Of a DNA stretch of 61,961 nt, positions 1 to 61,961 are shown in pieces; position 1 is the stretch's first letter; each line of letters opens with the position of its first letter. Source of the DNA: Clostridiales bacterium (GTDB taxonomy: Bacteria; Bacillota; Clostridia; Christensenellales; UBA1242). The notes below the pieces were generated by a model that saw only the letters and a list, made by a program, of their open reading frames with translations, was not told the origin of the DNA and did no database searches. The translations under genes were made by a program, and so were the position numbers. Location of the stretch: the NCBI GenBank assembly GCA_015055535.1, contig SVIA01000006.1:1-61961 (forward strand), written 5' to 3'.

Positions 1-946
1 CTTTATCTTTAATAAAATTATATTTTCTTGCAGTTTCATTAAAAATTCTAGTTAAAGCACTTTTAAAACCAGTTTCATGTGTTCCGCCCTCTGTTGTAGG
101 AATATTATTTACGTAAGAATAAATATTATCTACATATTCACTTGTGTGAATAAATGCAAGTTTAACCCTAACCAAATCGCTTTGTCCCTCTAGATAAAAA
201 GGTGTATTATAAAGCATTTTTTTATTTTCAACTAAATTTAAAACAAAATCGTTTAATCCGCCTGTAAAATTAAATTGTTTTACAAAGGTTTTTTCTTCTC
301 TGTTATCGACAAAATTAATAATTAAACCTTTGTTTAAATATGCAAGTTCTTTTAAACGACTTAATATTGTTTCTCTATTAAAAGTTAAGTCTTTAAATAC
401 TCTATCATCTGGTAAAAAAGTTACTAGCGTTCCAGTTTCTTTAGTAACTCCTATTTGTTTTAAAGCAGATTTAACAATACCACTTTTAATTTGGCCATTA
501 ACTTCTTTGCTTTCAAACTCCATAAAAAAAACTTTACCATCACGCTTAACGGTTACATTACAAAATCTACTTAATGCATTTGTAACACTAGCACCAACAC
601 CATGAAGTCCACCAGAAAAGGTGTAATTTTCGCTTTCAAATTTACCACCAGCATGAAGTTGTGTATAAACAACCTCTACACCAGAAATTTTTAATTTTGG
701 GTGAATATCTGTAGGAATACCTCTACCATTATCTTCAACAGAACAACTACCATCTTTGTTTAAAGTAACTGTAATTTTATTACCATAACCGTTTGCAATT
801 TCATCTATTGAATTATCAACAATTTCCCATAAAAGATGATGATATCCTTTAGCTCCCGTTGTACCAATATACATACCAGGACGCATTCTAACAGCATCTA
901 AACCTTCTAAAACAACAATATCTTTTGAATTATAACTTTTAGCCAT
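1..946 (-). CDS. DNA gyrase / topoisomerase IV subunit B (partial, 5' part)
   Basis: The N-terminal 315 residues of a type II topoisomerase B subunit are present; the gene runs off the left edge. The GHKL ATPase motifs are clear: the start region LEGLDAVRMRPGMYIG, the Mg-binding EIVDNSIDE, the ATP-lid stretch VEDNGRGIP, HAGGKF and SGGLHGVGAS. The transducer domain follows. GyrB and ParE cannot be separated from this half alone, so no symbol is given. The ATG at 944-946 is chosen because GGAGAA lies about 10 bases upstream, overlapping the stop codon of the preceding small gene (960-1280). It is therefore probably co-transcribed with the HipA-like genes, which is unusual company for a topoisomerase. 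Confidence 0.93.
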   Translation of the reverse strand, partial: MAKSYNSKDIVVLEGLDAVRMRPGMYIGTTGAKGYHHLLWEIVDNSIDEIANGYGNKITVTLNKDGSCSVEDNGRGIPTDIHPKLKISGVEVVYTQLHAGGKFESENYTFSGGLHGVGASVTNALSRFCNVTVKRDGKVFFMEFESKEVNGQIKSGIVKSALKQIGVTKETGTLVTFLPDDRVFKDLTFNRETILSRLKELAYLNKGLIINFVDNREEKTFVKQFNFTGGLNDFVLNLVENKKMLYNTPFYLEGQSDLVRVKLAFIHTSEYVDNIYSYVNNIPTTEGGTHETGFKSALTRIFNETARKYNFIKDK

Positions 947-959
947 GAAATCTATTCTC

Positions 960-1280
960 CTAATCTTTGCTAAGCCAATAAGCAAATTTATCCATTTTCA
1001 TTGTACTCAATTTTTCTAAAATTTCATAACAATTTAAGTCTTTTCCATTAATTTTTTTTAAAATATCTTCTCTTTTATTAACTTTATTTATAAAATTACT
1101 AACAAAAAATGGAAATAAATTAGTTTGTTTTAAATTATTGCTAGCCATTAAATCATAGTCAATTAAGCCATCACAATTTAAAAGTGCATCTTTTTCACCA
1201 TCTAATGAAGTATAAATATACTCACTATTTACAAACTCTAATTTTCCCAGTTTATAGTTTTGATAATTCAAATAAATCAT
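960..1280 (-). CDS. Small HipA N-terminal-like protein
   Basis: This 106-residue protein lies 11 bases downstream of the HipA-like kinase gene and has its own site (TTGAGGTTAGT before ATG). I read it as resembling the small N-terminal subdomain of HipA: a short beta-rich opening (LGKLEFVNSEYIYTSLDG) followed by a helical part with LFPFFVSNFINK, like the 'lPpfF...LlPeg' signature of HipA_N. It has no catalytic motif. In three-gene hipBST systems a separate protein of about this size (HipS) partners a kinase (HipT). Here the order is kinase first and no HTH HipB gene is visible. The assignment is an inference from pattern; the protein might instead be a lineage-specific partner of the kinase. 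Confidence 0.5.
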   Translation of the reverse strand: MIYLNYQNYKLGKLEFVNSEYIYTSLDGEKDALLNCDGLIDYDLMASNNLKQTNLFPFFVSNFINKVNKREDILKKINGKDLNCYEILEKLSTMKMDKFAYWLSKD

Positions 1281-1291
1281 ACTAACCTCAA

Positions 1292-2275
1292 TTAAAATAT
1301 TTCAATTTCTTTTTCATTCATTTGTTTAACAAGCTCTGCATTTAAAGCTTTAACTCGATTTTCCACACCTTTTAAAATTAAATTATAGTGAATTTCTGGA
1401 AGTTTTTTCTTATAAATAGAACGAATAAAATCAACTTCCTTTTTAAAATCTAGTTTTAAAAAGTTTTTGTATAAACCCATTAATTTTTTATTTTTTAACA
1501 ATTCACAAGCCAAATCTCTAACAACAATTTTTTCTGGTTCAACATCATTTTCTGTATCATCTTGTTTAATATAAAAATTAACCATAGGATTTTTATTGCT
1601 ATTGTAAGTAATATCGCATTCTTTTCTTGAAATATATCTATATATAGCAGTAGCTTCTGAAACCGATTTAAACAAATACAAACAATAAGCATTATCAAAC
1701 ATAGGAGCTAGTTTTAAAGTTTTAATATTATCTTTTTCTTCTATTAAAAACTCTATGTTTCCAGCATGTCTATCTGTTTGTAATAACAAATAATCCATTA
1801 AAGCCATATCTTTTAAGTTTTGCTCCATATTACTATCTAATACAAGATTTCTATCATTACAAAACTTTCGACACATAGTCATCACCTCGTTGGGCGTATA
1901 ACCAAACTCTTCTTTATAATATTTTTTTCTTAAAGAATTTAAAGAAATACTTTCTTTTACATTTTTAGTTCGATAGCTTTCAATTAAAACACCTCTTACC
2001 TCATCGTTATCTTTTTTAAATAAATCTTTACTAAAAACAGCTTTAACACAATTAAAGCCTAAAATGTAAGATAGATAAGAAGTAAATACTTCACCAAAAT
2101 CAGTATAATCTGAATAAACGTTACTATATTTGAACAAGTAATCTTTATTGTTACACTTTACCCAATATTTAGGACTAAGACCTGATAGCATATCAGCACT
2201 TTCAATATCTGAAAAATTAACCAATTTTTCATTTAGTTTTCTAAACATTTCTTTAACTTTCGAATTTTCTACCAT
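1292..2275 (-). CDS. HipA/CtkA-like serine/threonine kinase
   Basis: This 327-residue protein is predicted to be a HipA-fold protein kinase. The catalytic loop is visible as TDRHAGN (D-R-H-x-x-N) and the metal-binding DFG-like motif as LAPMFDNAYCL. Upstream, a lysine in YLFKYS and the GE pair in DFGEVFTSYL match the nucleotide-binding part, so the kinase looks intact. The open frame extends to 2302, but I take ATG 2273-2275 as the start. The nine extra codons lie within a perfect promoter, and this ATG sits exactly where transcription should begin, so the mRNA is predicted leaderless. The gene heads an operon with the small HipA-N-like gene and probably the topoisomerase gene. HipA-type kinases can be toxins, modulators or effectors; which applies is unknown. 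Confidence 0.8.
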   Translation of the reverse strand: MVENSKVKEMFRKLNEKLVNFSDIESADMLSGLSPKYWVKCNNKDYLFKYSNVYSDYTDFGEVFTSYLSYILGFNCVKAVFSKDLFKKDNDEVRGVLIESYRTKNVKESISLNSLRKKYYKEEFGYTPNEVMTMCRKFCNDRNLVLDSNMEQNLKDMALMDYLLLQTDRHAGNIEFLIEEKDNIKTLKLAPMFDNAYCLYLFKSVSEATAIYRYISRKECDITYNSNKNPMVNFYIKQDDTENDVEPEKIVVRDLACELLKNKKLMGLYKNFLKLDFKKEVDFIRSIYKKKLPEIHYNLILKGVENRVKALNAELVKQMNEKEIEIF

Positions 2276-2281
2276 ATTAGT

Positions 2282-2310
2282 ATTATATATTAATAAATGC
2301 AAATTGTCAA
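2282..2310 (-). promoter_or_regulatory. Consensus promoter, predicted leaderless, HipA-like kinase
   Basis: TTGACA (2305-2310), a 17-bp spacer, then TATAAT (2282-2287). Exactly six bases follow before ATG 2275, placing the A of ATG at +1. No Shine-Dalgarno sequence is possible in such a transcript. Confidence 0.85.
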
Positions 2311-2390
2311 TGTTGAAAAATAATATTTTATTTATATAAATTTAAAATAAAAATTATTATATTTAAAAAAATAGCACATAAACTAATTAT

Positions 2391-3440
2391 ATGAAAAAAA
2401 TAGTTTTTACAGGCGGCGGAACAGCCGGACACGTTATACCAAACCTAGCAATTATAGACGAGCTTAAAAATAAAGCCCAAATTTTTTATATTGGAAGCAA
2501 TGGAATTGAAAAAAATATTATTAAAGATAATAACATCAAATTTTACGAAATAACAAGTACAAAACTTAGAAGAACAATAAGTTTAAAAAATTTTTTAATT
2601 CCATTTAAATTATTAAAAGCATTTAAACAAAGTAAAAAAATATTAAAAGAATTAAAACCTGATGTTGTGTTTAGTAAAGGTGGTTATGTTGCTCTACCCG
2701 TAGTTTTAGCAGCTAAAAAATTAAAAATACCTGTAATTTGCCACGAAAGTGACTACACAATGGGACTTGCAAATAAACTTTGTAAAAACAAATGTACATA
2801 TGTTTGTACAAGTTTTGAAAATACAAGCAAAAGCTTAAAAAATGGGGTTTTTACTGGAAGTCCACTTAGAAAAGAACTATTTTTAGGTAAAAAAGAAAAT
2901 GCAAAAAAATTGTTTAAAAATTACCAAGAAAAGCCAACAATTTTAATTGTCGGTGGTAGTTTGGGTAGTAAAATTATAAATGAAAATATCATTAAAATTT
3001 TACCAAAATTATCAAACTTTAACATTATTCATTTGGTTGGAAAAAACAACCTAACTAACACTAAATTTGATAATTATGTAGAGTTAGAATTTAGTAATAA
3101 CATAGCAGATTTATTTAGTCTTTCTGACCTTGTTATTAGTCGAGCCGGAAGTAATGCAATATTTGAAATTTTAGCGTTAAACAAGCCTAATATTTTAATT
3201 CCACTATCTAAAAAAGCAAGCCGTGGTGACCAAATAATAAATGCAAATTACTTTAAAGAAAAAGGTTATAGTAAGGTTATTTTAGAAGAAGATTTAAATG
3301 AAACTACCCTACTTAAAACTATAGAAAACTTATGGAAAAACAAAGAAAAATATATAGAAAAAATGAAAAAATCACCCACAAAAAATGCTACTAATCAAAT
3401 TTGTGACTTAATAATGAAAACAACAACAAAAGCTAAATAA
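2391..3440 (+). CDS. murG: UDP-GlcNAc:MurNAc-pentapeptide-undecaprenol GlcNAc transferase (MurG)
   Basis: This 349-residue GT28 glycosyltransferase adds GlcNAc to lipid I to make lipid II on the inner face of the membrane. The N-terminal GGGTAGHVIPN loop is the MurG signature. The C-terminal half shows VGGSLGSKIIN and the UDP-binding stretch SRAGSNAIFEILALNKPNILIPL. Length is normal. The gene stands alone, divergent from the HipA-like kinase, rather than in a dcw cluster. No Shine-Dalgarno is visible; a poor -10 (TAAACT, 2379-2384) lies six bases before ATG, so it may also be leaderless, though no good -35 is seen. A bidirectional terminator follows at 3471-3498. Confidence 0.95.
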   Translation: MKKIVFTGGGTAGHVIPNLAIIDELKNKAQIFYIGSNGIEKNIIKDNNIKFYEITSTKLRRTISLKNFLIPFKLLKAFKQSKKILKELKPDVVFSKGGYVALPVVLAAKKLKIPVICHESDYTMGLANKLCKNKCTYVCTSFENTSKSLKNGVFTGSPLRKELFLGKKENAKKLFKNYQEKPTILIVGGSLGSKIINENIIKILPKLSNFNIIHLVGKNNLTNTKFDNYVELEFSNNIADLFSLSDLVISRAGSNAIFEILALNKPNILIPLSKKASRGDQIINANYFKEKGYSKVILEEDLNETTLLKTIENLWKNKEKYIEKMKKSPTKNATNQICDLIMKTTTKAK

Positions 3441-3469
3441 ATTCTTAAATTTAATTTAATTCACATTAA

Positions 3470-3498
3470 AAAAACCACAAATTTAAATTTGCGGTTTT
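3470..3498. terminator. Bidirectional intrinsic terminator
   Basis: The stem AAACC-A-CAAATTT / AAATTTG-C-GGTTT (one mismatch) is flanked by A and T runs on both sides. It lies between the convergent murG and lipoprotein genes and can serve both. Confidence 0.8.
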
Positions 3499-3505
3499 TT
3501 GTTTT

Positions 3506-4960
3506 TTACCATTCATATGTAACTGTATAAACAGCATTTTTATCAATAATATAATTTTCATTTGTGTAAGTTATATTAGAGAATGTTGCATTCTTAATTG
3601 TTGTACCATCTGGAATAGTTCCACTTCCGTTATATCCATTAACTTTAAATTTTATTGTACAACTATCATCTACATATCCCCATCGACTTAGATCGATGTA
3701 ACCATAGTGTTGATCTACAGGATTATCTCTATGAACAGTAATATTACTTGATAATGTTAATAATTTTCTATTAACAACAACTGATGTTTCACCATAAGGA
3801 TCTACTAAGTTATAAGCATCATCCATAATATTATTTAATTCTTCATGAGTTGTAGCATCAATTAAATAAACTTTTTTTGCACTAACATATCTATGTTCAT
3901 CAGAATATTCATGTATAGAAGCATTAATTATTTTATTTTCAAGATCATCTGGATCTTTTATAGTTACTATTACTTTAAGTTTTTTGCCTTCAATTATTCC
4001 ATGAGATGAATCATAAATTATTTCAAACTCATCTGTACCATCATATGTTTTACTAATTACAGTTGGTAGCTCTAAATTTAAAGGTTGTATCATACGCTCA
4101 CTTAAAAATGTAGGAGTATTTGCTAATTTATAGTTTGAATTAACTACTTTAATTTCAGGATTATTACTACTACTTAAATAATATTCTTTAACAGATGAAT
4201 GATCAACATCCCAGTATTTTATAATTAAATATAAACTTTCATTTGATAATCTGCCTTGCTCTTCAGTTATTTCTAAAACTTTATAATCAGATCCATCAAA
4301 AACTTTTTGCCAATAATTTTTATTAGTTCCAATTTGCTCGATTTTTCTTGGTGTAATTTTTACAGTTTTAGTACCAGTAAATGCTGCGTATCTTTCTGTT
4401 TCGGTTAAAGTTACAGACATTTCATAATCACCCACAACAGTTGGAGCTTCAGATAAAGCAACACCATCTTTATACCAAGTATAAGTTAAATTTCCATCTG
4501 AATTATTGCGTAATCCCTCTTCTACAGAGTATGGTTGTCCATCATAAATTTTATCTATAAAAACTATCATTGGTGTTATTTTGTCTTGTTCAAAAGTATC
4601 TGTACCGGCTTTACCACATACACAAGATTTTTTATAAACTGCTTTTGTTGTTTGTGTCGCAGGTGTTACTAAATAATCTGCATGCACTACCTTTTGATTA
4701 TAAACGTGAGCTTGTGAAGCCATTATATATTCACAACCTGTACATTTTTTCCAGTGATTATCATTATCTTGGAAATATTCTGATCCTTCTTCATGCCAAT
4801 CTGCATCTTTAGTATCCCCACAAGAACATTTATAAAAATGTTGATGTTCGTCATACGTTAGTTCTGTAGAAAATTCATGTTTGTGACCGCAGCCTGTTAG
4901 GAACGCTAAACAAACAAAAATAAATGAAACAATTGTTAATAAAATTTTGTTTTTATTCAT
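3506..4960 (-). CDS. Surface lipoprotein with Cys/His-rich module and YDG/MBG-like repeats
   Basis: This 484-residue protein starts with a lipoprotein signal peptide (hydrophobic segment, lipobox LTGC, residues about 21-24). Residues about 26-130 hold a Cys/His-rich module in two or three units, each running 'H..F..Y..HW.KC..C', for example HFYKCSCG, HWKKCTGC and KSCVCG, suggestive of metal-stabilised small repeats. The rest is beta-rich with bacterial Ig/MBG-like segments containing KIYDGQPY, VVGDYEMSVTL and KTYDGTDEF. Such proteins are usually surface-exposed in gut Firmicutes; binding partners are unknown. The start is supported by AAGGAG a few bases upstream of ATG. Expression is probably phase-variable because a run of nine G on the coding strand fills the promoter spacer (4996-5004). 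Confidence 0.8.
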   Translation of the reverse strand: MNKNKILLTIVSFIFVCLAFLTGCGHKHEFSTELTYDEHQHFYKCSCGDTKDADWHEEGSEYFQDNDNHWKKCTGCEYIMASQAHVYNQKVVHADYLVTPATQTTKAVYKKSCVCGKAGTDTFEQDKITPMIVFIDKIYDGQPYSVEEGLRNNSDGNLTYTWYKDGVALSEAPTVVGDYEMSVTLTETERYAAFTGTKTVKITPRKIEQIGTNKNYWQKVFDGSDYKVLEITEEQGRLSNESLYLIIKYWDVDHSSVKEYYLSSSNNPEIKVVNSNYKLANTPTFLSERMIQPLNLELPTVISKTYDGTDEFEIIYDSSHGIIEGKKLKVIVTIKDPDDLENKIINASIHEYSDEHRYVSAKKVYLIDATTHEELNNIMDDAYNLVDPYGETSVVVNRKLLTLSSNITVHRDNPVDQHYGYIDLSRWGYVDDSCTIKFKVNGYNGSGTIPDGTTIKNATFSNITYTNENYIIDKNAVYTVTYEW

Positions 4961-4989
4961 AATTTTCTCCTTTGAATTTTTTCAAAGCT

Positions 4990-5017
4990 ATTATACCCCC
5001 CCCCGCAATTTTGTCAA
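4990..5017 (-). promoter_or_regulatory. Promoter with poly-G (9) tract in the -35/-10 spacer (probable phase-variation switch)
   Basis: The coding strand reads TTGACA (5012-5017), a 16-bp spacer, TATAAT (4990-4995). The last nine spacer bases, directly upstream of TATAAT, are a G tract (nine C at 4996-5004 on the plus strand). One added G would give the optimal 17-bp spacing; loss of one gives 15. This is the architecture known from the porA promoter of Neisseria meningitidis. It is the only C/G run longer than five that I found in this AT-rich window. Confidence 0.85.
4996..5004. repeat. Homopolymeric C(9) tract
   Basis: Nine consecutive C on the plus strand, located between the promoter elements of the lipoprotein gene. 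Such mononucleotide runs are slipped-strand mutation hotspots. Confidence 0.95.
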
Positions 5018-5023
5018 CCAAAA

Positions 5024-5047
5024 AACTATATTTTTAAAAATATAGTT
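5024..5047. terminator. 24-bp perfect palindrome; terminator or operator
   Basis: AACTATATTTTT is followed directly by its reverse complement. On the minus strand it is followed by a T-run and ends six bases before the -35 of the lipoprotein promoter. It could be a second terminator behind sigK or an operator for the lipoprotein gene; the sequence does not decide which. Confidence 0.55.
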
Positions 5048-5088
5048 ACTACTCCTTTCTGACTGTTTTTATTTTATTGTGAATATTA

Positions 5089-5115
5089 AAAAAAAGAGTG
5101 GATAACTCTTTTTTA
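5089..5115 (-). terminator. Intrinsic terminator after sigK
   Basis: AAAAGAGT / ACTCTTTT stem with a 5-base loop and a T-run on the minus strand, overlapping the sigK stop codon. Confidence 0.8.
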
Positions 5116-5820
5116 ATCGATATAAAATTCCTTATTGTTTAGTTTTTGTCTTATTTCTTTCAGAGCTTTATTTTCTAAGCGCGAAATATAACTTCTGCTT
5201 ATTCCTAATTTTTTAGCAACTTCAAGTTGAGTGTATGCAGGTTTTCCATTCAAACCAAAACGCATACAAATAATTTGATATTCTCTATTTGATAAATTTT
5301 CTTTTAAAATTTTTAACAATTCTTCTGATAATATTTTTGACTCAACTTTTTGTGATAATTCATCTACATCATTACCAATAATGTCTTGAAGGGTAATTTC
5401 GTTACCATCTTTATCTTGCCCTAAACTTTCTTCAAGTGAATAAACACCATTATGTTTTTTATTAACTCTAAGAAGCATTAAAATTTCATTTTCTATACAT
5501 CTAGCAGCATAAGTTGATAATTGACTTCCCTTATTTAATTCATATGTATTTATTGCTTTAATTAAACCTATAGTGCCTACGCTAATTAAATCATCTGCCT
5601 CTCCTGCTTGAGAATATTTTTTTACAATATGAGCTACTAATCGTAAATTGTGATAAATTAGTTTATTTTTAGCCTCTTCATCATTATCTTCTTTATATTT
5701 TTTTATACATTCAAACTCTTCTTCTTGAGTAAGCGGATTTGGAAACCCACTACTTTTTTGAACAAAAGATGTAAAACACATAATTCTATTCAAAAAATTT
5801 ATAAAAGTTTCAGTTATCAT
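5113..5820 (-). CDS. sigK: SigK-like sporulation sigma factor
   Basis: This 235-residue sigma-70 family protein matches the sigma-K/sigma-E group. Region 2 reads HNLRLVAHIVKKY, DDLISVGTIGLIKAI and STYAARCIENEILM. Region 4 ends with an HTH, VAKKLGISRSYISRLE. The short hydrophobic N-terminus followed by FPNPLTQEEE lines up with the pro-sequence and start of pro-sigma-K rather than with sigma-E. Sigma-K drives late mother-cell genes during spore formation, so this gene is the main evidence that the organism is an endospore former. The ATG is supported by AAGGAAGG upstream. A CATATATT element about 20 bases further up resembles a sigma-E -10 box (CATAnAnT), but I could not match a -35. No skin-type interruption is present. 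Confidence 0.85.
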   Translation of the reverse strand: MITETFINFLNRIMCFTSFVQKSSGFPNPLTQEEEFECIKKYKEDNDEEAKNKLIYHNLRLVAHIVKKYSQAGEADDLISVGTIGLIKAINTYELNKGSQLSTYAARCIENEILMLLRVNKKHNGVYSLEESLGQDKDGNEITLQDIIGNDVDELSQKVESKILSEELLKILKENLSNREYQIICMRFGLNGKPAYTQLEVAKKLGISRSYISRLENKALKEIRQKLNNKEFYID

Positions 5821-5900
5821 ATATTTACCTTCCTTATGTGTAAATATATGAACTAAAATGTCGAATTTTGCTTGTCTAATAAAATTTTATTTTAAAATAA

Positions 5901-5930
5901 AAAAAGCCACCAATAACTTGGTGACTTATT
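5901..5930 (-). terminator. Intrinsic terminator
   Basis: CACCAA-taac-TTGGTG stem followed on the minus strand by a GC pair and a T-run. It ends the 81-residue membrane protein gene, separating it from sigK. Confidence 0.8.
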
Positions 5931-5931
5931 T

Positions 5932-6177
5932 TTAAGCCATTAAACTTGAAATCATTAGAACAATAAAAGCAATAACAACTAAAATTAATCCAACCACTTT
6001 TATTGTAATAAATATTTTATCATCTGGCATAATAAAATTTGTTTTTCTAATGGTTTTAGTAATTCTTTTAGCTAAACATATAATTGCTAAACCAATAGAA
6101 CCTAAAATAATAGAAGTTAAAAATTCTACTTTTGTTAATGTTTCAAGTAAAGTTACACCATTTAATAAATAATTCAT
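5932..6177 (-). CDS. Small membrane protein of unknown function
   Basis: This 81-residue protein has two hydrophobic segments, roughly residues 18-36 (FLTSIILGSIGLAIICLA) and 57-79, separated by a basic loop with KRITKTIRK. I do not recognise a family. The start is supported by TAGGAGAAG seven bases upstream. It has its own promoter and terminator, so it is a single-gene unit between pgsA and sigK. Confidence 0.7.
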   Translation of the reverse strand: MNYLLNGVTLLETLTKVEFLTSIILGSIGLAIICLAKRITKTIRKTNFIMPDDKIFITIKVVGLILVVIAFIVLMISSLMA

Positions 6178-6197
6178 AATCTTCTCCTAACATTGTT

Positions 6198-6226
6198 ATT
6201 ATATAACATTATTTAAAACTAGTCAA
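6198..6226 (-). promoter_or_regulatory. Promoter of the small membrane protein gene
   Basis: TTGACT (6221-6226), 17-bp spacer, TATAAT (6198-6203), followed by a normal leader with a TAGGAG ribosome-binding site. Confidence 0.8.
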
Positions 6227-6235
6227 TACCCAAAT

Positions 6236-6817
6236 TTAAGAAATTTGATTATTTTCATTATTAATTGTTTTAGAAACATTATTATAAAGCTTAAAAAATT
6301 TTACAACATATTGAATAATAGTTATTAAAACCAAAACCAAGGCTATAATAACCAAAATTAAATCTACCGGAGCAATAATATTATGTAAAAAACAACTAAA
6401 TAAAGCTAAACTCATAAAAACTGTTGTTAATTTCCCAACAATATTTGCTTGAATTACAATTCTTTTAAAGTATAAAATGCTTCCTGTTATTATAGAACCA
6501 AAATCTAAAACTAACAATATTATAAACAAATATAACGGCAAAACATTATTAATCATGAATGCACATAAAACACACAATCTTAAAAGCTTATCTGCTAAAG
6601 GATCTAAAACTTTTCCAAGAGCCGTTATATTATTAGTACTTCTTGCAATGTACCCATCTAATATATCCGAAAAAAAAGCCAGCAAATAAATTAAAATTGC
6701 CCACAGTGGAAAACCATTATAATAAAATGATTTATTTAAATATAAAACCATAAAAATTGGAATTAAAATAATTCTAAAAATAGTAATTAAGTTTGCAACA
6801 TTCAAATTTTTTCTCAT
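6236..6817 (-). CDS. pgsA: CDP-diacylglycerol--glycerol-3-phosphate 3-phosphatidyltransferase
   Basis: This 193-residue membrane enzyme makes phosphatidylglycerophosphate, the committed step to phosphatidylglycerol. The CDP-alcohol phosphatidyltransferase motif is complete: DILDGYIARS, then GKVLDPLADK (D-x2-D-G-x2-A-R ... G-x3-D-x3-D). Several hydrophobic segments surround it. The open frame extends to 6937, but the extra 40 residues contain no family feature. MRKNLNVANLITIFR at 6817 is the usual PgsA start. The ATG lies 10 bases downstream of a good -10 box with no Shine-Dalgarno between, so the predicted leader is only about four bases. Confidence 0.92.
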   Translation of the reverse strand: MRKNLNVANLITIFRIILIPIFMVLYLNKSFYYNGFPLWAILIYLLAFFSDILDGYIARSTNNITALGKVLDPLADKLLRLCVLCAFMINNVLPLYLFIILLVLDFGSIITGSILYFKRIVIQANIVGKLTTVFMSLALFSCFLHNIIAPVDLILVIIALVLVLITIIQYVVKFFKLYNNVSKTINNENNQIS

Positions 6818-6827
6818 AATCAACAAT

Positions 6828-6856
6828 ATTTTACCATAAAAATTATAATAATTCAA
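6828..6856 (-). promoter_or_regulatory. Promoter of pgsA, near-leaderless
   Basis: TTGAAT (6851-6856), 17-bp spacer, extended -10 TGG-TAAAAT (6828-6833). Ten bases separate the -10 from ATG 6817, leaving about four untranslated bases. Confidence 0.7.
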
Positions 6857-6861
6857 AATAT

Positions 6862-6891
6862 TTAACATTTTTTTTATAAAATTAATAGAAT
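6862..6891 (+). promoter_or_regulatory. Candidate promoter of the ABC substrate-binding protein gene
   Basis: TTAACA (6862-6867), 18-bp spacer, TAGAAT (6886-6891), about 20 bases before the AAGGAGG ribosome-binding site. It overlaps the divergent pgsA promoter region. Confidence 0.55.
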
Positions 6892-6921
6892 ACTTGTGTA
6901 AATATGAAAAAGGAGGAATTA

Positions 6922-7902
6922 ATGAAAAAGTTTGCATTATTTATACTTACTATTTTTATAGGATTTTCTATAATACTTACTGGATGCAATAATAAAAATG
7001 TTATAAGAATTAATGAAGTTACTCATTCAATTTTTTATGCCCCACTTTATGTTGCAATTAATAATGGCTATTTTGAAGAATATGGTTATAAAATTGAATT
7101 AACTAATGGTGGTGGTTCAGATGCATCTATGACAGCGCTTTTAAGCGGCTCTGCTGACGTTGCTTTACTTGGGCCAGAAACTGGCGTATATGTAAACGCT
7201 CAAGGCAAACAAAATGCCCCTGTAGTATTTGGTCAACTAACCAAAAGAGACGGTAGTTTCTTGGTTGGTAAAGTAGATGAACCTAACTTTGATTGGTCTA
7301 ATTTAAGTGGCAAACATGTTATTGCTGGAAGAAAAGGTGGCTCTCCTGCCATGAGTTTACAACTAGCCATTGAAAAAAATGGGTTAAATATTGAAACAGA
7401 CTTAAATTTCGATTTAAGTGTAGCGTTTAATATGACTGTTGGCGCTTTTACTGGCGGTACGGCTGATTATGTTACAGTTTTCGAACCAACAGCAAGCGAA
7501 CTAGTTAGAGAAGGTAAAGGTTACATTGTAGCAAGCGTTGGCCAAGAAAGCGGCGAAATACCATTTACATGTTTTATGGCAAATAGTAGTTATATTAATA
7601 AAAATCCGGAAAAAATTGAAAACTTTTTAAAGGCAATTAAAAAAGCTTACAATTTTATTATGACAAGCAATATTAATGATGTAGTTGACAGTTTAAGACC
7701 AAGCTTTAGCACTTCTAGCGATGAAAGTATAAAAGCTAGCATATTAAGTTATAAAAGTATTGACGCTTGGTGTTCTAGCCCTTCTATGAGTGAAGAAAGT
7801 TATAATAGACTTTTAGATATGCTTGAAAATGCTGGAGAACTTACTACAAGAGTGCCGTTTAACAAGGTTGTTAATAATACAATAGCTAACACTATAATAT
7901 AA
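6922..7902 (+). CDS. ABC transporter substrate-binding lipoprotein (SsuA/NitT/ThiY-like)
   Basis: This 326-residue protein is a lipid-anchored solute receptor of the NMT1/THI5-like family. The signal peptide ends in the lipobox LTGC (about residues 18-21). Family features follow: FYAPLYVAINNGYFEEYG, GGGSDASMTALLSGSADVALLGPE and the hinge region LSGKHVIAGRKGG. I chose the second ATG (6922) because AAGGAGG lies eight bases before it; an in-frame ATG at 6904 precedes that site. The gene is isolated, with no ATPase or permease next to it. A matching ATPase/permease pair without a receptor lies at 33161-34766 and is the likely partner. Substrate (aromatic/aliphatic sulfonate, nitrate or thiamine precursor types in this family) cannot be told. 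Confidence 0.87.
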   Translation: MKKFALFILTIFIGFSIILTGCNNKNVIRINEVTHSIFYAPLYVAINNGYFEEYGYKIELTNGGGSDASMTALLSGSADVALLGPETGVYVNAQGKQNAPVVFGQLTKRDGSFLVGKVDEPNFDWSNLSGKHVIAGRKGGSPAMSLQLAIEKNGLNIETDLNFDLSVAFNMTVGAFTGGTADYVTVFEPTASELVREGKGYIVASVGQESGEIPFTCFMANSSYINKNPEKIENFLKAIKKAYNFIMTSNINDVVDSLRPSFSTSSDESIKASILSYKSIDAWCSSPSMSEESYNRLLDMLENAGELTTRVPFNKVVNNTIANTII

Positions 7903-7925
7903 AAAGGCGTAATATACGCCTTTTT
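7901..7925. terminator. Bidirectional intrinsic terminator
   Basis: AAAAAGGCGT-aatat-ACGCCTTTTT, a perfect 10-bp stem with flanking A/T runs, between the convergent substrate-binding protein and hemZ genes. Confidence 0.9.
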
Positions 7926-7936
7926 ATATTATAATT

Positions 7937-9343
7937 TTAATAGCCCTTTTGTTCAAAAAGTGCTTTCTTTTTTTGTATCATTTCATCTACTCTACTGTTA
8001 TATTCTTTAATATCTTTAACATTAGCAAATCTTTCAATTCTGTTAGTTAATGAAAATACCCTTTTGCTTATTGCATTAGCACCACAAGCAACAATGCTAG
8101 ATAATTCATCCATAGTATCTATGTTAAAATAACAAATTTTATTATCTTTAAAATAACCAATATTATCAAGTCCACTAACCATATTTTTTTGTCTATATAA
8201 ATAATATGGTTTATATCCAGCTTTTTTTAGCTCATTTGATGCTATTATGCTCATTTTTTTTACTCTATTTTCATTTTTAAATATGTTTGCATTACTTTGT
8301 TTTAACGTAGATGCTCTTTTTAAAGAAAGTGTATGAATTGTAATGTTTTCTGGATTTAATTCTATAGCTATATCCATAGTATCATTAAAACTTTTAATAG
8401 TGTCATTAGGAAGTCCCATAATTAAATCCATGTTAATATCAAAATCAAACTCTCTCGCCATTCTATATGTATTTAAAACATCCATAGCGGTATGTTTTCT
8501 ACCGATACTAGCCAATACTTTGTCATTAAATGTTTGAGGGTTAATGCTAATTCTAGTAACCCCATATTTTTTCATTATTTCTAGTTTTTCTCTAGTAATT
8601 GTATCAGGTCTACCAGCTTCTACGGTAAATTCTTTAACATCAAAACATACAGTTTGTAAAATTCTTTCTAATTGTTCTGCAGTTAATGCGGTTGGAGTCC
8701 CACCACCAATATAAACATTTTTAACAATAAAATAATTTTCCATTAAAAATTCTTTTGTTTTATTTATTTCATAAATCAATTTGTCAACATATTCATCAAC
8801 AAGTTTTCCAGCTTTATTTACTTCCATAGACATAAAACTGCAATAACTACATTTGCTAGTACAAAATGGAATATTTATATAAAAATCCACCAGTTTATCA
8901 TTTAAATCTAAATTTTTTTGATTAACAATTATATCAATAATTAAATCCACTTTTTCTTTAGAAACATAATAATTATTTAACAAGAAATTTTCAATTGAAG
9001 TTTTAGGCAAACCTTTTTTTAATAAATCATAGCAAAATTTAACTGGCCTTATTCCAGTTAATGCTCCATATGGCATATTTTTATTAAAAACTTTAGTTAA
9101 TATTTCATACAAGCCAATTTTTGCAAAGCTTTTTGATGAAATAAATTTGCTAACATCGTTAATCTTTTCATAATTATATTCTTTTTTCTCTACAAAAATT
9201 TTATATGAATTTTTAATACGAGTTTCATTTTCCTCTAAAATATGATTAACTTGTATATCAAATTCATCATAACCAACGGGAACAAAAAGTTTTATAATAT
9301 CTTGGAACTCATAATTGTTTTCAATATTTGTATTAATTTCCAA
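7937..9343 (-). CDS. hemZ: Coproporphyrinogen III oxidase-like radical SAM protein (HemZ family)
   Basis: This 468-residue radical SAM protein carries the 4Fe-4S motif C-x3-C-x2-C in IPFCTSKCSYCSF (about residue 165) and the following VYIGGGTPTALTAEQL. The N-terminal 150 residues match the HemZ-type extension that includes a YGALTGIRPVK segment. HemZ proteins are annotated as oxygen-independent coproporphyrinogen oxidases, but clostridial members often occur without a heme pathway and no other heme gene is in this window, so the actual substrate is uncertain. It starts two bases after the relA stop; AAAAGGAGATT serves as ribosome-binding site. The relA-hemZ pairing is typical of clostridia. 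Confidence 0.85.
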   Translation of the reverse strand: MEINTNIENNYEFQDIIKLFVPVGYDEFDIQVNHILEENETRIKNSYKIFVEKKEYNYEKINDVSKFISSKSFAKIGLYEILTKVFNKNMPYGALTGIRPVKFCYDLLKKGLPKTSIENFLLNNYYVSKEKVDLIIDIIVNQKNLDLNDKLVDFYINIPFCTSKCSYCSFMSMEVNKAGKLVDEYVDKLIYEINKTKEFLMENYFIVKNVYIGGGTPTALTAEQLERILQTVCFDVKEFTVEAGRPDTITREKLEIMKKYGVTRISINPQTFNDKVLASIGRKHTAMDVLNTYRMAREFDFDINMDLIMGLPNDTIKSFNDTMDIAIELNPENITIHTLSLKRASTLKQSNANIFKNENRVKKMSIIASNELKKAGYKPYYLYRQKNMVSGLDNIGYFKDNKICYFNIDTMDELSSIVACGANAISKRVFSLTNRIERFANVKDIKEYNSRVDEMIQKKKALFEQKGY

Positions 9344-9346
9344 TTT

Positions 9347-11443
9347 CTAATCTCCTTTTTCTCTTTTGACATCTACAACTTCTTTAATAGCTTCTAATTT
9401 ATGTATTAAAGATTGTAATTCAGTAATATCTTTAACATCTACTGAAACTTTTAACAATATTAAATTACTATCAATATTATTAACATTAACACCTGTTAAA
9501 TCTATTTTATTTTCAGTAATAACTTTAGTAACATTAACAATAATATTATTTGTTTTATTTGCTATAATACTAATTTTAGCATTAAATTTTTTGTTAGATA
9601 CATTTGTAAATTTAGCACTTATAATTCTTTCTGGATTAAAATTTTTTACATTACAACAGTCTTTTGCGTGAATTGTAACACCACGACCTTGAGAAACAAA
9701 CCCTAAAATTTCATCTCCAGGCACTGGGCTACAGCATTTAGCAAATCTAACCATTAACCCTTTTAAATTATTTTCAAAAACTATACCTTTATTATTTTCA
9801 ACTTGTTTCGAAACTGTTTTTTCTTTAATACTTTCTTCAGTTTTTTGAGTTTCTTTATATTTTGTTAACAACTTATTAACAACTTGTGTGCTAGTTAACG
9901 CACCATATCCAACACTTGCAAATAAATCATCTAAGTTTTTTAAAGACCATTTATCAAATAACTCTTTAAGCCAATCTTCTACAAGTAAATTTTTTAATTC
10001 AACATGTTTTGCTTTACATGTAGCCTCAATTATACTTTTGCCCTTTTTAATATTATCTTCTTTCATTTCTTTTTTAAAAAATGAATTAAGTTTGTTTCTT
10101 GCTTGATTGGTATTTACTATTTTAAGCCAATCACGACTTGGCCCATGACTATTAGCATTTGTTATAATTTCAACAACATCTCCATTTTTCAAATGGTAAG
10201 AAAGCGGTACAATTTTTCCATTAACTTTGCTTCCAACACATTTATTACCAATATCTGAATGTATAGCATAAGCAAAATCTATAGGAGTAGAATTTTCTTT
10301 TAAACTAATAACTTTTCCAAGTGGCGTCTGAACAAAAATTTCATTAGAATAAAGATCAGTTTTTAACTCATCTAAAAAGTCTGAGGCAGTGGAAAAATCT
10401 GTGCTTTCAAGCATTTTCCTTACCCAAGTTAATTTATCATCTAAACTAGTATTTTTAGACTTTTTTTCTTTATATAAAAAGTGTGCAGCAACACCATATT
10501 CTGCAAATTCATGCATTGCTTTAGTACGAATTTGAATTTCTAACGGATCATTACTTTCAGTAATAACTGTTGTATGAATGCTTTTATACCCATTAGCCTT
10601 AGGTCTTATAATATAATCTTTAAAACGTCCATCTATTGGCTTATAAATAGAATTTATATTAGATAAAACTGTATAACATTCACTTTCGGTGTTAACAATA
10701 ATTCTAACAGCTAATAAATCATAAATTTGTGCTAAAGAATAGTTTTTATCCTTTAATTTATTAAAAATACTACTAATATGTTTTACTCTTCCATAAACTT
10801 GTCCATCAATATTTAAGTCTTTTAACATATTTTCTAACTTATTAATATTGATTTGAATTTCTTCTTCCCTATTTTGAATTAAATCATCTAATTCTTCACT
10901 AATTTTTTTATATTCTTCTTTGTAAAAATATTTTATATTTAAATCTTGTAACTCGCTTTTAAATATGCTTAACCCAAGACGTGCTGAAATTGGAGCATAT
11001 AACTCCTTTATTAATAAATGTAAATTATCTGCTTCAATTTGTGTTAAGTCGTCCATAAATTTAGCCGAAATTAAAACATCTGCAAGTTTAACTATAATTA
11101 CGCGAATATCATTTGCAATACTTATAAGTAAATTTTTAATATTTTCTGTACTTATCTCTTCATTTACAATATTTATTTTTTCAATTTTTAAAATGGTGGT
11201 TAAAATAGTTACACATATTTCAGGAAGATCAATGTTTTTAATAATACTATTATCTTTTCTAAATTCATTAAGCAATAAACCTGATAAAATTGAATAATAA
11301 TCTGCTTTTGCTTTAATTAAAATATTAACCATTTCAAAACATTTAATATCAACATTTTCTAATTTATCAATATACTTGTTAATACTTATTTTCTCTTCTT
11401 CAGTTATGCCTTTATAGTTTTCTATAATTGACTTAATATCCAT
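9347..11443 (-). CDS. relA: RelA/SpoT family (p)ppGpp synthetase with degenerate hydrolase domain
   Basis: This 698-residue long RSH protein has synthetase, TGS and C-terminal ACT domains. The synthetase domain is well kept: YGRVKHISSIFNKL, YDLLAVRIIV, PKANGYKSIHTTV and LEIQIRTKAMHEFAEYG. TGS begins at EIFVQTPLGKVISL and ACT lies near the end. The N-terminal hydrolase domain is eroded: where bifunctional Rel has HDxxED, this protein reads LLLNEFRK (residues 56-63), and where it has ADRLHN this one has ADVLIS (121-126). (p)ppGpp hydrolysis should therefore be lost. It keeps RFKD in the synthetase domain, the charge pattern of bifunctional Rel rather than of E. coli RelA. AAAGGAGG supports the start. 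Confidence 0.93.
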   Translation of the reverse strand: MDIKSIIENYKGITEEEKISINKYIDKLENVDIKCFEMVNILIKAKADYYSILSGLLLNEFRKDNSIIKNIDLPEICVTILTTILKIEKINIVNEEISTENIKNLLISIANDIRVIIVKLADVLISAKFMDDLTQIEADNLHLLIKELYAPISARLGLSIFKSELQDLNIKYFYKEEYKKISEELDDLIQNREEEIQININKLENMLKDLNIDGQVYGRVKHISSIFNKLKDKNYSLAQIYDLLAVRIIVNTESECYTVLSNINSIYKPIDGRFKDYIIRPKANGYKSIHTTVITESNDPLEIQIRTKAMHEFAEYGVAAHFLYKEKKSKNTSLDDKLTWVRKMLESTDFSTASDFLDELKTDLYSNEIFVQTPLGKVISLKENSTPIDFAYAIHSDIGNKCVGSKVNGKIVPLSYHLKNGDVVEIITNANSHGPSRDWLKIVNTNQARNKLNSFFKKEMKEDNIKKGKSIIEATCKAKHVELKNLLVEDWLKELFDKWSLKNLDDLFASVGYGALTSTQVVNKLLTKYKETQKTEESIKEKTVSKQVENNKGIVFENNLKGLMVRFAKCCSPVPGDEILGFVSQGRGVTIHAKDCCNVKNFNPERIISAKFTNVSNKKFNAKISIIANKTNNIIVNVTKVITENKIDLTGVNVNNIDSNLILLKVSVDVKDITELQSLIHKLEAIKEVVDVKREKGD

Positions 11444-11462
11444 TTTAACCTCCTTTTTTATA

Positions 11463-13781
11463 TTATTTTTTAACTTTTTTAAATATTTTAGAATTGTTTA
11501 AATCAACTTTATAAGTGCCAAGTTCTAAACTTAATGGATTAGTTTTAAATCCGTACGGTTTAAATAAGTTTAATTCTCTAAAAATTGTTATAGCTAGGTA
11601 ATGTTTTATAAAAGATAGCTTATAATTAATTTTATTTAATAAGTATTTATAATGTTGATAAAAATTTTCAAAACAAACACATACACCGGCTTTTTTCATT
11701 GCAAAATAAGCCTCCAACAATTCTTCTCTATCTATTTTATAATCAAAAATTTCTTTTTCTTCTTTAGGCAAATAAATTTCCGCATGACTTTGGTTTTTTA
11801 AAGCTGTTACAAAAGCATTGTTTATAGGTTTTTGTAGTAAAATAATTTTATCAAATTTATCTATATTATCTAATGAATTTATACCATAAATTAATGTGCT
11901 TTGGCTACAATTTTTATTTAATTTTAAACTTGTTTGTGCAAAATCGCCATTAATATCATTATTACGACTATATGTTATTATTAAAGTTTTATCATTAATA
12001 ATATTATTTAATTGCTTAACACTATTAAAACGTTTAATATTAACTTTTTCTTCTTTTGTATAGATCAATTGATTAATAAAACTTTCTTCAAGCTTAAAAT
12101 CTACGTTTTCTTTTATGTTATTAAATTTAACATTGCGAACAATGCCTTTACATTCTTTTTTACCTTTAAATTCATTTATTTGAAGTTCTATCAAAAACTC
12201 TTTATCATTAAAATTAAAATAATTTTCAAAATTTATTTCATCATTAAACGACATTAAATTAATTTTATTTAAAGTAATTGTTAAATGATTTGGAAATTTT
12301 TTTAATTTACTAACACTACAATTATTTGCTTTCAATAAAAATACTGGCAAACTGTTTTCAAAACCAAAAGGTTGCAAAATGTTTAAAGAATTTATAAAGT
12401 TTAAATTTATATCTTCTTCTTTTAATTCTAAATCGTAATATTTTACTAATTTATAATCTTCTTTAATATAATTTTTATTTAAAAAAGCGTTTGCACTTTC
12501 TTTAAAAGCGTTAAAATTTTCTAATTTTAAACTTAATCCACCAGCTTTTGTATGTCCACCAAAATTAGATAAAAAATCGCTACAACTATTAAATAATTTA
12601 AAAATATCAATATTACCAATACTTCTACCTGAACCCTTTAATTCTCCTAAAGCATATCCAAATAAAATAACCGGTTTATTATATTCTTCTGCTAGTCTTG
12701 CCGCAACTATTCCAAGCACACCTATATCCCAAGATTTATTATATAAAATAATTGCTTTATCCTTAGAAAGATTTTTAATCATTAATTTACTTTCTTCAAA
12801 AATATTATCACAAATTTCTTTTCGTTTTTCGTTTAATATTTCTAATTGTTTTATACAATTTTCAATAAGTTTTTCATCAGAATTTATAAATAAATTTAGA
12901 GCAATAGTTGCATCATCTAATCTGCCCGCAGAATTTATTTTTGGTGCTAATTTATAAGCAATATCTATACTAGTAATATTGTTTAAATTTGAAAAAGTCA
13001 TTTTTAAAAGTTGTTTTACTCCATTTGGCAACAAATCCAAACGTTTTAAGCCCTCTTTAACTATAATTCTATTATCATCAATAAGTGGCACAATATCCGC
13101 AATTGTAGCTATGGCACAAATAGGTAAATATTTTTCATAATTTTCATTATTCAAATTACTTAAAGCTTCTACAATTTTAAAACTTACTCCTGCACCACAA
13201 AGGCCTTTAAAATTATATTCCTGATCAAATTTTGGATTTACAATTAAGCAATTTGGTAAATTTTCGGGCAGTTCATGATGATCTGTAACAATAATATCAA
13301 TTCCCATTTGCTTAATATATTCTACTTCTTTTTCACAACTTATTCCACAATCTACAGTTATTATTAAATCTGGTTTCTCTTTTTGTGCAATTTTATCTAT
13401 ACAAGGACAACTTAAACCATAGCCATCTTCAAATCTATTAGGAAGATATGTTTTTATATTCTTAGTTTTTTCTATTAAATAGTTATGTAGAATACTTACA
13501 GCACAAACCCCGTCTACATCATAATCCCCAAAAATTAATATTTTTTCATTGTTTTTAATAGCCAAATTAATTCTTTCAACAACTTTATTCATATTATTCA
13601 ATAAAAATGGATTTTTTAAATTGGTTATATCATCATATAAAAAACTACTAATTTTTTCTTTTGAATTATAGCCTCTAGCATATAAAATTTCTATTATTTT
13701 TTTATTTATAGAAAAACTTTTAGAAAAATTTTCTAAAATACCTTTATCTATTAAATTTTCATTTAACTTTTTAAATTCCAT
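11463..13781 (-). CDS. recJ: Single-stranded-DNA-specific exonuclease RecJ
   Basis: This 772-residue DHH-family 5'-3' ssDNA exonuclease acts in recombination and mismatch repair. The metal motifs are present: FGDYDVDGVCAVSIL (motif I), TVDCGIS (II), VTDHHELPENLP (DHH, III) and the later LCGAGVSFK. The DHHA1 part includes GGHTKAGGLSLK. Length is typical for Firmicutes RecJ with the C-terminal extension. It lies between secF and relA. No Shine-Dalgarno is visible before ATG; a weak TATTGT box sits six bases upstream, so initiation may be leaderless or depend on readthrough of the secF terminator at 13793-13821. Confidence 0.95.
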   Translation of the reverse strand: MEFKKLNENLIDKGILENFSKSFSINKKIIEILYARGYNSKEKISSFLYDDITNLKNPFLLNNMNKVVERINLAIKNNEKILIFGDYDVDGVCAVSILHNYLIEKTKNIKTYLPNRFEDGYGLSCPCIDKIAQKEKPDLIITVDCGISCEKEVEYIKQMGIDIIVTDHHELPENLPNCLIVNPKFDQEYNFKGLCGAGVSFKIVEALSNLNNENYEKYLPICAIATIADIVPLIDDNRIIVKEGLKRLDLLPNGVKQLLKMTFSNLNNITSIDIAYKLAPKINSAGRLDDATIALNLFINSDEKLIENCIKQLEILNEKRKEICDNIFEESKLMIKNLSKDKAIILYNKSWDIGVLGIVAARLAEEYNKPVILFGYALGELKGSGRSIGNIDIFKLFNSCSDFLSNFGGHTKAGGLSLKLENFNAFKESANAFLNKNYIKEDYKLVKYYDLELKEEDINLNFINSLNILQPFGFENSLPVFLLKANNCSVSKLKKFPNHLTITLNKINLMSFNDEINFENYFNFNDKEFLIELQINEFKGKKECKGIVRNVKFNNIKENVDFKLEESFINQLIYTKEEKVNIKRFNSVKQLNNIINDKTLIITYSRNNDINGDFAQTSLKLNKNCSQSTLIYGINSLDNIDKFDKIILLQKPINNAFVTALKNQSHAEIYLPKEEKEIFDYKIDREELLEAYFAMKKAGVCVCFENFYQHYKYLLNKINYKLSFIKHYLAITIFRELNLFKPYGFKTNPLSLELGTYKVDLNNSKIFKKVKK

Positions 13782-13792
13782 AAACGAACAAT

Positions 13793-13821
13793 AAAAACCT
13801 TTCTTAAATGAAAGGTTTTTT
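13793..13821. terminator. Intrinsic terminator between secF and recJ
   Basis: AAAAACCTTT / AAAGGTTTTT stem with an 8-base loop and T-runs. It lies in the short gap downstream of secF and upstream of recJ, and probably partly uncouples the two. Confidence 0.75.
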
Positions 13822-13832
13822 CTCCTAAAAAT

Positions 13833-14837
13833 TTACTTATTAACTTCGGTTTTATCTTTTGCTTTTCTTGTAGTTTTACTTGAAATAAATGCCCAAACTG
13901 GACCAGCAAGCATAACTGATGAATAAATACCCGAAAGCAAACCAAATAAGATAGGAAGTAAGAATTCTTTAATACTTGCAACACCTAAAATTGTTAAAGC
14001 TAAAATAGCAACAATTGTAGTTAAAGCTGTTAGTATTGTTCTAGATAATACTTGTTTAATACTAATATTTGCAAGTTCATTTGGCGTAGCATTACTATAA
14101 GCTTCCTTTTTCTTATTTTCTCTAATTCTATCAAAAACAATAATAACGTTATTAATAGAATAACCAATAATTGTAATTAATGCGGCTATAAACCCTGCAT
14201 TTATTTGAATTCTAAACACTGCAACTAATGCACACATAATTAAAACGTCATGTATTAACATTAAAATAGCTGTTAAACCACTAAGTAATTCAAACCTTAT
14301 TGCAATGTAAATTAAAATTAATATTACAGCAATCAAAATTGCTAAAATTGAATTAATTAACAACGATCTACTAGCAGTGGCAGCTATTCTTGAACCGTTT
14401 GAAATTTCTACATTTAATGTTTCATTATTAAGAGAAAGCCCAGATTGTATCTCAGTTTTAAGATTATCTATTTCTTCTTGCATTTGTTCTTCTGTTAAAT
14501 TAGTTTTATCTACAAATCTAACAATTATAGTAGACTCTTCTCCAACTCCCTCTTGTTGAATATAACCAACTTTAAATCCGTTGTTTTCTACAATATTTGT
14601 TAATTGTGATGAAACAATGTTGTAATTATTTCCTTGTTCCAAAACTGAACCAACTTTAACATTTAAAACTGTTCCACCAACAAAATCAATACCCAAATTA
14701 AATCCAAATATAGAAACAATTAAAATTCCAGCAATAATTAAAACGCTACTTATAATTGAACAAATTTTTAATTTGCTTGTAAAACTAAAATTTTCTAGTT
14801 TTTCTTTAAATTTTTTTGCAATTTTATTTGATTTCAT
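13833..14837 (-). CDS. secF: Protein translocase subunit SecF
   Basis: This 334-residue membrane protein is a part of the SecDF complex that uses proton motive force to help complete secretion. It shows a first TM segment followed by FNLGIDFVGGTVLN (the SecF signature GIDFxGG), a periplasmic loop, and five further TM segments with IRFELLSGLTAILMLIHDV and the conserved VIVFDRIREN. It overlaps secD by 14 bases; GGGAGG within the secD 3' end is spaced eight bases from the secF ATG. A terminator follows. Confidence 0.95.
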   Translation of the reverse strand: MKSNKIAKKFKEKLENFSFTSKLKICSIISSVLIIAGILIVSIFGFNLGIDFVGGTVLNVKVGSVLEQGNNYNIVSSQLTNIVENNGFKVGYIQQEGVGEESTIIVRFVDKTNLTEEQMQEEIDNLKTEIQSGLSLNNETLNVEISNGSRIAATASRSLLINSILAILIAVILILIYIAIRFELLSGLTAILMLIHDVLIMCALVAVFRIQINAGFIAALITIIGYSINNVIIVFDRIRENKKKEAYSNATPNELANISIKQVLSRTILTALTTIVAILALTILGVASIKEFLLPILFGLLSGIYSSVMLAGPVWAFISSKTTRKAKDKTEVNK

Positions 14838-16119
14838 CTACAGTAGCCTCCCTTTTAAAGTTTAATTTTTTAGGATTTTTACTGTTTAAATGTAAATACC
14901 ATTTACAGAATATTCTAGTTAGTACTAAAGCTGTAAACATAGAAATTAAAATACCAATAGCTAGTGTTATTGCAAAACTTTTTATAGTACCAGAACCAAA
15001 AATATATAATACTAAACAGGCAATTAATGTAGTAACATTACTATCTAAAATTGTAATTAAACCTTTTTTAAATCCCGCATCAACACTTGTTGGAATTTTC
15101 TTGCCCTTTTTATACTCTTCTTTCATTCTTTCAAATATAACAATATTAGCATCAACAGCCATACCCAAACTTAATATTATACCGGCAATACCAGCTAAAG
15201 TTAATTGTACTAGTGGGATTGCTTGTAAGAAAAATAGCATTAAAATTAAATAAATTGTTAAGCTTAAATTTGCAATTAATCCAAAATCTTTATAAACAAC
15301 ATACATTATTATAAAAATTAAAGCAAGTCCAACTACTCCACCAATAATTGCCCATTTCAATGCTTCTTTACCTAAAGTTGCACTTACATATTCATTAGAG
15401 TGAAGTGTTAATTTAACGTCGAATGTACCACTCATTATTTTCGTAGCATATTCTTGTGCTTCTTCTAAACTATTCATACTTCCACTAATAAATGTTTCGC
15501 CGCCTGCAATTGTTTCTTGAACTGTGGCTTGAGAATAAAATTCTCCACCAATAAACATGTATAAAGTACCATTACTACTAGAAAGCTCAGCTGTTAATTC
15601 TCTAAAAAGGTTAGCACCTTCTTCATTAAACTTAATGCTAACACCATATGTGCCATTTTGTTGACCAGCCTGTACGTTTGTTATATGTTTACCTGTAATA
15701 ATAGCTTCAGCTTCTTCACTATTTTCTTTTTTAATTTCAAGTTCAGCAGGTTCACCTATTAGATTTAAAATTTCCTCAGGATCTTCTACATCTGGAACTT
15801 CTACCCTTATTTGTGTAGCATTTAAACCACTACCTTGTTTTACTACAGTTGCTTCAGAATAACCTTTACTTGTTAATAAATCTGAAATTCTAGCTATAGT
15901 CGCTTGTACTTGACTATCAAAATTAGTTGAATTATCATCTATATTTTTAACATTATATACAGCAAGCACACCGCCCTCTAAGTCTATACCAAGTTTAATA
16001 GAATTAGCAAATCCATTATAAGTGTAAATACCAATATCAAAACTAAATATACTTAAAAACAAACCTATAACAACTAAAACACTTGTAACTATAAATTTTG
16101 TAATTGCTCTTTTCTTCAT
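14824..16119 (-). CDS. secD: Protein translocase subunit SecD
   Basis: This 431-residue SecD starts with a TM segment followed by IKLGIDLEGGVLAVY, the SecD signature (LGLDLxGG-like). A large external domain leads to six C-terminal TM segments with GMAVDANIVIFERMKEE. It is encoded separately from SecF. The ribosome-binding site AAGGAG is about 14 bases upstream of ATG, rather far. It has its own promoter (16149-16177). Confidence 0.95.
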   Translation of the reverse strand: MKKRAITKFIVTSVLVVIGLFLSIFSFDIGIYTYNGFANSIKLGIDLEGGVLAVYNVKNIDDNSTNFDSQVQATIARISDLLTSKGYSEATVVKQGSGLNATQIRVEVPDVEDPEEILNLIGEPAELEIKKENSEEAEAIITGKHITNVQAGQQNGTYGVSIKFNEEGANLFRELTAELSSSNGTLYMFIGGEFYSQATVQETIAGGETFISGSMNSLEEAQEYATKIMSGTFDVKLTLHSNEYVSATLGKEALKWAIIGGVVGLALIFIIMYVVYKDFGLIANLSLTIYLILMLFFLQAIPLVQLTLAGIAGIILSLGMAVDANIVIFERMKEEYKKGKKIPTSVDAGFKKGLITILDSNVTTLIACLVLYIFGSGTIKSFAITLAIGILISMFTALVLTRIFCKWYLHLNSKNPKKLNFKREATVDEIK

Positions 16120-16148
16120 TCTAGTCTATATTCTCCTTAAACTTATCT

Positions 16149-16177
16149 ATTATATAAAATAAAAAAATATAAGTCAA
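16149..16177 (-). promoter_or_regulatory. Promoter of secD-secF
   Basis: TTGACT (16172-16177), 17-bp spacer, TATAAT (16149-16154), with TAAGGAG downstream. The rest of the gap 16178-16385 is AT-rich and shows nothing else I can support. Confidence 0.8.
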
Positions 16178-16385
16178 CTATATTAAAAAAATAAATTAAT
16201 TTTATATATTTTAAATATTTTAATATAAAATAAAAAAAAGATAAAATAAAATTATCAAAAATTTTAAATTTATCTTAATTATTACCTATTAGAAACAACT
16301 TAATCACTAAAATTTAACTTTAAATTTTAACACTTTTATACAAATTATTAAAACAAAATAAAAAAGCAAGCTTTATAAACCAATT

Positions 16386-16784
16386 TTATCTTTTTCGGAA
16401 AATATTACATATTATAGTTGAAATTAATCCAACCACTGCTCCAAACAAAACATCTAAAAAAATGGTTAAACTAAATTCAAATTTTCCATTTAAAGCACTA
16501 AATAATAAAAATGCTAAAACAGTATAGAAAACCCCAATTAAAATGCCTTTAAAAACAGTTTTATTTTCTACACTTTTTAGTGCACTAAAACACCCCACCA
16601 AAATACTTATAACTTTAATAATTTGATTTATTGGTTTAATTAATCCGTCAGAAATATCGGTTAATTTTATTATAAAAGCAAAAATTAATATTGCAACTAA
16701 ACTTACTATAAGCGCATTTAATGCTCCTTTTAAAATTGTAAATACTGAGCTTTTTTCTTTAATTCTAATTTTTTTAATATTCAT
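16386..16784 (-). CDS. TIGR04086-like membrane protein
   Basis: This 132-residue protein has four hydrophobic segments (about residues 16-40, 55-70, 80-97, 103-125) and a basic first 12 residues. The layout, length and position between yajC and secD match the TIGR04086 family of uncharacterised clostridial membrane proteins. Its conserved place beside yajC/secDF suggests a link with secretion, but no function is known. GAGGG lies just before the ATG. Confidence 0.7.
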   Translation of the reverse strand: MNIKKIRIKEKSSVFTILKGALNALIVSLVAILIFAFIIKLTDISDGLIKPINQIIKVISILVGCFSALKSVENKTVFKGILIGVFYTVLAFLLFSALNGKFEFSLTIFLDVLFGAVVGLISTIICNIFRKR

Positions 16785-16855
16785 ACAACCCTCTTAGTTA
16801 ATTGTATGTTTTTTATTTTTTTAATAGAACTTAAAAATTAAAACTCTTTAACATA

Positions 16856-16880
16856 AAAAAACGGGAACATATCCCGTTAA
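16856..16880 (-). terminator. Intrinsic terminator after yajC
   Basis: AACGGGA-tatgt-TCCCGTT stem followed by a T-run on the minus strand, directly behind the yajC stop. Confidence 0.9.
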
Positions 16881-16881
16881 A

Positions 16882-17328
16882 TTATTTTTTTGTTGTTTTT
16901 TTAGTTGTTGTTTTTTTAGTTGTTCTTTTTTTAGGTTCTTCTTTTACTTCTTCAACAGCTTCAGCGTTTACATTTTCAACTTTTTCTTCAGATTGAACTT
17001 CCTCTAAATCTACTATTTCTTCTTTACTATCAATTGAATAAATAGCTTCTACATTCATTTCTAAATAGCTTACTTTATCACCTTCACCAGATTTAATTAA
17101 AACAATTTTACCGTCTGTTGTTTCAGTAACTTTTTCAATAGTACCATAAATAAAAGTTTTAGTTAAAACTTTAGCTCCAACTTCTAGTTTGTCTTGCATT
17201 TCTTTTTGATTTTGCATATATTTTTTATTTTTAAAATAACTTAAAACAAACATACCTGCACATGCAACTATTAAAACAATAATTAAAACTAAATTTCCTG
17301 TATTTTGACTTGCTAATAATAAATTCAT
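16882..17328 (-). CDS. yajC: Preprotein translocase subunit YajC
   Basis: This 148-residue protein has one N-terminal TM segment (LVLIIVLIVACAGMFVL), then NKKYMQNQKEMQDKL and the YajC core VGAKVLTKTFIYGTIEKV. It is an accessory of SecDF. The C-terminus is extended by an acidic stretch (residues about 100-130) and a low-complexity Lys/Thr tail (KKTTTKKTTKK), longer than in most YajC proteins. AAAGGAG precedes the ATG. Confidence 0.9.
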   Translation of the reverse strand: MNLLLASQNTGNLVLIIVLIVACAGMFVLSYFKNKKYMQNQKEMQDKLEVGAKVLTKTFIYGTIEKVTETTDGKIVLIKSGEGDKVSYLEMNVEAIYSIDSKEEIVDLEEVQSEEKVENVNAEAVEEVKEEPKKRTTKKTTTKKTTKK

Positions 17329-17410
17329 ATTTAACTCCTTTCTTTAAGTTTAACAAATTATAAAATTAAAAACAAATAAATTATCAATATTTTTATAAAT
17401 TATTTGTATA

Positions 17411-19248
<1,838 letters not shown>

Positions 19249-19267
19249 ATTTCCTCCTTACAAAATA

Positions 19268-19296
19268 ATTATACAACATTATTTATTTATTTTCAA
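19268..19296 (-). promoter_or_regulatory. Promoter of the unknown gene-tgt unit
   Basis: TTGAAA (19291-19296), 17-bp spacer, TATAAT (19268-19273), then TAAGGAGG before the ATG at 19248. Confidence 0.8.
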
Positions 19297-19302
19297 TATA
19301 AA

Positions 19303-20346
19303 TTATATTAATAAACATGCATCGCCAAAACTAAAAAATCTGTATTTTTCTTTTACTGCTTCATTATAAAAGTTTAAAGTATTATCTAGTCCGCAAAAAG
19401 CCGAAACAAGCATAATTAAAGTGCTTTCTGGCAAATGAAAATTAGTAATTAGTCCTTTTACTATTTTAAACTCATAACCAGGATAAATAAAAATATTAGT
19501 ATTTCCTTTACCAGCTTTTACATAATATTTATCCCCAAGTTTTTCATTAGAACTCTCTAAAGTTCTTACACTTGTAGTTCCAACCGCAAAAACACGACGA
19601 TTTTCGCTAATTGCTTTATTTATTTCATCTGCACTTTCCTGTGAAATTTCATAATATTCACTATGCATATCGTGTTCTAAAATGTTATCAGCACTTACCG
19701 GTCTAAAAGTTCCAAGTCCTACATGTAATAATACATTTACTATAATTACACCTTTTTCTTTTAATTTGTTAAGTAATTCCTTTGTAAAATGAAGCCCTGC
19801 CGTTGGAGCTGCACTTGAACCAGTTGTTTTAGAATATATTGTTTGATATCTTTCTTTATCGTTTAATTTTTCTCTAATATATGGTGGTAATGGCATTAAT
19901 CCCACTTTATCTAGCTCTTCTTCAAATATACCATTTACATTAAACTCAACCTTACCTAGTCCCATTTCACCCTTTTCTAAAATAGTACAAGATAAATTAT
20001 CGCTAAATTTAATTAAAGAGCCAATTTTTGCTTTTTTTGCTGGTTTTAATAAAACTTCATACTTGTTTTGTTCATACTTTTTAAGTAAAAAAACTTCTAT
20101 TTTTGCATTAGTATCAGCTTTATTACCTATTAACCTTGCTGGAATAACCCTTGTATTATTTACAACTATTACATCACCACTTTTAAAGTAGTTTAAAATA
20201 TCATAAAAGTGTTTATGTTCTATTTTTTCAGTCTTTCTATCAAACACAAGCATTCTACTATGATCTCTCGGCTCAATTGGTGTTTGAGCAATTAACTCTT
20301 CTGGCAAATTATAAAAATATGTTTCCTTTTTAAAAATGTCTTTCAT
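19303..20346 (-). CDS. queA: S-adenosylmethionine:tRNA ribosyltransferase-isomerase
   Basis: This 347-residue enzyme makes epoxyqueuosine from preQ1-tRNA using the ribosyl part of SAM. It carries the QueA motifs LIAQTPIEPRDHSRMLV, PTAGLHFTKELL, HVGLGTFRPV and TNFHLPESTLIMLV. Its ATG overlaps the ruvB stop by one base (TAATG), so it belongs to the ruvCAB operon. Confidence 0.97.
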   Translation of the reverse strand: MKDIFKKETYFYNLPEELIAQTPIEPRDHSRMLVFDRKTEKIEHKHFYDILNYFKSGDVIVVNNTRVIPARLIGNKADTNAKIEVFLLKKYEQNKYEVLLKPAKKAKIGSLIKFSDNLSCTILEKGEMGLGKVEFNVNGIFEEELDKVGLMPLPPYIREKLNDKERYQTIYSKTTGSSAAPTAGLHFTKELLNKLKEKGVIIVNVLLHVGLGTFRPVSADNILEHDMHSEYYEISQESADEINKAISENRRVFAVGTTSVRTLESSNEKLGDKYYVKAGKGNTNIFIYPGYEFKIVKGLITNFHLPESTLIMLVSAFCGLDNTLNFYNEAVKEKYRFFSFGDACLLI

Positions 20347-21392
20347 TATTCTTCTTCTTTTTTAATGTTATTTAATTCATTTTTCTTTTCTTCACTAAGT
20401 TTTCTATTTAAATGTTCATACGCAAGTGGTAAACAAATTCTTCCTCTTGGAGTTCTTGCAATAAAGCCAATTTGTAGTAAATATGGTTCATAAACATCTT
20501 CAATAGTAGTCGTTTCTTCATTAGTAGAAGCCGATAATGTCTCTAAACCAACTGGACCACCATTAAATTTATCTATCATTACTTCAAGAATTCTTCTATC
20601 TGTATAATCTAAACCGTATTCATCTACTTCTAACATATTTAAACTATTTTTAGCAAGTTCTAGCGTTATTACGCCGTTTCCGTTAACGAGAGCAAAATCT
20701 CTAACACGACGAAGTAATCTGTTTGCTATTCTTGGTGTTCCTCTACTTCTTTTTGCAATTTCTAAGCTAGATTCTTCATCTATATTTACCCCTAGTATTT
20801 TAGCACTTCTAAGTATAATTCTAGTTAACTCTTTGCTGTTATACATTTCTAAGCGCGAAATAACCCCAAAACGATCTCTTAAAGGAGCTGTTAAATTTCC
20901 AGCCTTAGTTGTTGCTCCAATTAAAGTAAAGGGTTGAATTTTTAATCTCATAGCTCTTGCACTTGGCCCTTTACCAACTATAAAGTCTAGGGCGTAATCT
21001 TCCATAGCCGGATATAAAATTTCTTCTACACTTCTATTAAGTCTATGGATTTCATCAATAAATAAAACATCATTTTTACTTAAATTTGTAAGTATTGAAG
21101 CAAGATCGGCAGCACTTTCTATTGCTGGTCCACTTGTTATTTTAATTTGACTACCTAGTTCATTTGCAATAATATGGCTAAGTGTGGTTTTTCCTAGTCC
21201 TGGTGGGCCATATAAAAGCACGTGGTCTAAAGCTTCTTCTCTAGCTTTAGCTGCCTTTATAAAAACATTTAAATTTGCTTTTATTTTATCTTGTCCAACA
21301 TAATCTTCAAGCTTTGTTGGTCTTAGCTTATTTTCTACTTCAAGTTCACTTTCATTTTTAGTGCTTGTAATAAATCTTTCTTCTTCTCTCAT
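20346..21392 (-). CDS. ruvB: Holliday junction branch migration helicase RuvB
   Basis: This 348-residue AAA+ motor drives Holliday junction migration with RuvA. It has [15 protein letters not shown], Walker [13 protein letters not shown], Walker [12 protein letters not shown], sensor LIGATTKAG and the C-terminal winged helix ([27 protein letters not shown]). The N-terminal extension of about 20 residues is ordinary. It begins two bases after ruvA ends. Confidence 0.98.
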
Positions 21393-21394
21393 GA

Positions 21395-21988
21395 TTACCT
21401 ACTTAAATTTTTTAATACTTTTTCAATTAATGTTTCTACGGTATCGTTTACATCATACTCTTGTTTTATTTTCTTCATTGCATCAGTTTTAGTTAAACCA
21501 AGTGTAACTAATGCCATTAAGGCATCGTTTACAATACTACTAGATAAATCAATGTTTTCATTAACAGTAGATGATTGAACCAATAATTCATTTCCGACTT
21601 TTTCTTTTAGCTCTAATATAATTCTTTCAGCTGTCTTTTTGCCAACCCCTTTAACTCTACTTAACATTAAAGTGTCTTCAGCTACAATTGAAGTTACTAA
21701 ATCGGTTAAACTTGCGCCACTTAAAATTGATATTGCCATTTTCGGTCCTACGCCATTTACAGTAATTAGTTTTAAAAATAATTCTTTTTCATTAATAGTA
21801 GAAAAACCAAAAAGTGAAATTCCATCTTCCCTTACTTGTAAATAAGTAAAAATTTCAGTCTCTTCTTTGTTAACAATATTTAAATAAGTGTTTGTTGAAA
21901 TATTAACTTCATAACCAACATTACTTACTTCTATTATAATTAAGTTTTCAGATTTTTGTAATAATTTACCTTTTAAATATGCTATCAT
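21395..21988 (-). CDS. ruvA: Holliday junction branch migration protein RuvA
   Basis: This 197-residue protein binds four-way junctions. It has the OB-fold start [20 protein letters not shown], helix-hairpin-helix segments [13 protein letters not shown] and [17 protein letters not shown], and a C-terminal RuvB-contacting domain ([19 protein letters not shown]). It lies 19 bases after ruvC. Confidence 0.97.
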
Positions 21989-22007
21989 AAAAATTTTCCT
22001 TTAATTT

Positions 22008-22499
22008 TTAATATTTAAAATTCCCTATTGCTTGATTTGTTTGACTATGACAAACCGCAACTGCTAATGCATCTGCTGCATCATCAGGCTTTGGAATTTC
22101 TTTTAAGTTTAATATTGCTTTAACCATATATTGAACTTGAGCTTTTTCAGCTCTACCTTGACCGGTTAATGCTTGTTTTATTTGAAGAGGTGTATATTCA
22201 AATAATTTTCCTATTTTCTTTTTTGCTTTAACAACTATTACGCCCCTTGCTTCTGCTACATTTATTGCCGTTTTTTGGTTATTTTGAAAAAATAACTCTT
22301 CAATTGCTAAACAATCTGGCTTATATTTTTCTATTAAATAATCTAAAGCATCATCTATTTGTACTAATCTATCTGGAAAAGTATCATCTTTATGAGTTGT
22401 TATAACGCCATAATCTAAACAAGTTGTAGTATTTCCTATTTTTTCTATAACCCCATAACCTACTATTGCATAACCCGGGTCAATTCCAAGTATAATCAT
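22008..22499 (-). CDS. ruvC: Holliday junction resolvase RuvC
   Basis: This 163-residue nuclease cleaves Holliday junctions. Acidic catalytic residues are seen in ILGIDPGYAIVGYGV, AIEELFFQNNQKTA and PKPDDAADALAVAVCH. It heads the ruvC-ruvA-ruvB-queA operon. There is no Shine-Dalgarno; the ATG lies exactly six bases after a TATAAT box with a perfect TTGACA upstream, so the operon mRNA should start at the A of this ATG. Confidence 0.97.
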   Translation of the reverse strand: MIILGIDPGYAIVGYGVIEKIGNTTTCLDYGVITTHKDDTFPDRLVQIDDALDYLIEKYKPDCLAIEELFFQNNQKTAINVAEARGVIVVKAKKKIGKLFEYTPLQIKQALTGQGRAEKAQVQYMVKAILNLKEIPKPDDAADALAVAVCHSQTNQAIGNFKY

Positions 22500-22505
22500 A
22501 GTTTA

Positions 22506-22534
22506 ATTATATATTTTATTTAAACTATTGTCAA
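22506..22534 (-). promoter_or_regulatory. Consensus promoter, predicted leaderless, ruvCAB-queA
   Basis: TTGACA (22529-22534), 17-bp spacer, TATAAT (22506-22511), six bases (TAAACT), ATG. Both hexamers are perfect. Confidence 0.9.
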
Positions 22535-22637
22535 ATACACTATTGCATTTAATTTTTAAATTTTAAAATACTTCAAATTTTATAAACTTATATAATTAAA
22601 AATTTTTAAAGTGCAAATAGAACTATTTTGCACAAAA

Positions 22638-22660
22638 AAAAGGTGGCATTACCACCTTTT
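22638..22660 (-). terminator. Intrinsic terminator
   Basis: AAAAGGTGG-taatg-CCACCTTTT stem with a T-run on the minus strand, at the end of the 158-residue unknown gene. Confidence 0.85.
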
Positions 22661-23135
22661 ATAATGTTTTTTCTTGTTCTATTGTTTTATTATATTGATT
22701 AAAAATATTGCTTAATAACAAAAATTTTTTGTTACTTAGTTTAGTCTTTATCACTTGGCCATTTTTAAAAATAATTTTAGCACCATTTTTCTTTAAACTT
22801 TTTTCAAATTTGTAAGATTCAATTTTATCAACATTATCTAAATTAACATATAAAGAAGAAGTAAATTTTAATACATTATTAGACTTTTTATTTGTTTTAT
22901 CATCATTAATTTCTTCAAAAAATTTTTTTGCCCATTCTTCTGCTTTTTTATAATTAATTTCTTCTTCTAATGGCTTATATTTTTCACCATTATTCAAATA
23001 AATATTTGGATAAATTATACCCGTAAACAACATGTGTGCTTTATTTTTACAAGTAAATCTCAAACAATTAATTAAATTTATATTTATATTTTTTTTAATC
23101 CACTTACCTTCTTTATCCCACAAATTATATTCCAT
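22659..23135 (-). CDS. Unknown cytoplasmic protein
   Basis: This 158-residue protein is not recognised. It has no signal or membrane segment. It is rich in Asn and Lys, opens with YNLWDKEGKWIKKN, has a charged helix (KKAEEWAKKFFEEI) in the middle and ends in a segment with KIIFKNGQVIKTKL, possibly a small beta domain. It has its own promoter and terminator and is a single-gene unit between yebC and ruvC. TAGGAG precedes the ATG. Confidence 0.65.
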   Translation of the reverse strand: MEYNLWDKEGKWIKKNININLINCLRFTCKNKAHMLFTGIIYPNIYLNNGEKYKPLEEEINYKKAEEWAKKFFEEINDDKTNKKSNNVLKFTSSLYVNLDNVDKIESYKFEKSLKKNGAKIIFKNGQVIKTKLSNKKFLLLSNIFNQYNKTIEQEKTL

Positions 23136-23153
23136 AACTACTCCTATAATAAA

Positions 23154-23183
23154 ATTATATCATTAAAGATAATTATTTGTCAA
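23154..23183 (-). promoter_or_regulatory. Promoter of the 158-residue unknown gene
   Basis: TTGACA (23178-23183), 18-bp spacer, TATAAT (23154-23159), with TAGGAG about 10 bases further on. Confidence 0.8.
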
Positions 23184-23258
23184 TAGCGAAAATTTTGTTT
23201 AAAACTGTCAAATATCAACTACATTTAAATAAACCATTTTAATAATTATATATAAAAC

Positions 23259-23285
23259 AAAAAGTGCCTAATATAGACACTTTTT
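23259..23285 (-). terminator. Intrinsic terminator after yebC
   Basis: AAAAAGTG / CACTTTTT stem with inner pairing CTA/TAG and a T-run, immediately after the yebC stop. Confidence 0.8.
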
Positions 23286-23287
23286 AA

Positions 23288-24016
23288 TTAATCATTTAAA
23301 TTTACGTTATGATAAACATCTTGAACATCATCATTATCTTCAAGCATATCAATCATTTTTTCAAAGCTTTGTGTTTGTTTTTCATCAAGGTCAATATAGC
23401 TAGATGGAATTAATGTAATATCAGCACTTAAAAACTTAATTCCTTTTGCTTCTAATGCGTCTTTAACTTGGTTAAATTTAGAAGGATCAGTATAAACTTC
23501 AAAAACATCACCATCATCAACAACATCGTTAGCTTCACTTTCTATTGCCCATTCAAAAAGTTCATCTTCTGTTATTGTGTCATTTTTCTCTATTACAAGT
23601 TCACCAAGTCTTTCAAACATAAAGCTAACACAACCAGTAGACCCCATGCTTCCACCACATTTATCAAAAATATGACGAACATCACCAGCGGCTCTGTTTT
23701 TATTGTCTGTTAAAACATTAACAATAACAGCACTACCACCAATTCCGTAACCCTCATAAGTTATTTCTTCATAATTTCCACCACCAAGTTCACCAGCAGC
23801 TTTTTTAATTGAACGTTGAATGTTATCGTTGGGCATATTGTTACTTCTTGCTTTACTAATAATGTTAGCAAGTTTTGCATTAGAATTTGGATCACTACCA
23901 CCCATTTTAACAGCAACAGCAATTTCTTTACCAAGTTTTGTAAAAATTTTACCTCTTTGTTTATCCATTTTTTCTTTTGTATGTTTTATATTATTAAATT
24001 TACTATGTCCGCTCAT
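23288..24016 (-). CDS. yebC: YebC/PmpR family protein
   Basis: This 242-residue protein matches the YebC family: MSGHSKFNNIKHTKEK start (usually W in SGHSKWxxIKH), LANIISKARSNNMPNDNIQRSIKKA, YEGYGIGG and the acidic C-terminal domain. Family members have been described as transcription regulators and as translation factors easing ribosome stalling at proline-rich motifs. AAAAGGAAAAT precedes the ATG. A promoter lies about 150 bases upstream with a terminator-like hairpin between promoter and gene. Confidence 0.93.
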   Translation of the reverse strand: MSGHSKFNNIKHTKEKMDKQRGKIFTKLGKEIAVAVKMGGSDPNSNAKLANIISKARSNNMPNDNIQRSIKKAAGELGGGNYEEITYEGYGIGGSAVIVNVLTDNKNRAAGDVRHIFDKCGGSMGSTGCVSFMFERLGELVIEKNDTITEDELFEWAIESEANDVVDDGDVFEVYTDPSKFNQVKDALEAKGIKFLSADITLIPSSYIDLDEKQTQSFEKMIDMLEDNDDVQDVYHNVNLND

Positions 24017-24108
24017 AAATATTTTCCTTTTATAAAAATCTAAAATTAATTATAAACCATTTTGCTTTTTAATGTAAAGTAAAATTATAATTATAAATAA
24101 AAAAATAA

Positions 24109-24130
24109 AAACAACTTAAAGAAGTTGTTT
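24109..24130 (-). terminator. Terminator-like hairpin in the yebC leader (possible attenuator)
   Basis: AAACAACTT-cttt-AAGTTGTTT stem followed on the minus strand by TTATTTTTTT. It lies between the yebC promoter (24145-24174) and yebC, so it should limit readthrough. Its left arm overlaps a six-codon open frame. Confidence 0.65.
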
Positions 24131-24136
24131 AATCAT
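24116..24136 (-). CDS. Possible six-codon leader peptide (MIKQLL)
   Basis: ATG at 24134-24136 opens a frame of six codons ending in TAA. It begins eight bases after the -10 of the yebC promoter and has no ribosome-binding site. Its last codons and stop form the left arm and loop of the hairpin, an arrangement that could couple translation to termination. Chance occurrence is possible for so short a frame. Confidence 0.3.
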   Translation of the reverse strand: MIKQLL

Positions 24137-24144
24137 ATATTTAT

Positions 24145-24174
24145 ATTTTATCAAAAAATTATTAAATGTGTCAA
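24145..24174 (-). promoter_or_regulatory. Promoter upstream of the yebC leader
   Basis: TTGACA (24169-24174), 18-bp spacer, extended -10 TGA-TAAAAT (24145-24150). Confidence 0.7.
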
Positions 24175-24248
24175 ACAAAATTTAAAAGTTTTTCAATTTT
24201 TTTGTTTTTAATATTATTTTATTTAAATTTTCCCTTATTATAATAAAA

Positions 24249-24275
24249 AACTTGGATTAATATAAAATCCAAGTT
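24249..24275 (-). terminator. Intrinsic terminator after nrdR
   Basis: AACTTGGAT / ATCCAAGTT stem with a 9-base loop followed by a T-rich run on the minus strand. Confidence 0.8.
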
Positions 24276-24284
24276 AATTATTAA

Positions 24285-24728
24285 TTACATATTTTTTAAA
24301 AAGTTAATAAAGTTTGTTACATCAGTAAATTCTCTATATATGCTAGCAAACCTTATGTAAGCAATTTGATCTAACTTTTTAAGTTTGCTCATGACCATTT
24401 CACCAATGGCTTTACTTTCTATTTCGCTTTTTAATGAATTTTGAATTTCCTTTTCAATTTCATCAACAATTTCATCAATTTGGCTCATTGAAATTGGTCT
24501 TTTACCACCTGCCTTAATAATACCATTCTTAATTTTTTCTTTACTAAACTCTTCTCTTGTTTGATCATTTTTAATAACAAGTATTGGCGTAGTTTCTATA
24601 GTTTCGAAGGTTGTAAATCTTTTACCGCACTTCAAACATTCCCTTCTTCTTCTAATAGAATTACCTTCATTAATAAGTCTAGAATCTAAAACTTTACTTT
24701 CTTCATTTCCACAATTTGAACATTTCAT
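24285..24728 (-). CDS. nrdR: Transcriptional repressor NrdR
   Basis: This 147-residue repressor of ribonucleotide reductase genes has the N-terminal zinc ribbon C-x2-C ... C-x2-C (MKCSNCGNEESKVLDSR, ECLKCGKRFTTFE) and an ATP-cone domain (VIKNDQTREEFSKEKI). Length is normal. It has no Shine-Dalgarno; ATG is six bases after TATAAT, so the mRNA is predicted to be leaderless. Confidence 0.96.
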   Translation of the reverse strand: MKCSNCGNEESKVLDSRLINEGNSIRRRRECLKCGKRFTTFETIETTPILVIKNDQTREEFSKEKIKNGIIKAGGKRPISMSQIDEIVDEIEKEIQNSLKSEIESKAIGEMVMSKLKKLDQIAYIRFASIYREFTDVTNFINFLKNM

Positions 24729-24734
24729 AATTTA

Positions 24735-24763
24735 ATTATAGCTAATTTTTAAATTTTTTCCAA
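24735..24763 (-). promoter_or_regulatory. Promoter, predicted leaderless, nrdR
   Basis: TTGGAA (24758-24763), 17-bp spacer, TATAAT (24735-24740), six bases, ATG. Confidence 0.8.
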
Positions 24764-24788
24764 ACAATTAAAATAAATAAAATAAAAA

Positions 24789-24809
24789 AAACGATATAAA
24801 ATATCGTTT
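24789..24809 (-). terminator. Intrinsic terminator after rplT
   Basis: AAACGATAT-ttt-ATATCGTTT stem followed by a T-run on the minus strand. It ends the infC-rpmI-rplT operon just upstream of the nrdR promoter. Confidence 0.85.
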
Positions 24810-24827
24810 AATTTATCAAATTTATAA

Positions 24828-25178
24828 TTAGTTAGCTTTTTTAGCAGTTTCTACTAAAAGTTTGAAAGCTTCTACATCACTAATAGCCATTTCACTTAAA
24901 ACTTTTCTGTTTAAGTTAATGTTAGCTACTTTAAGTCCGTGCATAAATTTAGAATAGCTAATATCATACATTCTGCAAGCAGCGTTAATACGAGCAATCC
25001 ATAGAGTTCTAAAATCTCTTTTCTTGTTTTTTCTTCCAATGTAAGCATGACTTTGTGCTTTCATTACGCTTTGTTTAGCAACACGATAAAGTTTTGAGTG
25101 AGTACCCCAATAACCTTTAGCTGCCTTTAAAACTTTTCTACGTTTTTTTAATGCATTGTTACTTCTTTTAATTCTCAT
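24828..25178 (-). CDS. rplT: Large ribosomal subunit protein bL20
   Basis: This 116-residue L20 has the basic N-terminal arm (RIKRSNNALKKRRKVLKAAKG) and the globular part with KKRDFRTLWIARINAA. It is the last gene of infC-rpmI-rplT and, in Firmicutes, represses its own operon through the leader RNA; such a leader is seen at 25930-26032. AAGGAG precedes the ATG. Confidence 0.97.
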   Translation of the reverse strand: MRIKRSNNALKKRRKVLKAAKGYWGTHSKLYRVAKQSVMKAQSHAYIGRKNKKRDFRTLWIARINAACRMYDISYSKFMHGLKVANINLNRKVLSEMAISDVEAFKLLVETAKKAN

Positions 25179-25189
25179 ACTCTTTCTCC

Positions 25190-25384
25190 TTATACACTAA
25201 CCATATTTCTAATAGTTTTTTCTTGTGCTTTAGAAACATAAGTTTGTTGTCTTAAATCTCTTTTTCTTTTTGTTGTTTTCTTAGTTAAAATATGACGTTT
25301 ATTTTGTTTACTTCTTTTAACTAAACCGCTTTTTAATACTGTGAAACGTTTTTTAGCTCCACTATGACTTTTTTGTTTTGGCAT
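25190..25384 (-). CDS. rpmI: Large ribosomal subunit protein bL35
   Basis: This 64-residue L35 reads [14 protein letters not shown] at the start and [17 protein letters not shown] in the middle, standard for the family. It lies between infC and rplT with 11-base gaps. Confidence 0.97.
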
Positions 25385-25395
25385 AATTTATCTCC

Positions 25396-25902
25396 TTATT
25401 TTTTTGGGCTTAAAACCATATTTATAAATTTCCCTTCTAAGCTTGGGGCTTTTTCTAGATTGCAACTTTCTCCTACAAGACTAGCAAATTTTTTCATAAT
25501 TTCTATACCTTGTTCTGGATACGCTTGTTGACGACCTTTTAAAAGAATATTAACTTTAACTTTGCTACCTTCAGTTAAAAAGTTTTTAGCGTTTTTAACA
25601 CGATAATTCATATCATGATCACCAATAGTTAATGATAATTGAATTATTTTAGTTTCTTGCGCCTTATTTTTCTTTCTAGCTTCTTTTTCTCTTTTAATTT
25701 GGTCAAATCTGTACTTACCATAGTCCATAACTTTACAAACGCTAGGAACAGCATTTGGTGAAATTTGAACTAAATCTAAGTCTTTATTTTTAGCAATTTC
25801 TAGTGCGCTTTCTAAGCTCATAATACCTAGTTGTTCGCCATCTTCTCCTACAAGTCTAACTTCAGTACCTGTAATTTGATCATTAATTAATAATTCTTTA
25901 AT
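25396..25902 (-). CDS. infC: Translation initiation factor IF-3 (ATT start)
   Basis: This 168-residue IF-3 has the N-domain ELLINDQITGTEVRLV...QLGIMSLESALEIA and the C-domain with RFDQIKREKEARKKNK, TIGDHDMNYRVKNAKNFL and KGRQQAYPEQG. The open frame continues upstream to an ATG at 25950, but that extension falls inside a terminator hairpin and is not IF-3-like. I place the start at ATT (25900-25902), eight bases after AAGGGGG. AUU starts are a known feature of infC and allow IF-3 to repress its own translation, so two controls act here: start-codon discrimination and leader attenuation. Protein length from ATT fits the family (about 170). Confidence 0.92.
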   Translation of the reverse strand: MKELLINDQITGTEVRLVGEDGEQLGIMSLESALEIAKNKDLDLVQISPNAVPSVCKVMDYGKYRFDQIKREKEARKKNKAQETKIIQLSLTIGDHDMNYRVKNAKNFLTEGSKVKVNILLKGRQQAYPEQGIEIMKKFASLVGESCNLEKAPSLEGKFINMVLSPKK

Positions 25903-25929
25903 AGTCGTTTCCCCCTTAAAAAGAAAAAA

Positions 25930-26032
25930 GTGAATATACAAAATATCCACGATAAAACTTTAATAATTATAAAATTTTATTACCAACTAAGCCTTGCCTT
26001 TTTGGTGAGAAATGGATATTTCTACTTTGTAC
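25930..26032 (-). promoter_or_regulatory. infC operon leader / L20-type attenuator
   Basis: The leader ends in a terminator hairpin at 25930-25950 (GTGGATAT-tttgt-ATATTCAC) followed by six T. An upstream arm GAAATATC at 26015-26022 can pair with GATATTT(T) of the terminator and would form an anti-terminator; the segment between holds an ACCAA/TTGGT pair. This matches the L20 leader found before infC in Firmicutes, where L20 binding favours termination. The sequence-to-family match is by eye. Confidence 0.72.
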
Positions 26033-26038
26033 GAGATT

Positions 26039-26067
26039 ATATTATCACTTTTTTCAAACTTTGTCAA
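26039..26067 (-). promoter_or_regulatory. Promoter of infC-rpmI-rplT
   Basis: TTGACA (26062-26067), 17-bp spacer, TAATAT (26039-26044). It gives a leader of about 130 bases that contains the attenuator. Confidence 0.75.
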
Positions 26068-26142
26068 CGTTTTTTTTTGATTTTTTTATTTTATTTTTAA
26101 TATTATTTTTTATAAAACAATGAAATGTTTTTAGCAAAATAA

Positions 26143-26694
26143 TTAACTAAAATTAAATTTTTCTTTTATAATTTGTGCAACCTTTTCAGCTGGTAAATTT
26201 GTATTGTCTATTTTAATATAATTTTTAAAAGGTATTTCGTTTTCATGGCTTTCTAATCTAAATGTATTTTCATATTCCATTAGTTTTCTAGAAAAATTAA
26301 TATCTTTTTTACTTGCTTTATTATTTCTACGGTTTTCCGTTTCGTTTCTTTGAAATCTAACCTTTTCATCTGCAACAAGTTCTACACAATAAATATCTGC
26401 ACCCTCTTTTTCAAAGATATTGCAAATTCTTTCAACATTTTCCCATTCTTCTTTTAAATCAAAGGCCCAAATAAAGGTAAAAATCAAACCATAATTTTTA
26501 CTTTTTGCAAAATTAGTAAAAACACTGTTTCTAAAATCTTGTACAACTGCTTCTTCTCGATAACCAAAAATTTCAATAACTGGCTCTATTGACATATGAT
26601 TATGAAACAATTTAAAATCTGTAATTTTACAAAGTTCTTGCCCTACCGTCATTTTTCCAACAGCGCCACTACCACATAATAATAAAAGTTTCAT
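26143..26694 (-). CDS. P-loop nucleotide kinase-like protein
   Basis: This 183-residue protein has a Walker A-like loop, LLCGSGAVGKMTVGQEL, at its N-terminus. A later segment VADEKVRFQRNETENRR resembles the lid of small-molecule kinases. I see HNHMSIEPV after the first helix, which occurs in an AAA/kinase-like group often labelled shikimate-kinase-like. The substrate is unknown. It is the last gene of the MoxR/VWA unit, 25 bases after the metallopeptidase-like gene, with AGAGG about nine bases before ATG; membership of the system is uncertain. Confidence 0.7.
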   Translation of the reverse strand: MKLLLLCGSGAVGKMTVGQELCKITDFKLFHNHMSIEPVIEIFGYREEAVVQDFRNSVFTNFAKSKNYGLIFTFIWAFDLKEEWENVERICNIFEKEGADIYCVELVADEKVRFQRNETENRRNNKASKKDINFSRKLMEYENTFRLESHENEIPFKNYIKIDNTNLPAEKVAQIIKEKFNFS

Positions 26695-26719
26695 TTTTTG
26701 TTACCTCTTTTATGTTTTT

Positions 26720-28084
26720 TTAAAATAAGATTTCATCGTTTTTTGAATATTTAATATTATAAATTTCACTAGAATTAACCCTAATAACTTTACCAACTTT
26801 TGTTGTAAAATATTCATTGTCAAAAACAATCCATATAACTTTCTTTTTTAAATTTTCTGGCGATTCATATACCATATCTTTTCCATCAGTGAAAACTATT
26901 TTGTTTATTTTTTTATCTCGTGAAAAACAATTTAACGCCATATTAAAACTTGTTCCACCACCGCCTTTCAAGTTCAATTTATCTATATCACTTGATTTCT
27001 TAATTTCACTAAACCCATAAAATCTCGTATCGAAGCAACCAACATATAATTTTGATTCCTTTAAAAGTGGTTTTAATTGTTTTAAAAAATTTCTTAATAA
27101 TGATTCATTTACTGAACCACTTGTATCTAACATAACCTCAGTTACCGGTCTTTCATTCACTTCTAAACTTTCTATTCTTGCCTGAAAATCATTTTCATCA
27201 CTGCTTCTTCTATAGCTCCATCTGTCGTCTTCTTTTTCAATTTCTTCTCTTAATATTTTTTTCCATGAAATTATAGGTTTTGCTTTACCTACTTCTCCCA
27301 AGGTAAAATTTTTATCACCCTCACCAGAGCCAGCTATTTGCGTTTTTTCTTTTTCTTTTTTTAATCTATCACGAATTTCTTGACCAATTTTTTCTTTTAA
27401 CTCTTTATTAGCTTTAGTAAATTCTTTTTCAGCCCTACAAACTTTTTCATTATAATTACTTTGATTTTGACTATTTTCTTGATTATCTTCATCATTTTGT
27501 TTATTGTTTTTAGTATCTTCTTCATTTTGATTTTTATCTTGATTTAGTCCATGTTGATCTTTTGTTTTTTTCTCATGTTTTTCTAATTTTTCGATAATTT
27601 CTTTCCAAATATTATGATCATCGTGACCCGCATTTGTAAATTCTTCTTCTGAATTTTGATCTTGATTTTTATTATTCTTTTTATCTTTTAAAAGTTTTTG
27701 ATACATTTCTTCGGCAGATTTATTTATTGCTTCTTTTATATCAACTCCACCATCAATCATAGGTAGTTTTTCAGCAATTAACATTTGATTAATAACAGAA
27801 TCTGTCGCAATGTTCCAAACATATTGATCTTTATTTTTACTTCTTAAAATATGATCAAACGCAACATGCATAATTTCATGAGCGAATATAAAAGTTTTTT
27901 GATCATTAGTTAAATTGTCAATATATTTTTTATTATACAAAACAACTTCTCCATTTGTTGAAGCTGTTGTTATTTTTCTTGATTTTTTAAAATCAAGATT
28001 TGCCATAACCGAACCCAGCAATGGAAATTTTATTAAAATGTTAGATTTAACATTTTCAATCATTTGAATATCTTCTTTTTTCAT
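26720..28084 (-). CDS. VWA-like / putative metallopeptidase protein (DUF2201-like)
   Basis: This 454-residue protein has an N-terminal metallopeptidase-like domain with HEIMHVAFDH (HExxH, about residue 68) and a C-terminal von Willebrand A-like domain with the MIDAS motif LDTSGSVNES (about residue 321) and later GGGGTSFNMAL. The centre (about 150-250) is a low-complexity Asn/Gln/Glu/Lys linker. This layout is the DUF2201 pair that accompanies MoxR AAA+ ATPases. Both metal sites look intact. It starts four bases after the 135-residue gene, with GGTGG as binding site. MoxR/VWA pairs usually act as chaperone-like remodelling systems; here no substrate can be named. Confidence 0.82.
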   Translation of the reverse strand: MKKEDIQMIENVKSNILIKFPLLGSVMANLDFKKSRKITTASTNGEVVLYNKKYIDNLTNDQKTFIFAHEIMHVAFDHILRSKNKDQYVWNIATDSVINQMLIAEKLPMIDGGVDIKEAINKSAEEMYQKLLKDKKNNKNQDQNSEEEFTNAGHDDHNIWKEIIEKLEKHEKKTKDQHGLNQDKNQNEEDTKNNKQNDEDNQENSQNQSNYNEKVCRAEKEFTKANKELKEKIGQEIRDRLKKEKEKTQIAGSGEGDKNFTLGEVGKAKPIISWKKILREEIEKEDDRWSYRRSSDENDFQARIESLEVNERPVTEVMLDTSGSVNESLLRNFLKQLKPLLKESKLYVGCFDTRFYGFSEIKKSSDIDKLNLKGGGGTSFNMALNCFSRDKKINKIVFTDGKDMVYESPENLKKKVIWIVFDNEYFTTKVGKVIRVNSSEIYNIKYSKNDEILF

Positions 28085-28087
28085 TAA

Positions 28088-28495
28088 CTATTCCACCTTA
28101 TAACTTAAGCAAAGCGAAGAAATTTTTTTTGAAACGTTATCTTTGTTTTTAACTGTAATAATAATTTGAGTTTCACTAGGAAATTTATAACCATTTACAC
28201 CCTTATATTTTATTATTCCATAAAATTTTTCTTGCTCTTCAAAAGAAATTTCGTCCAATTTATCTATAACTAATAAAATAGTGTTTTCACCTTCTTGCTT
28301 TTTTATATTATTTAACCAAGAAGGATAACACAAACCTTTATCATCTATTTTAATACCCAATTCACTTGAATTGATGTTTGCAGGAAGAACAACAGATGTT
28401 TCAAAATCTTTACTACTTACATTTTCTAAAATAATAGGCCAAGAAGTATTATTATTTAAAATATTAATCAATTTTAATCTTTTATTTTGTGCCAT
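28088..28495 (-). CDS. AAA-like fragment protein of the MoxR/VWA operon
   Basis: This 135-residue protein carries a Walker-B-like strand, TILLVIDKLDEISFEEQEKF, followed by a beta strand TQIIITVKNKD and a final SLCLSYKVE. It has no Walker A, so it cannot bind ATP as a normal AAA domain does. It may be a truncated AAA lid or an adaptor that joins the MoxR ring. It lies between the ATPase and the metallopeptidase-like gene, with AAGGAG before its ATG. Confidence 0.6.
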   Translation of the reverse strand: MAQNKRLKLINILNNNTSWPIILENVSSKDFETSVVLPANINSSELGIKIDDKGLCYPSWLNNIKKQEGENTILLVIDKLDEISFEEQEKFYGIIKYKGVNGYKFPSETQIIITVKNKDNVSKKISSLCLSYKVE

Positions 28496-28505
28496 TTATA
28501 TCTCC

Positions 28506-28723
28506 TTATTTTTCAATTTGAACTCCGTTATATATGTCTTTTATCCCAAAATCAACATCATTATAATTGCAAATTTCAGAACAATTCTTTTTTATATCTT
28601 CTTCTCTATCCCAGCCACCACTATTATAATAACAAATACCTTTACCGCTAGGTCTATTAGAAAACTGTATTATAAACAAGATTTATCATAGCTATCACAT
28701 CCCGCTTTATCAAAATAAAACAT
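28506..28723 (-). pseudogene. Broken small Cys-rich gene in the MoxR/VWA operon
   Basis: Two open frames abut here. The first runs from ATG 28721-28723 (MFYFDKAGCDSYDKSC) to a stop at 28670-28672. The second continues in another frame from about 28670 (IQFSNRPSGKGICYYNSGG, then NCSEICNY, NDVDFGIKDIYNGVQIEK) to a stop at 28506-28508. Adding one base near 28672 fuses them into one Cys-rich protein of about 72 residues. The first frame is also continuous with the ATPase frame across its TAA stop. I infer a frameshifted small gene or a lost C-terminal part of a neighbour. No clear start signal is seen. Confidence 0.45.
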
Positions 28724-28765
28724 TAGTGCTTGAGCCTCGTATTGTTTTTTACAAATAATTCCTTT

Positions 28766-31282
28766 TTATCTTTCTTTAAAGGATTCTTCTATTGTTGTTT
28801 TATAGATGTTTTTAGTATTTGTGTACTTACTTAAATCAACTTCAGAAAAATCATAGATTGTCATATTATATTCTTGTGCAAATTGTGCAAATTTGGTGTC
28901 GGAATACAATCCATTATTAAAAAATATTACCCCCGAACCATAGTATTTTATTATTTTTTCAAATTCATTTTTATCTTTATAACTGATTTTGTTCGACCAT
29001 TTTTTCCCCATTTTATCAAAAACTTCACATAAAATTTTTGCTTGTTCCATATTATTACAGTAAATTCCTGTTTTGTCTTTAAGTTTCCAAAATTCATCAA
29101 CTGTAATTTTGTAACTAGACTTTTGACCATTAGAATTTTCATTTTCATGAGAATTTAAATTTTGATTTTTTTGAGATTTTAAATTTCCATTTTTAATTAA
29201 GTTATCAATTAAAATTGCTCTTTCGTTATCTTCTCCAATCCAAACAGAATCAAACATTGCTGTAATTTCTGAACCAAGTTCTTTTTTCACAAACTCACGT
29301 ACTACTGATATTTCTTCATCACTTGCACTTTTTAAACTTAATGCTAAAGCATATTTTGCATCAAATGTTGTTGGTATTTCATGCGCTTCATAATTTCCTT
29401 CTAATACATCTTCAATTGTTATTTGTGTAGTTTTAGCAAATGCAATAAACGATGCTGCTATTTCTTTACCAACTTTGTTTTCTATTAATTCTTTTGCAAT
29501 AACTCCATCGTTATCGTAAATAATATCGCTTATTTGTTCCCAACCACGTGGATCTATTGCATATTTTGGTGGTTCTTCGCTGTTATAATTTGAATAAAAC
29601 ACTTTATCGCCCATTGTACTTACAAATGCACTTACTAATGGATGAACTTTTAATCTGTCTTCACCTTTACTGCTTGGTTCGCTTCCCCACTCTAACCAGT
29701 TTGTTAAATCTAAATCTAAATACACATGACCATCAAATCTTCTAAATAATGGCTCGGGCATATTATACGCCGCTTCACTTTCTTCTTTACTATTTCCAGC
29801 AGCTACTACTACAACATTTTCTGGTAATTTTCCAACATTCGGTCCAATTGAATTGTTTAGCACTAAATGGAATACTAAACTTTGTTCAGTTGGTCTTACA
29901 TTTGTAATTTCATCTATAAATAATACATGCTTTTTTGTTGGCTCTTTTTCACATTTTTCACATAACGCTGTATACCATGCTGGTGGTACCCAAACTCCCG
30001 TTTTTGTTGTATCGTTATTTGGATATATTGTTTTACCTATTACTTCTTCAGGAAGTATACCATTTCTTAAAACTATTGATACAAAATCTGGATCTGCTTC
30101 TTCTATTCTTCTTGTTTTTCCTATACCACTTACACCATGTAACATAAATGATTTTCCAGCTTTAATATAAAAGTCTATTTGCTCATTTACCAGCATAGGT
30201 TTATCAACTACTTTTACTCCATAACCCTTTCTAGTTTTTTTATCCACTTTTGTATTCTCCTTATAAATTTCTTTATTAAAAGCTTCGCTTAAAAAATTAT
30301 TTGTATCTTTAAAATTTCCACCATTTGATGCTGTAAATTTTGTATTACCATTAGTTTTAATGTTATTAACGTTAATTCCATTTAAATATCCTCTAATAGT
30401 ACTATTTTGCCACATCAAACGATTTTTATCTTCATTATTTGGATAAAATGGCATTGCCATAATTGCATCTTCTGTTATAACATCTATAAACTCTGCTTTT
30501 CCTTTTCCATATGGATTTATTTCTTTTGGCATATCATCCCAATTTCGAATTTTCCATGTTATTGGTTCTACTTTTATCCATACATATTCATTGTTAATCA
30601 CTTCAGAACCATCAGAATATAAACTTTTATCACTACAATTTGCTTTTACACGAACATACTTATCGCCATTGTATTCATATTCTTCATAATACTTTTGTTC
30701 AGATGAATTAATAAATGCAGTATATTTTTTACCAGTTGGTTTTATAACATTAATTCTTGAATTTTTATATAATTTTTCAAAGTCGGAATTGATTTTTTCA
30801 CCAACAAAAGTTTTGGGATATTCGCCAAATTTAATTACATAGTAAGCTGTATCATAATAATTATCGTTTATAGCTATTACTTTAAAATTTTCTTTTAAAT
30901 CTTTTTTTATTAATGAAATATCAAGTCGCATTTTTGGACGAACGCCAAAATTACGCAAAACATAATCATAACAATAATTCACTTCTATTGATACATAATG
31001 CACAAATTTATTTGAATCACTTGAACGCAACCAAAATGGTATACGACTACTTTTACCATTAACAGTAACCGCTTCTCGAGCTCCAGCACCTCCATTTGCC
31101 AGTGCCCAATCAGTAGCAGGAGCATAACGATAATTTTCATTTTTAGATTCATTATCAAACTCATCCAATGATTCAATATATATTAGGTCTGTAGTATTAA
31201 ATTTCACATCACGCATTTCACTATTGTTATCACTGTTTCGTAAAGCAATTGGAATTATACTATTTAAATCAATTTTTGACAT
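28766..31282 (-). CDS. MoxR-type AAA+ ATPase with N-terminal DUF6273-like domain halves
   Basis: This 838-residue protein has an AAA+ domain with Walker A GVSGIGKTR (about residue 384), Walker B HVLFIDEIT (about 456) and sensor VVVAAGN, followed by MoxR-like NMPEPLFRRFDGHVYL. The first 340 residues carry DUF6273-like motifs in an inverted order: PFWLRSSD (about 84) and FGVRPKMRLD (about 115), normally near the domain end, precede ITWKIRNW and MWQNSTIRGYLNG (about 295), normally near its start. A C-terminal domain from about residue 730 is unknown. It leads the operon with the VWA/metallopeptidase gene. AAAGGAGAG precedes ATG. Confidence 0.8.
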   Translation of the reverse strand: MSKIDLNSIIPIALRNSDNNSEMRDVKFNTTDLIYIESLDEFDNESKNENYRYAPATDWALANGGAGAREAVTVNGKSSRIPFWLRSSDSNKFVHYVSIEVNYCYDYVLRNFGVRPKMRLDISLIKKDLKENFKVIAINDNYYDTAYYVIKFGEYPKTFVGEKINSDFEKLYKNSRINVIKPTGKKYTAFINSSEQKYYEEYEYNGDKYVRVKANCSDKSLYSDGSEVINNEYVWIKVEPITWKIRNWDDMPKEINPYGKGKAEFIDVITEDAIMAMPFYPNNEDKNRLMWQNSTIRGYLNGINVNNIKTNGNTKFTASNGGNFKDTNNFLSEAFNKEIYKENTKVDKKTRKGYGVKVVDKPMLVNEQIDFYIKAGKSFMLHGVSGIGKTRRIEEADPDFVSIVLRNGILPEEVIGKTIYPNNDTTKTGVWVPPAWYTALCEKCEKEPTKKHVLFIDEITNVRPTEQSLVFHLVLNNSIGPNVGKLPENVVVVAAGNSKEESEAAYNMPEPLFRRFDGHVYLDLDLTNWLEWGSEPSSKGEDRLKVHPLVSAFVSTMGDKVFYSNYNSEEPPKYAIDPRGWEQISDIIYDNDGVIAKELIENKVGKEIAASFIAFAKTTQITIEDVLEGNYEAHEIPTTFDAKYALALSLKSASDEEISVVREFVKKELGSEITAMFDSVWIGEDNERAILIDNLIKNGNLKSQKNQNLNSHENENSNGQKSSYKITVDEFWKLKDKTGIYCNNMEQAKILCEVFDKMGKKWSNKISYKDKNEFEKIIKYYGSGVIFFNNGLYSDTKFAQFAQEYNMTIYDFSEVDLSKYTNTKNIYKTTIEESFKER

Positions 31283-31300
31283 TTTCTCTCCTTTAAAAGC

Positions 31301-31335
31301 TATATCATGATAATGTTATATTATATCATGGTAAT
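31301..31335. repeat. Two 14-bp direct repeats, 21 bp apart, over the MoxR operon promoter
   Basis: TATATCATG-A-TAAT at 31301-31314 and TATATCATG-G-TAAT at 31322-31335 differ at one base and start 21 bp apart, two turns of the helix. They overlap the -10 and initial transcribed region. The first also contains the palindrome ATCATGAT. They look like operator sites for one regulator. Confidence 0.65.
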
Positions 31336-31348
31336 TTTATAAAGTCAA
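31320..31348 (-). promoter_or_regulatory. Promoter of the MoxR/VWA operon
   Basis: TTGACT (31343-31348), 17-bp spacer, extended -10 TGA-TATAAT (31320-31325), followed by a leader with AAAGGAG. Confidence 0.85.
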
Positions 31349-31411
31349 TATCCTTAAATTAAAAAACTCTTACTTATTTACCTAATAAATATATAAAAAA
31401 GCGAACTTTAA

Positions 31412-32008
31412 TTAGTCCACTTTGTATTCTAAAAGTTCTGGAGCATTTTTTTCGATACCATTTTTTATAGATAGTAATTCAAAAATGCAGTCTAATGAAT
31501 ATAGTTGTAAAAAGTTCATATCACAAGCAATATTTATACCAAACGGTTTAAACAATCCACCAAGTTTATGAATATGCCCAAACAAATTAATATAATTATC
31601 TTTATGGTTTTGGGGTTCATGCGTTAAATAAAATTTTTTATCATTAAATTCTAAAAATTCATCTTTTTTTACATCTTTAAAACCCAAATTTAAACAATAC
31701 TTTTTAAAATTTTCAAAACAGTTATCAAACTCTGCCTTAATTAATCTTTCTTCATTATTACCAAGTAGCAATACAACATTTGCTTTAATTTTTTTTATAT
31801 TTAAAATTCCTTTTTTATATAAATCTCTATGGCGACTTCCATAAGATATAAAATCGCCTATCACGTAAATTGTATCTCCCTTTTTTGCTTGTTTATTCCA
31901 AGTTTTTAATATGTATTTATCACATTCTTTTGTCGTTTTAAAAGGTCTAAATTCTCTTTTAATTACTTCATAATCATTAAAATGACAATCACTTGTAAAA
32001 AATATCAT
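31412..32008 (-). CDS. Metallophosphoesterase
   Basis: This 198-residue calcineurin-like phosphoesterase has the metal motifs FFTSDCHFND (D-x-H), VIGDFIS (GD), LLGNNEERL (GNxE in place of GNHD), LTHEPQN and LFGHIHK (GHxH). The His-to-Asn change in the third motif is common in the small MPE group. The substrate is unknown. It is 10 bases downstream of the TM2 protein gene, with AAGGAG before ATG. Confidence 0.85.
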   Translation of the reverse strand: MIFFTSDCHFNDYEVIKREFRPFKTTKECDKYILKTWNKQAKKGDTIYVIGDFISYGSRHRDLYKKGILNIKKIKANVVLLLGNNEERLIKAEFDNCFENFKKYCLNLGFKDVKKDEFLEFNDKKFYLTHEPQNHKDNYINLFGHIHKLGGLFKPFGINIACDMNFLQLYSLDCIFELLSIKNGIEKNAPELLEYKVD

Positions 32009-32017
32009 ACAATCTCC

Positions 32018-32473
32018 TTATTTATCCATAATGTAAACTGGCACTTTAAATTTGTTTAATAGTATATTAATGATATCATTTATAACACTAATAAACGTAA
32101 AAACAAACCCAAAAGCCACAAAAAACTCAATATATTCTAACACACCACCACGAATGTTTAATATATGCAAAGTAGCAAAAGTAAACATGAAAACAGTAAA
32201 CACCAAATTAATTAAACCTCTTAACATTTTACCAATATAAAAGTAATGAGCTCCAAATGCCCCAAACAAAATGCTAAATAATAATAATTTTTTCTTGCTA
32301 ACATCTTCAGGCAAAATATGTGTTTCTATACACAAATCACCATCGCCCTGTCTTTTCATTTCTATAGCTTTTTTATTAGAAGCCTTTTTTTTGAGTTTGT
32401 TAACATCAAACCCACACTTTACACATTTATTAAATGTTTTATCAATTTTTCCATAACATTTAGGACATCTCAT
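32018..32473 (-). CDS. TM2 domain protein with N-terminal zinc ribbon
   Basis: This 151-residue protein starts with a four-Cys zinc ribbon (CPKC ... CVKCGF) and then, after a linker, a TM2 domain: KKLLLFSILFGAFGAHYFYIG, a short turn and a second TM segment. A third hydrophobic stretch lies at the C-terminus. Its ATG is three bases after the ysxC stop, indicating translational coupling. Function of bacterial TM2 proteins is unknown. Confidence 0.82.
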   Translation of the reverse strand: MRCPKCYGKIDKTFNKCVKCGFDVNKLKKKASNKKAIEMKRQGDGDLCIETHILPEDVSKKKLLLFSILFGAFGAHYFYIGKMLRGLINLVFTVFMFTFATLHILNIRGGVLEYIEFFVAFGFVFTFISVINDIINILLNKFKVPVYIMDK

Positions 32474-32475
32474 AA

Positions 32476-33051
32476 CTACTTTACTCTCTCTATAATTAAA
32501 TTTTTTAATTTATCTATATTTTCTTTTGTATCACTAGAAATATATAAAATATCATCTAATCCAACATTCATTTCGCTTGCCAGCATAAGTTTTTGATTGT
32601 TTCGTTTGCTTTTTGCAATCTTATCACTTTTAGTAGCAATAATTTTAAATGGAAGCGAATAAAAATTTAGAAATTTTAACATTTGTTTATCTTGTTCGCT
32701 TGGTTTTATTCTAATATCAAGTAAAAGCAAAATTAGTTTATTATCTTCTTTTTCTTTAAAGTAATCTTCTATTAAATTTGACCAATTTTCTTCATTTCCT
32801 TTGCCAGCTTTATGAAAACCATATCCGGGCAAGTCTACTAAATAAAAATTATTATCCACTAAAAAATAATTAATAAGTTTAGTGTGCCCTTGCGTTGAAC
32901 TAGTTTTTGCTAGTGTTCTATTGTTAAAAATAGCATTAATTAAACTGCTTTTGCCAACATTACTTCTCCCAACAAAAGCTACCTCAAAAAACTTGTCTTT
33001 TAAAATATCTTCGCTTTTAGCCACACTTTTAACAAATTTACAATTCTTCAT
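32476..33051 (-). CDS. ysxC: Ribosome biogenesis GTPase YsxC/EngB
   Basis: This 191-residue GTPase has G1 FVGRSNVGKSSLINAIF, G3 DLPGYGFHKAG and G4 ATKSDK, and the conserved TQGHTKLINYF switch. It helps assemble the 50S subunit. No Shine-Dalgarno is visible; ATG is six bases after an extended -10 (TGT-TAAAAT), so the mRNA may be leaderless. It begins a three-gene run with the TM2 and phosphoesterase genes. Confidence 0.95.
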   Translation of the reverse strand: MKNCKFVKSVAKSEDILKDKFFEVAFVGRSNVGKSSLINAIFNNRTLAKTSSTQGHTKLINYFLVDNNFYLVDLPGYGFHKAGKGNEENWSNLIEDYFKEKEDNKLILLLLDIRIKPSEQDKQMLKFLNFYSLPFKIIATKSDKIAKSKRNNQKLMLASEMNVGLDDILYISSDTKENIDKLKNLIIERVK

Positions 33052-33057
33052 ATGTTT

Positions 33058-33086
33058 ATTTTAACAAAAAAAATTAAATAAGTAAA
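33058..33086 (-). promoter_or_regulatory. Candidate leaderless promoter of ysxC
   Basis: Extended -10 TGT-TAAAAT (33058-33063), 17-bp spacer to a weak TTTACT (33081-33086); six bases from the -10 to ATG. Confidence 0.5.
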
Positions 33087-33120
33087 GTAACGTAAATTAA
33101 ATATTTAAAATATAATGAAA

Positions 33121-33147
33121 TATATCTTAACAAAAAATTAAGATATA
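33121..33147 (+). promoter_or_regulatory. 10-bp perfect inverted repeat before the ABC transporter operon
   Basis: TATATCTTAA (33121-33130), a 7-base loop, TTAAGATATA (33138-33147). It ends four bases before the AAGGAA ribosome-binding site of the ABC ATPase gene. It has no T-run, so an operator or mRNA hairpin that controls access to the start is more likely than a terminator. Confidence 0.6.
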
Positions 33148-33160
33148 AAAAGGAAAACAT

Positions 33161-33967
33161 ATGAATACACCACTTTTAAAAATTGAAAATCTGAGTTTAA
33201 CTTATCATTCATCACGAGGCGAAACAGAAGCCTTAAAAAATGTTAATTTTGATGTTAATGTTGGTGAATTTATTGCTATTGTTGGTCCTAGTGGTTGTGG
33301 TAAAACAACACTTTTAAATATAATTGGTGGGTTACTACAAAAATCTCGCGGCAATATTTATTTAGATGGTAAAAAAATTTACGAGGAAAATTCTAAAAAA
33401 CATCAATTTAATAATAATATTGGTTATATGTTTCAAAGAGACCATCTTTTTGAATGGAGAACAATACTTGATAACGTAAAACTAGGGCTAGAATTTGATA
33501 AAAAACTAACCAAAAGCGAAAAAATAAAAAAAGAAGAATATATTTTGTTTCTATTAGAAAAATATGGATTAATTGACTTTAAAAACAAATACCCTAGAGA
33601 ACTTTCAGGCGGAATGAGACAAAGAGTTGCTTTAATTAGAACACTAGCATTAAACCCTAAAATATTGCTTTTAGATGAACCATTTTCTGCACTCGATTTT
33701 CAAACTCGTTTAAAGGTTTGTGATGATGTTAGTAACATTATAACTAAAGAAAATAAAACAGCGCTTTTAGTTACTCATGATATAAGCGAAGCAATAAGTT
33801 TATCAGATAAAATTTTAGTACTTTCTAAAAGACCAGCTACTGTTAAAAAAATAGTAGATATTGATTTGAAATCAAGTGGTTTACCATTAAAAAGACGAGA
33901 GAATAAAAATTTTTCAAAATACTTTGAAGAAATTTGGAGAAACATTAAAGATGAGGAAAAAGAATAA
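33161..33967 (+). CDS. ABC transporter ATP-binding protein (SsuB/TauB-like)
   Basis: This 268-residue ATPase has Walker A VGPSGCGKTTLLN, Q-loop FQRDHLFEWRTILDNV, signature LSGGMRQRVALIRT, Walker B ILLLDEPFSALD and H-loop VTHDISEAISLSD. It groups by motifs with the nitrate/sulfonate/taurine importers. AAGGAAAAC precedes ATG. It overlaps the permease gene by 17 bases. No receptor gene is adjacent; the lipoprotein at 6922-7902 is the probable partner. Confidence 0.93.
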   Translation: MNTPLLKIENLSLTYHSSRGETEALKNVNFDVNVGEFIAIVGPSGCGKTTLLNIIGGLLQKSRGNIYLDGKKIYEENSKKHQFNNNIGYMFQRDHLFEWRTILDNVKLGLEFDKKLTKSEKIKKEEYILFLLEKYGLIDFKNKYPRELSGGMRQRVALIRTLALNPKILLLDEPFSALDFQTRLKVCDDVSNIITKENKTALLVTHDISEAISLSDKILVLSKRPATVKKIVDIDLKSSGLPLKRRENKNFSKYFEEIWRNIKDEEKE

Positions 33968-34766
33968 GGATTTAATAAAATATTCAAATGAACACAAATT
34001 ATATTTAAAAAAACAAAAAACAAAAAAAATAGTTATATTAACTAGTCAAATTTTGCTTTTATTATTTTTTATTAGCCTTTGGGAACTATTAACTCATTTA
34101 AAAATTTTAGATAGTTTTATAATGAGCAGTCCTTCACGCATTTATTTTAAAACTGTTGATTTATTTACAAGAGGAAATTTAATGTATCATATTTGGATTA
34201 CACTTAAAGAAGCCATCTTGGGATTTATTATAGCAACAGGACTTGGAACTTTAATTGCAATAATTTTATGGTGGAGCGAATATACTAGAAAAATTTTAGA
34301 ACCATATATTGTAATATTGAATAGTTTACCCAAAATCGCTCTTGGCCCAATAATTATTATCTGGTTTGGAGCTGGTACTCAAAGTATAGTTGTTATGGCG
34401 GTTTTAATTACAATAATTATCACAATATTAACAATGCTAAATGCTTTCCTTGCTTGCGACAAAGATAAAATTATGTTACTAAAAAGTATGGGCGCTAATA
34501 AGTTTAAAATTTTAACAAAACTTATAATTCCTTCTGCCCTTCCAGAATTTATAAGCATGCTTAAAATTAATGTTGGCATGACTTGGGTTGGAACTATAAT
34601 GGGAGAATATTTAGTAAGTAAAGCAGGACTTGGATATTTAATTGTTTACGGTGGTCAAGTTTTCCAATTAGACTTAGTTATGACATCTACTGTAATACTT
34701 TGTATATTAGCAGGACTTATGTATTTCTTGGTCGCACAATTTGAAAAACATTTCAAAAAATATTAG
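33951..34766 (+). CDS. ABC transporter permease (SsuC/TauC-like)
   Basis: This 271-residue integral membrane protein has about six TM segments and the EAA-type loop LLKSMGANKFKILTKLIIPSALPEF, matching the SsuC group. I chose ATG 33951, which has GGAGA ten bases upstream within the ATPase gene; the open frame extends to a TTG at 33924 without a binding site. It ends at a terminator. Confidence 0.92.
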   Translation: MRKKNKDLIKYSNEHKLYLKKQKTKKIVILTSQILLLLFFISLWELLTHLKILDSFIMSSPSRIYFKTVDLFTRGNLMYHIWITLKEAILGFIIATGLGTLIAIILWWSEYTRKILEPYIVILNSLPKIALGPIIIIWFGAGTQSIVVMAVLITIIITILTMLNAFLACDKDKIMLLKSMGANKFKILTKLIIPSALPEFISMLKINVGMTWVGTIMGEYLVSKAGLGYLIVYGGQVFQLDLVMTSTVILCILAGLMYFLVAQFEKHFKKY

Positions 34767-34790
34767 TGCTTAAATAGCACTTTTATTTTT
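34765..34790 (+). terminator. Intrinsic terminator after the ABC permease
   Basis: AGTGCT-taaat-AGCACT stem followed by TTTATTTTTTT, overlapping the stop codon. Confidence 0.8.
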
Positions 34791-34847
34791 TTAATTATTA
34801 ATTTTTTTATAAAATTATTATTATAAATTAAATTAATTTAGTAAAAT

Positions 34848-34876
34848 AAAAAAATGTGCAAGTATGCACATTTTTT
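34848..34876 (-). terminator. Intrinsic terminator after the RHH-like gene
   Basis: AAAAATGTGCA / TGCACATTTTT stem with a 4-base loop and T-run on the minus strand. Confidence 0.85.
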
Positions 34877-35186
34877 AAAGTAGAAATTCTTTTTCATATA
34901 AAGCATTTATAGAGTATCTAATTAAAGAAACAAGTGTTCTACATCTAAAATCAGCCTCTAACATAAAGTTTTCATATGTTTTTTGTTCTATATTTATAAT
35001 TTTTTTTGTAAAACCAGTATTTTCTGTTATTTCATAAAGTTTTTCTTCAAGCTCTCCGTTAATATAACTATTAACAGCAAAAACAATAGCTTCTGCTTGT
35101 CTGTAATTGTATTTATCACAAATTTCATTAAGCCTAGCCAATTCTTCGTTTGTTATATTAAACTGACATTGTTTATATTTTATCAT
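34875..35186 (-). CDS. Tandem ribbon-helix-helix-like protein
   Basis: This 103-residue protein appears to hold two ribbon-helix-helix-like units. The first is QFNITNEELARLNEICDKYN followed by a helix to SYING (residues about 7-45). The second is IINIEQKTYENFMLEADF followed by a helix ending near NALYE (about 62-99). Each has a strand with alternating residues and two helices, as in Arc/CopG DNA-binding proteins. Its ATG is three bases after the stop of the DAC-like gene and shares its AAGGAAG site, so the two are coupled. A regulator of its own operon is a reasonable guess, not shown. Confidence 0.5.
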   Translation of the reverse strand: MIKYKQCQFNITNEELARLNEICDKYNYRQAEAIVFAVNSYINGELEEKLYEITENTGFTKKIINIEQKTYENFMLEADFRCRTLVSLIRYSINALYEKEFLL

Positions 35187-35188
35187 TT

Positions 35189-36241
35189 TTACTTCCTTTT
35201 GTTTTTTCTAACTGGTATATAGAACATTTCGCCTTCATGCGATTGGAAATATACTCCTATTACTTTTTTAACTCTTGTATTAATTAAGGTGTAAGCAGCC
35301 CTTTTTCTTGCTCCACCAATAATATTTTTTTCATTATTCATGCTTGTTTCAACAAAACAATTATATGCTCTAATTCTACCAGCATTATCAATTACAGTAA
35401 TACCATCATAATTAAGCATATCTATAAACAGTTGACTTACAGACAATAATCTTTGTTCACTATAACTTTTTGTTTGCAAAAACAATTTACTAAACTCAAT
35501 TGGTTCAGCAAGCCAAATTCCATCACCAAGTAAGCCTTTATCTACATAATCTCTATCTACAACAACACAAATTGTACCATTAATATTTTTAAGTGCTTTA
35601 TCAAAAATATTAATAAACATAGTTTTTATTTCTTGCATTTTCTTTTTTGTTGTTCTTAACTTTGAAAAACTAGCGTCAATAAATTCACCAATTTCATCTT
35701 TCCAAGATTTTATTTTTCTTGTTTCTAGTGAAAAATTAATATTCAACACTCCATTTCTAATACTTTTTAATGTAATAGTATGGCTACTTAAAGGATAAAC
35801 CATAAAACCAAAAAACTTATTTTTTTCTTTTAAACTAACACTTTCCTTTAATAAAGTTTCAAAATCTTTATCCTTAATACTGTTAGTAGGTTTACAAATT
35901 CCATATTGAATACCATTTTCTTTAATATTTACAAAAATATACCATTCGTCTTTACAAAAAATACAAAGACTTTTCATTCTAGAATTAAACATTGCTTCAT
36001 TTTCGTCTTCAAACATAAAAACTCTAAAGCAATCTGGTACAGCTTTTACAATTAAATTAATATCGTTTGTAAATAAAATTCTTGGACGATATTTTACTCC
36101 TTCTTCTTCATAGTTACCCATGTTTGGAATAAAGTTAACTAGTTGATTTTGTAATTTTTTGGGAAACTCATTCGTTTCGTTTAAAATAAAATTATCTAAA
36201 CTATCTTTTGCTGATAAATAAAAAATGTTTTCTTCTTCCAT
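35189..36241 (-). CDS. Protein with C-terminal diadenylate cyclase (DisA-N)-like domain
   Basis: In this 350-residue protein the last 130 residues resemble a DisA/CdaA-type DAC domain: YDGITVIDNAGRIRAYNC (DGA motif as DGI, about 279) and IIGGARKRAAYTLI (RHR motif as RKR, about 312), then a strand VIGVYFQSHEGEMFYI like 'ViVVSEExG'. The first 220 residues are not recognised and contain no TM segment. The motif changes mean cyclase activity is uncertain; DAC-like domains also occur as nucleotide sensors. It has a strong own promoter and a GGGGGAAC ribosome-binding site, and is coupled to the RHH-like gene. Confidence 0.6.
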   Translation of the reverse strand: MEEENIFYLSAKDSLDNFILNETNEFPKKLQNQLVNFIPNMGNYEEEGVKYRPRILFTNDINLIVKAVPDCFRVFMFEDENEAMFNSRMKSLCIFCKDEWYIFVNIKENGIQYGICKPTNSIKDKDFETLLKESVSLKEKNKFFGFMVYPLSSHTITLKSIRNGVLNINFSLETRKIKSWKDEIGEFIDASFSKLRTTKKKMQEIKTMFINIFDKALKNINGTICVVVDRDYVDKGLLGDGIWLAEPIEFSKLFLQTKSYSEQRLLSVSQLFIDMLNYDGITVIDNAGRIRAYNCFVETSMNNEKNIIGGARKRAAYTLINTRVKKVIGVYFQSHEGEMFYIPVRKNKRK

Positions 36242-36269
36242 ACTCGTTCCCCCAAAATTAATATATTAA

Positions 36270-36298
36270 AGTATACCACACTATTTTTATTTTTTCAA
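36270..36298 (-). promoter_or_regulatory. Promoter of the DAC-like/RHH-like operon
   Basis: TTGAAA (36293-36298), 17-bp spacer, extended -10 TGG-TATACT (36270-36275). Confidence 0.8.
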
Positions 36299-36333
36299 TA
36301 CTTTTTTACCATAAATAATAATATTTTAAAAAA

Positions 36334-36358
36334 AAAGCTTTAAAATTTAAAGCTTTAA
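36334..36358 (-). terminator. Intrinsic terminator after the metal exporter gene
   Basis: AAAGCTTTAAA-ttt-TAAAGCTTT stem with T-run on the minus strand, overlapping the stop codon of the exporter. Confidence 0.7.
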
Positions 36359-37294
36359 AAACAAATATAAAACAAAACCAACAATAACACCGATAACATA
36401 TAAAGAAGTTAAAATAAATAGATTTTGTTTATAATTTTTTCGATTTTTAAATAGTATAATAAGTCCTACTCCACTTCCAGCTGAAAGTCCACCAATAAGT
36501 GCTGGAAAAATTAAAGCATTATTTAAATATAATTCTATTAGAACAACACTTGAAACACAGTTTGGTATAAGTCCAATTAATGGTGCTAAAACTATTTGCA
36601 AGTATGGAGAAACTGATAAAGCTTTTATTAACACCTCTTCTCCAACAAAAACAAAAATTAAATTTATAATTAAATTTGCTACTAATATATACAAAAATAT
36701 TATTAAACTATGTTTTAAAGCAGATAAAAATATGTTATCAGTACAACATTTACATGGTACATCATGGTTTTCATGTTCATGATGATGTAAGTGTGTTTTG
36801 TCTATTTTACAATCATGATTATGTAAATATTCTTCACTATTTTTTTTAGCACCTTCTTTTTGTAAGTAATTTTTATTCTTTATTTTGCCAAAAATATAAA
36901 ACAAAAAATAAAATAAATATCCAAATATTAAAGCCACTAAAAATTTAATTAAAAGTATTAGCAAAATTTGTACTATTTTGTTTGGATAACTAAGCATAAT
37001 GGGAATTGCTTCATCACTAGTTGCCACAAACACAGCAATTAGAGTACCTATACCTACTAATTTATGATTAAACATATCTGCCATTACAGCAGAAAAACCA
37101 CATTGTGGAATACAGCCAAGTGCTGCACCCATTAATGGTCCCACTTTACTATTTCTTTTTAATAAATTGACAAACTTTTCTTCTTTTTTATGTGTTAAAT
37201 ACTCTATTAAAATATATACCAAAAACAATATTGGAAATATTTTTAAAGCATCTATTCCTGCTTCTATAATTGCATTTAAAATTTTATTAAACAT
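36347..37294 (-). CDS. Putative 10-TM heavy-metal (manganese-type) exporter, ArsP_2-like
   Basis: This 315-residue membrane protein has two homologous halves. The first carries GCIPQCGFSAVMADMF and the second LIPNCVSSVVLIELYLN, as in the PF11449/'putative manganese transporter' group. The loop between halves (residues about 155-185) is rich in His and Cys (HNHDCKIDKTHLHHHEHE, CKCC), which suggests metal binding. No Shine-Dalgarno is visible; the ATG lies nine bases after a TATAAC box, so the leader is nearly absent and no metal riboswitch fits before it. Confidence 0.8.
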   Translation of the reverse strand: MFNKILNAIIEAGIDALKIFPILFLVYILIEYLTHKKEEKFVNLLKRNSKVGPLMGAALGCIPQCGFSAVMADMFNHKLVGIGTLIAVFVATSDEAIPIMLSYPNKIVQILLILLIKFLVALIFGYLFYFLFYIFGKIKNKNYLQKEGAKKNSEEYLHNHDCKIDKTHLHHHEHENHDVPCKCCTDNIFLSALKHSLIIFLYILVANLIINLIFVFVGEEVLIKALSVSPYLQIVLAPLIGLIPNCVSSVVLIELYLNNALIFPALIGGLSAGSGVGLIILFKNRKNYKQNLFILTSLYVIGVIVGFVLYLFLKL

Positions 37295-37303
37295 ACGTGT
37301 TTA

Positions 37304-37332
37304 GTTATAATTATATTTTATTTATTTGTCAA
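37304..37332 (-). promoter_or_regulatory. Promoter of the metal exporter gene, near-leaderless
   Basis: TTGACA (37327-37332), 17-bp spacer, TATAAC (37304-37309), nine bases to ATG 37294. Confidence 0.7.
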
Positions 37333-37338
37333 CTAGTT

Positions 37339-38358
37339 TTACAAATTATTACAATTTTCATTCAATTTTATTTTTGCTATGTTTTCAAAATTGTCTTTTA
37401 AATATCTTATTGTTATTTCTTCACCCACATTTACAGAATAAAGTTCTTTTCTTAAATCTAACATGTTATTAATTTCTTTATTATTAAAATGAGTTAAAAT
37501 ATTTCCTTTTTCAATGCCCACATTATAAAATGAACTTCCCTTTTGAACATCGTAAATATAAACACCTTTAACAGTATTATTATTTGTAAAAACACTAGCA
37601 TCATAGCCCATTAAACCTAAATATGCTGGCTTATATTCTCCATTGGCTGATATTTTAGCAAAAATAGGCGTTATGGTTTCTGTTGGAATTGCAAAACCTA
37701 GTCCTTCTGCATCTTCAACTTTTACAGTATTAATACCAAGAACTTGTCCTCTTAAATTAATAAGTGGTCCACCAGAATTTCCCGGATTTATACTGGCATC
37801 ATGTTGAATTAAGTTTTGTAAAGTTATTCCATTACTACCTTCTACTTTTATAGTTCGATTTTTTGCGCTAATAATACCTTTAGTTACCGTATGTTTAAAT
37901 TGAAGAGCTAAAGGTGTTCCAATAGCAAGCACATCTTCACCAACAAAATAATCTCCACTAGAAGCAACGCTTAAATAAGGTAAATCTACTTTACTTTTAA
38001 CAATTGCTAAATCTAAACTACTATCTCTATAAACTAAACTTGCTGTAGTTGTTTCTCCACTTGCTAAATATAAAATTACATTATTACTTGTTACAACATG
38101 AGAATTAGTTAAAACATAACCACCCTTTTCAATGGCAACGCCCGTTCCTATAGATGCCCCATAACCATCTTCGCTATAAATTCCAACTACTGCTGGACTA
38201 ACACTTTTAACTACATCAATATTGTTGGAATAATTTATACTTTCTATTAATCTTGGTTTCATATCGTCTTTTGTCACTATTGCATCGTTATAAGGATTAA
38301 AATTACAACCACAAAATAAAATGGTTATTAATAATATTACAATTGTTAATTTTTTCAT
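37339..38358 (-). CDS. HtrA/DegP-like serine protease with PDZ domain (probable lipoprotein)
   Basis: This 339-residue protein opens with a signal peptide ending FCGC, a plausible lipobox, which would anchor it to the outer face of the membrane. The trypsin-like catalytic triad is complete: TNSHVV (His), SLDLAIVK (Asp) and NPGNSGGPLI (Ser). A single PDZ domain follows (about 245-335, with GVYIYDVQKGSSFYNVGI). It should act in quality control of exported proteins. GGAC about 17 bases upstream is a poor ribosome-binding site. Confidence 0.9.
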   Translation of the reverse strand: MKKLTIVILLITILFCGCNFNPYNDAIVTKDDMKPRLIESINYSNNIDVVKSVSPAVVGIYSEDGYGASIGTGVAIEKGGYVLTNSHVVTSNNVILYLASGETTTASLVYRDSSLDLAIVKSKVDLPYLSVASSGDYFVGEDVLAIGTPLALQFKHTVTKGIISAKNRTIKVEGSNGITLQNLIQHDASINPGNSGGPLINLRGQVLGINTVKVEDAEGLGFAIPTETITPIFAKISANGEYKPAYLGLMGYDASVFTNNNTVKGVYIYDVQKGSSFYNVGIEKGNILTHFNNKEINNMLDLRKELYSVNVGEEITIRYLKDNFENIAKIKLNENCNNL

Positions 38359-38434
38359 ATTTATAGTTTTTGTCCTTTTTTTTATAAATATTCTTAATTT
38401 TTAACTAAAAAAATTGGTAAATTATATTAAAATG

Positions 38435-38464
38435 TTATAAAAAATATTATTTTTGTGATAAAAT
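38435..38464 (+). promoter_or_regulatory. Candidate leaderless promoter, alpha/beta-hydrolase-like gene
   Basis: Weak TTATAA (38435-38440), 18-bp spacer, extended -10 TGA-TAAAAT (38459-38464), six bases, ATG. No Shine-Dalgarno is present. Confidence 0.5.
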
Positions 38465-38470
38465 ATATTT

Positions 38471-39379
38471 ATGCGTGAAGAAGAAAAATATATAAAAAGT
38501 TACGATGGTGAACTAATTTACGCCAAAGAATATACTGTTGAAAATCCTAAAGGCACTATTGTTTTAACCACAGATATTAAAGAACATTCTATGCTTTATA
38601 CTAACTTTGCTTTAAAACTACAGGAAGCTAATTATAATGTGTTCACCTACGATTTAAGAGCACATAAAAATTCAGCAAAAGAGCCTTTTGGCACTTATTC
38701 AAACAATTTTTTTAATGATTGCGTAAGAGACCTACTTTATTTAAACAAATATTTATCTAAAAAATATGAAACTAAAATTATAAATATCGGTCTTGGTTTA
38801 GGTGGTATTGTAATATTAAGAATGTTACAATTTAATAACGAAGATTGTATTAATATTTTAGTCGGAACGCCATTTTCACAATTAAATATTTCTAATTATT
38901 TTTATCGATGTGTTACAAGACTTGCACTAGTTTTTGTAAATAAACATAGTGAAGTTAAAGGATTAAACAAAATTATAGATTACTTTAAAAAACACAAATT
39001 TGAAGATGGTGCATTTGAAAGTACAAATAAAGAATATATTGAAAAAATTAGAAACGATAAATTTTGTAACTTCAATATTTCTGCAAATATGTTAAATAGC
39101 ATTTATAAAGGACAAATAGAAACTTTTAGTAGTAAAAATTTAAACAAAATTAATAACACTCAAAAGTTTTTACTTTGCTGTGGTGAATATGATGTTATTA
39201 CAAAATTCGGAAAGTCTACCGAAAAACTTGCAATTAAACTAGCTAAATGTGGTAAAAATTGCAACAAAATAATCTTTAAAGATTTAAGACACAACTTAAT
39301 TAATGAAAGTAATAATACTTTTATTGAATATTTAAAAAATTATTTAGGAGAAAATGAAAATGATAGTAGAAGAAATTAA
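38471..39379 (+). CDS. Alpha/beta-hydrolase-like protein lacking the nucleophile serine
   Basis: This 302-residue protein follows the monoacylglycerol lipase-like fold: EHSMLYTNFALKLQEANYNV, YDLRAHKNS (for DLRGHGRS), an acid in GEYDVITKFG and the terminal His in DLRHNLINES. The nucleophile elbow reads NIGLGLGG (about residues 105-112) in place of GHSMGG, so the serine is replaced by glycine. The oxyanion HG near residue 34 is also changed (LTTDIKEH). It is probably a pseudoenzyme. It overlaps yqeY by 20 bases. Confidence 0.75.
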   Translation: MREEEKYIKSYDGELIYAKEYTVENPKGTIVLTTDIKEHSMLYTNFALKLQEANYNVFTYDLRAHKNSAKEPFGTYSNNFFNDCVRDLLYLNKYLSKKYETKIINIGLGLGGIVILRMLQFNNEDCINILVGTPFSQLNISNYFYRCVTRLALVFVNKHSEVKGLNKIIDYFKKHKFEDGAFESTNKEYIEKIRNDKFCNFNISANMLNSIYKGQIETFSSKNLNKINNTQKFLLCCGEYDVITKFGKSTEKLAIKLAKCGKNCNKIIFKDLRHNLINESNNTFIEYLKNYLGENENDSRRN

Positions 39380-39782
39380 TAAAGCTAATATAGAAGCTTT
39401 AAAAAACAAAGATAGTATTGCTAAAACTATACTTAGTATTGTAAAAAACAAAATTAAACTAGCAGAAATTGATAAAAGAAGTAAAAACGAAGAACTTCAA
39501 GACGCTGACTGCGTACAAATTTTACAAAAAACAATTAAAGAACTTACTGAAGAAAAAGAAAATTATGTAAAAGTAAATAATACTATAGAAGCTGAAAACA
39601 TTGAAAAACAAAAACATGTTTTAGAAAAATTTTTACCTAAAATGATGAGCAGTGATGAAATTTTAGCCGAAATTAAAAAACTACCAGACACAACAGTTCC
39701 AACAGTTATGCGTCATTTTAAAGCTAACTTTGCTGGAAAAGTAAATATGCAAGACGTAAACATGGTATTAAAAAGCTTATAA
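39360..39782 (+). CDS. yqeY: YqeY/GatB-like domain protein
   Basis: This 140-residue protein matches the YqeY family: a helical N-domain with KNKDSIAKTILSIVKNKIK, then KQKHVLEKFLPKMMSSDEI and the C-terminal tRNA-amidotransferase-like domain (MRHFKANFAGKVNMQDVN). I chose the second of two close ATGs (39360) because AGGAG lies nine bases before it but only three before the first (39354). It overlaps the hydrolase-like gene. The family's role is not established. Confidence 0.9.
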   Translation: MIVEEINKANIEALKNKDSIAKTILSIVKNKIKLAEIDKRSKNEELQDADCVQILQKTIKELTEEKENYVKVNNTIEAENIEKQKHVLEKFLPKMMSSDEILAEIKKLPDTTVPTVMRHFKANFAGKVNMQDVNMVLKSL

Positions 39783-39793
39783 TTATAAACATA

Positions 39794-39821
39794 AACAAGG
39801 GCTCTACCCTTGTTTTTTTAT
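39794..39821 (+). terminator. Intrinsic terminator after yqeY
   Basis: AACAAGGG-ctcta-CCCTTGTT stem followed by a T-run. Confidence 0.9.
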
Positions 39822-39827
39822 TTTATA

Positions 39828-40853
39828 TTAACAAAAAACATTTTGCTTAAAATTAAATTGAAACACTTTAAATATGTAAATTAAACCTATTAATCCTTGA
39901 AGAGGATAAAAAATATTAACAATATAGTTAAACCCAAAAAAACTAAAAATAAAGGCGAAACTTAAAAAAAGACAACTAGAGAAAAATTTATTTATTTTAA
40001 ACGCATTAATTAGCATATATAAACTAGATATTAAACTTGTTAAAACAGAAAACCATAAAACAAATCCAAACAAATAACCAATTAAATTATTTATATTAAA
40101 TGCCATTATTAGCATTGGCATATCACTATTGAATTCCGTGCTTTTTAAATGCAATAAAGCCAAATTAATTAATAAAATTAAAAAACCTATAATAATAGTT
40201 ATTAATAAACTATTAACTTTAGTTTGTTTTTTTGAAAAAGTTTTACTATTTTCTACAATTAAACTGCTAGAAAAAACAATGTTATAGGAAATATAACAAA
40301 CACCTAAGCACAAATATTTAAATATGTCTATATTACTAACAAAAATATCAATATTAAAATTAACATTTATAATAAAATTATATACCGATAAAAATATTAA
40401 AAATATCAATACTATTGGCATTAAAATGTAATTAACTTTTTTTATGGCATCATATCCAATATTTACAATAAATAAAGTAAACAATATGCTTATAATTGTT
40501 AAAACTGGAAAATTTATATTTTGAAATATTAAATTACCAATACTATTTAGCCCAGCCACCATAGCTGTTACAAAAACAAATAGTCCAAACAAAATAAAAG
40601 TATTAAAAAATTTAGATGTTTTTTTAAATAAAATTTTATTTAGTTGTTTAATGTTATTAGATTTTATTTTTTGACCTAACATTATTAAATTTTTAATTAC
40701 TAAATACAAAAATATTATAACCAAAAATATTATAAAATAACTAAATTTACCTGCTCCTGAAAAAAACACGGATATTTCTTTCCCGCTAGAAAACCCCGCA
40801 CCAATAATTGAACCTATAATTAAAAAAATAAAACTTAGGTCTATATTCTTCAC
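39828..40853 (-). CDS. YkvI-like membrane transporter (GTG start)
   Basis: This 341-residue membrane protein has about ten TM segments. The N-terminal IGSIIGAGFSSGKEISVFFSG matches the YkvI group within the APC superfamily. The substrate is unknown. The start is GTG at 40851-40853; there is no Shine-Dalgarno. The start codon lies in the loop of a perfect inverted repeat (40831-40877), which may reduce initiation or end transcription from the genes upstream. Confidence 0.8.
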   Translation of the reverse strand: MKNIDLSFIFLIIGSIIGAGFSSGKEISVFFSGAGKFSYFIIFLVIIFLYLVIKNLIMLGQKIKSNNIKQLNKILFKKTSKFFNTFILFGLFVFVTAMVAGLNSIGNLIFQNINFPVLTIISILFTLFIVNIGYDAIKKVNYILMPIVLIFLIFLSVYNFIINVNFNIDIFVSNIDIFKYLCLGVCYISYNIVFSSSLIVENSKTFSKKQTKVNSLLITIIIGFLILLINLALLHLKSTEFNSDMPMLIMAFNINNLIGYLFGFVLWFSVLTSLISSLYMLINAFKINKFFSSCLFLSFAFIFSFFGFNYIVNIFYPLQGLIGLIYIFKVFQFNFKQNVFC

Positions 40854-40877
40854 AATTTAATATATGTACCTAAGTTT
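40831..40877 (-). promoter_or_regulatory. Inverted repeat enclosing the GTG start of the YkvI-like gene
   Basis: AAACTTAGGT (40868-40877 on the minus strand) and ACCTAAGTTT (40831-40840) are perfect complements with a 27-base loop that contains GTG 40851-40853; ATATT/AATAT can pair inside. It is followed by TTATTTTTTT on the minus strand, so it could be a terminator or attenuator for the upstream genes. Confidence 0.5.
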
Positions 40878-40887
40878 TATTTAATGT

Positions 40888-41583
40888 TTAATCACTTATT
40901 ATAATTCTATGACATTGTTCACATTCAGTAAACCCTGTTAATTTTAATTTTTCAAGTTTATGCATAGATTGTTCTACTCTACAATACCCACAACTTTTAC
41001 CTTCATTTAAAGAAACTAAAACAGGAAAAACACCTTCTCTTTTTAAATTTCTATATTTTAAAATTAAATCTGGATTTACATTTTTTTCTTGATTTTGTAG
41101 TTTTTGTTTAGCTTTTTCTATTTCTGGTTCAACTTCTTCTTTTAAACTATCTAATTTTCCTTTATTTTCGTCATAAACTTTTTTACTGTTTATAATTTGT
41201 TTTTTCATATTATCAAATTCTTCTAAAAGTCTTGCCATTTTATTTTCCAAAATATTTAATCTAGAAATTAATTCTTCTAAATTTTTTCTAATTGGTTTAA
41301 TTTTATTTGCAATTTCTAAAACATCTTTTTCTTGCATGTTATCTACATTCGTATTAACATATTTTTGAACTAAATCTAAACCTTTATTTTTAACTCCAGC
41401 AATTTTATTTATATCTTCTATAATTTTTTTTGCTTCTTCGTTAATTTCAATCATTCTTATCTGAGATTTTTTAGCAATCTCTTTACTTTTATTAACATTT
41501 TTAAAGAATTCACTTCCATTAACTTTTTTTTCAATTTTTTTAAGTTCAATATCTAATTCTTGATATTTTAATAATTCTTTCAT
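40888..41583 (-). CDS. Coiled-coil protein with C4 zinc ribbon (DUF164-like)
   Basis: This 231-residue protein has a long coiled coil (residues about 5-170), then VNPDLILKYRNLKREG and a C-terminal zinc ribbon C-x2-C ... C-x2-C (SCGYCRVEQS, FTECEQCHRI). This is the family often found beside trmK or nif3-like genes in Firmicutes; the role is unclear. Its ATG overlaps the trmK stop by one base (TAATG). Confidence 0.85.
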   Translation of the reverse strand: MKELLKYQELDIELKKIEKKVNGSEFFKNVNKSKEIAKKSQIRMIEINEEAKKIIEDINKIAGVKNKGLDLVQKYVNTNVDNMQEKDVLEIANKIKPIRKNLEELISRLNILENKMARLLEEFDNMKKQIINSKKVYDENKGKLDSLKEEVEPEIEKAKQKLQNQEKNVNPDLILKYRNLKREGVFPVLVSLNEGKSCGYCRVEQSMHKLEKLKLTGFTECEQCHRIIISD

Positions 41584-42302
41584 TATAAATAATTCCTTCT
41601 CTTTTTATATTCTATTTCACCATTTTCAAATTTTTCAATATAAGTAAGTGCTGCATTTATGTAAAGTAAGTGTGCTTCATTACTTTTTGTTAGTCCATTT
41701 ATTCTTTCATTTAATAATTCTAACTTTTGTTTTTCAGACAATAAATATTCTTTAAAAATATTTAAATTAAAGTCAAAATTGTCTTTTCCAAAATAAATTT
41801 CTAAAGGTTTTAAACTACATTTTCCTTTTGTCACTTTTAAAACATTATAAAAAATTCCATCTTCAAAAATTATAAAGTCATAAATAATTTTATATTTATT
41901 TGCAATTAAATATTCTCTTAATTTTGCTGTATCTCTCATAGGTTGTAAAATAAAATTTTTTAGTTTTAAAGTTTTATTTTCTAAAATTTTAATAATTTCC
42001 ATTCCGCCCATTCCAGAAATTACAGCCTGTTTAACTTTATCATGCTTATAAATAACTTTAAAGCCATCACCTTGTCTAAAACTTACATAATTATTAATAT
42101 TTAAAGAGTTACAAAATCTAATTGCCTTATCTAAACTCCTTGCACTAATATCTGTAGCAATAACTTTACTACATTTATTAGACAATATTAATTCTGCGGT
42201 AACATATCCATGATCACAACCAATATCTGCAATACATTTTACATTATCACAAAGTGCTACTATTTGTTCTAAACGTGCGCTTAAATTTAATAAAGTACCC
42301 AT
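41583..42302 (-). CDS. trmK: tRNA (adenine-N1)-methyltransferase TrmK
   Basis: This 239-residue SAM-dependent methyltransferase methylates A22 of tRNAs. It begins LSARLEQIVALCDNVKCIADIGCDHG with the SAM-binding IADIGCDHGYV, and has AVISGMGGMEIIKIL and LILQP-like NFILQPMRD. The position directly after rpoD and before the zinc-ribbon gene is typical of Firmicutes. AGGAGG precedes ATG. Confidence 0.93.
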   Translation of the reverse strand: MGTLLNLSARLEQIVALCDNVKCIADIGCDHGYVTAELILSNKCSKVIATDISARSLDKAIRFCNSLNINNYVSFRQGDGFKVIYKHDKVKQAVISGMGGMEIIKILENKTLKLKNFILQPMRDTAKLREYLIANKYKIIYDFIIFEDGIFYNVLKVTKGKCSLKPLEIYFGKDNFDFNLNIFKEYLLSEKQKLELLNERINGLTKSNEAHLLYINAALTYIEKFENGEIEYKKRRNYL

Positions 42303-42312
42303 TTTTATCCTC

Positions 42313-43386
42313 CTAAAAGAAATCCTTTAACTTTTTACTTCTTGATGGATTTCTTAATTTACGTAAAGCTTTTGCTTCTATTTGTCTAATTCTTTCTCTT
42401 GTAACATTAAACTCTTGTCCAACTTGTTCTAATGTTTTTGGAAAACCGTCATCTAAACCATATCTCATTCTAACAACTTTTTGTTCTCTTGGAGTTAAAG
42501 TATCTATAACTGAAAGTAATTGCTCGCGAAGAAGTCTTCTGCTAGTTGCCTCAAACGGTGAAATTGTAGTATCATCTTCAATAATATCACCTAATCTACT
42601 ACTTTCACTTTCATCATTACCCATTGGTCCTTCTAGTGATAATGGCTCCATTTGAATTTTTCTAATTTCAGCAACTTTTTCCTCAGAAATTCCCATTTCT
42701 TTTGCAATTTCAGATAAACTTGGTTCTCTACCCAAACTTTGAGTTAAACTTTTTGTTGCTCTAACTAACTTATTAATGGTTTCAACCATATGAACAGGAA
42801 TACGAATTGTTCTAGCTTGATCTGCTATTGCTCTAGTTATATGTTGTCTAATCCACCAAGTAGCATAAGTAGAAAATCTAAATCCTTTAGTATGGTCAAA
42901 TTTTTCTACGGCTTTAAGTAGTCCTAAATTTCCTTCTTGAATTAAATCTAAAAATTGCAAACCATTTCTTCCAGAATGTTTTTTTGCAATTGAAACAACT
43001 AATCTTAAGTTACTTTCACAAAGTCTTTTTTTAGCGTTTTCATCACCTTGTTGCATTCTTTCTGCTAGTTCTACTTCTTCTTCTGGAGTAAGTAATGGAA
43101 CTTTACCAATATCTTTTAAGTAAATTTTAACAGGATCATCACTGGCAATATTTCGCATTAAGCTTTCTAACTGCTCAATATCAATTTCATTAACTTTAGC
43201 TTCGTCAGTATTTACAATAATTCCTTTTGATCTAATAATTTCTACAATTTCATCAATTTCTTGTGCTGTAATATCGTATTTAAAAAATTTTTGAACAACA
43301 TCTTCTTCCTTGTTTAATATATTATTTTTCTTTTTTGCTATTTCAATAATTTTTTTAATTTCTACTTCAAATTTATCGTTAATCAA
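42313..43386 (-). CDS. rpoD: Primary sigma factor RpoD/SigA (TTG start)
   Basis: This 357-residue protein has region 1.1 (short), region 1.2 [21 protein letters not shown], region 2 ([50 protein letters not shown]), region 3 and region 4 ([20 protein letters not shown]). The start is TTG at 43384-43386, overlapping the dnaG 3' end by eight bases, with GGAGG at the right distance inside dnaG. An inefficient TTG start and overlap would tie sigma-factor output to dnaG translation. Confidence 0.96.
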
Positions 43387-45157
43387 TTTTATCCTCCAAC
43401 TTTAATAAGTTAATTTCTTTTGTAATTTTTTGTAGTTTTATTGCAAACTCTTTTCTTTCTTCTAAAGTTTTTGCTTGCATCATTTGATTTGTATATAATG
43501 TTTGCTGCTTTGTTAGATTATCTAGTTTTAAAATTTTAACGCAATCATTAAAATATTTTGCATCAATTTCATCACCTTCAAACTTATAATTTATAATTTT
43601 ATTTAATTCTTTGTCATTACTATCTATTTCATCAAATAAAGCTCCAATAATTGGTTCCTTATTATTTTCATGACATAATTTTAAATATTCATAAATACTT
43701 TGAAAAGCAAATTCATTAAAACTATTAATTTCAATAAATTTAGCATAAGATTTTTTATGAAGCAAACTACTTAAAATAAATAATTGACTTTTATAAACAT
43801 TATCTGTTAAAACAGCTGGTATAAATTTTTCTTTAGATTTTATAATTTTATTTGGCATTTCCAAATTTAACAAATCTCTTTTTAAAACTTCTGTAGAAAC
43901 ACTACTAATTTCACGAATTAATTTTAAATAAACTTCTCGTTCACTATTAGATTTTATTTCTAAAACTATGTTTAAACATTCTTTTATAAATTTATTTAAT
44001 TCTAGTTTATCATTTAAATTATAGACATTAGATAAATTTCTTATTCTATATTCAAAACAATCTTTGGCATTTTTAATTTCATCTTGCATTTTTTGAATAC
44101 CAAATTTTTTTATGTATTCATCGGGATCTAAATTATCTTGTAAATTAACACAGTAAATATCAAATTCGCCATCTTTTTTTAAAGTTTCAATAGCTTTAAG
44201 TGTAGCTTTTTGTCCAGCACTATCACCATCAAAACAAAGCACAATTTTATTAGAAAATCTTTTTAATTCTTTCGCATGTTGTGGGGTTAGAGCTGTTCCC
44301 ATTGTAGCAACAGCGTTTGTAAAACCTGCATTATGCATACTTATTACATCCATTTGACCTTCAACAATAATAATTTCATTTAATTTTCCTTGATTTTTAA
44401 GTTCTTTTAAAAATTGAACTCCAAAAACCACTTTACTTTTATCAAATACTATAGTTTGTGGTGAATTTTTATATTTAGCGACCTCTTTATTTTCTTCTAA
44501 AATTCTAGAAGAAAAACCTATTACTTCATTAAAACTATTTTTAATTGGAAAGGTTAACCTATTAAACATAGTATCATAAAATTTACCATTTTTTTCGTTA
44601 AGTAGTCCAGCATTTTTCCCTATTTCATAAGAAATTTTATTATTTTTCAAAAAATCAACTAAACTTTTAAAATCTTTTGAATATCCAAGCTCAAATTTAT
44701 TAACAATTTCTTGGCTAAGACCTCGTTTTTTAATATAAGAATTAGGTATATTGCTATTTTTCAAATTGTTTATATAGTGACTATTTGCTAATTTTAAAGC
44801 ATTTAAGATTGTTTCTTTTTCTTTTTTCTTTTGTATTAAATTTTCATCAAATAAATTTTGTGGAAGTTCCATATTAGCATTTTCAGCAAGAATTTTAACA
44901 GCTTCCATAAAATCTACACTTTCCATTTCTTTTATAAAACTAATAACATCACCACTTTTGCCACAGCCAAAACAATGATAATATTGCTCGAAAGAATTTA
45001 CTGCAAAAGAAGGTGTTTTTTCATGATGAAAAGGACAACACCCCCAATAAGTGTTACCCTTCTCTTGTAAATGTACATATTTAGAAATAACTGAAACTAA
45101 ATCGTTATTATATTTTAGTCTCTCTAAAAAATCTGAATTATAGCCAAATTTTTGCAT
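43379..45157 (-). CDS. dnaG: DNA primase
   Basis: This 592-residue primase has the CHC2 zinc domain ([22 protein letters not shown]), the RNA-polymerase domain and the TOPRIM motifs ([24 protein letters not shown]). The C-terminal helicase-binding part is present. GAGGAA is 12 bases before ATG. TATAAT at 45188-45193 is a possible -10 but I see no good -35. It forms an operon with rpoD. Confidence 0.97.
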
Positions 45158-45255
45158 AATTTTATAAATTCCTCAATATACAATCTTATTATACCTAAAT
45201 TTTTTAAGAAATCCTTTTTTTTATGAAAAATTTTTTTAAATTATTTTTTAATAAT

Positions 45256-45283
45256 AAAAAAATGCCAAAAATTAGCATTTTTT
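45256..45283 (-). terminator. Intrinsic terminator after the MreB-like gene
   Basis: AAAAATGC / GCATTTTT stem with a 9-base loop, T-run on the minus strand, next to the stop codon. Confidence 0.75.
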
Positions 45284-46280
45284 AAGTTAAATTAACAACT
45301 TTCATTAAATATTTGTTATCAGCAATAAGTTTACCAGCTCCGAGTATTACTGCGTTTTCGCAATCTTCACTAATTAAAATAGGAAGATTTAAATTTTTAG
45401 ACAAATAATTTTCTAGTCCTGTTAAATTTGCCATACTACCAGTTATAACAATGCCATTTATGGATAAATCTGAAACTATATCTGGATTAGCTGAATTTAT
45501 TAAAACTTTTATAGCCATATAAACTTTTTGAAAATAAAATTCAAGTGTATCTCTAAGTTGCGATGCTTCTATAACTTCAGTTCTTGGCCCTTTTGTATTT
45601 ATATCTACCCCACTAAATTCTGTGTTAGTTAAATCGTGAACAAACAAACTTCCTGCTTCAATTTTAATTTTTTCAGCAACTTGACTAGATATTTGCATAT
45701 CTAAAAATTGTTCCACATAAAGTTTAATTGCTTCATCAATTTTATTTCCACCAAAACAAAGCGAATAACCATTTAAAATTGAACTTAAACTACATATAGC
45801 CATATCAATTGTTCCAGCACCTAAATTTAAACTTAAAATTCCACTTGCTTTATCTATATTTACATTTGCGCCAAGCAATGCAGTTAATACACTAGGAACA
45901 AGATTTACTTTACCAGCACCAAGTTTTAAGCCCAAATTTTTAAAAGCTAAAATTTCTTCTTCTGTTAATCCACAAGGAACAGTAAAAACTAAATCAAATT
46001 TTTCATTACTAAATAAAACTTTATTAAAAAAATATGTAAGCAATTCTTCCGCTAAAGATAAATTAACAATAACTCCATTTTCAACTGGAGAAATAAAATT
46101 TGTATCACTATTAGTTTTGTTAAGCATTTTTTTTGCATTTAAACCGAATTCTACTATACTAGCTTCTACTTCTGATTCATTAACAGCAACTAAAGTTGGT
46201 TCTTTTAAAACCAATCCAACTTGCTTTTTATAAATACTAGTAAAATTCGAACCAAAATCAACGGCTAAAACTGTTTTCAT
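45282..46280 (-). CDS. MreB/Mbl-like actin homologue
   Basis: This 332-residue actin-fold protein shows AVDFGSNFTSIY (phosphate 1), SLNLGAGTIDMAI (phosphate 2, usually DIGGGT) and GIVITGSMANLTGLENYL (adenosine). TVPCGLTEEE replaces the usual VPSGITEVE. Low conservation in the nucleotide loops suggests a divergent member, closer to Mbl/MreBH-like than to the main MreB. It likely affects cell shape or sporulation. It has a strong own promoter and no mreCD neighbours. AGGAG precedes ATG. Confidence 0.8.
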   Translation of the reverse strand: MKTVLAVDFGSNFTSIYKKQVGLVLKEPTLVAVNESEVEASIVEFGLNAKKMLNKTNSDTNFISPVENGVIVNLSLAEELLTYFFNKVLFSNEKFDLVFTVPCGLTEEEILAFKNLGLKLGAGKVNLVPSVLTALLGANVNIDKASGILSLNLGAGTIDMAICSLSSILNGYSLCFGGNKIDEAIKLYVEQFLDMQISSQVAEKIKIEAGSLFVHDLTNTEFSGVDINTKGPRTEVIEASQLRDTLEFYFQKVYMAIKVLINSANPDIVSDLSINGIVITGSMANLTGLENYLSKNLNLPILISEDCENAVILGAGKLIADNKYLMKVVNLT

Positions 46281-46297
46281 AAGTAACTCCTAATATC

Positions 46298-46326
46298 ATT
46301 ATACCAAATAAACAGAAAGTTTACAA
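46298..46326 (-). promoter_or_regulatory. Promoter of the MreB-like gene
   Basis: TTGTAA (46321-46326), 17-bp spacer, extended -10 TGG-TATAAT (46298-46303). Confidence 0.8.
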
Positions 46327-46333
46327 ATATTTT

Positions 46334-47473
46334 TTAAATTTTATCATTAATATGAATAATTCCATATCCTTCTAAATTGTGATTTTTAGTTAGACTTTCA
46401 CAATTGTTTAATAAAATATATTTAACCTGATTTGGAGTAATTTTAGGATATTTTTCTATTAATAATGCACAAACACCAGCTACAATTGGAGTTGCTACAC
46501 TTGTTCCACTCATTTTTGTATAAAATGAAGTATCATTTTTTAAACCTTTTATATTTACACCATTTGCTAAACAATCTGGTTTATAATAATTAAAAGCCGG
46601 CCCTCTTGAAGAAAATTCTGCAACTTCAAATAAATTTTTATCGTATTTATCATCTTCTGTTCTATTGTCATTTAATGCACCAACTGTTATTATTTTATTT
46701 GAAATTCCTGGACTTTTTATTGTTTCATTCATTGGCCCTGAATTCCCAGCAGCCGCAACCACAACAACGCCACTATTCCAAAGTCTTTCAGCACCTTTAA
46801 TTAAAGGGTCATTATTATTAAGTGGAGTTGCGCCAAAACTCATACAAACTACTTTAATATTATATTTTTCTTTATTATCATAAATCCACTGCATAGCTTC
46901 TAATATTGTAAAAGCTCCAGTTTCGCCATTTTTATCTAAAGCTTTTAAACTAATTAAATTACTCTTTGGAGCTACCCCCTTATATTTATTATTTAATGTG
47001 CCATTGCCACCAATAACACCTGCAACAAAAGTACCATGGCCATTATCATCATATGCATATTCTTGGTTATTAATAAAATCTTTAAAATAAATTATTTTAT
47101 TTTTAGGGCAAATAAAATCTATATGAGGGTAAATTCCAGTATCAATTACTGCTATTGTAACATCTTTTCCAAAAATATTTTGTTTATATAAACAATCAAT
47201 ATCTAAAATTTCTTTAGAAACATCAATTTGCATAGAAACTTTTGTTACACTAGTAATATAATTTACATGATAAAGATTAGCAAGTGATAACAATTTTTCT
47301 TTTTCTAACTTTAAACCAAAAGCCTTTATAAATGGAAATTCTTTATATTTAAAATTTTGCAAATATTTTTTTGTTAAAAAAAAATTATTGGAATAAATTA
47401 AGCATTCTATACTTTTATTATTATTGTTTAAAAGTTCTACTTCTTTAATTAAATTTGGGTCAATTTTATTCAT
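46334..47473 (-). CDS. Intracellular subtilisin-like serine protease (S8)
   Basis: This 379-residue subtilase has the full triad: VAVIDTGIYPH-like TIAVIDTGIYPHIDF (Asp), DDNGHGTFVAGVI (His) and KMSGTSVATPIVAG (Ser), with AAAGNSGP for the oxyanion Asn. The first 100 residues look like a propeptide. There is no signal peptide or membrane segment, so it should be cytoplasmic unless released otherwise. It starts three bases after the 92-residue gene, with ATAGG overlapping that gene's end. Confidence 0.9.
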   Translation of the reverse strand: MNKIDPNLIKEVELLNNNNKSIECLIYSNNFFLTKKYLQNFKYKEFPFIKAFGLKLEKEKLLSLANLYHVNYITSVTKVSMQIDVSKEILDIDCLYKQNIFGKDVTIAVIDTGIYPHIDFICPKNKIIYFKDFINNQEYAYDDNGHGTFVAGVIGGNGTLNNKYKGVAPKSNLISLKALDKNGETGAFTILEAMQWIYDNKEKYNIKVVCMSFGATPLNNNDPLIKGAERLWNSGVVVVAAAGNSGPMNETIKSPGISNKIITVGALNDNRTEDDKYDKNLFEVAEFSSRGPAFNYYKPDCLANGVNIKGLKNDTSFYTKMSGTSVATPIVAGVCALLIEKYPKITPNQVKYILLNNCESLTKNHNLEGYGIIHINDKI

Positions 47474-47475
47474 AG

Positions 47476-47754
47476 TTAACCTATAATTTCTATTAATTTT
47501 TTTAAGTTTTCTTTTTCTTTTTCGTTCATAAGTGGAGAAATAGTATTATAAATATTATTTAATTGAGACTTACTCAAATTACCTTTTGCTTTTTGCTCGC
47601 CTGCCACCTTTATTAATTCACTATATAATTCTTCACTGCTTTTGTTTTTATATTTATTTAATAATTCATCATAACTATTTCCATGTATTTTATTTTCCAT
47701 AGTTTTGGCCTTTTTTATGTTATCTTCATTTTTGCAAAAATCCTCAAAATTCAT
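47476..47754 (-). CDS. Small helical protein of unknown function, coupled to the subtilase
   Basis: This 92-residue protein is charged and helical, with SSEELYSELIKVAGEQKAKG and SKSQLNNIYNTISPLMNEKE. I do not recognise a family. It is coupled to the subtilase gene and divergent from the Asn-rich gene across 73 bases. AAGGAG precedes ATG. A regulator or substrate of the protease is possible but unsupported. Confidence 0.65.
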   Translation of the reverse strand: MNFEDFCKNEDNIKKAKTMENKIHGNSYDELLNKYKNKSSEELYSELIKVAGEQKAKGNLSKSQLNNIYNTISPLMNEKEKENLKKLIEIIG

Positions 47755-47827
47755 TATTATTCTCCTTTTTTGTTTCTAAATATATATATGAAAGCATATA
47801 TTATAATGATAATAAGAGGAGTTAAAA

Positions 47828-48280
47828 ATGAATAATTTTAATAAAAAACAAATAAATCCAATAGTAGAAACAATGAATAAAAATTACATAAATACTTATA
47901 AAAATTTTAATAATCAAAATATAAAAAATGAAACTTATGAAAATAAAAATATAGAAAATGAAATAGAAAATAATAATATTAAAAACAATAATCAAAACAC
48001 AGAAACAACTAACCAATCAAACAATTTAATTAATATATTAACTATGCTAAATAATAATCCAAACTTTAAAAACATACTTCCACTACTAAACTCTAATGGA
48101 AATTATATGGACTTAATTAAAAATATAAGCGGCAATACTGGAAATTTAAACAAAAATGAGCTAATAATGAATTTACTATCAAACATGAATAAAAACAATA
48201 ATCAAGTAAATTCTTTAAACCAAGAAAACAGTAATTTTTCTAATTTTAAAAGTATTGAAGATTATGAAATTTTAGATTAA
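47828..48280 (+). CDS. Asn-rich low-complexity protein
   Basis: This 150-residue protein is about one third Asn, with a disordered first half (NNQNIKNETYENKN, ENNNIKNNNQNTE) and a second half with hydrophobic helices LINILTMLNNNPNFKNIL and LIMNLLSNMNK. The C-terminus is acidic (SIEDYEILD). No family is recognised and no signal peptide is seen. AGAGGAG six bases before ATG supports translation, and a terminator follows. A spore- or condensate-type protein is possible; it may also be a fast-evolving small protein typical of low-GC clostridia. Confidence 0.65.
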   Translation: MNNFNKKQINPIVETMNKNYINTYKNFNNQNIKNETYENKNIENEIENNNIKNNNQNTETTNQSNNLINILTMLNNNPNFKNILPLLNSNGNYMDLIKNISGNTGNLNKNELIMNLLSNMNKNNNQVNSLNQENSNFSNFKSIEDYEILD

Positions 48281-48285
48281 AAAAC

Positions 48286-48317
48286 ATCAACCACATTTAA
48301 TTTGGTTGATATTTTTT
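48286..48317. terminator. Bidirectional intrinsic terminator
   Basis: ATCAACC / GGTTGAT stem with an 11-base loop and A/T runs, between the convergent Asn-rich gene and glyS. Confidence 0.8.
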
Positions 48318-48334
48318 ATTATAATTTCTATTAA

Positions 48335-49717
48335 TTAAAATTGAATGTTTTTTAATACAAAATCTTTAACTTCATCTATTGATAATGTAATTTGTTCCAT
48401 ACTATCTCTAAAACGAATTGTTACTGTGTTATTATTTATTGTATTATCGTCTACTGTTAAACAAAATGGTGTTCCAATTTCATCTTGTCTACGATATCTT
48501 TTACCAATTGAACCACTTTCATCATAATCACACATAAAATGCTTACTTAATTCTTTATATATTTCATTAGCTTTATCACCATGATCTCTTTTCATAAGAG
48601 GAAGTATTGCAAGTTTATTAGCAGCTAAACTTGGGTGTAATTTTAATACTACCCTTGTTTCGTTTTCAAGTTTTTCTTCGTTATAAGCTTCGCAAAGCAC
48701 TGCTAACATTAATCTATCTGCTCCAATAGAATACTCTACAACGTAAGGTATATATTTTTCATTTGTAACTGGGTCCATATAAAGCATAGATTTATTAGAA
48801 TATTCTTGGTGACGAGATAAGTCATGATTTGTTCTGTTATGTATACCATTTAATTCTTCCCAACCCATTGGATACTTAAATTGAATATCACACGCCGCTT
48901 TTGCATAGAATGCCAACTTATCATGATCTTTATATCTTAAATGTTCTCTATTAAAGCCAAGTCTTACCAAATAATCCATTGCTTTTTGTTTATATTCTTC
49001 ATAAAACTCAACATCTTGTCCTTCCTTACAAAATAATTGATGTTCCATTTGTTCAAATTCAATAGTTCTAAAAATAAAGTTACCCGGAGTCACTTCGTTT
49101 CTAAAGGCTTTACCAATTTGAGCAATTGAAAAAGGAACTTTCGCACGCATACTTCTTTGAACGTTTAAAAAGTTAACAAATTCTCCTTGTGCTGTTTCTG
49201 GGCGAAGATATATTTTATTTTGATTATCTTCAGTAACCCCTCTACTTGTTTCAAACATTAAATTAAATTGACGTATATTTGTAAAATTATGTTTTCCGCA
49301 TTTTGGACAATTTATTTTATGGTCATCTATAAATTTTTCCATTTCTTCATTTGTCATTTTATCTGGACAAACATCTATATTATGTTTTTTAGCATATTCT
49401 TCTATTAAATTATCTGCTCTACTTCTTGCTTTACATTCTTTACAATCCATTTTAGGGTCAGAAAAAGAAGCAGTATGACCACTAGCATCCCAAACACGAG
49501 AATTCATTAAAATAGCTGCGTCTACTCCGTAAGCATTTTTGTTTTCTTGTACAAACATTTTCCACCAAGCTCTTTTAATATTATTCTTAATTTCTACGCC
49601 TATTGGACCATAATCCCAAGTATTTCCCATTCCGCCATATATTTCACTTCCAGCAAAAATAATACCACGATTTTTACATAAATTTACTATTTTTTCCATT
49701 GTTGGATTATTTTCCAT
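48335..49717 (-). CDS. glyS: Glycyl-tRNA synthetase (single-chain, dimeric type)
   Basis: This 460-residue class II synthetase is of the archaeal/eukaryotic-like dimeric form: GIIFAGSEIYGGMGNTWDYGP (motif 1 side), a zinc-type insertion (CKECKAR, CPKCGKHNF), LRPETAQGEFVNF, motif 2 FRNEVTPGNFIFRTIEFEQME and motif 3 EYSIGADRLMLAVL. The C-terminal anticodon domain is normal. No T-box fits in the short leader; AGGAG precedes ATG. Confidence 0.97.
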   Translation of the reverse strand: MENNPTMEKIVNLCKNRGIIFAGSEIYGGMGNTWDYGPIGVEIKNNIKRAWWKMFVQENKNAYGVDAAILMNSRVWDASGHTASFSDPKMDCKECKARSRADNLIEEYAKKHNIDVCPDKMTNEEMEKFIDDHKINCPKCGKHNFTNIRQFNLMFETSRGVTEDNQNKIYLRPETAQGEFVNFLNVQRSMRAKVPFSIAQIGKAFRNEVTPGNFIFRTIEFEQMEHQLFCKEGQDVEFYEEYKQKAMDYLVRLGFNREHLRYKDHDKLAFYAKAACDIQFKYPMGWEELNGIHNRTNHDLSRHQEYSNKSMLYMDPVTNEKYIPYVVEYSIGADRLMLAVLCEAYNEEKLENETRVVLKLHPSLAANKLAILPLMKRDHGDKANEIYKELSKHFMCDYDESGSIGKRYRRQDEIGTPFCLTVDDNTINNNTVTIRFRDSMEQITLSIDEVKDFVLKNIQF

Positions 49718-49751
49718 AATTTCTCCTACTCTTTAATTTTATAACATATAG

Positions 49752-49780
49752 ATTATAAAGTTTTACAAAAATTAAGTCAA
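49752..49780 (-). promoter_or_regulatory. Promoter of glyS
   Basis: TTGACT (49775-49780), 17-bp spacer, TATAAT (49752-49757), followed by about 30 bases with AGGAG. Confidence 0.82.
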
Positions 49781-49814
49781 ACAAATAACATAAAATAAAA
49801 ATACTAAAATTTTA

Positions 49815-49843
49815 TTGAATAATAACAATATTTTTGCTATAAT
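49815..49843 (+). promoter_or_regulatory. Promoter, predicted leaderless, HAD phosphatase gene
   Basis: TTGAAT (49815-49820), 17-bp spacer, TATAAT (49838-49843), six bases (AAACAT), ATG 49850. Confidence 0.85.
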
Positions 49844-49849
49844 AAACAT

Positions 49850-50671
49850 ATGAAAAATGAAAATAAAAAAATAATAGCAATATGTTACGATTTTGATAAA
49901 ACATTATCTCCTTCTGATTCTAGTTTTGATTTTGGTTATTTTGATAAATTAAACATAAATAATATGGATTTTTGGAATGAAATTAATGCACATGAAACAT
50001 TAAAAAAAGTTGATAGTACATCTGCATACTTATACTATACATTACAAAAAGCAAAAGATCTAAACAAAGAGTTAACTTATCAAGATTTTTTAGATTATGG
50101 TAAAAATGCTTGGTTCTACAATGGCGTTGAACAATGGTTTAATAGAATTAATAAATATGCAAAAAAACAAGGCTACAAAATTGAACATTATATAATTAGT
50201 AGTGGAGTAAAAGAAGTTTTATCTAATACTAAAATTGCAAAATATTTTAAAAAGATATATGCTTCAAGTTATATTTATGATGATAATAATCATCCAATTT
50301 GGCCAGCTTATATTGTAAATTATACAAACAAAACTCAATATTTATATAGAATTAAGAAAAATATTTTAGAAGAAAGTGATGAACGTGTTAATGAACGATT
50401 AATGGGTAATAATGTACATATTCCTTTTGAAAATATGATTTATATAGGCGATAGTTTAACTGATATTCCTTGTATGAGTATTATTTATAAACGAGGTGGA
50501 ACTTCGATTGGTGTTTATGACGAAATACCCTCTCACAAAGATTTAGTTTTAAAATTATATAGAAATAAACGAATTAATTATTATGCGTTTGCTGATTACA
50601 GTGAAAATTCAGAGCTAGATAATATAGTTAAAAATGCTATCGACACAATAATAAAAAGAGACAATATATAA
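49850..50671 (+). CDS. HAD family phosphatase
   Basis: This 273-residue protein has HAD motif I ICYDFDKTLSPSD (DxDKT), motif II HYIISSGVKEVL and motif IV YIGDSLTDIPCM. It is in the phosphoserine-phosphatase-like part of the superfamily; the substrate is unknown. The mRNA is predicted to be leaderless, with no Shine-Dalgarno. It is a single gene ending at a terminator shared with the convergent kinase gene. Confidence 0.88.
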   Translation: MKNENKKIIAICYDFDKTLSPSDSSFDFGYFDKLNINNMDFWNEINAHETLKKVDSTSAYLYYTLQKAKDLNKELTYQDFLDYGKNAWFYNGVEQWFNRINKYAKKQGYKIEHYIISSGVKEVLSNTKIAKYFKKIYASSYIYDDNNHPIWPAYIVNYTNKTQYLYRIKKNILEESDERVNERLMGNNVHIPFENMIYIGDSLTDIPCMSIIYKRGGTSIGVYDEIPSHKDLVLKLYRNKRINYYAFADYSENSELDNIVKNAIDTIIKRDNI

Positions 50672-50724
50672 GAATGTAAATAAATATACGTGCATTTGAA
50701 TAAATATGCATAAAAATTTATAAA

Positions 50725-50757
50725 AAAAACTTATTTTTTTAAATAAGTTTTTTATTT
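50725..50757. terminator. Bidirectional intrinsic terminator
   Basis: AAAACTTATTT / AAATAAGTTTT stem with A/T runs on each side, between the HAD gene and the guanylate kinase fusion. Confidence 0.8.
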
Positions 50758-50758
50758 T

Positions 50759-51580
50759 TTAAATATTTATTTTAATAAAGTTTAATACATTTTCTATGTT
50801 TTCTACTTCTTTAAATTTTACATTTTTAAAAATCAATTGTTTGGTAACATTTTTATTTACTAAAATACCTGCTAAATATTTTTCTAAATTATTTTTTAAT
50901 ATAAAGTCTTGTCCATTAAAATACACTTTAATAGGTTTAAATGATTTATTATTAATTAATTTATTAGTGTATTTATCTAATTTTTTAAGATTAATATTAA
51001 CAATTTTTTTACAAGGTTTTATATATTCATAAAATACTTTATTATTATTTATTACAGCATTAATTAAATTATAAGATTTATCAAAATTTTTATTATGAAT
51101 TAAAAAGTTATATTTTTTTATATAAGACGCTTCATACTGAAATCTTTTTAATCTTCTGTTAATATCTTCTTTTTTATCGCCTCTATTAATAAGACGCTTT
51201 CTCAATTCGCCTTTTGAAACTTTTAAATACACTGTTTCTACATTTTTATCTTTTAAATTATCTTTTAAATTAAATGTTCCTTCAACCCCAATATCTTTAA
51301 TTAAAGAATAATTTTTATTTAATAAGTCTAAACAAAGGTTTTTTTCTACTCCATAAAAATTTTCATGAATTAATTCATGTTCATAAAAATCACCATTTTT
51401 AATTTTCTTTTGAAAATCTTCTTTTGTAATAAAATGATATGGGTCTCCTTCTATTTCTCCTGGTCTTTTTTCTCTTGAGGTAAAAGTTGTAATATATTTT
51501 AAATTTTCATTATTTTTAACAAGTTCTTTAATTAATGTATTTTTTCCGCTACATGAACTTCCTGATAATAGTAAAATCAT
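50759..51580 (-). CDS. Guanylate kinase-like protein with C-terminal ParB-like extension
   Basis: The first 180 residues of this 273-residue protein are guanylate kinase-like: P-loop LLSGSSCSGKNTLIKEL, GMP-binding FTSREKRPGEIEGDPYHFI and FYEHELIHENFYGVE, and a lid with LKVSKGELRKRLINRG. From about 190 an extra domain follows, INLKKLDKYTNKLINN, then SFKPIKVYFNGQDFIL and KYLAGILVNK, reminiscent of a ParB-type domain (ligand strand 'kPI.V..dg...L.dG..R..A'). It overlaps plsC by one base (TAATG). Confidence 0.75.
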   Translation of the reverse strand: MILLLSGSSCSGKNTLIKELVKNNENLKYITTFTSREKRPGEIEGDPYHFITKEDFQKKIKNGDFYEHELIHENFYGVEKNLCLDLLNKNYSLIKDIGVEGTFNLKDNLKDKNVETVYLKVSKGELRKRLINRGDKKEDINRRLKRFQYEASYIKKYNFLIHNKNFDKSYNLINAVINNNKVFYEYIKPCKKIVNINLKKLDKYTNKLINNKSFKPIKVYFNGQDFILKNNLEKYLAGILVNKNVTKQLIFKNVKFKEVENIENVLNFIKINI

Positions 51581-52155
51581 TATTTTGTCTCCATTTCTTT
51601 AAGTTTTTTCATTTCTAATTCTAATTTTTCTATAACAATTTTCATATTTTCTTTGTTATATTCTAAATCAAATTCCAATGCTTTACCAATAACTAAAGTA
51701 TTTCTTCTAAATATTTTATTTCTTTTTAAATAAACCATTGGTATTATTGGTGCTTTTGTTTTTAAACAAAACATTGCAACACCATTTTTTAAGCCTTCTA
51801 TATCTTCGCTACTTGTTCTCGTTCCTTCTGGAAAGACTAATAAATTATTATTGTCATTTAAAACATTTATACATTTTTTTATACTTGAAATTTCCGGCTT
51901 TTTTCTATCTATGGGAATAGTCCTCATGCTTTTAAAAAACCAAGACCAAAATTTATTTTTAAAAAGTTCTTTTTTACCTAAAACGTAAGTTTTTGCTTTA
52001 CCCAAATAAAAGATAGGTATAAAATCCCAATTAGTTTGGTGATTACAGCAAAGTATTGCCTTACCTTTTATTAAATTTTCTTTGCCAACTTTTTTAATTG
52101 GTAACATTAATTTAAGTGGCAGCCAACAAAGTATATAAAGTAACCTATATAACAT
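51580..52155 (-). CDS. plsC: 1-acyl-sn-glycerol-3-phosphate acyltransferase
   Basis: This 191-residue acyltransferase makes phosphatidic acid at the membrane. It has the H-x4-D motif in CCNHQTNWDFIP, the FPEGTRTSSE motif and the downstream PIIPMVYL strand. An N-terminal hydrophobic segment anchors it. It is eight bases after cmk. AGGAG precedes ATG. Confidence 0.92.
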   Translation of the reverse strand: MLYRLLYILCWLPLKLMLPIKKVGKENLIKGKAILCCNHQTNWDFIPIFYLGKAKTYVLGKKELFKNKFWSWFFKSMRTIPIDRKKPEISSIKKCINVLNDNNNLLVFPEGTRTSSEDIEGLKNGVAMFCLKTKAPIIPMVYLKRNKIFRRNTLVIGKALEFDLEYNKENMKIVIEKLELEMKKLKEMETK

Positions 52156-52162
52156 AAAACTC

Positions 52163-52807
52163 CTAATTTTCTTTAATGTAATTTAAAATTTTATCTACCG
52201 TTTCTTCAAGCGTTAGATTTGAACTATTAATTAATATTGCATCTTTTGTTTTGATTAAAGGACTTATATCTCTATTTACATCTCTCTCATCACGCGTTTT
52301 AATATCTTGTTCAATTTTTCTTAATGGTATTTTTTTCTTATAATCTAAATATCTTCTTTTTGCTCTAGCTTTAATGCTTGCCGTTATAAAAAATTTATAT
52401 TTGCTATTTGGAAGAACAACACTTGCTATATCTCTTCCATCAATAATAATATTTTGGTTTTCTGAAACATTAATTTGAATCTCTTTAACAAATTCTCTTA
52501 CCGCTTTATTTTGTGAAATTATTGATGATAAAGTTGAAATTTCATTAGTTTGTAATTTATCGGTTATATCTTCATTATTTAAAAAAATTAATTGATGAAA
52601 ATTTTTAAATTTAACTTTTATTTCTATTTGGTTTAAATAATTTTCTACTAAGTTTTCATTAATATTGTTTTGTATTAAATAATAAGCAATTGCTCTATAT
52701 AGAGCACCACTAGATAAATGATTAATGTTTAATTTTTTTGCTAACAGTTTGCTTACGCTGCTTTTACCGCTGGCACTTGGCCCATCTATAGCAATAGAAT
52801 AATACAT
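52163..52807 (-). CDS. cmk: Cytidylate kinase
   Basis: This 214-residue kinase phosphorylates CMP/dCMP. It has the P-loop AIDGPSASGKSSVSKLLA, LSSGALYRAIAYY, IIDGRDIASVVLPNS and the lid RDERDVNRDISPL. It lies in a cmk-plsC pair common in clostridia. AGGAGG precedes ATG. Confidence 0.96.
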   Translation of the reverse strand: MYYSIAIDGPSASGKSSVSKLLAKKLNINHLSSGALYRAIAYYLIQNNINENLVENYLNQIEIKVKFKNFHQLIFLNNEDITDKLQTNEISTLSSIISQNKAVREFVKEIQINVSENQNIIIDGRDIASVVLPNSKYKFFITASIKARAKRRYLDYKKKIPLRKIEQDIKTRDERDVNRDISPLIKTKDAILINSSNLTLEETVDKILNYIKEN

Positions 52808-52815
52808 AATTCCTC

Positions 52816-53712
52816 CTATAAATTTTGTTTTAAATAAGATACAATTTCATCTATATTTTCAATATTCATAAATTTGGCATTTGGCATAGTTTTAAACCAT
52901 GTTATTTGTCTTTTTGCATAGTGGCGTGAATTTTGTTTAATTTTATCTTTAACTTCATCTAAGGTTTTTAACCCCTCAAAATAATCAAAAAACTCTCTAT
53001 AACCAATTGCTTGCATACTTTGGCTTTCTCTAGTTAAATTATATTTTTTAATTACTTGTTTAACTTCGTTTAATAAGCCGTCATTAAACATTTCTTCAAC
53101 CCTATTATTTATTCTATCATATAAAATATCTCTTTCACAAGTTAATACAATCAATTCATAATTATATCGACTTTTTTCTTCATCTAACTTTATTTCATTA
53201 TTATTATCTAATATCTCTAATGCTCTTATTACTCTTTTTGTATCATTAAAATGAAGCTTACTAGCTCTGTCTGGATTTTTTTCTTTTAAAATATTATAAA
53301 CAAATTCATTGCCTTTTTCTTTGCATAAATTTTCATAATACATTCTTAATTCTTCGTTTTTATAAGTTGAATTAAAACTGTATGGAAAAAGTAAACTTTT
53401 CATATATAGGCCCGTTCCGCCAATAATAATTGGAAGTTTATTTAATTTTCTAGCCTTATCTATTTCAGTTTTACATAATTTAACATATTCGCTTACGCTA
53501 AACTCTTTATCTGGGGTTATTATATCTATTAATGCATGAGGATATTGTTTTTGTTCTTCTTTACTTATTTTTGCCGTTCCAATATTCATATCTTTATATA
53601 TTTGCATGCTATCACATGAAATTAAATAACCATTAAAAATATCTTTACATAATAAACTTAATTTAGTTTTTCCAACCCCAGTTGAACCACCAATTAATAA
53701 AATTTTATTCAT
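52816..53712 (-). CDS. miaA: tRNA dimethylallyltransferase MiaA
   Basis: This 298-residue enzyme isopentenylates A37 of tRNAs reading U-starting codons, making the substrate of MiaB. It has the P-loop IGGSTGVGKTKLSL, SCDSMQIYKDMNIGTAK, IIGGTGLYMKSLL and the C-terminal QNSRHYAKRQITWF. Its ATG overlaps the mutL stop by one base. Confidence 0.97.
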   Translation of the reverse strand: MNKILLIGGSTGVGKTKLSLLCKDIFNGYLISCDSMQIYKDMNIGTAKISKEEQKQYPHALIDIITPDKEFSVSEYVKLCKTEIDKARKLNKLPIIIGGTGLYMKSLLFPYSFNSTYKNEELRMYYENLCKEKGNEFVYNILKEKNPDRASKLHFNDTKRVIRALEILDNNNEIKLDEEKSRYNYELIVLTCERDILYDRINNRVEEMFNDGLLNEVKQVIKKYNLTRESQSMQAIGYREFFDYFEGLKTLDEVKDKIKQNSRHYAKRQITWFKTMPNAKFMNIENIDEIVSYLKQNL

Positions 53713-55688
53713 TAAACTTTCCTTTTAAAAGATTTTTCTAATTCGCTTTGTGTAATTTCTATAATTGCAGGACGTCCATGTGGACAAGATAAAGTCATAT
53801 TATTTTTTTTCATTTTATTTAATAATATTTCAATGTCCTCAGAGCTTAATTTATCACCAGCTCTAACACTTGCCTTACAAGCTTTTTGACTTAATTTTTC
53901 TTTTAATAAATCTGTTGTTTCAATTTTCTTTAAAGAATTTAAATCGCTTAAAATTTCTTTGAAAAAATCTGAAACATTAATATTATATAAAACACTTGGA
54001 ATTGTTGAAACTTTAAAACAATTATTTCCAAAATTAGTAACTGAAAATCCAAGGTTTTTCAAATTTGCCAAATTGTTTTCTAAAAATTCAGTTTCTAACA
54101 CATTAGTTTCTAAAATATATGGAATTAACAGTGGTTGAACACTTAAAGTCTTTTCTTCTAGTGTTTTAATAAGCTTATCGTAATTTAATCTTTCATGACA
54201 AGCATGTTGGTCTAAAACAAACAAACTATTATTCATTTCAAGTAAAATATAAGTATTAAAACATGTACCAATAATTTTATAGTTCAATGAATTTATATTA
54301 TCGAATAATTCTGTTTTGGTTGAATAAAGCTTTTCAAACTTATTTTCAACTTTCTCGTTTAACACTTCTTCTTTTGGTTTATTAGTATTTATATTTACTT
54401 TATCTAGTTCTATTTTTAAAGCTTTTGCCATAATAGGACTATCACAAAAAACTTCTTGATTACTAGAAAGTTTTGAGTAAGAATCAAATACATCTTTTTC
54501 AGATTTAAAACTATTATTTATGTTTGAAACGTTTATATTTTCGATTTTTTCATTTTCAATACTTTTAGTACCTATATTTTTAATTTCAATTTTATTGTCA
54601 TTTTTATCATCTTCAAAGCTTTTGCCAACAAAATTTGGTTCTGGAAGATTTATGTTTTTATTAAAACTAAATAAACTATTTTCATCAACTTTTTTTATTT
54701 CATTAAAATCTAACAAAGCTTTAGAAATTGCCGAATAAAAATAACCGTAAATTTTTTGTGAGTTTTCAAACTTTACATCTAATTTATTAGGATGAACATT
54801 TACATCTAAACTATCAAATGGAATTTCCATATTTAAAACAAAAAATGGAAATTGCCCTTTCATTAAATAATTTTGGTATGCATTTTGAATACATGTAGAA
54901 ATTAAATTATTTACAACATACCTTTTATTAATTATTAGTGTTTGATATGTTCTATTGTTTTTAGTAAAAGTTGGTTTAGATATATAACCATGTATTTTAA
55001 GATTTTCACTTTCGAAATTTACATTAATTAAATTTTCTAGTGTACCCTTTTTATAAACCAAATAAATTGCATCTTCTAAACCAGTTCCATTTGTTTTGTA
55101 AATTTGTTCGCCATTAACAAAATAACTGAATTTTACATTGGGATTTGCTAAAATATAGCGAACAACTAAATTCGTTATTTCACTTTCTTCGGTTTTTGGT
55201 TTTCTTAAAAATTTTTTTCTTGCTGGAATGTTATAAAATAAATCTTTAACTTCTATAATGGTTCCATTATTTAAAACTGCATCTTCAAATTTTTTAACAA
55301 TTCCACCTTCTAAAACAATTTCTTTACCTACATCAAATTCTTTTTGTTTTGTTTTTAATGAGCAAATAGAAACTGATGCAATACTTGCTAAAGCTTCTCC
55401 TCTAAACCCTAAAGTAGAAATATTAGATAAATCTTCAACAGTTTTTATTTTACTTGTAGCATGTGGTAAAAATGCTGATTTTACATCTTCTGGATGAATA
55501 CCATGTCCGTTATCTATAACTCTAATTTTATCAATACCACCATTTTCAATTTCAATACTAATTTCATTAGCGCCAGCATCTAAAGAATTCTCAACAAATT
55601 CTTTTATAATAGAAGCTGGTTTTTCTACAACTTCACCAGCTGCTATTTTATTAAAAACATGAGTTTCTAAAACATTAATTCTATTCAT
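53712..55688 (-). CDS. mutL: DNA mismatch repair protein MutL
   Basis: This 658-residue MutL has the GHKL ATPase (EFVENSLDAGANEI, IDNGHGIHPED, TLGFRGEALASIASV) and a C-terminal endonuclease domain with LDQHACHERLNYDKL, in which the second acidic position of the DQHA-x2-E-x4-E motif is Asp instead of Glu, plus QKACKASVRAGD and SCPHGRPA. It should nick the daughter strand in a methyl-independent mismatch repair system. AAGGAA precedes ATG. Confidence 0.96.
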   Translation of the reverse strand: MNRINVLETHVFNKIAAGEVVEKPASIIKEFVENSLDAGANEISIEIENGGIDKIRVIDNGHGIHPEDVKSAFLPHATSKIKTVEDLSNISTLGFRGEALASIASVSICSLKTKQKEFDVGKEIVLEGGIVKKFEDAVLNNGTIIEVKDLFYNIPARKKFLRKPKTEESEITNLVVRYILANPNVKFSYFVNGEQIYKTNGTGLEDAIYLVYKKGTLENLINVNFESENLKIHGYISKPTFTKNNRTYQTLIINKRYVVNNLISTCIQNAYQNYLMKGQFPFFVLNMEIPFDSLDVNVHPNKLDVKFENSQKIYGYFYSAISKALLDFNEIKKVDENSLFSFNKNINLPEPNFVGKSFEDDKNDNKIEIKNIGTKSIENEKIENINVSNINNSFKSEKDVFDSYSKLSSNQEVFCDSPIMAKALKIELDKVNINTNKPKEEVLNEKVENKFEKLYSTKTELFDNINSLNYKIIGTCFNTYILLEMNNSLFVLDQHACHERLNYDKLIKTLEEKTLSVQPLLIPYILETNVLETEFLENNLANLKNLGFSVTNFGNNCFKVSTIPSVLYNINVSDFFKEILSDLNSLKKIETTDLLKEKLSQKACKASVRAGDKLSSEDIEILLNKMKKNNMTLSCPHGRPAIIEITQSELEKSFKRKV

Positions 55689-55700
55689 TTTATTGTTCCT

Positions 55701-58283
55701 TTATAATCTTTCTTTTAAATTTGTTAATATTGAAAAAGCTTCTAATGGACTAATTTTATTCAAGTCTAATTCTTTTAACATATTAATTGTTTCGGCACTC
55801 CTTGGTGGTAAACTATTATTGGCTGCCATGTTTTTTACAGCATCTTTTTCTTCTAAAGAATATAAAATGCTCTTACTATTTTCAATTAATTCTTGTGGAA
55901 GCCCTGCTAAACGTGCAACCTCGATACCAAAACTTCTATTAGCACCACCTCTAGCTATTTTTCTTAAAAAAATAACTGAATTATTTAATTCTTTTACTGT
56001 AATTCTATAATTTTTTACACCTTCTAATTTGCCTTCTAATTCTGTTAATTCATGATAATGTGTAGAAAATAGTGTTTTTGCTTTAATATGTTTAGATAAA
56101 TAATCCATTACACTCCAAGCAATACTTAAACCATCATAAGTAGCTGTACCTCTTCCAACTTCATCTAATAAAATTAAACTTTCGTTAGTTGCATTAGATA
56201 ATATGTTAGCTACTTCTGTCATTTCTACCATAAATGTAGATTGCCCATAAATCAAATCATCACTAGCACCAATACGTGTAAATATTCTATCTGTCAAACA
56301 AATGTTAGCCTCTCTTGCTGGAACAAAACTACCAATATGTGCCATTAAAGTAATTAAAGCCACTTGACGCATATATGTACTTTTACCAGCCATATTTGGT
56401 CCCGTTATTATCATTGTACGATTTTCATTACCATCTAAAATTGTATCGTTGCTAATAAACTCGCCTTTATTTAAAAGTGCTTCAACAACAGGGTGTCTTC
56501 CATCTACAATTTCTATTTTGTCTAATTTTTTAGAAATAACAGGTTTTACATAATCTCTTTTTACTGCAACTGTAGCCAAAGAAACTAGTGCATCTAATAA
56601 ACCAATACTTCGTGCTGTTTTTTGTAAAGCTGGTACATGACTATTTAAAATTTGTTTAATATTATCAAAAAGTTCATACTCACGTTTTAAAGCTTTTTCT
56701 TCTGCATTTAAAACTTTTTCTTCTATTTCTTTTAATTCTTCTGTGTAATATCTTTCAGCATTTGTTAAAGTTTGTTTTCTTATATAGCGATAAGGCACTA
56801 ATTCTTTTTGTGAATTTGTAACTTCTATATAATAACCAAACACACGGTTATATTCAATTTTTAAGTTTTTAATTCCTGTACTTTCTTTTTCAGTTTGTTC
56901 TAATGCTGTAATCCATTTTTTATGTTGAGATTTAGCATTTTTATACTCATCAAAAACAGAATCAAAACCAAGTTTTATAAACCCGCCGTCTTTATAATCG
57001 TTAGTTGCAGTTTCACCATCTATAGCTTGTTCTAGATAATTAGCTAATTCTTCAAAATCATCTATATTATTAACAATATCGTTTATAATTTCAGATTTAA
57101 AATTTTTTAATATAAATTTTAGCTGAGGAATAACCTTTAAACTATCTTTAATTGTTAAACAACCTCTTGGAGTAATAGAACCGTAACTAATTTTACTAGA
57201 CATACGTTCTAAGTCATTTATTTGTTTTAAAATATCAATTATATTTTCTCTTTTAGAAATGTTTAAAAATAATTCTTCAACACCATTTAAACGATAATTA
57301 ATTTTTTCGTCATTATGTAAAGGTTGTTCAATGAAACTTCTTAAAGTTCTTCCACCCATTGCAGTATTAGTATCGTCTAAAAGCCAAAGCAAACTACCCT
57401 TCTTTTTATTGTCTTTTCCACTAGCTGTTAATTCTAAGTTTCTTCTTGTATTAACATCTAAATACATATAATCTTTAGAATAGTAGTATTTAACTTTATT
57501 TAAATGAGTTAAATTTCTTTTTTGTGTTTTAAATAAATACGAAAGAAGTGCTCCAACACAAATCAATTCATTTTTATTATTTATTTCATAAATTTTATAA
57601 TTATTTGTATTAAATTGTTTGTAAAAAATGTCTTCACTATTTTTTAAATTAAATTCTTTCTCTTCAATATCAGAAAAATCGGGAATATTATTTAGTTTTA
57701 TAGCATTTAAATTTAAACTTTCTAATTTCATTTCACTGTTACAAATAATTTCACTTGGCGAAATCATAATTAAAAAATCATTTAATTTTTGAAGTGTTGG
57801 CTCACTTGTTATGTAAAATTCTCCAGTAGAAATATCTGAAAAAGCAACATAGTACTCTTTATTAAAATATACACAAGCAATGAAATTGTTTTTCTTTTCT
57901 TCTAAAATTTCATCTTCCATAATAGTACCAGGAGTTACAATTCTAATAACATCTCTTTCAACTATCTCTTTAGAATTTTTTGTTGGTTCTGTTAACTGCT
58001 CACAAATACCAACTTTATATCCCATAGCAATAAGTTTTTTTAAATAAATATCACAAGCTTTTGCTGGAACTCCACACATTTCGGCTTTACCGGCTTTTCC
58101 ACAAGCTTTACTAGTTAAAGTTAAATCTAAAACTTTACTACAAAGTACAGCATCTTCAAAAAACAACTCATAAAAATCACCCAATCTATAAAAAATTATA
58201 ATATCTGGATGTTGTTCTTTTACTCTTATATAGTGTTGCATCATTGGTGAATAATCTTCAATTTTTTGAATTCTATCTTCCAT
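55701..58283 (-). CDS. mutS: DNA mismatch recognition protein MutS
   Basis: This 860-residue MutS has the mismatch-binding domain (MQHYIRVKEQHPDIIIFYRLGDF-type start with the FYE motif), and the ATPase with Walker A ITGPNMAGKSTYMRQ, ASDDLIYGQSTFMVEM, LILLDEVGRGTATYDG and FSTHYHELTEL. Length is typical. It overlaps the end of miaB by 11 bases. Mismatch repair of this type normally suppresses slippage in homopolymer runs, which bears on the G tract at 4996-5004. Confidence 0.97.
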   Translation of the reverse strand: MEDRIQKIEDYSPMMQHYIRVKEQHPDIIIFYRLGDFYELFFEDAVLCSKVLDLTLTSKACGKAGKAEMCGVPAKACDIYLKKLIAMGYKVGICEQLTEPTKNSKEIVERDVIRIVTPGTIMEDEILEEKKNNFIACVYFNKEYYVAFSDISTGEFYITSEPTLQKLNDFLIMISPSEIICNSEMKLESLNLNAIKLNNIPDFSDIEEKEFNLKNSEDIFYKQFNTNNYKIYEINNKNELICVGALLSYLFKTQKRNLTHLNKVKYYYSKDYMYLDVNTRRNLELTASGKDNKKKGSLLWLLDDTNTAMGGRTLRSFIEQPLHNDEKINYRLNGVEELFLNISKRENIIDILKQINDLERMSSKISYGSITPRGCLTIKDSLKVIPQLKFILKNFKSEIINDIVNNIDDFEELANYLEQAIDGETATNDYKDGGFIKLGFDSVFDEYKNAKSQHKKWITALEQTEKESTGIKNLKIEYNRVFGYYIEVTNSQKELVPYRYIRKQTLTNAERYYTEELKEIEEKVLNAEEKALKREYELFDNIKQILNSHVPALQKTARSIGLLDALVSLATVAVKRDYVKPVISKKLDKIEIVDGRHPVVEALLNKGEFISNDTILDGNENRTMIITGPNMAGKSTYMRQVALITLMAHIGSFVPAREANICLTDRIFTRIGASDDLIYGQSTFMVEMTEVANILSNATNESLILLDEVGRGTATYDGLSIAWSVMDYLSKHIKAKTLFSTHYHELTELEGKLEGVKNYRITVKELNNSVIFLRKIARGGANRSFGIEVARLAGLPQELIENSKSILYSLEEKDAVKNMAANNSLPPRSAETINMLKELDLNKISPLEAFSILTNLKERL

Positions 58284-59412
58284 TTTTCTTTTGTATTTCC
58301 TTTTCTAAATTTAAAATTTTATTAACCCTTTCATTTTTCACACTAAGAGGCAAATGATCTGGCATTGTTTCAGCTTTTGTCCCAGTTCTTACAGAATACA
58401 TATATGCAAATATGCCATCGTATTCAACTGTTTTTATTAAATTATAAGTTTCCATAAAATCTTCTTCTGTTTCTCCAGGAAAACCTACAATAATATCTGT
58501 TGTAAGTCTAACATTTGGTATTTTTTGTTTTATGTAATTAATGGTTTCCATATAATGTTCTATTGTATATCTTCTATTCATTAATTTTAAAATTTTATTA
58601 CTACCACTTTGAACTGGCAAATGTATTTCTTTACTTAATTTATCATTTTCAGATATTGTATCTATAACTTCTTTAGACAAATCTTTTGGATGACTTGTCA
58701 TAAATTTTATTGTAAAATCACCATCCAAATTGGCTAAAGTTTTTAATAAATTATTAAAATTCACATTACTATCTTCAATATCATTACCATAACTATTAAC
58801 ATTTTGTCCAAGTAAAGTTATACATTTATAGTCACTATCTATTAATTTTTTTACTTCTTCTACTATTTCATTAAAATTACGGCTTCTTTCTCTACCTCTA
58901 ACATAAGGCACTATACAATAACTACAGAAATTATTACAACCATATATGATATTTACATAAGCATTAAACTTATCATCTCTAACCATATTGGTTTGCTCTG
59001 GCATTAATCTATCATCATCACTTATTTCATAAACTCGTTTATTTGTATTAAGTCTTTTAATTAAAAGATCTTTAAACATAAATAAATTATGTGTACCAAA
59101 AACAATATCCACAAAAGGATAACTAGATTTAATTTTTTCTACTCTATCTTTTTGTTGTGTCATACAACCACAAACAGCAATTATTAAATCTTTATTTTTT
59201 TTCTTTAAACCTTTTAATGCACCAATATTTCCAAAAGCTCTATCTTCAGCTCCTTGACGAATGCAACAGGTATTAAAAACTATAACACTAGCATTTTCTT
59301 TTTTATCTGTTTTTTTATATCCAAGTTCTTCTAAGATGCCTGCAAGCTTTTCGCTTTCATGAATATTCATTTGACAACCGTAAGTAATAATTTGATAATA
59401 TTTATTTTCCAT
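58273..59412 (-). CDS. miaB: tRNA-2-methylthio-N6-dimethylallyladenosine synthase MiaB, no TRAM domain
   Basis: This 379-residue radical SAM methylthiotransferase has the three Cys of the auxiliary cluster (TYGCQMNIHESE, NTCCIRQGAEDRAFG, VCGCMTQQ) and the radical SAM motif GCNNFCSYCIVPYVRGRE. The protein ends at KNERVNKILNLEKEIQ plus five residues, exactly where the C-terminal TRAM domain of about 60 residues usually begins, and mutS starts across this end. No Shine-Dalgarno is present; ATG is six bases after TATAAT, so the miaB-mutS-mutL-miaA transcript is predicted leaderless. Confidence 0.94.
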   Translation of the reverse strand: MENKYYQIITYGCQMNIHESEKLAGILEELGYKKTDKKENASVIVFNTCCIRQGAEDRAFGNIGALKGLKKKNKDLIIAVCGCMTQQKDRVEKIKSSYPFVDIVFGTHNLFMFKDLLIKRLNTNKRVYEISDDDRLMPEQTNMVRDDKFNAYVNIIYGCNNFCSYCIVPYVRGRERSRNFNEIVEEVKKLIDSDYKCITLLGQNVNSYGNDIEDSNVNFNNLLKTLANLDGDFTIKFMTSHPKDLSKEVIDTISENDKLSKEIHLPVQSGSNKILKLMNRRYTIEHYMETINYIKQKIPNVRLTTDIIVGFPGETEEDFMETYNLIKTVEYDGIFAYMYSVRTGTKAETMPDHLPLSVKNERVNKILNLEKEIQKKNGR

Positions 59413-59418
59413 ATTATA

Positions 59419-59447
59419 ATTATATACTTTTTTTATACTTTTTTCAA
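59419..59447 (-). promoter_or_regulatory. Promoter, predicted leaderless, miaB-mutS-mutL operon
   Basis: TTGAAA (59442-59447), 17-bp spacer, TATAAT (59419-59424), six bases (TATAAT again), ATG 59412. Confidence 0.85.
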
Positions 59448-59480
59448 CATAATTTAATTAAAAAAACTAATACTATTTAT

Positions 59481-61744
59481 ATGAAAAAAGTTATTAAGAT
59501 AAGTTTTATATGTTTTATTTGTTTGTTTTTTATATTTTTAATATTTTCGAGTGTTATATTACATAATGCTTTTAAACATGCTTCAAATATAAACTTTGAT
59601 AAAGATCTGCTTATTAGTGCAAGCAGTAAAATTGAACTATATAATAATAACAACGAATTAATTAAAAATACAACTCATAATAAAGTGGTCGAAATAGAAA
59701 AAATACCGGATTTTGTAAAAAATGCATTTATTAGCATTGAGGATAAAAAGTTTTATAGTCATTGTGGTATAAATTATAAAAGAATTATTAAAAGCATGAT
59801 AAACAATTTAAAAAGTGGCTACATAAAAGAAGGTGGCTCAACCATTAGTCAACAACTAATAAAAAATACTCATTTAAGCGGAGAAAAAACTTTTGATAGA
59901 AAAATTAAAGAGTTAATTTTAACAAAAAAGTTAGAAAAAAATTTTACTAAAGACGATATTTTAGAATGCTATTTGAATGTTATATATTTTGGAAATAGTT
60001 TTTATGGAATAGAAAATGCAAGTCTTGGTTATTTTAATAAAACAACTAGCGAGCTTTCTTTAAACGAAGCCTGTGTGCTTGCTGGTTTAATTAAAGCCCC
60101 TAAAAAGTACTCTCCCATTTTAAATTACGAAAACTCTTTTAAAAGAAAAAATTTGGTTTTAAAAGAAATGTTAAAAGATGGTTATATTACTCAACAAAAT
60201 TATGATGATAACATTAATAAAGATATAACACTATACTTAAGTACTTCTTCAATAAAAAATATTTATGAACAAGCAGTTTTAGATGAGGCCGAAAAATTAT
60301 TACATTTAACTGAACAAGATTTAAAATTGTTAAACGCTAAAATTTATACTTATTTAGATGAAAATGTACAAAATAATATTATAGATATTGTAAATAATGA
60401 TAATTTTTATCATAAAAATAGCTTTGGAAATACTGCTGATAGCGCTGTAGTTGTCATAGATAACGAAACTGGTGGCATAAATGCCTTTTATGGTAAGTGT
60501 GATTATAATTTAATTGATATAAAAAGACAGCCTGGTTCTACCATAAAACCAATTTTAGTGTTTAGCCCAGCTTTAGAAAAAGGCATAATTTGCCCAGAAA
60601 GTCAAATTTTAGATGAAAAAATTAATATTGATGGGTACTCTCCTAATAATGTAGGAAACATTTATCATGGCTATGTTAGTGCTACCGAAGCATAGAACAA
60701 TCTTTAAATGTACCAGCTGTTAAACTAATGCAACAAGTAGGAATTGAAAATTGCAAAAATTTCGTTAAAAACGTAGGCTTAAATTTATCGGATGAGGGCA
60801 ACAACTATGCTTTAGCTCTTGGCGGATTTAAATACGGCACAAATTTAATTGATTTAACCAACACATTTCTTCCTTTTTCACAAAAAGGCAATTTTAAAAA
60901 AGCCACTTTTATAAAAGAAATAAAAGGTATAGGAGACAAAACCTTATATAAACATATTATTAAAAATAATAAAGCAATGAGCGAAGAAAGTGCTTATTTA
61001 ATGAACAATATGTTAATTAAAGGTGTAGAAAATGGAACAAGTAAAAGATTGAAAGATTTACCATTTAAAGTTGCCGGAAAAACTGGCACTGTTGGTATTA
61101 AAAATACAAATTTAAATACAGATGTTTATTCTGTTGCTTATACAAAAAATAAAACTTGTGGTGTTTGGCTTGGAAATTCTACAAACAAAGCTGACGGCGT
61201 ATTGGAGGGTTGTAATAATGGTGGAACATTTTGTACAAGTATGTTAAAAGAAGTATTATTAAAAGCACATGAAAACATAACAATAACAGAATTTGATAAT
61301 GCTCCTATTGGTATTGAAAAAGTTAACATTGATGAAGTAGTACTTGAAAATGAACACATTTTAACTTTAGCCAGTGAAAATACCCCTCCAATTTACAAAA
61401 AATCTATTGAAATTAATAAAAAATTTAATAATCTAAAAGTTAGCACAAGTTATTCAAATCCAAAAGCACCAGAAATTCAAGTTAAATTAATCAATAATAA
61501 ACCCGTAATAACATTTACCGCACAAAAACACTTAATTTATAAAATATATAGAATTGAAGAAGATCAAACTAAAATTTTACAAACTATTAAAAATAAACGT
61601 GGAGAAATTGAATTTACTGATAATTTAGCAAATTTAGATACTTTTTATAACTATTATGTAGAATGTTTTGCTTATAATTACTCAACATACACTCCAAGTA
61701 GTAAAGCAAAAAGTAATATAGTTAAATTTATTATTTTAAATTAA
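59481..61744 (+). pseudogene. Class A penicillin-binding protein (transglycosylase/transpeptidase), frameshifted
   Basis: The first frame (59481-60695) has a cytoplasmic/TM start, then GT51 motifs FISIEDKKFYSHCG, GGSTISQQLIKN and VIYFGNSFYGIENAS, and the first transpeptidase motif QPGSTIKPIL (S-x-x-K). It ends at TAG 60693-60695 just after YVSATEA. The rest continues in another frame as EQSLNVPAVKLMQQ (S-x-N) and AGKTGTVG (KTG). Restoring one base near 60693 (TAG to TTAG-type) would give one protein of about 754 residues. All catalytic motifs are otherwise intact, so this is a recent one-base deletion or a sequencing error. A C-terminal fibronectin-like region follows. No Shine-Dalgarno is seen before ATG. 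Confidence 0.85.
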
Positions 61745-61766
61745 TAATCTTTATAATTTAATTAAT

Positions 61767-61800
61767 AAAAAAGGCAATTTAAGTTTAAATTGCCTTTTTT
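61767..61800. terminator. Bidirectional intrinsic terminator
   Basis: AAAAAAGGCAATTT-aagttt-AAATTGCCTTTTTT, a 14-bp perfect stem with a 6-base loop, between the PBP gene and the convergent partial gene. Confidence 0.92.
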
Positions 61801-61832
61801 CGTTTTTTAACATATTAACTTTTAAATATTTT

Positions 61833-61961
61833 TTACAAAATAACGTTGCCGTAGTAGGCGTTGTTTGTTGTTTTGCTTATTTGAATTCTTACTGTTGTTT
61901 TTTCACCTTGTGTTTCGTTTAGTGTTATTGTTGTTACATTCGATGTGTCTAATTCTATTCC
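61833..61961 (-). CDS. C-terminal end of an unknown, probably exported protein (partial)
   Basis: The last 42 codons of a gene entering from the right edge are seen: TTITLNETQGEKTTVRIQI, then TNNAYYGNVIL and stop. The alternating, Thr-rich pattern suggests beta strands of a surface or repeat protein. It is less AT-rich than its neighbours. The frame is open to the edge and ends with TAA at 61833-61835, 33 bases from the shared terminator. Confidence 0.55.
   Translation of the reverse strand, partial: GIELDTSNVTTITLNETQGEKTTVRIQISKTTNNAYYGNVIL

Follow-up and report, generated by a model that had tools for sequence, protein, structure and literature searches.

The DNA analysed here (the window) is a stretch of 61,961 nucleotides from contig SVIA01000006.1 of a Clostridiales bacterium (order Christensenellales in GTDB), and its minus strand carries a gene for a 484-aa lipoprotein (Table 1). 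The product has a plain lipobox (FLTGC), three YDG-like motifs (YDG/FDG, identified by eye) as in stalk-like surface proteins and the cysteine/histidine motifs CSCG and CTGC. It matches no Pfam or NCBIfam family above the cut-off (Pfam YDG is weak only, E 0.19), and no full-length relative is present among 58 related genomes. An earlier note on this DNA had described a surface protein; the lipobox agrees with this description, while the location at the surface is a prediction. The stem-loop between the lipoprotein gene and the upstream sigma-factor gene (RNA fold −6.4 kcal/mol, z −1.8; not picked up by the terminator scan) is a possible terminator; if it acts as one, the lipoprotein gene would depend on its own promoter. 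The perfect inverted repeat CTTTGAAAAAATTCAAAG overlaps the ribosome-binding site and is probably cut by the transcription start; as an RNA switch it was rejected, its fold from near the predicted start being no better than that of shuffled sequences (z −0.23). Elsewhere in the window, 1292-2302 encodes a protein with a weak match to the HipA C-terminal domain, below the Pfam cut-off.

Table 1. Features of the lipoprotein gene and its upstream region (window coordinates).
Feature	Position	Strand	Basis or remark
484-aa lipoprotein gene	3506..4960	-	lipobox; ORF start MNKNKILLTIVSFIFVCLAFLTGCG
Ribosome-binding site AAAGGAG	4967..4973	-	sequence
Perfect inverted repeat	4970-4987		overlaps ribosome-binding site
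Predicted transcription start	~4983	-	inferred from spacing
-10 box TATAAT	4990..4995	-	consensus match
G9 tract, candidate slippage element	4996..5004	-	1 of 2 runs >=8 in genome
Conserved spacer heptamer AAATTGC	5005..5011	-	sequence shared with second copy and relatives
-35 box TTGACA	5012..5017	-	exact consensus
AT-rich stem-loop, then T run; possible terminator of sigma-factor gene	5025..5046	-	RNA fold
Sigma-factor gene	5113-5820		upstream of lipoprotein gene

The promoter, TTGACAAAATTGCGGGGGGGGGTATAAT (5017-4990, minus strand), lies 29 bp upstream of the ATG at 4960 and is the sole 12/12 match to the sigma-70 consensus within 3300-6300. Its TTGACA and TATAAT boxes are separated by a 16-bp spacer whose final nine bases are all G, exactly as the earlier note had claimed. 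The layout likened there to that of porA is real, in that the homopolymer sits between the -35 and -10 boxes, the position that porA-type spacer-repeat promoters require. The heptamer AAATTGC between the -35 box and the tract was absent from that note, and may mean that a regulator or the copying of a cassette takes part.

A nine-base G run is out of keeping with DNA of this composition (25.4% GC in the window, where no other G run exceeds 5). Under a first-order Markov model, runs of at least 9 are expected 0.004 times in the window and 0.07 times in the 942-kb genome, both strands counted. The genome contains exactly two G runs of at least 8, each of them 9 long and both within one type of promoter, so that the run is indeed as exceptional as had been supposed. 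At nine bases it also reaches the length, about 8 G or more, from which slippage is to be expected. The second run (contig C8:31893-31901) is again embedded in a promoter, TTGACAAAATTGCGGGGGGGGGTACAAT, which is identical to that of the window at 27 of 28 positions, has the same heptamer and lies ~30 bp upstream of another lipoprotein gene (232 aa, MSGC lipobox; Pfam Big_3, E 2.6e-7). A search upstream of other lipoproteins, which the earlier note had suggested, has therefore uncovered the same promoter before a second gene. The two lipoproteins are not homologous, and outside the 28-bp promoter the flanks agree at 27 of 60 positions on either side, where composition predicts 22.5 and 24.6. Two unrelated lipoprotein genes thus share a 28-bp module.

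Similar promoters recur in related genomes, which are referred to by our own labels (G011, etc.). A loose pattern (TTGACA, 3-11 bases, at least six G, 0-6 bases, TANNNT) is found in 24 of 59 genomes including the present one (23 of 58 others), with no match in a reversed-pattern control; a stricter pattern occurs in 4 of 248 other genomes sampled evenly from the phylum. The core TTGACANAANTGCG6 is present in 14 of 309 genomes of the family, distributed over five genera and with up to 19 copies per genome. Searching a collection of ~85,000 species for the exact sequence TTGACAAAATTGCG6 gave 16 stretches, a count that may leave out records of the window's own genome; they belong to metagenome-assembled genomes (MAGs) of uncultured Clostridia, one to an ‘uncultured Christensenella sp.’ and one to a low-coverage bin of unclear identity. 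The association between tract and -35 box is also evident from the tracts themselves: exact TTGACA precedes 11 of 16 G runs of at least 8 in G011, 10 of 12 in G013, 3 of 4 in G016, 3 of 5 in G018 and 11 of 21 in G053, where chance would give less than 1% per run. The heptamer AAATTGC is found in G092, G101, G140 and G296 as well, and AAAATGC in genus g12.

Two further observations concern individual copies. Locus L244 (JAJZFJ010000001.1, minus strand; a low-coverage bin of uncertain identity) combines the exact core with a G10 tract and TAGAAT; the gene downstream encodes a small, cysteine-rich exported protein. At five loci of G011 (L103, L105, L112, L115 and L117) a long palindrome containing the -10 box (TAAAATgaccttgcaaa...tttgcaaggtcATTTTA) follows directly after the promoter; such copies, sometimes with no clear gene behind them, resemble a dispersed promoter-plus-hairpin element.

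Genes behind these promoters encode mostly exported products: 43 of 54 called genes were classed as exported, compared with 23 of 270 other genes in the same loci, by a simple rule of hydrophobicity and lipobox that makes surface location a prediction. The enrichment is strong (Fisher p about 1e-26, paralogues not being independent). Within genus g12 nearly all copies with a callable gene precede members of one paralogous family (MKKKTKLIGAIFALCLSVCMLTVGVLAAS...), at whose start there is a weak, below-cut-off likeness to sortase-dependent surface proteins (NF053819). Some downstream products in g34 contain BspA-type leucine-rich repeats, and several in G053 and G022 are lipoproteins. The exception is G013: of its 7 called genes behind the promoters, 5 did not fall into the exported class. 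Linkage of the tract to a particular protein family was considered and rejected, since in G011 and G004 the second lipoprotein has homologues without the G tract.

The tract lengths, read from MAG consensus sequences in which homopolymer lengths carry some error, are 7-10 in the relatives and rarely 15-18. In G011 the heptamer is AAAATGC in 13 of 13 copies, although any prefix was allowed in the search, and the tracts take seven forms (7, 8, 8, six of 9, 10 and three interrupted). With the heptamer fixed and the tracts varying, it is in the tract that an otherwise conserved element varies most. In G101, promoters on two contigs carry G8 and G9, respectively, and are otherwise the same over 201 bases (the 13-bp core, 69 bp upstream of it and 119 bp on the downstream side); further upstream they diverge, which identifies them as distinct loci. 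Among 25 pairs with related flanks, 13 differ in the tract. For the 79 copies with a recognizable -10 box, the spacer measures 15-17 bp in 63 and 14-17 bp in 67, the outliers being 11 and 18-25 bp. The longest tracts, G15 in G022 (L207), G17 in G018 (L138) and G18 in G053 (L145, spacer 25), are expected to inactivate their promoters. The comparison of lengths among related genomes proposed in the earlier note was therefore divided in its outcome: tracts vary in the relatives, whereas both copies in the window's genome (one genome of the genus compared) are G9.

We consider it likely that the G9 tract is a slippage switch of the porA/vlp kind in a sigma-A type promoter, one of a set that serves surface proteins. 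Slippage during replication would add or remove single G residues and so shift the -35/-10 spacing from 16 bp. Promoters of the sigma-70 type work best with spacers near 17 bp and lose strength at 15 and 19. Because the spacer is now 16 bp, gain of one G should raise expression and loss of one should lower it; a 17-bp spacer is predicted to be stronger, whereas 15 or 14 bp would weaken the promoter or turn it off. Cells within one population would then make differing amounts of the surface lipoprotein. As the module precedes a second lipoprotein gene and, in relatives, sets of exported proteins, it may serve the whole lineage as a means of mixing its surface coats. Phase variation at the window locus is what we infer from comparison within the lineage; the model further supposes that slippage is the cause, that transcription responds, that the change is reversible and that lengths vary within the species. 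Against a slippage switch count the identical length of the two own copies and the intact MutS and MutL, both encoded within the window, which may make slippage slower here than in relatives deficient in mismatch repair. That the cause is a loss of this repair is accordingly rejected for this genome; a search of ten genomes found both proteins missing in G053 alone, whose G18 tract is the longest seen. The heptamer also speaks against a pure spacing switch, which would not need it, and further points against the model are the G013 genes outside the exported class, the tract-free homologues in G011 and G004 and the error in homopolymer lengths taken from MAGs.

The heptamer would be accounted for if AAAWTGC together with part of the G tract were the operator of a dedicated regulator of surface genes, tract length drifting because the tract is only partly read. 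Such a regulon promoter agrees with the invariance of the heptamer in G011 and in both copies of the window's genome, and with the same invariance in the copies of G066, G068, G070, G092, G101 and G140 that have a recognizable -10 box (where the search required it); moreover, the heptamer occurs apart from a G tract in the window's genome no more often than chance near-matches. We nevertheless regard it as unlikely. G013 and G053 have the G tract directly before the -10 box with unrelated heptamers, so that the shared feature is the tract and not the heptamer, which itself has no dyad symmetry, and tracts of 15-18 shift the spacing far outside normal promoter tolerance. A combination of the two readings, a dispersed 28-bp cassette in which a regulator site AAAWTGC and a slippable G tract control many surface proteins of small-genome Clostridia, each gene tuned by its own tract and all jointly by one regulator, can be put forward only tentatively.

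Copying of a promoter cassette with its gene family, by recombination or gene conversion, would make the G tract a passive passenger whose drift is inconsequential. Copies in G092, G101, G016 and G066 do have flanks in common besides the core, and many contigs break off within about 90 bp of a copy (in G140 for 6 of 7 copies and in G067 for 5 of 5), as expected for dispersed repeats or for mixed lengths in the reads. In the window's genome, however, two unrelated genes are involved and the resemblance stops with the promoter itself; elsewhere the tract keeps its place beside unrelated heptamers, and neutral drift of the spacer is not to be expected in promoters of the sigma-70 type. We judge passive copying to be improbable, more so than a dedicated operator. 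An artefact of sequencing or assembly (dark-cycle poly-G or a wrong homopolymer length) comes to mind since the named relatives with the element are MAGs, in which such lengths are error-prone, yet intact promoter boxes flank the tract on either side, and the same position recurs in MAGs from independent projects and is absent from the reversed control, which makes this explanation extremely improbable.

A slippage-tuned promoter thus remains our preferred reading, and the recurrence of G-run promoters of varying length suggests, as far as sequence comparison can tell, that coats are varied by gain or loss of single G residues. If true, uncultured small-genome Clostridia diversify their surfaces with as many as ~19 promoters of this kind in one genome. 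Promoter-slippage switches in the literature reviewed come from Neisseria, Haemophilus, Bordetella, treponemes and mycoplasmas; the open-licence literature contained no report for Christensenellales, nor of a G tract in a promoter spacer in clostridia.

The closest known system is porA of Neisseria meningitidis, in which a one-base change in a poly-G spacer alters transcription (PMC3899988, PMC7864442) and the optimum spacing is given as 17 (PMC7864442). Both promoters have poly-G between the -35 and -10 boxes, a surface protein as product and a spacing near 17 bp. Unlike porA, the present promoter has a perfect TTGACA as its -35 box, a conserved heptamer before the tract and a host among the uncultured Clostridia; in some relatives many genes per genome use the module. 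In Mycoplasma hyorhinis a poly-A tract in the promoter switches every vlp lipoprotein gene, one tract per gene (PMC10502178). Homopolymer tracts in promoters of surface lipoprotein genes are common to both systems, but the tract is poly-A in vlp and poly-G, within AT-rich DNA, here; a homologous lipoprotein family of the vlp type can be rejected on the same ground and because the two lipoproteins of this genome are unrelated. Treponema pallidum tprL and related genes have poly-G tracts of at least 8 and of variable length near promoters of putative outer-membrane proteins, whereas in tprL the tract overlaps with the -10 region, leaving the -35/-10 spacing unchanged (PMC7864442). The promoters described here probably belong to the porA-like slippage-tuned class, and are new in host and scale, not in principle.
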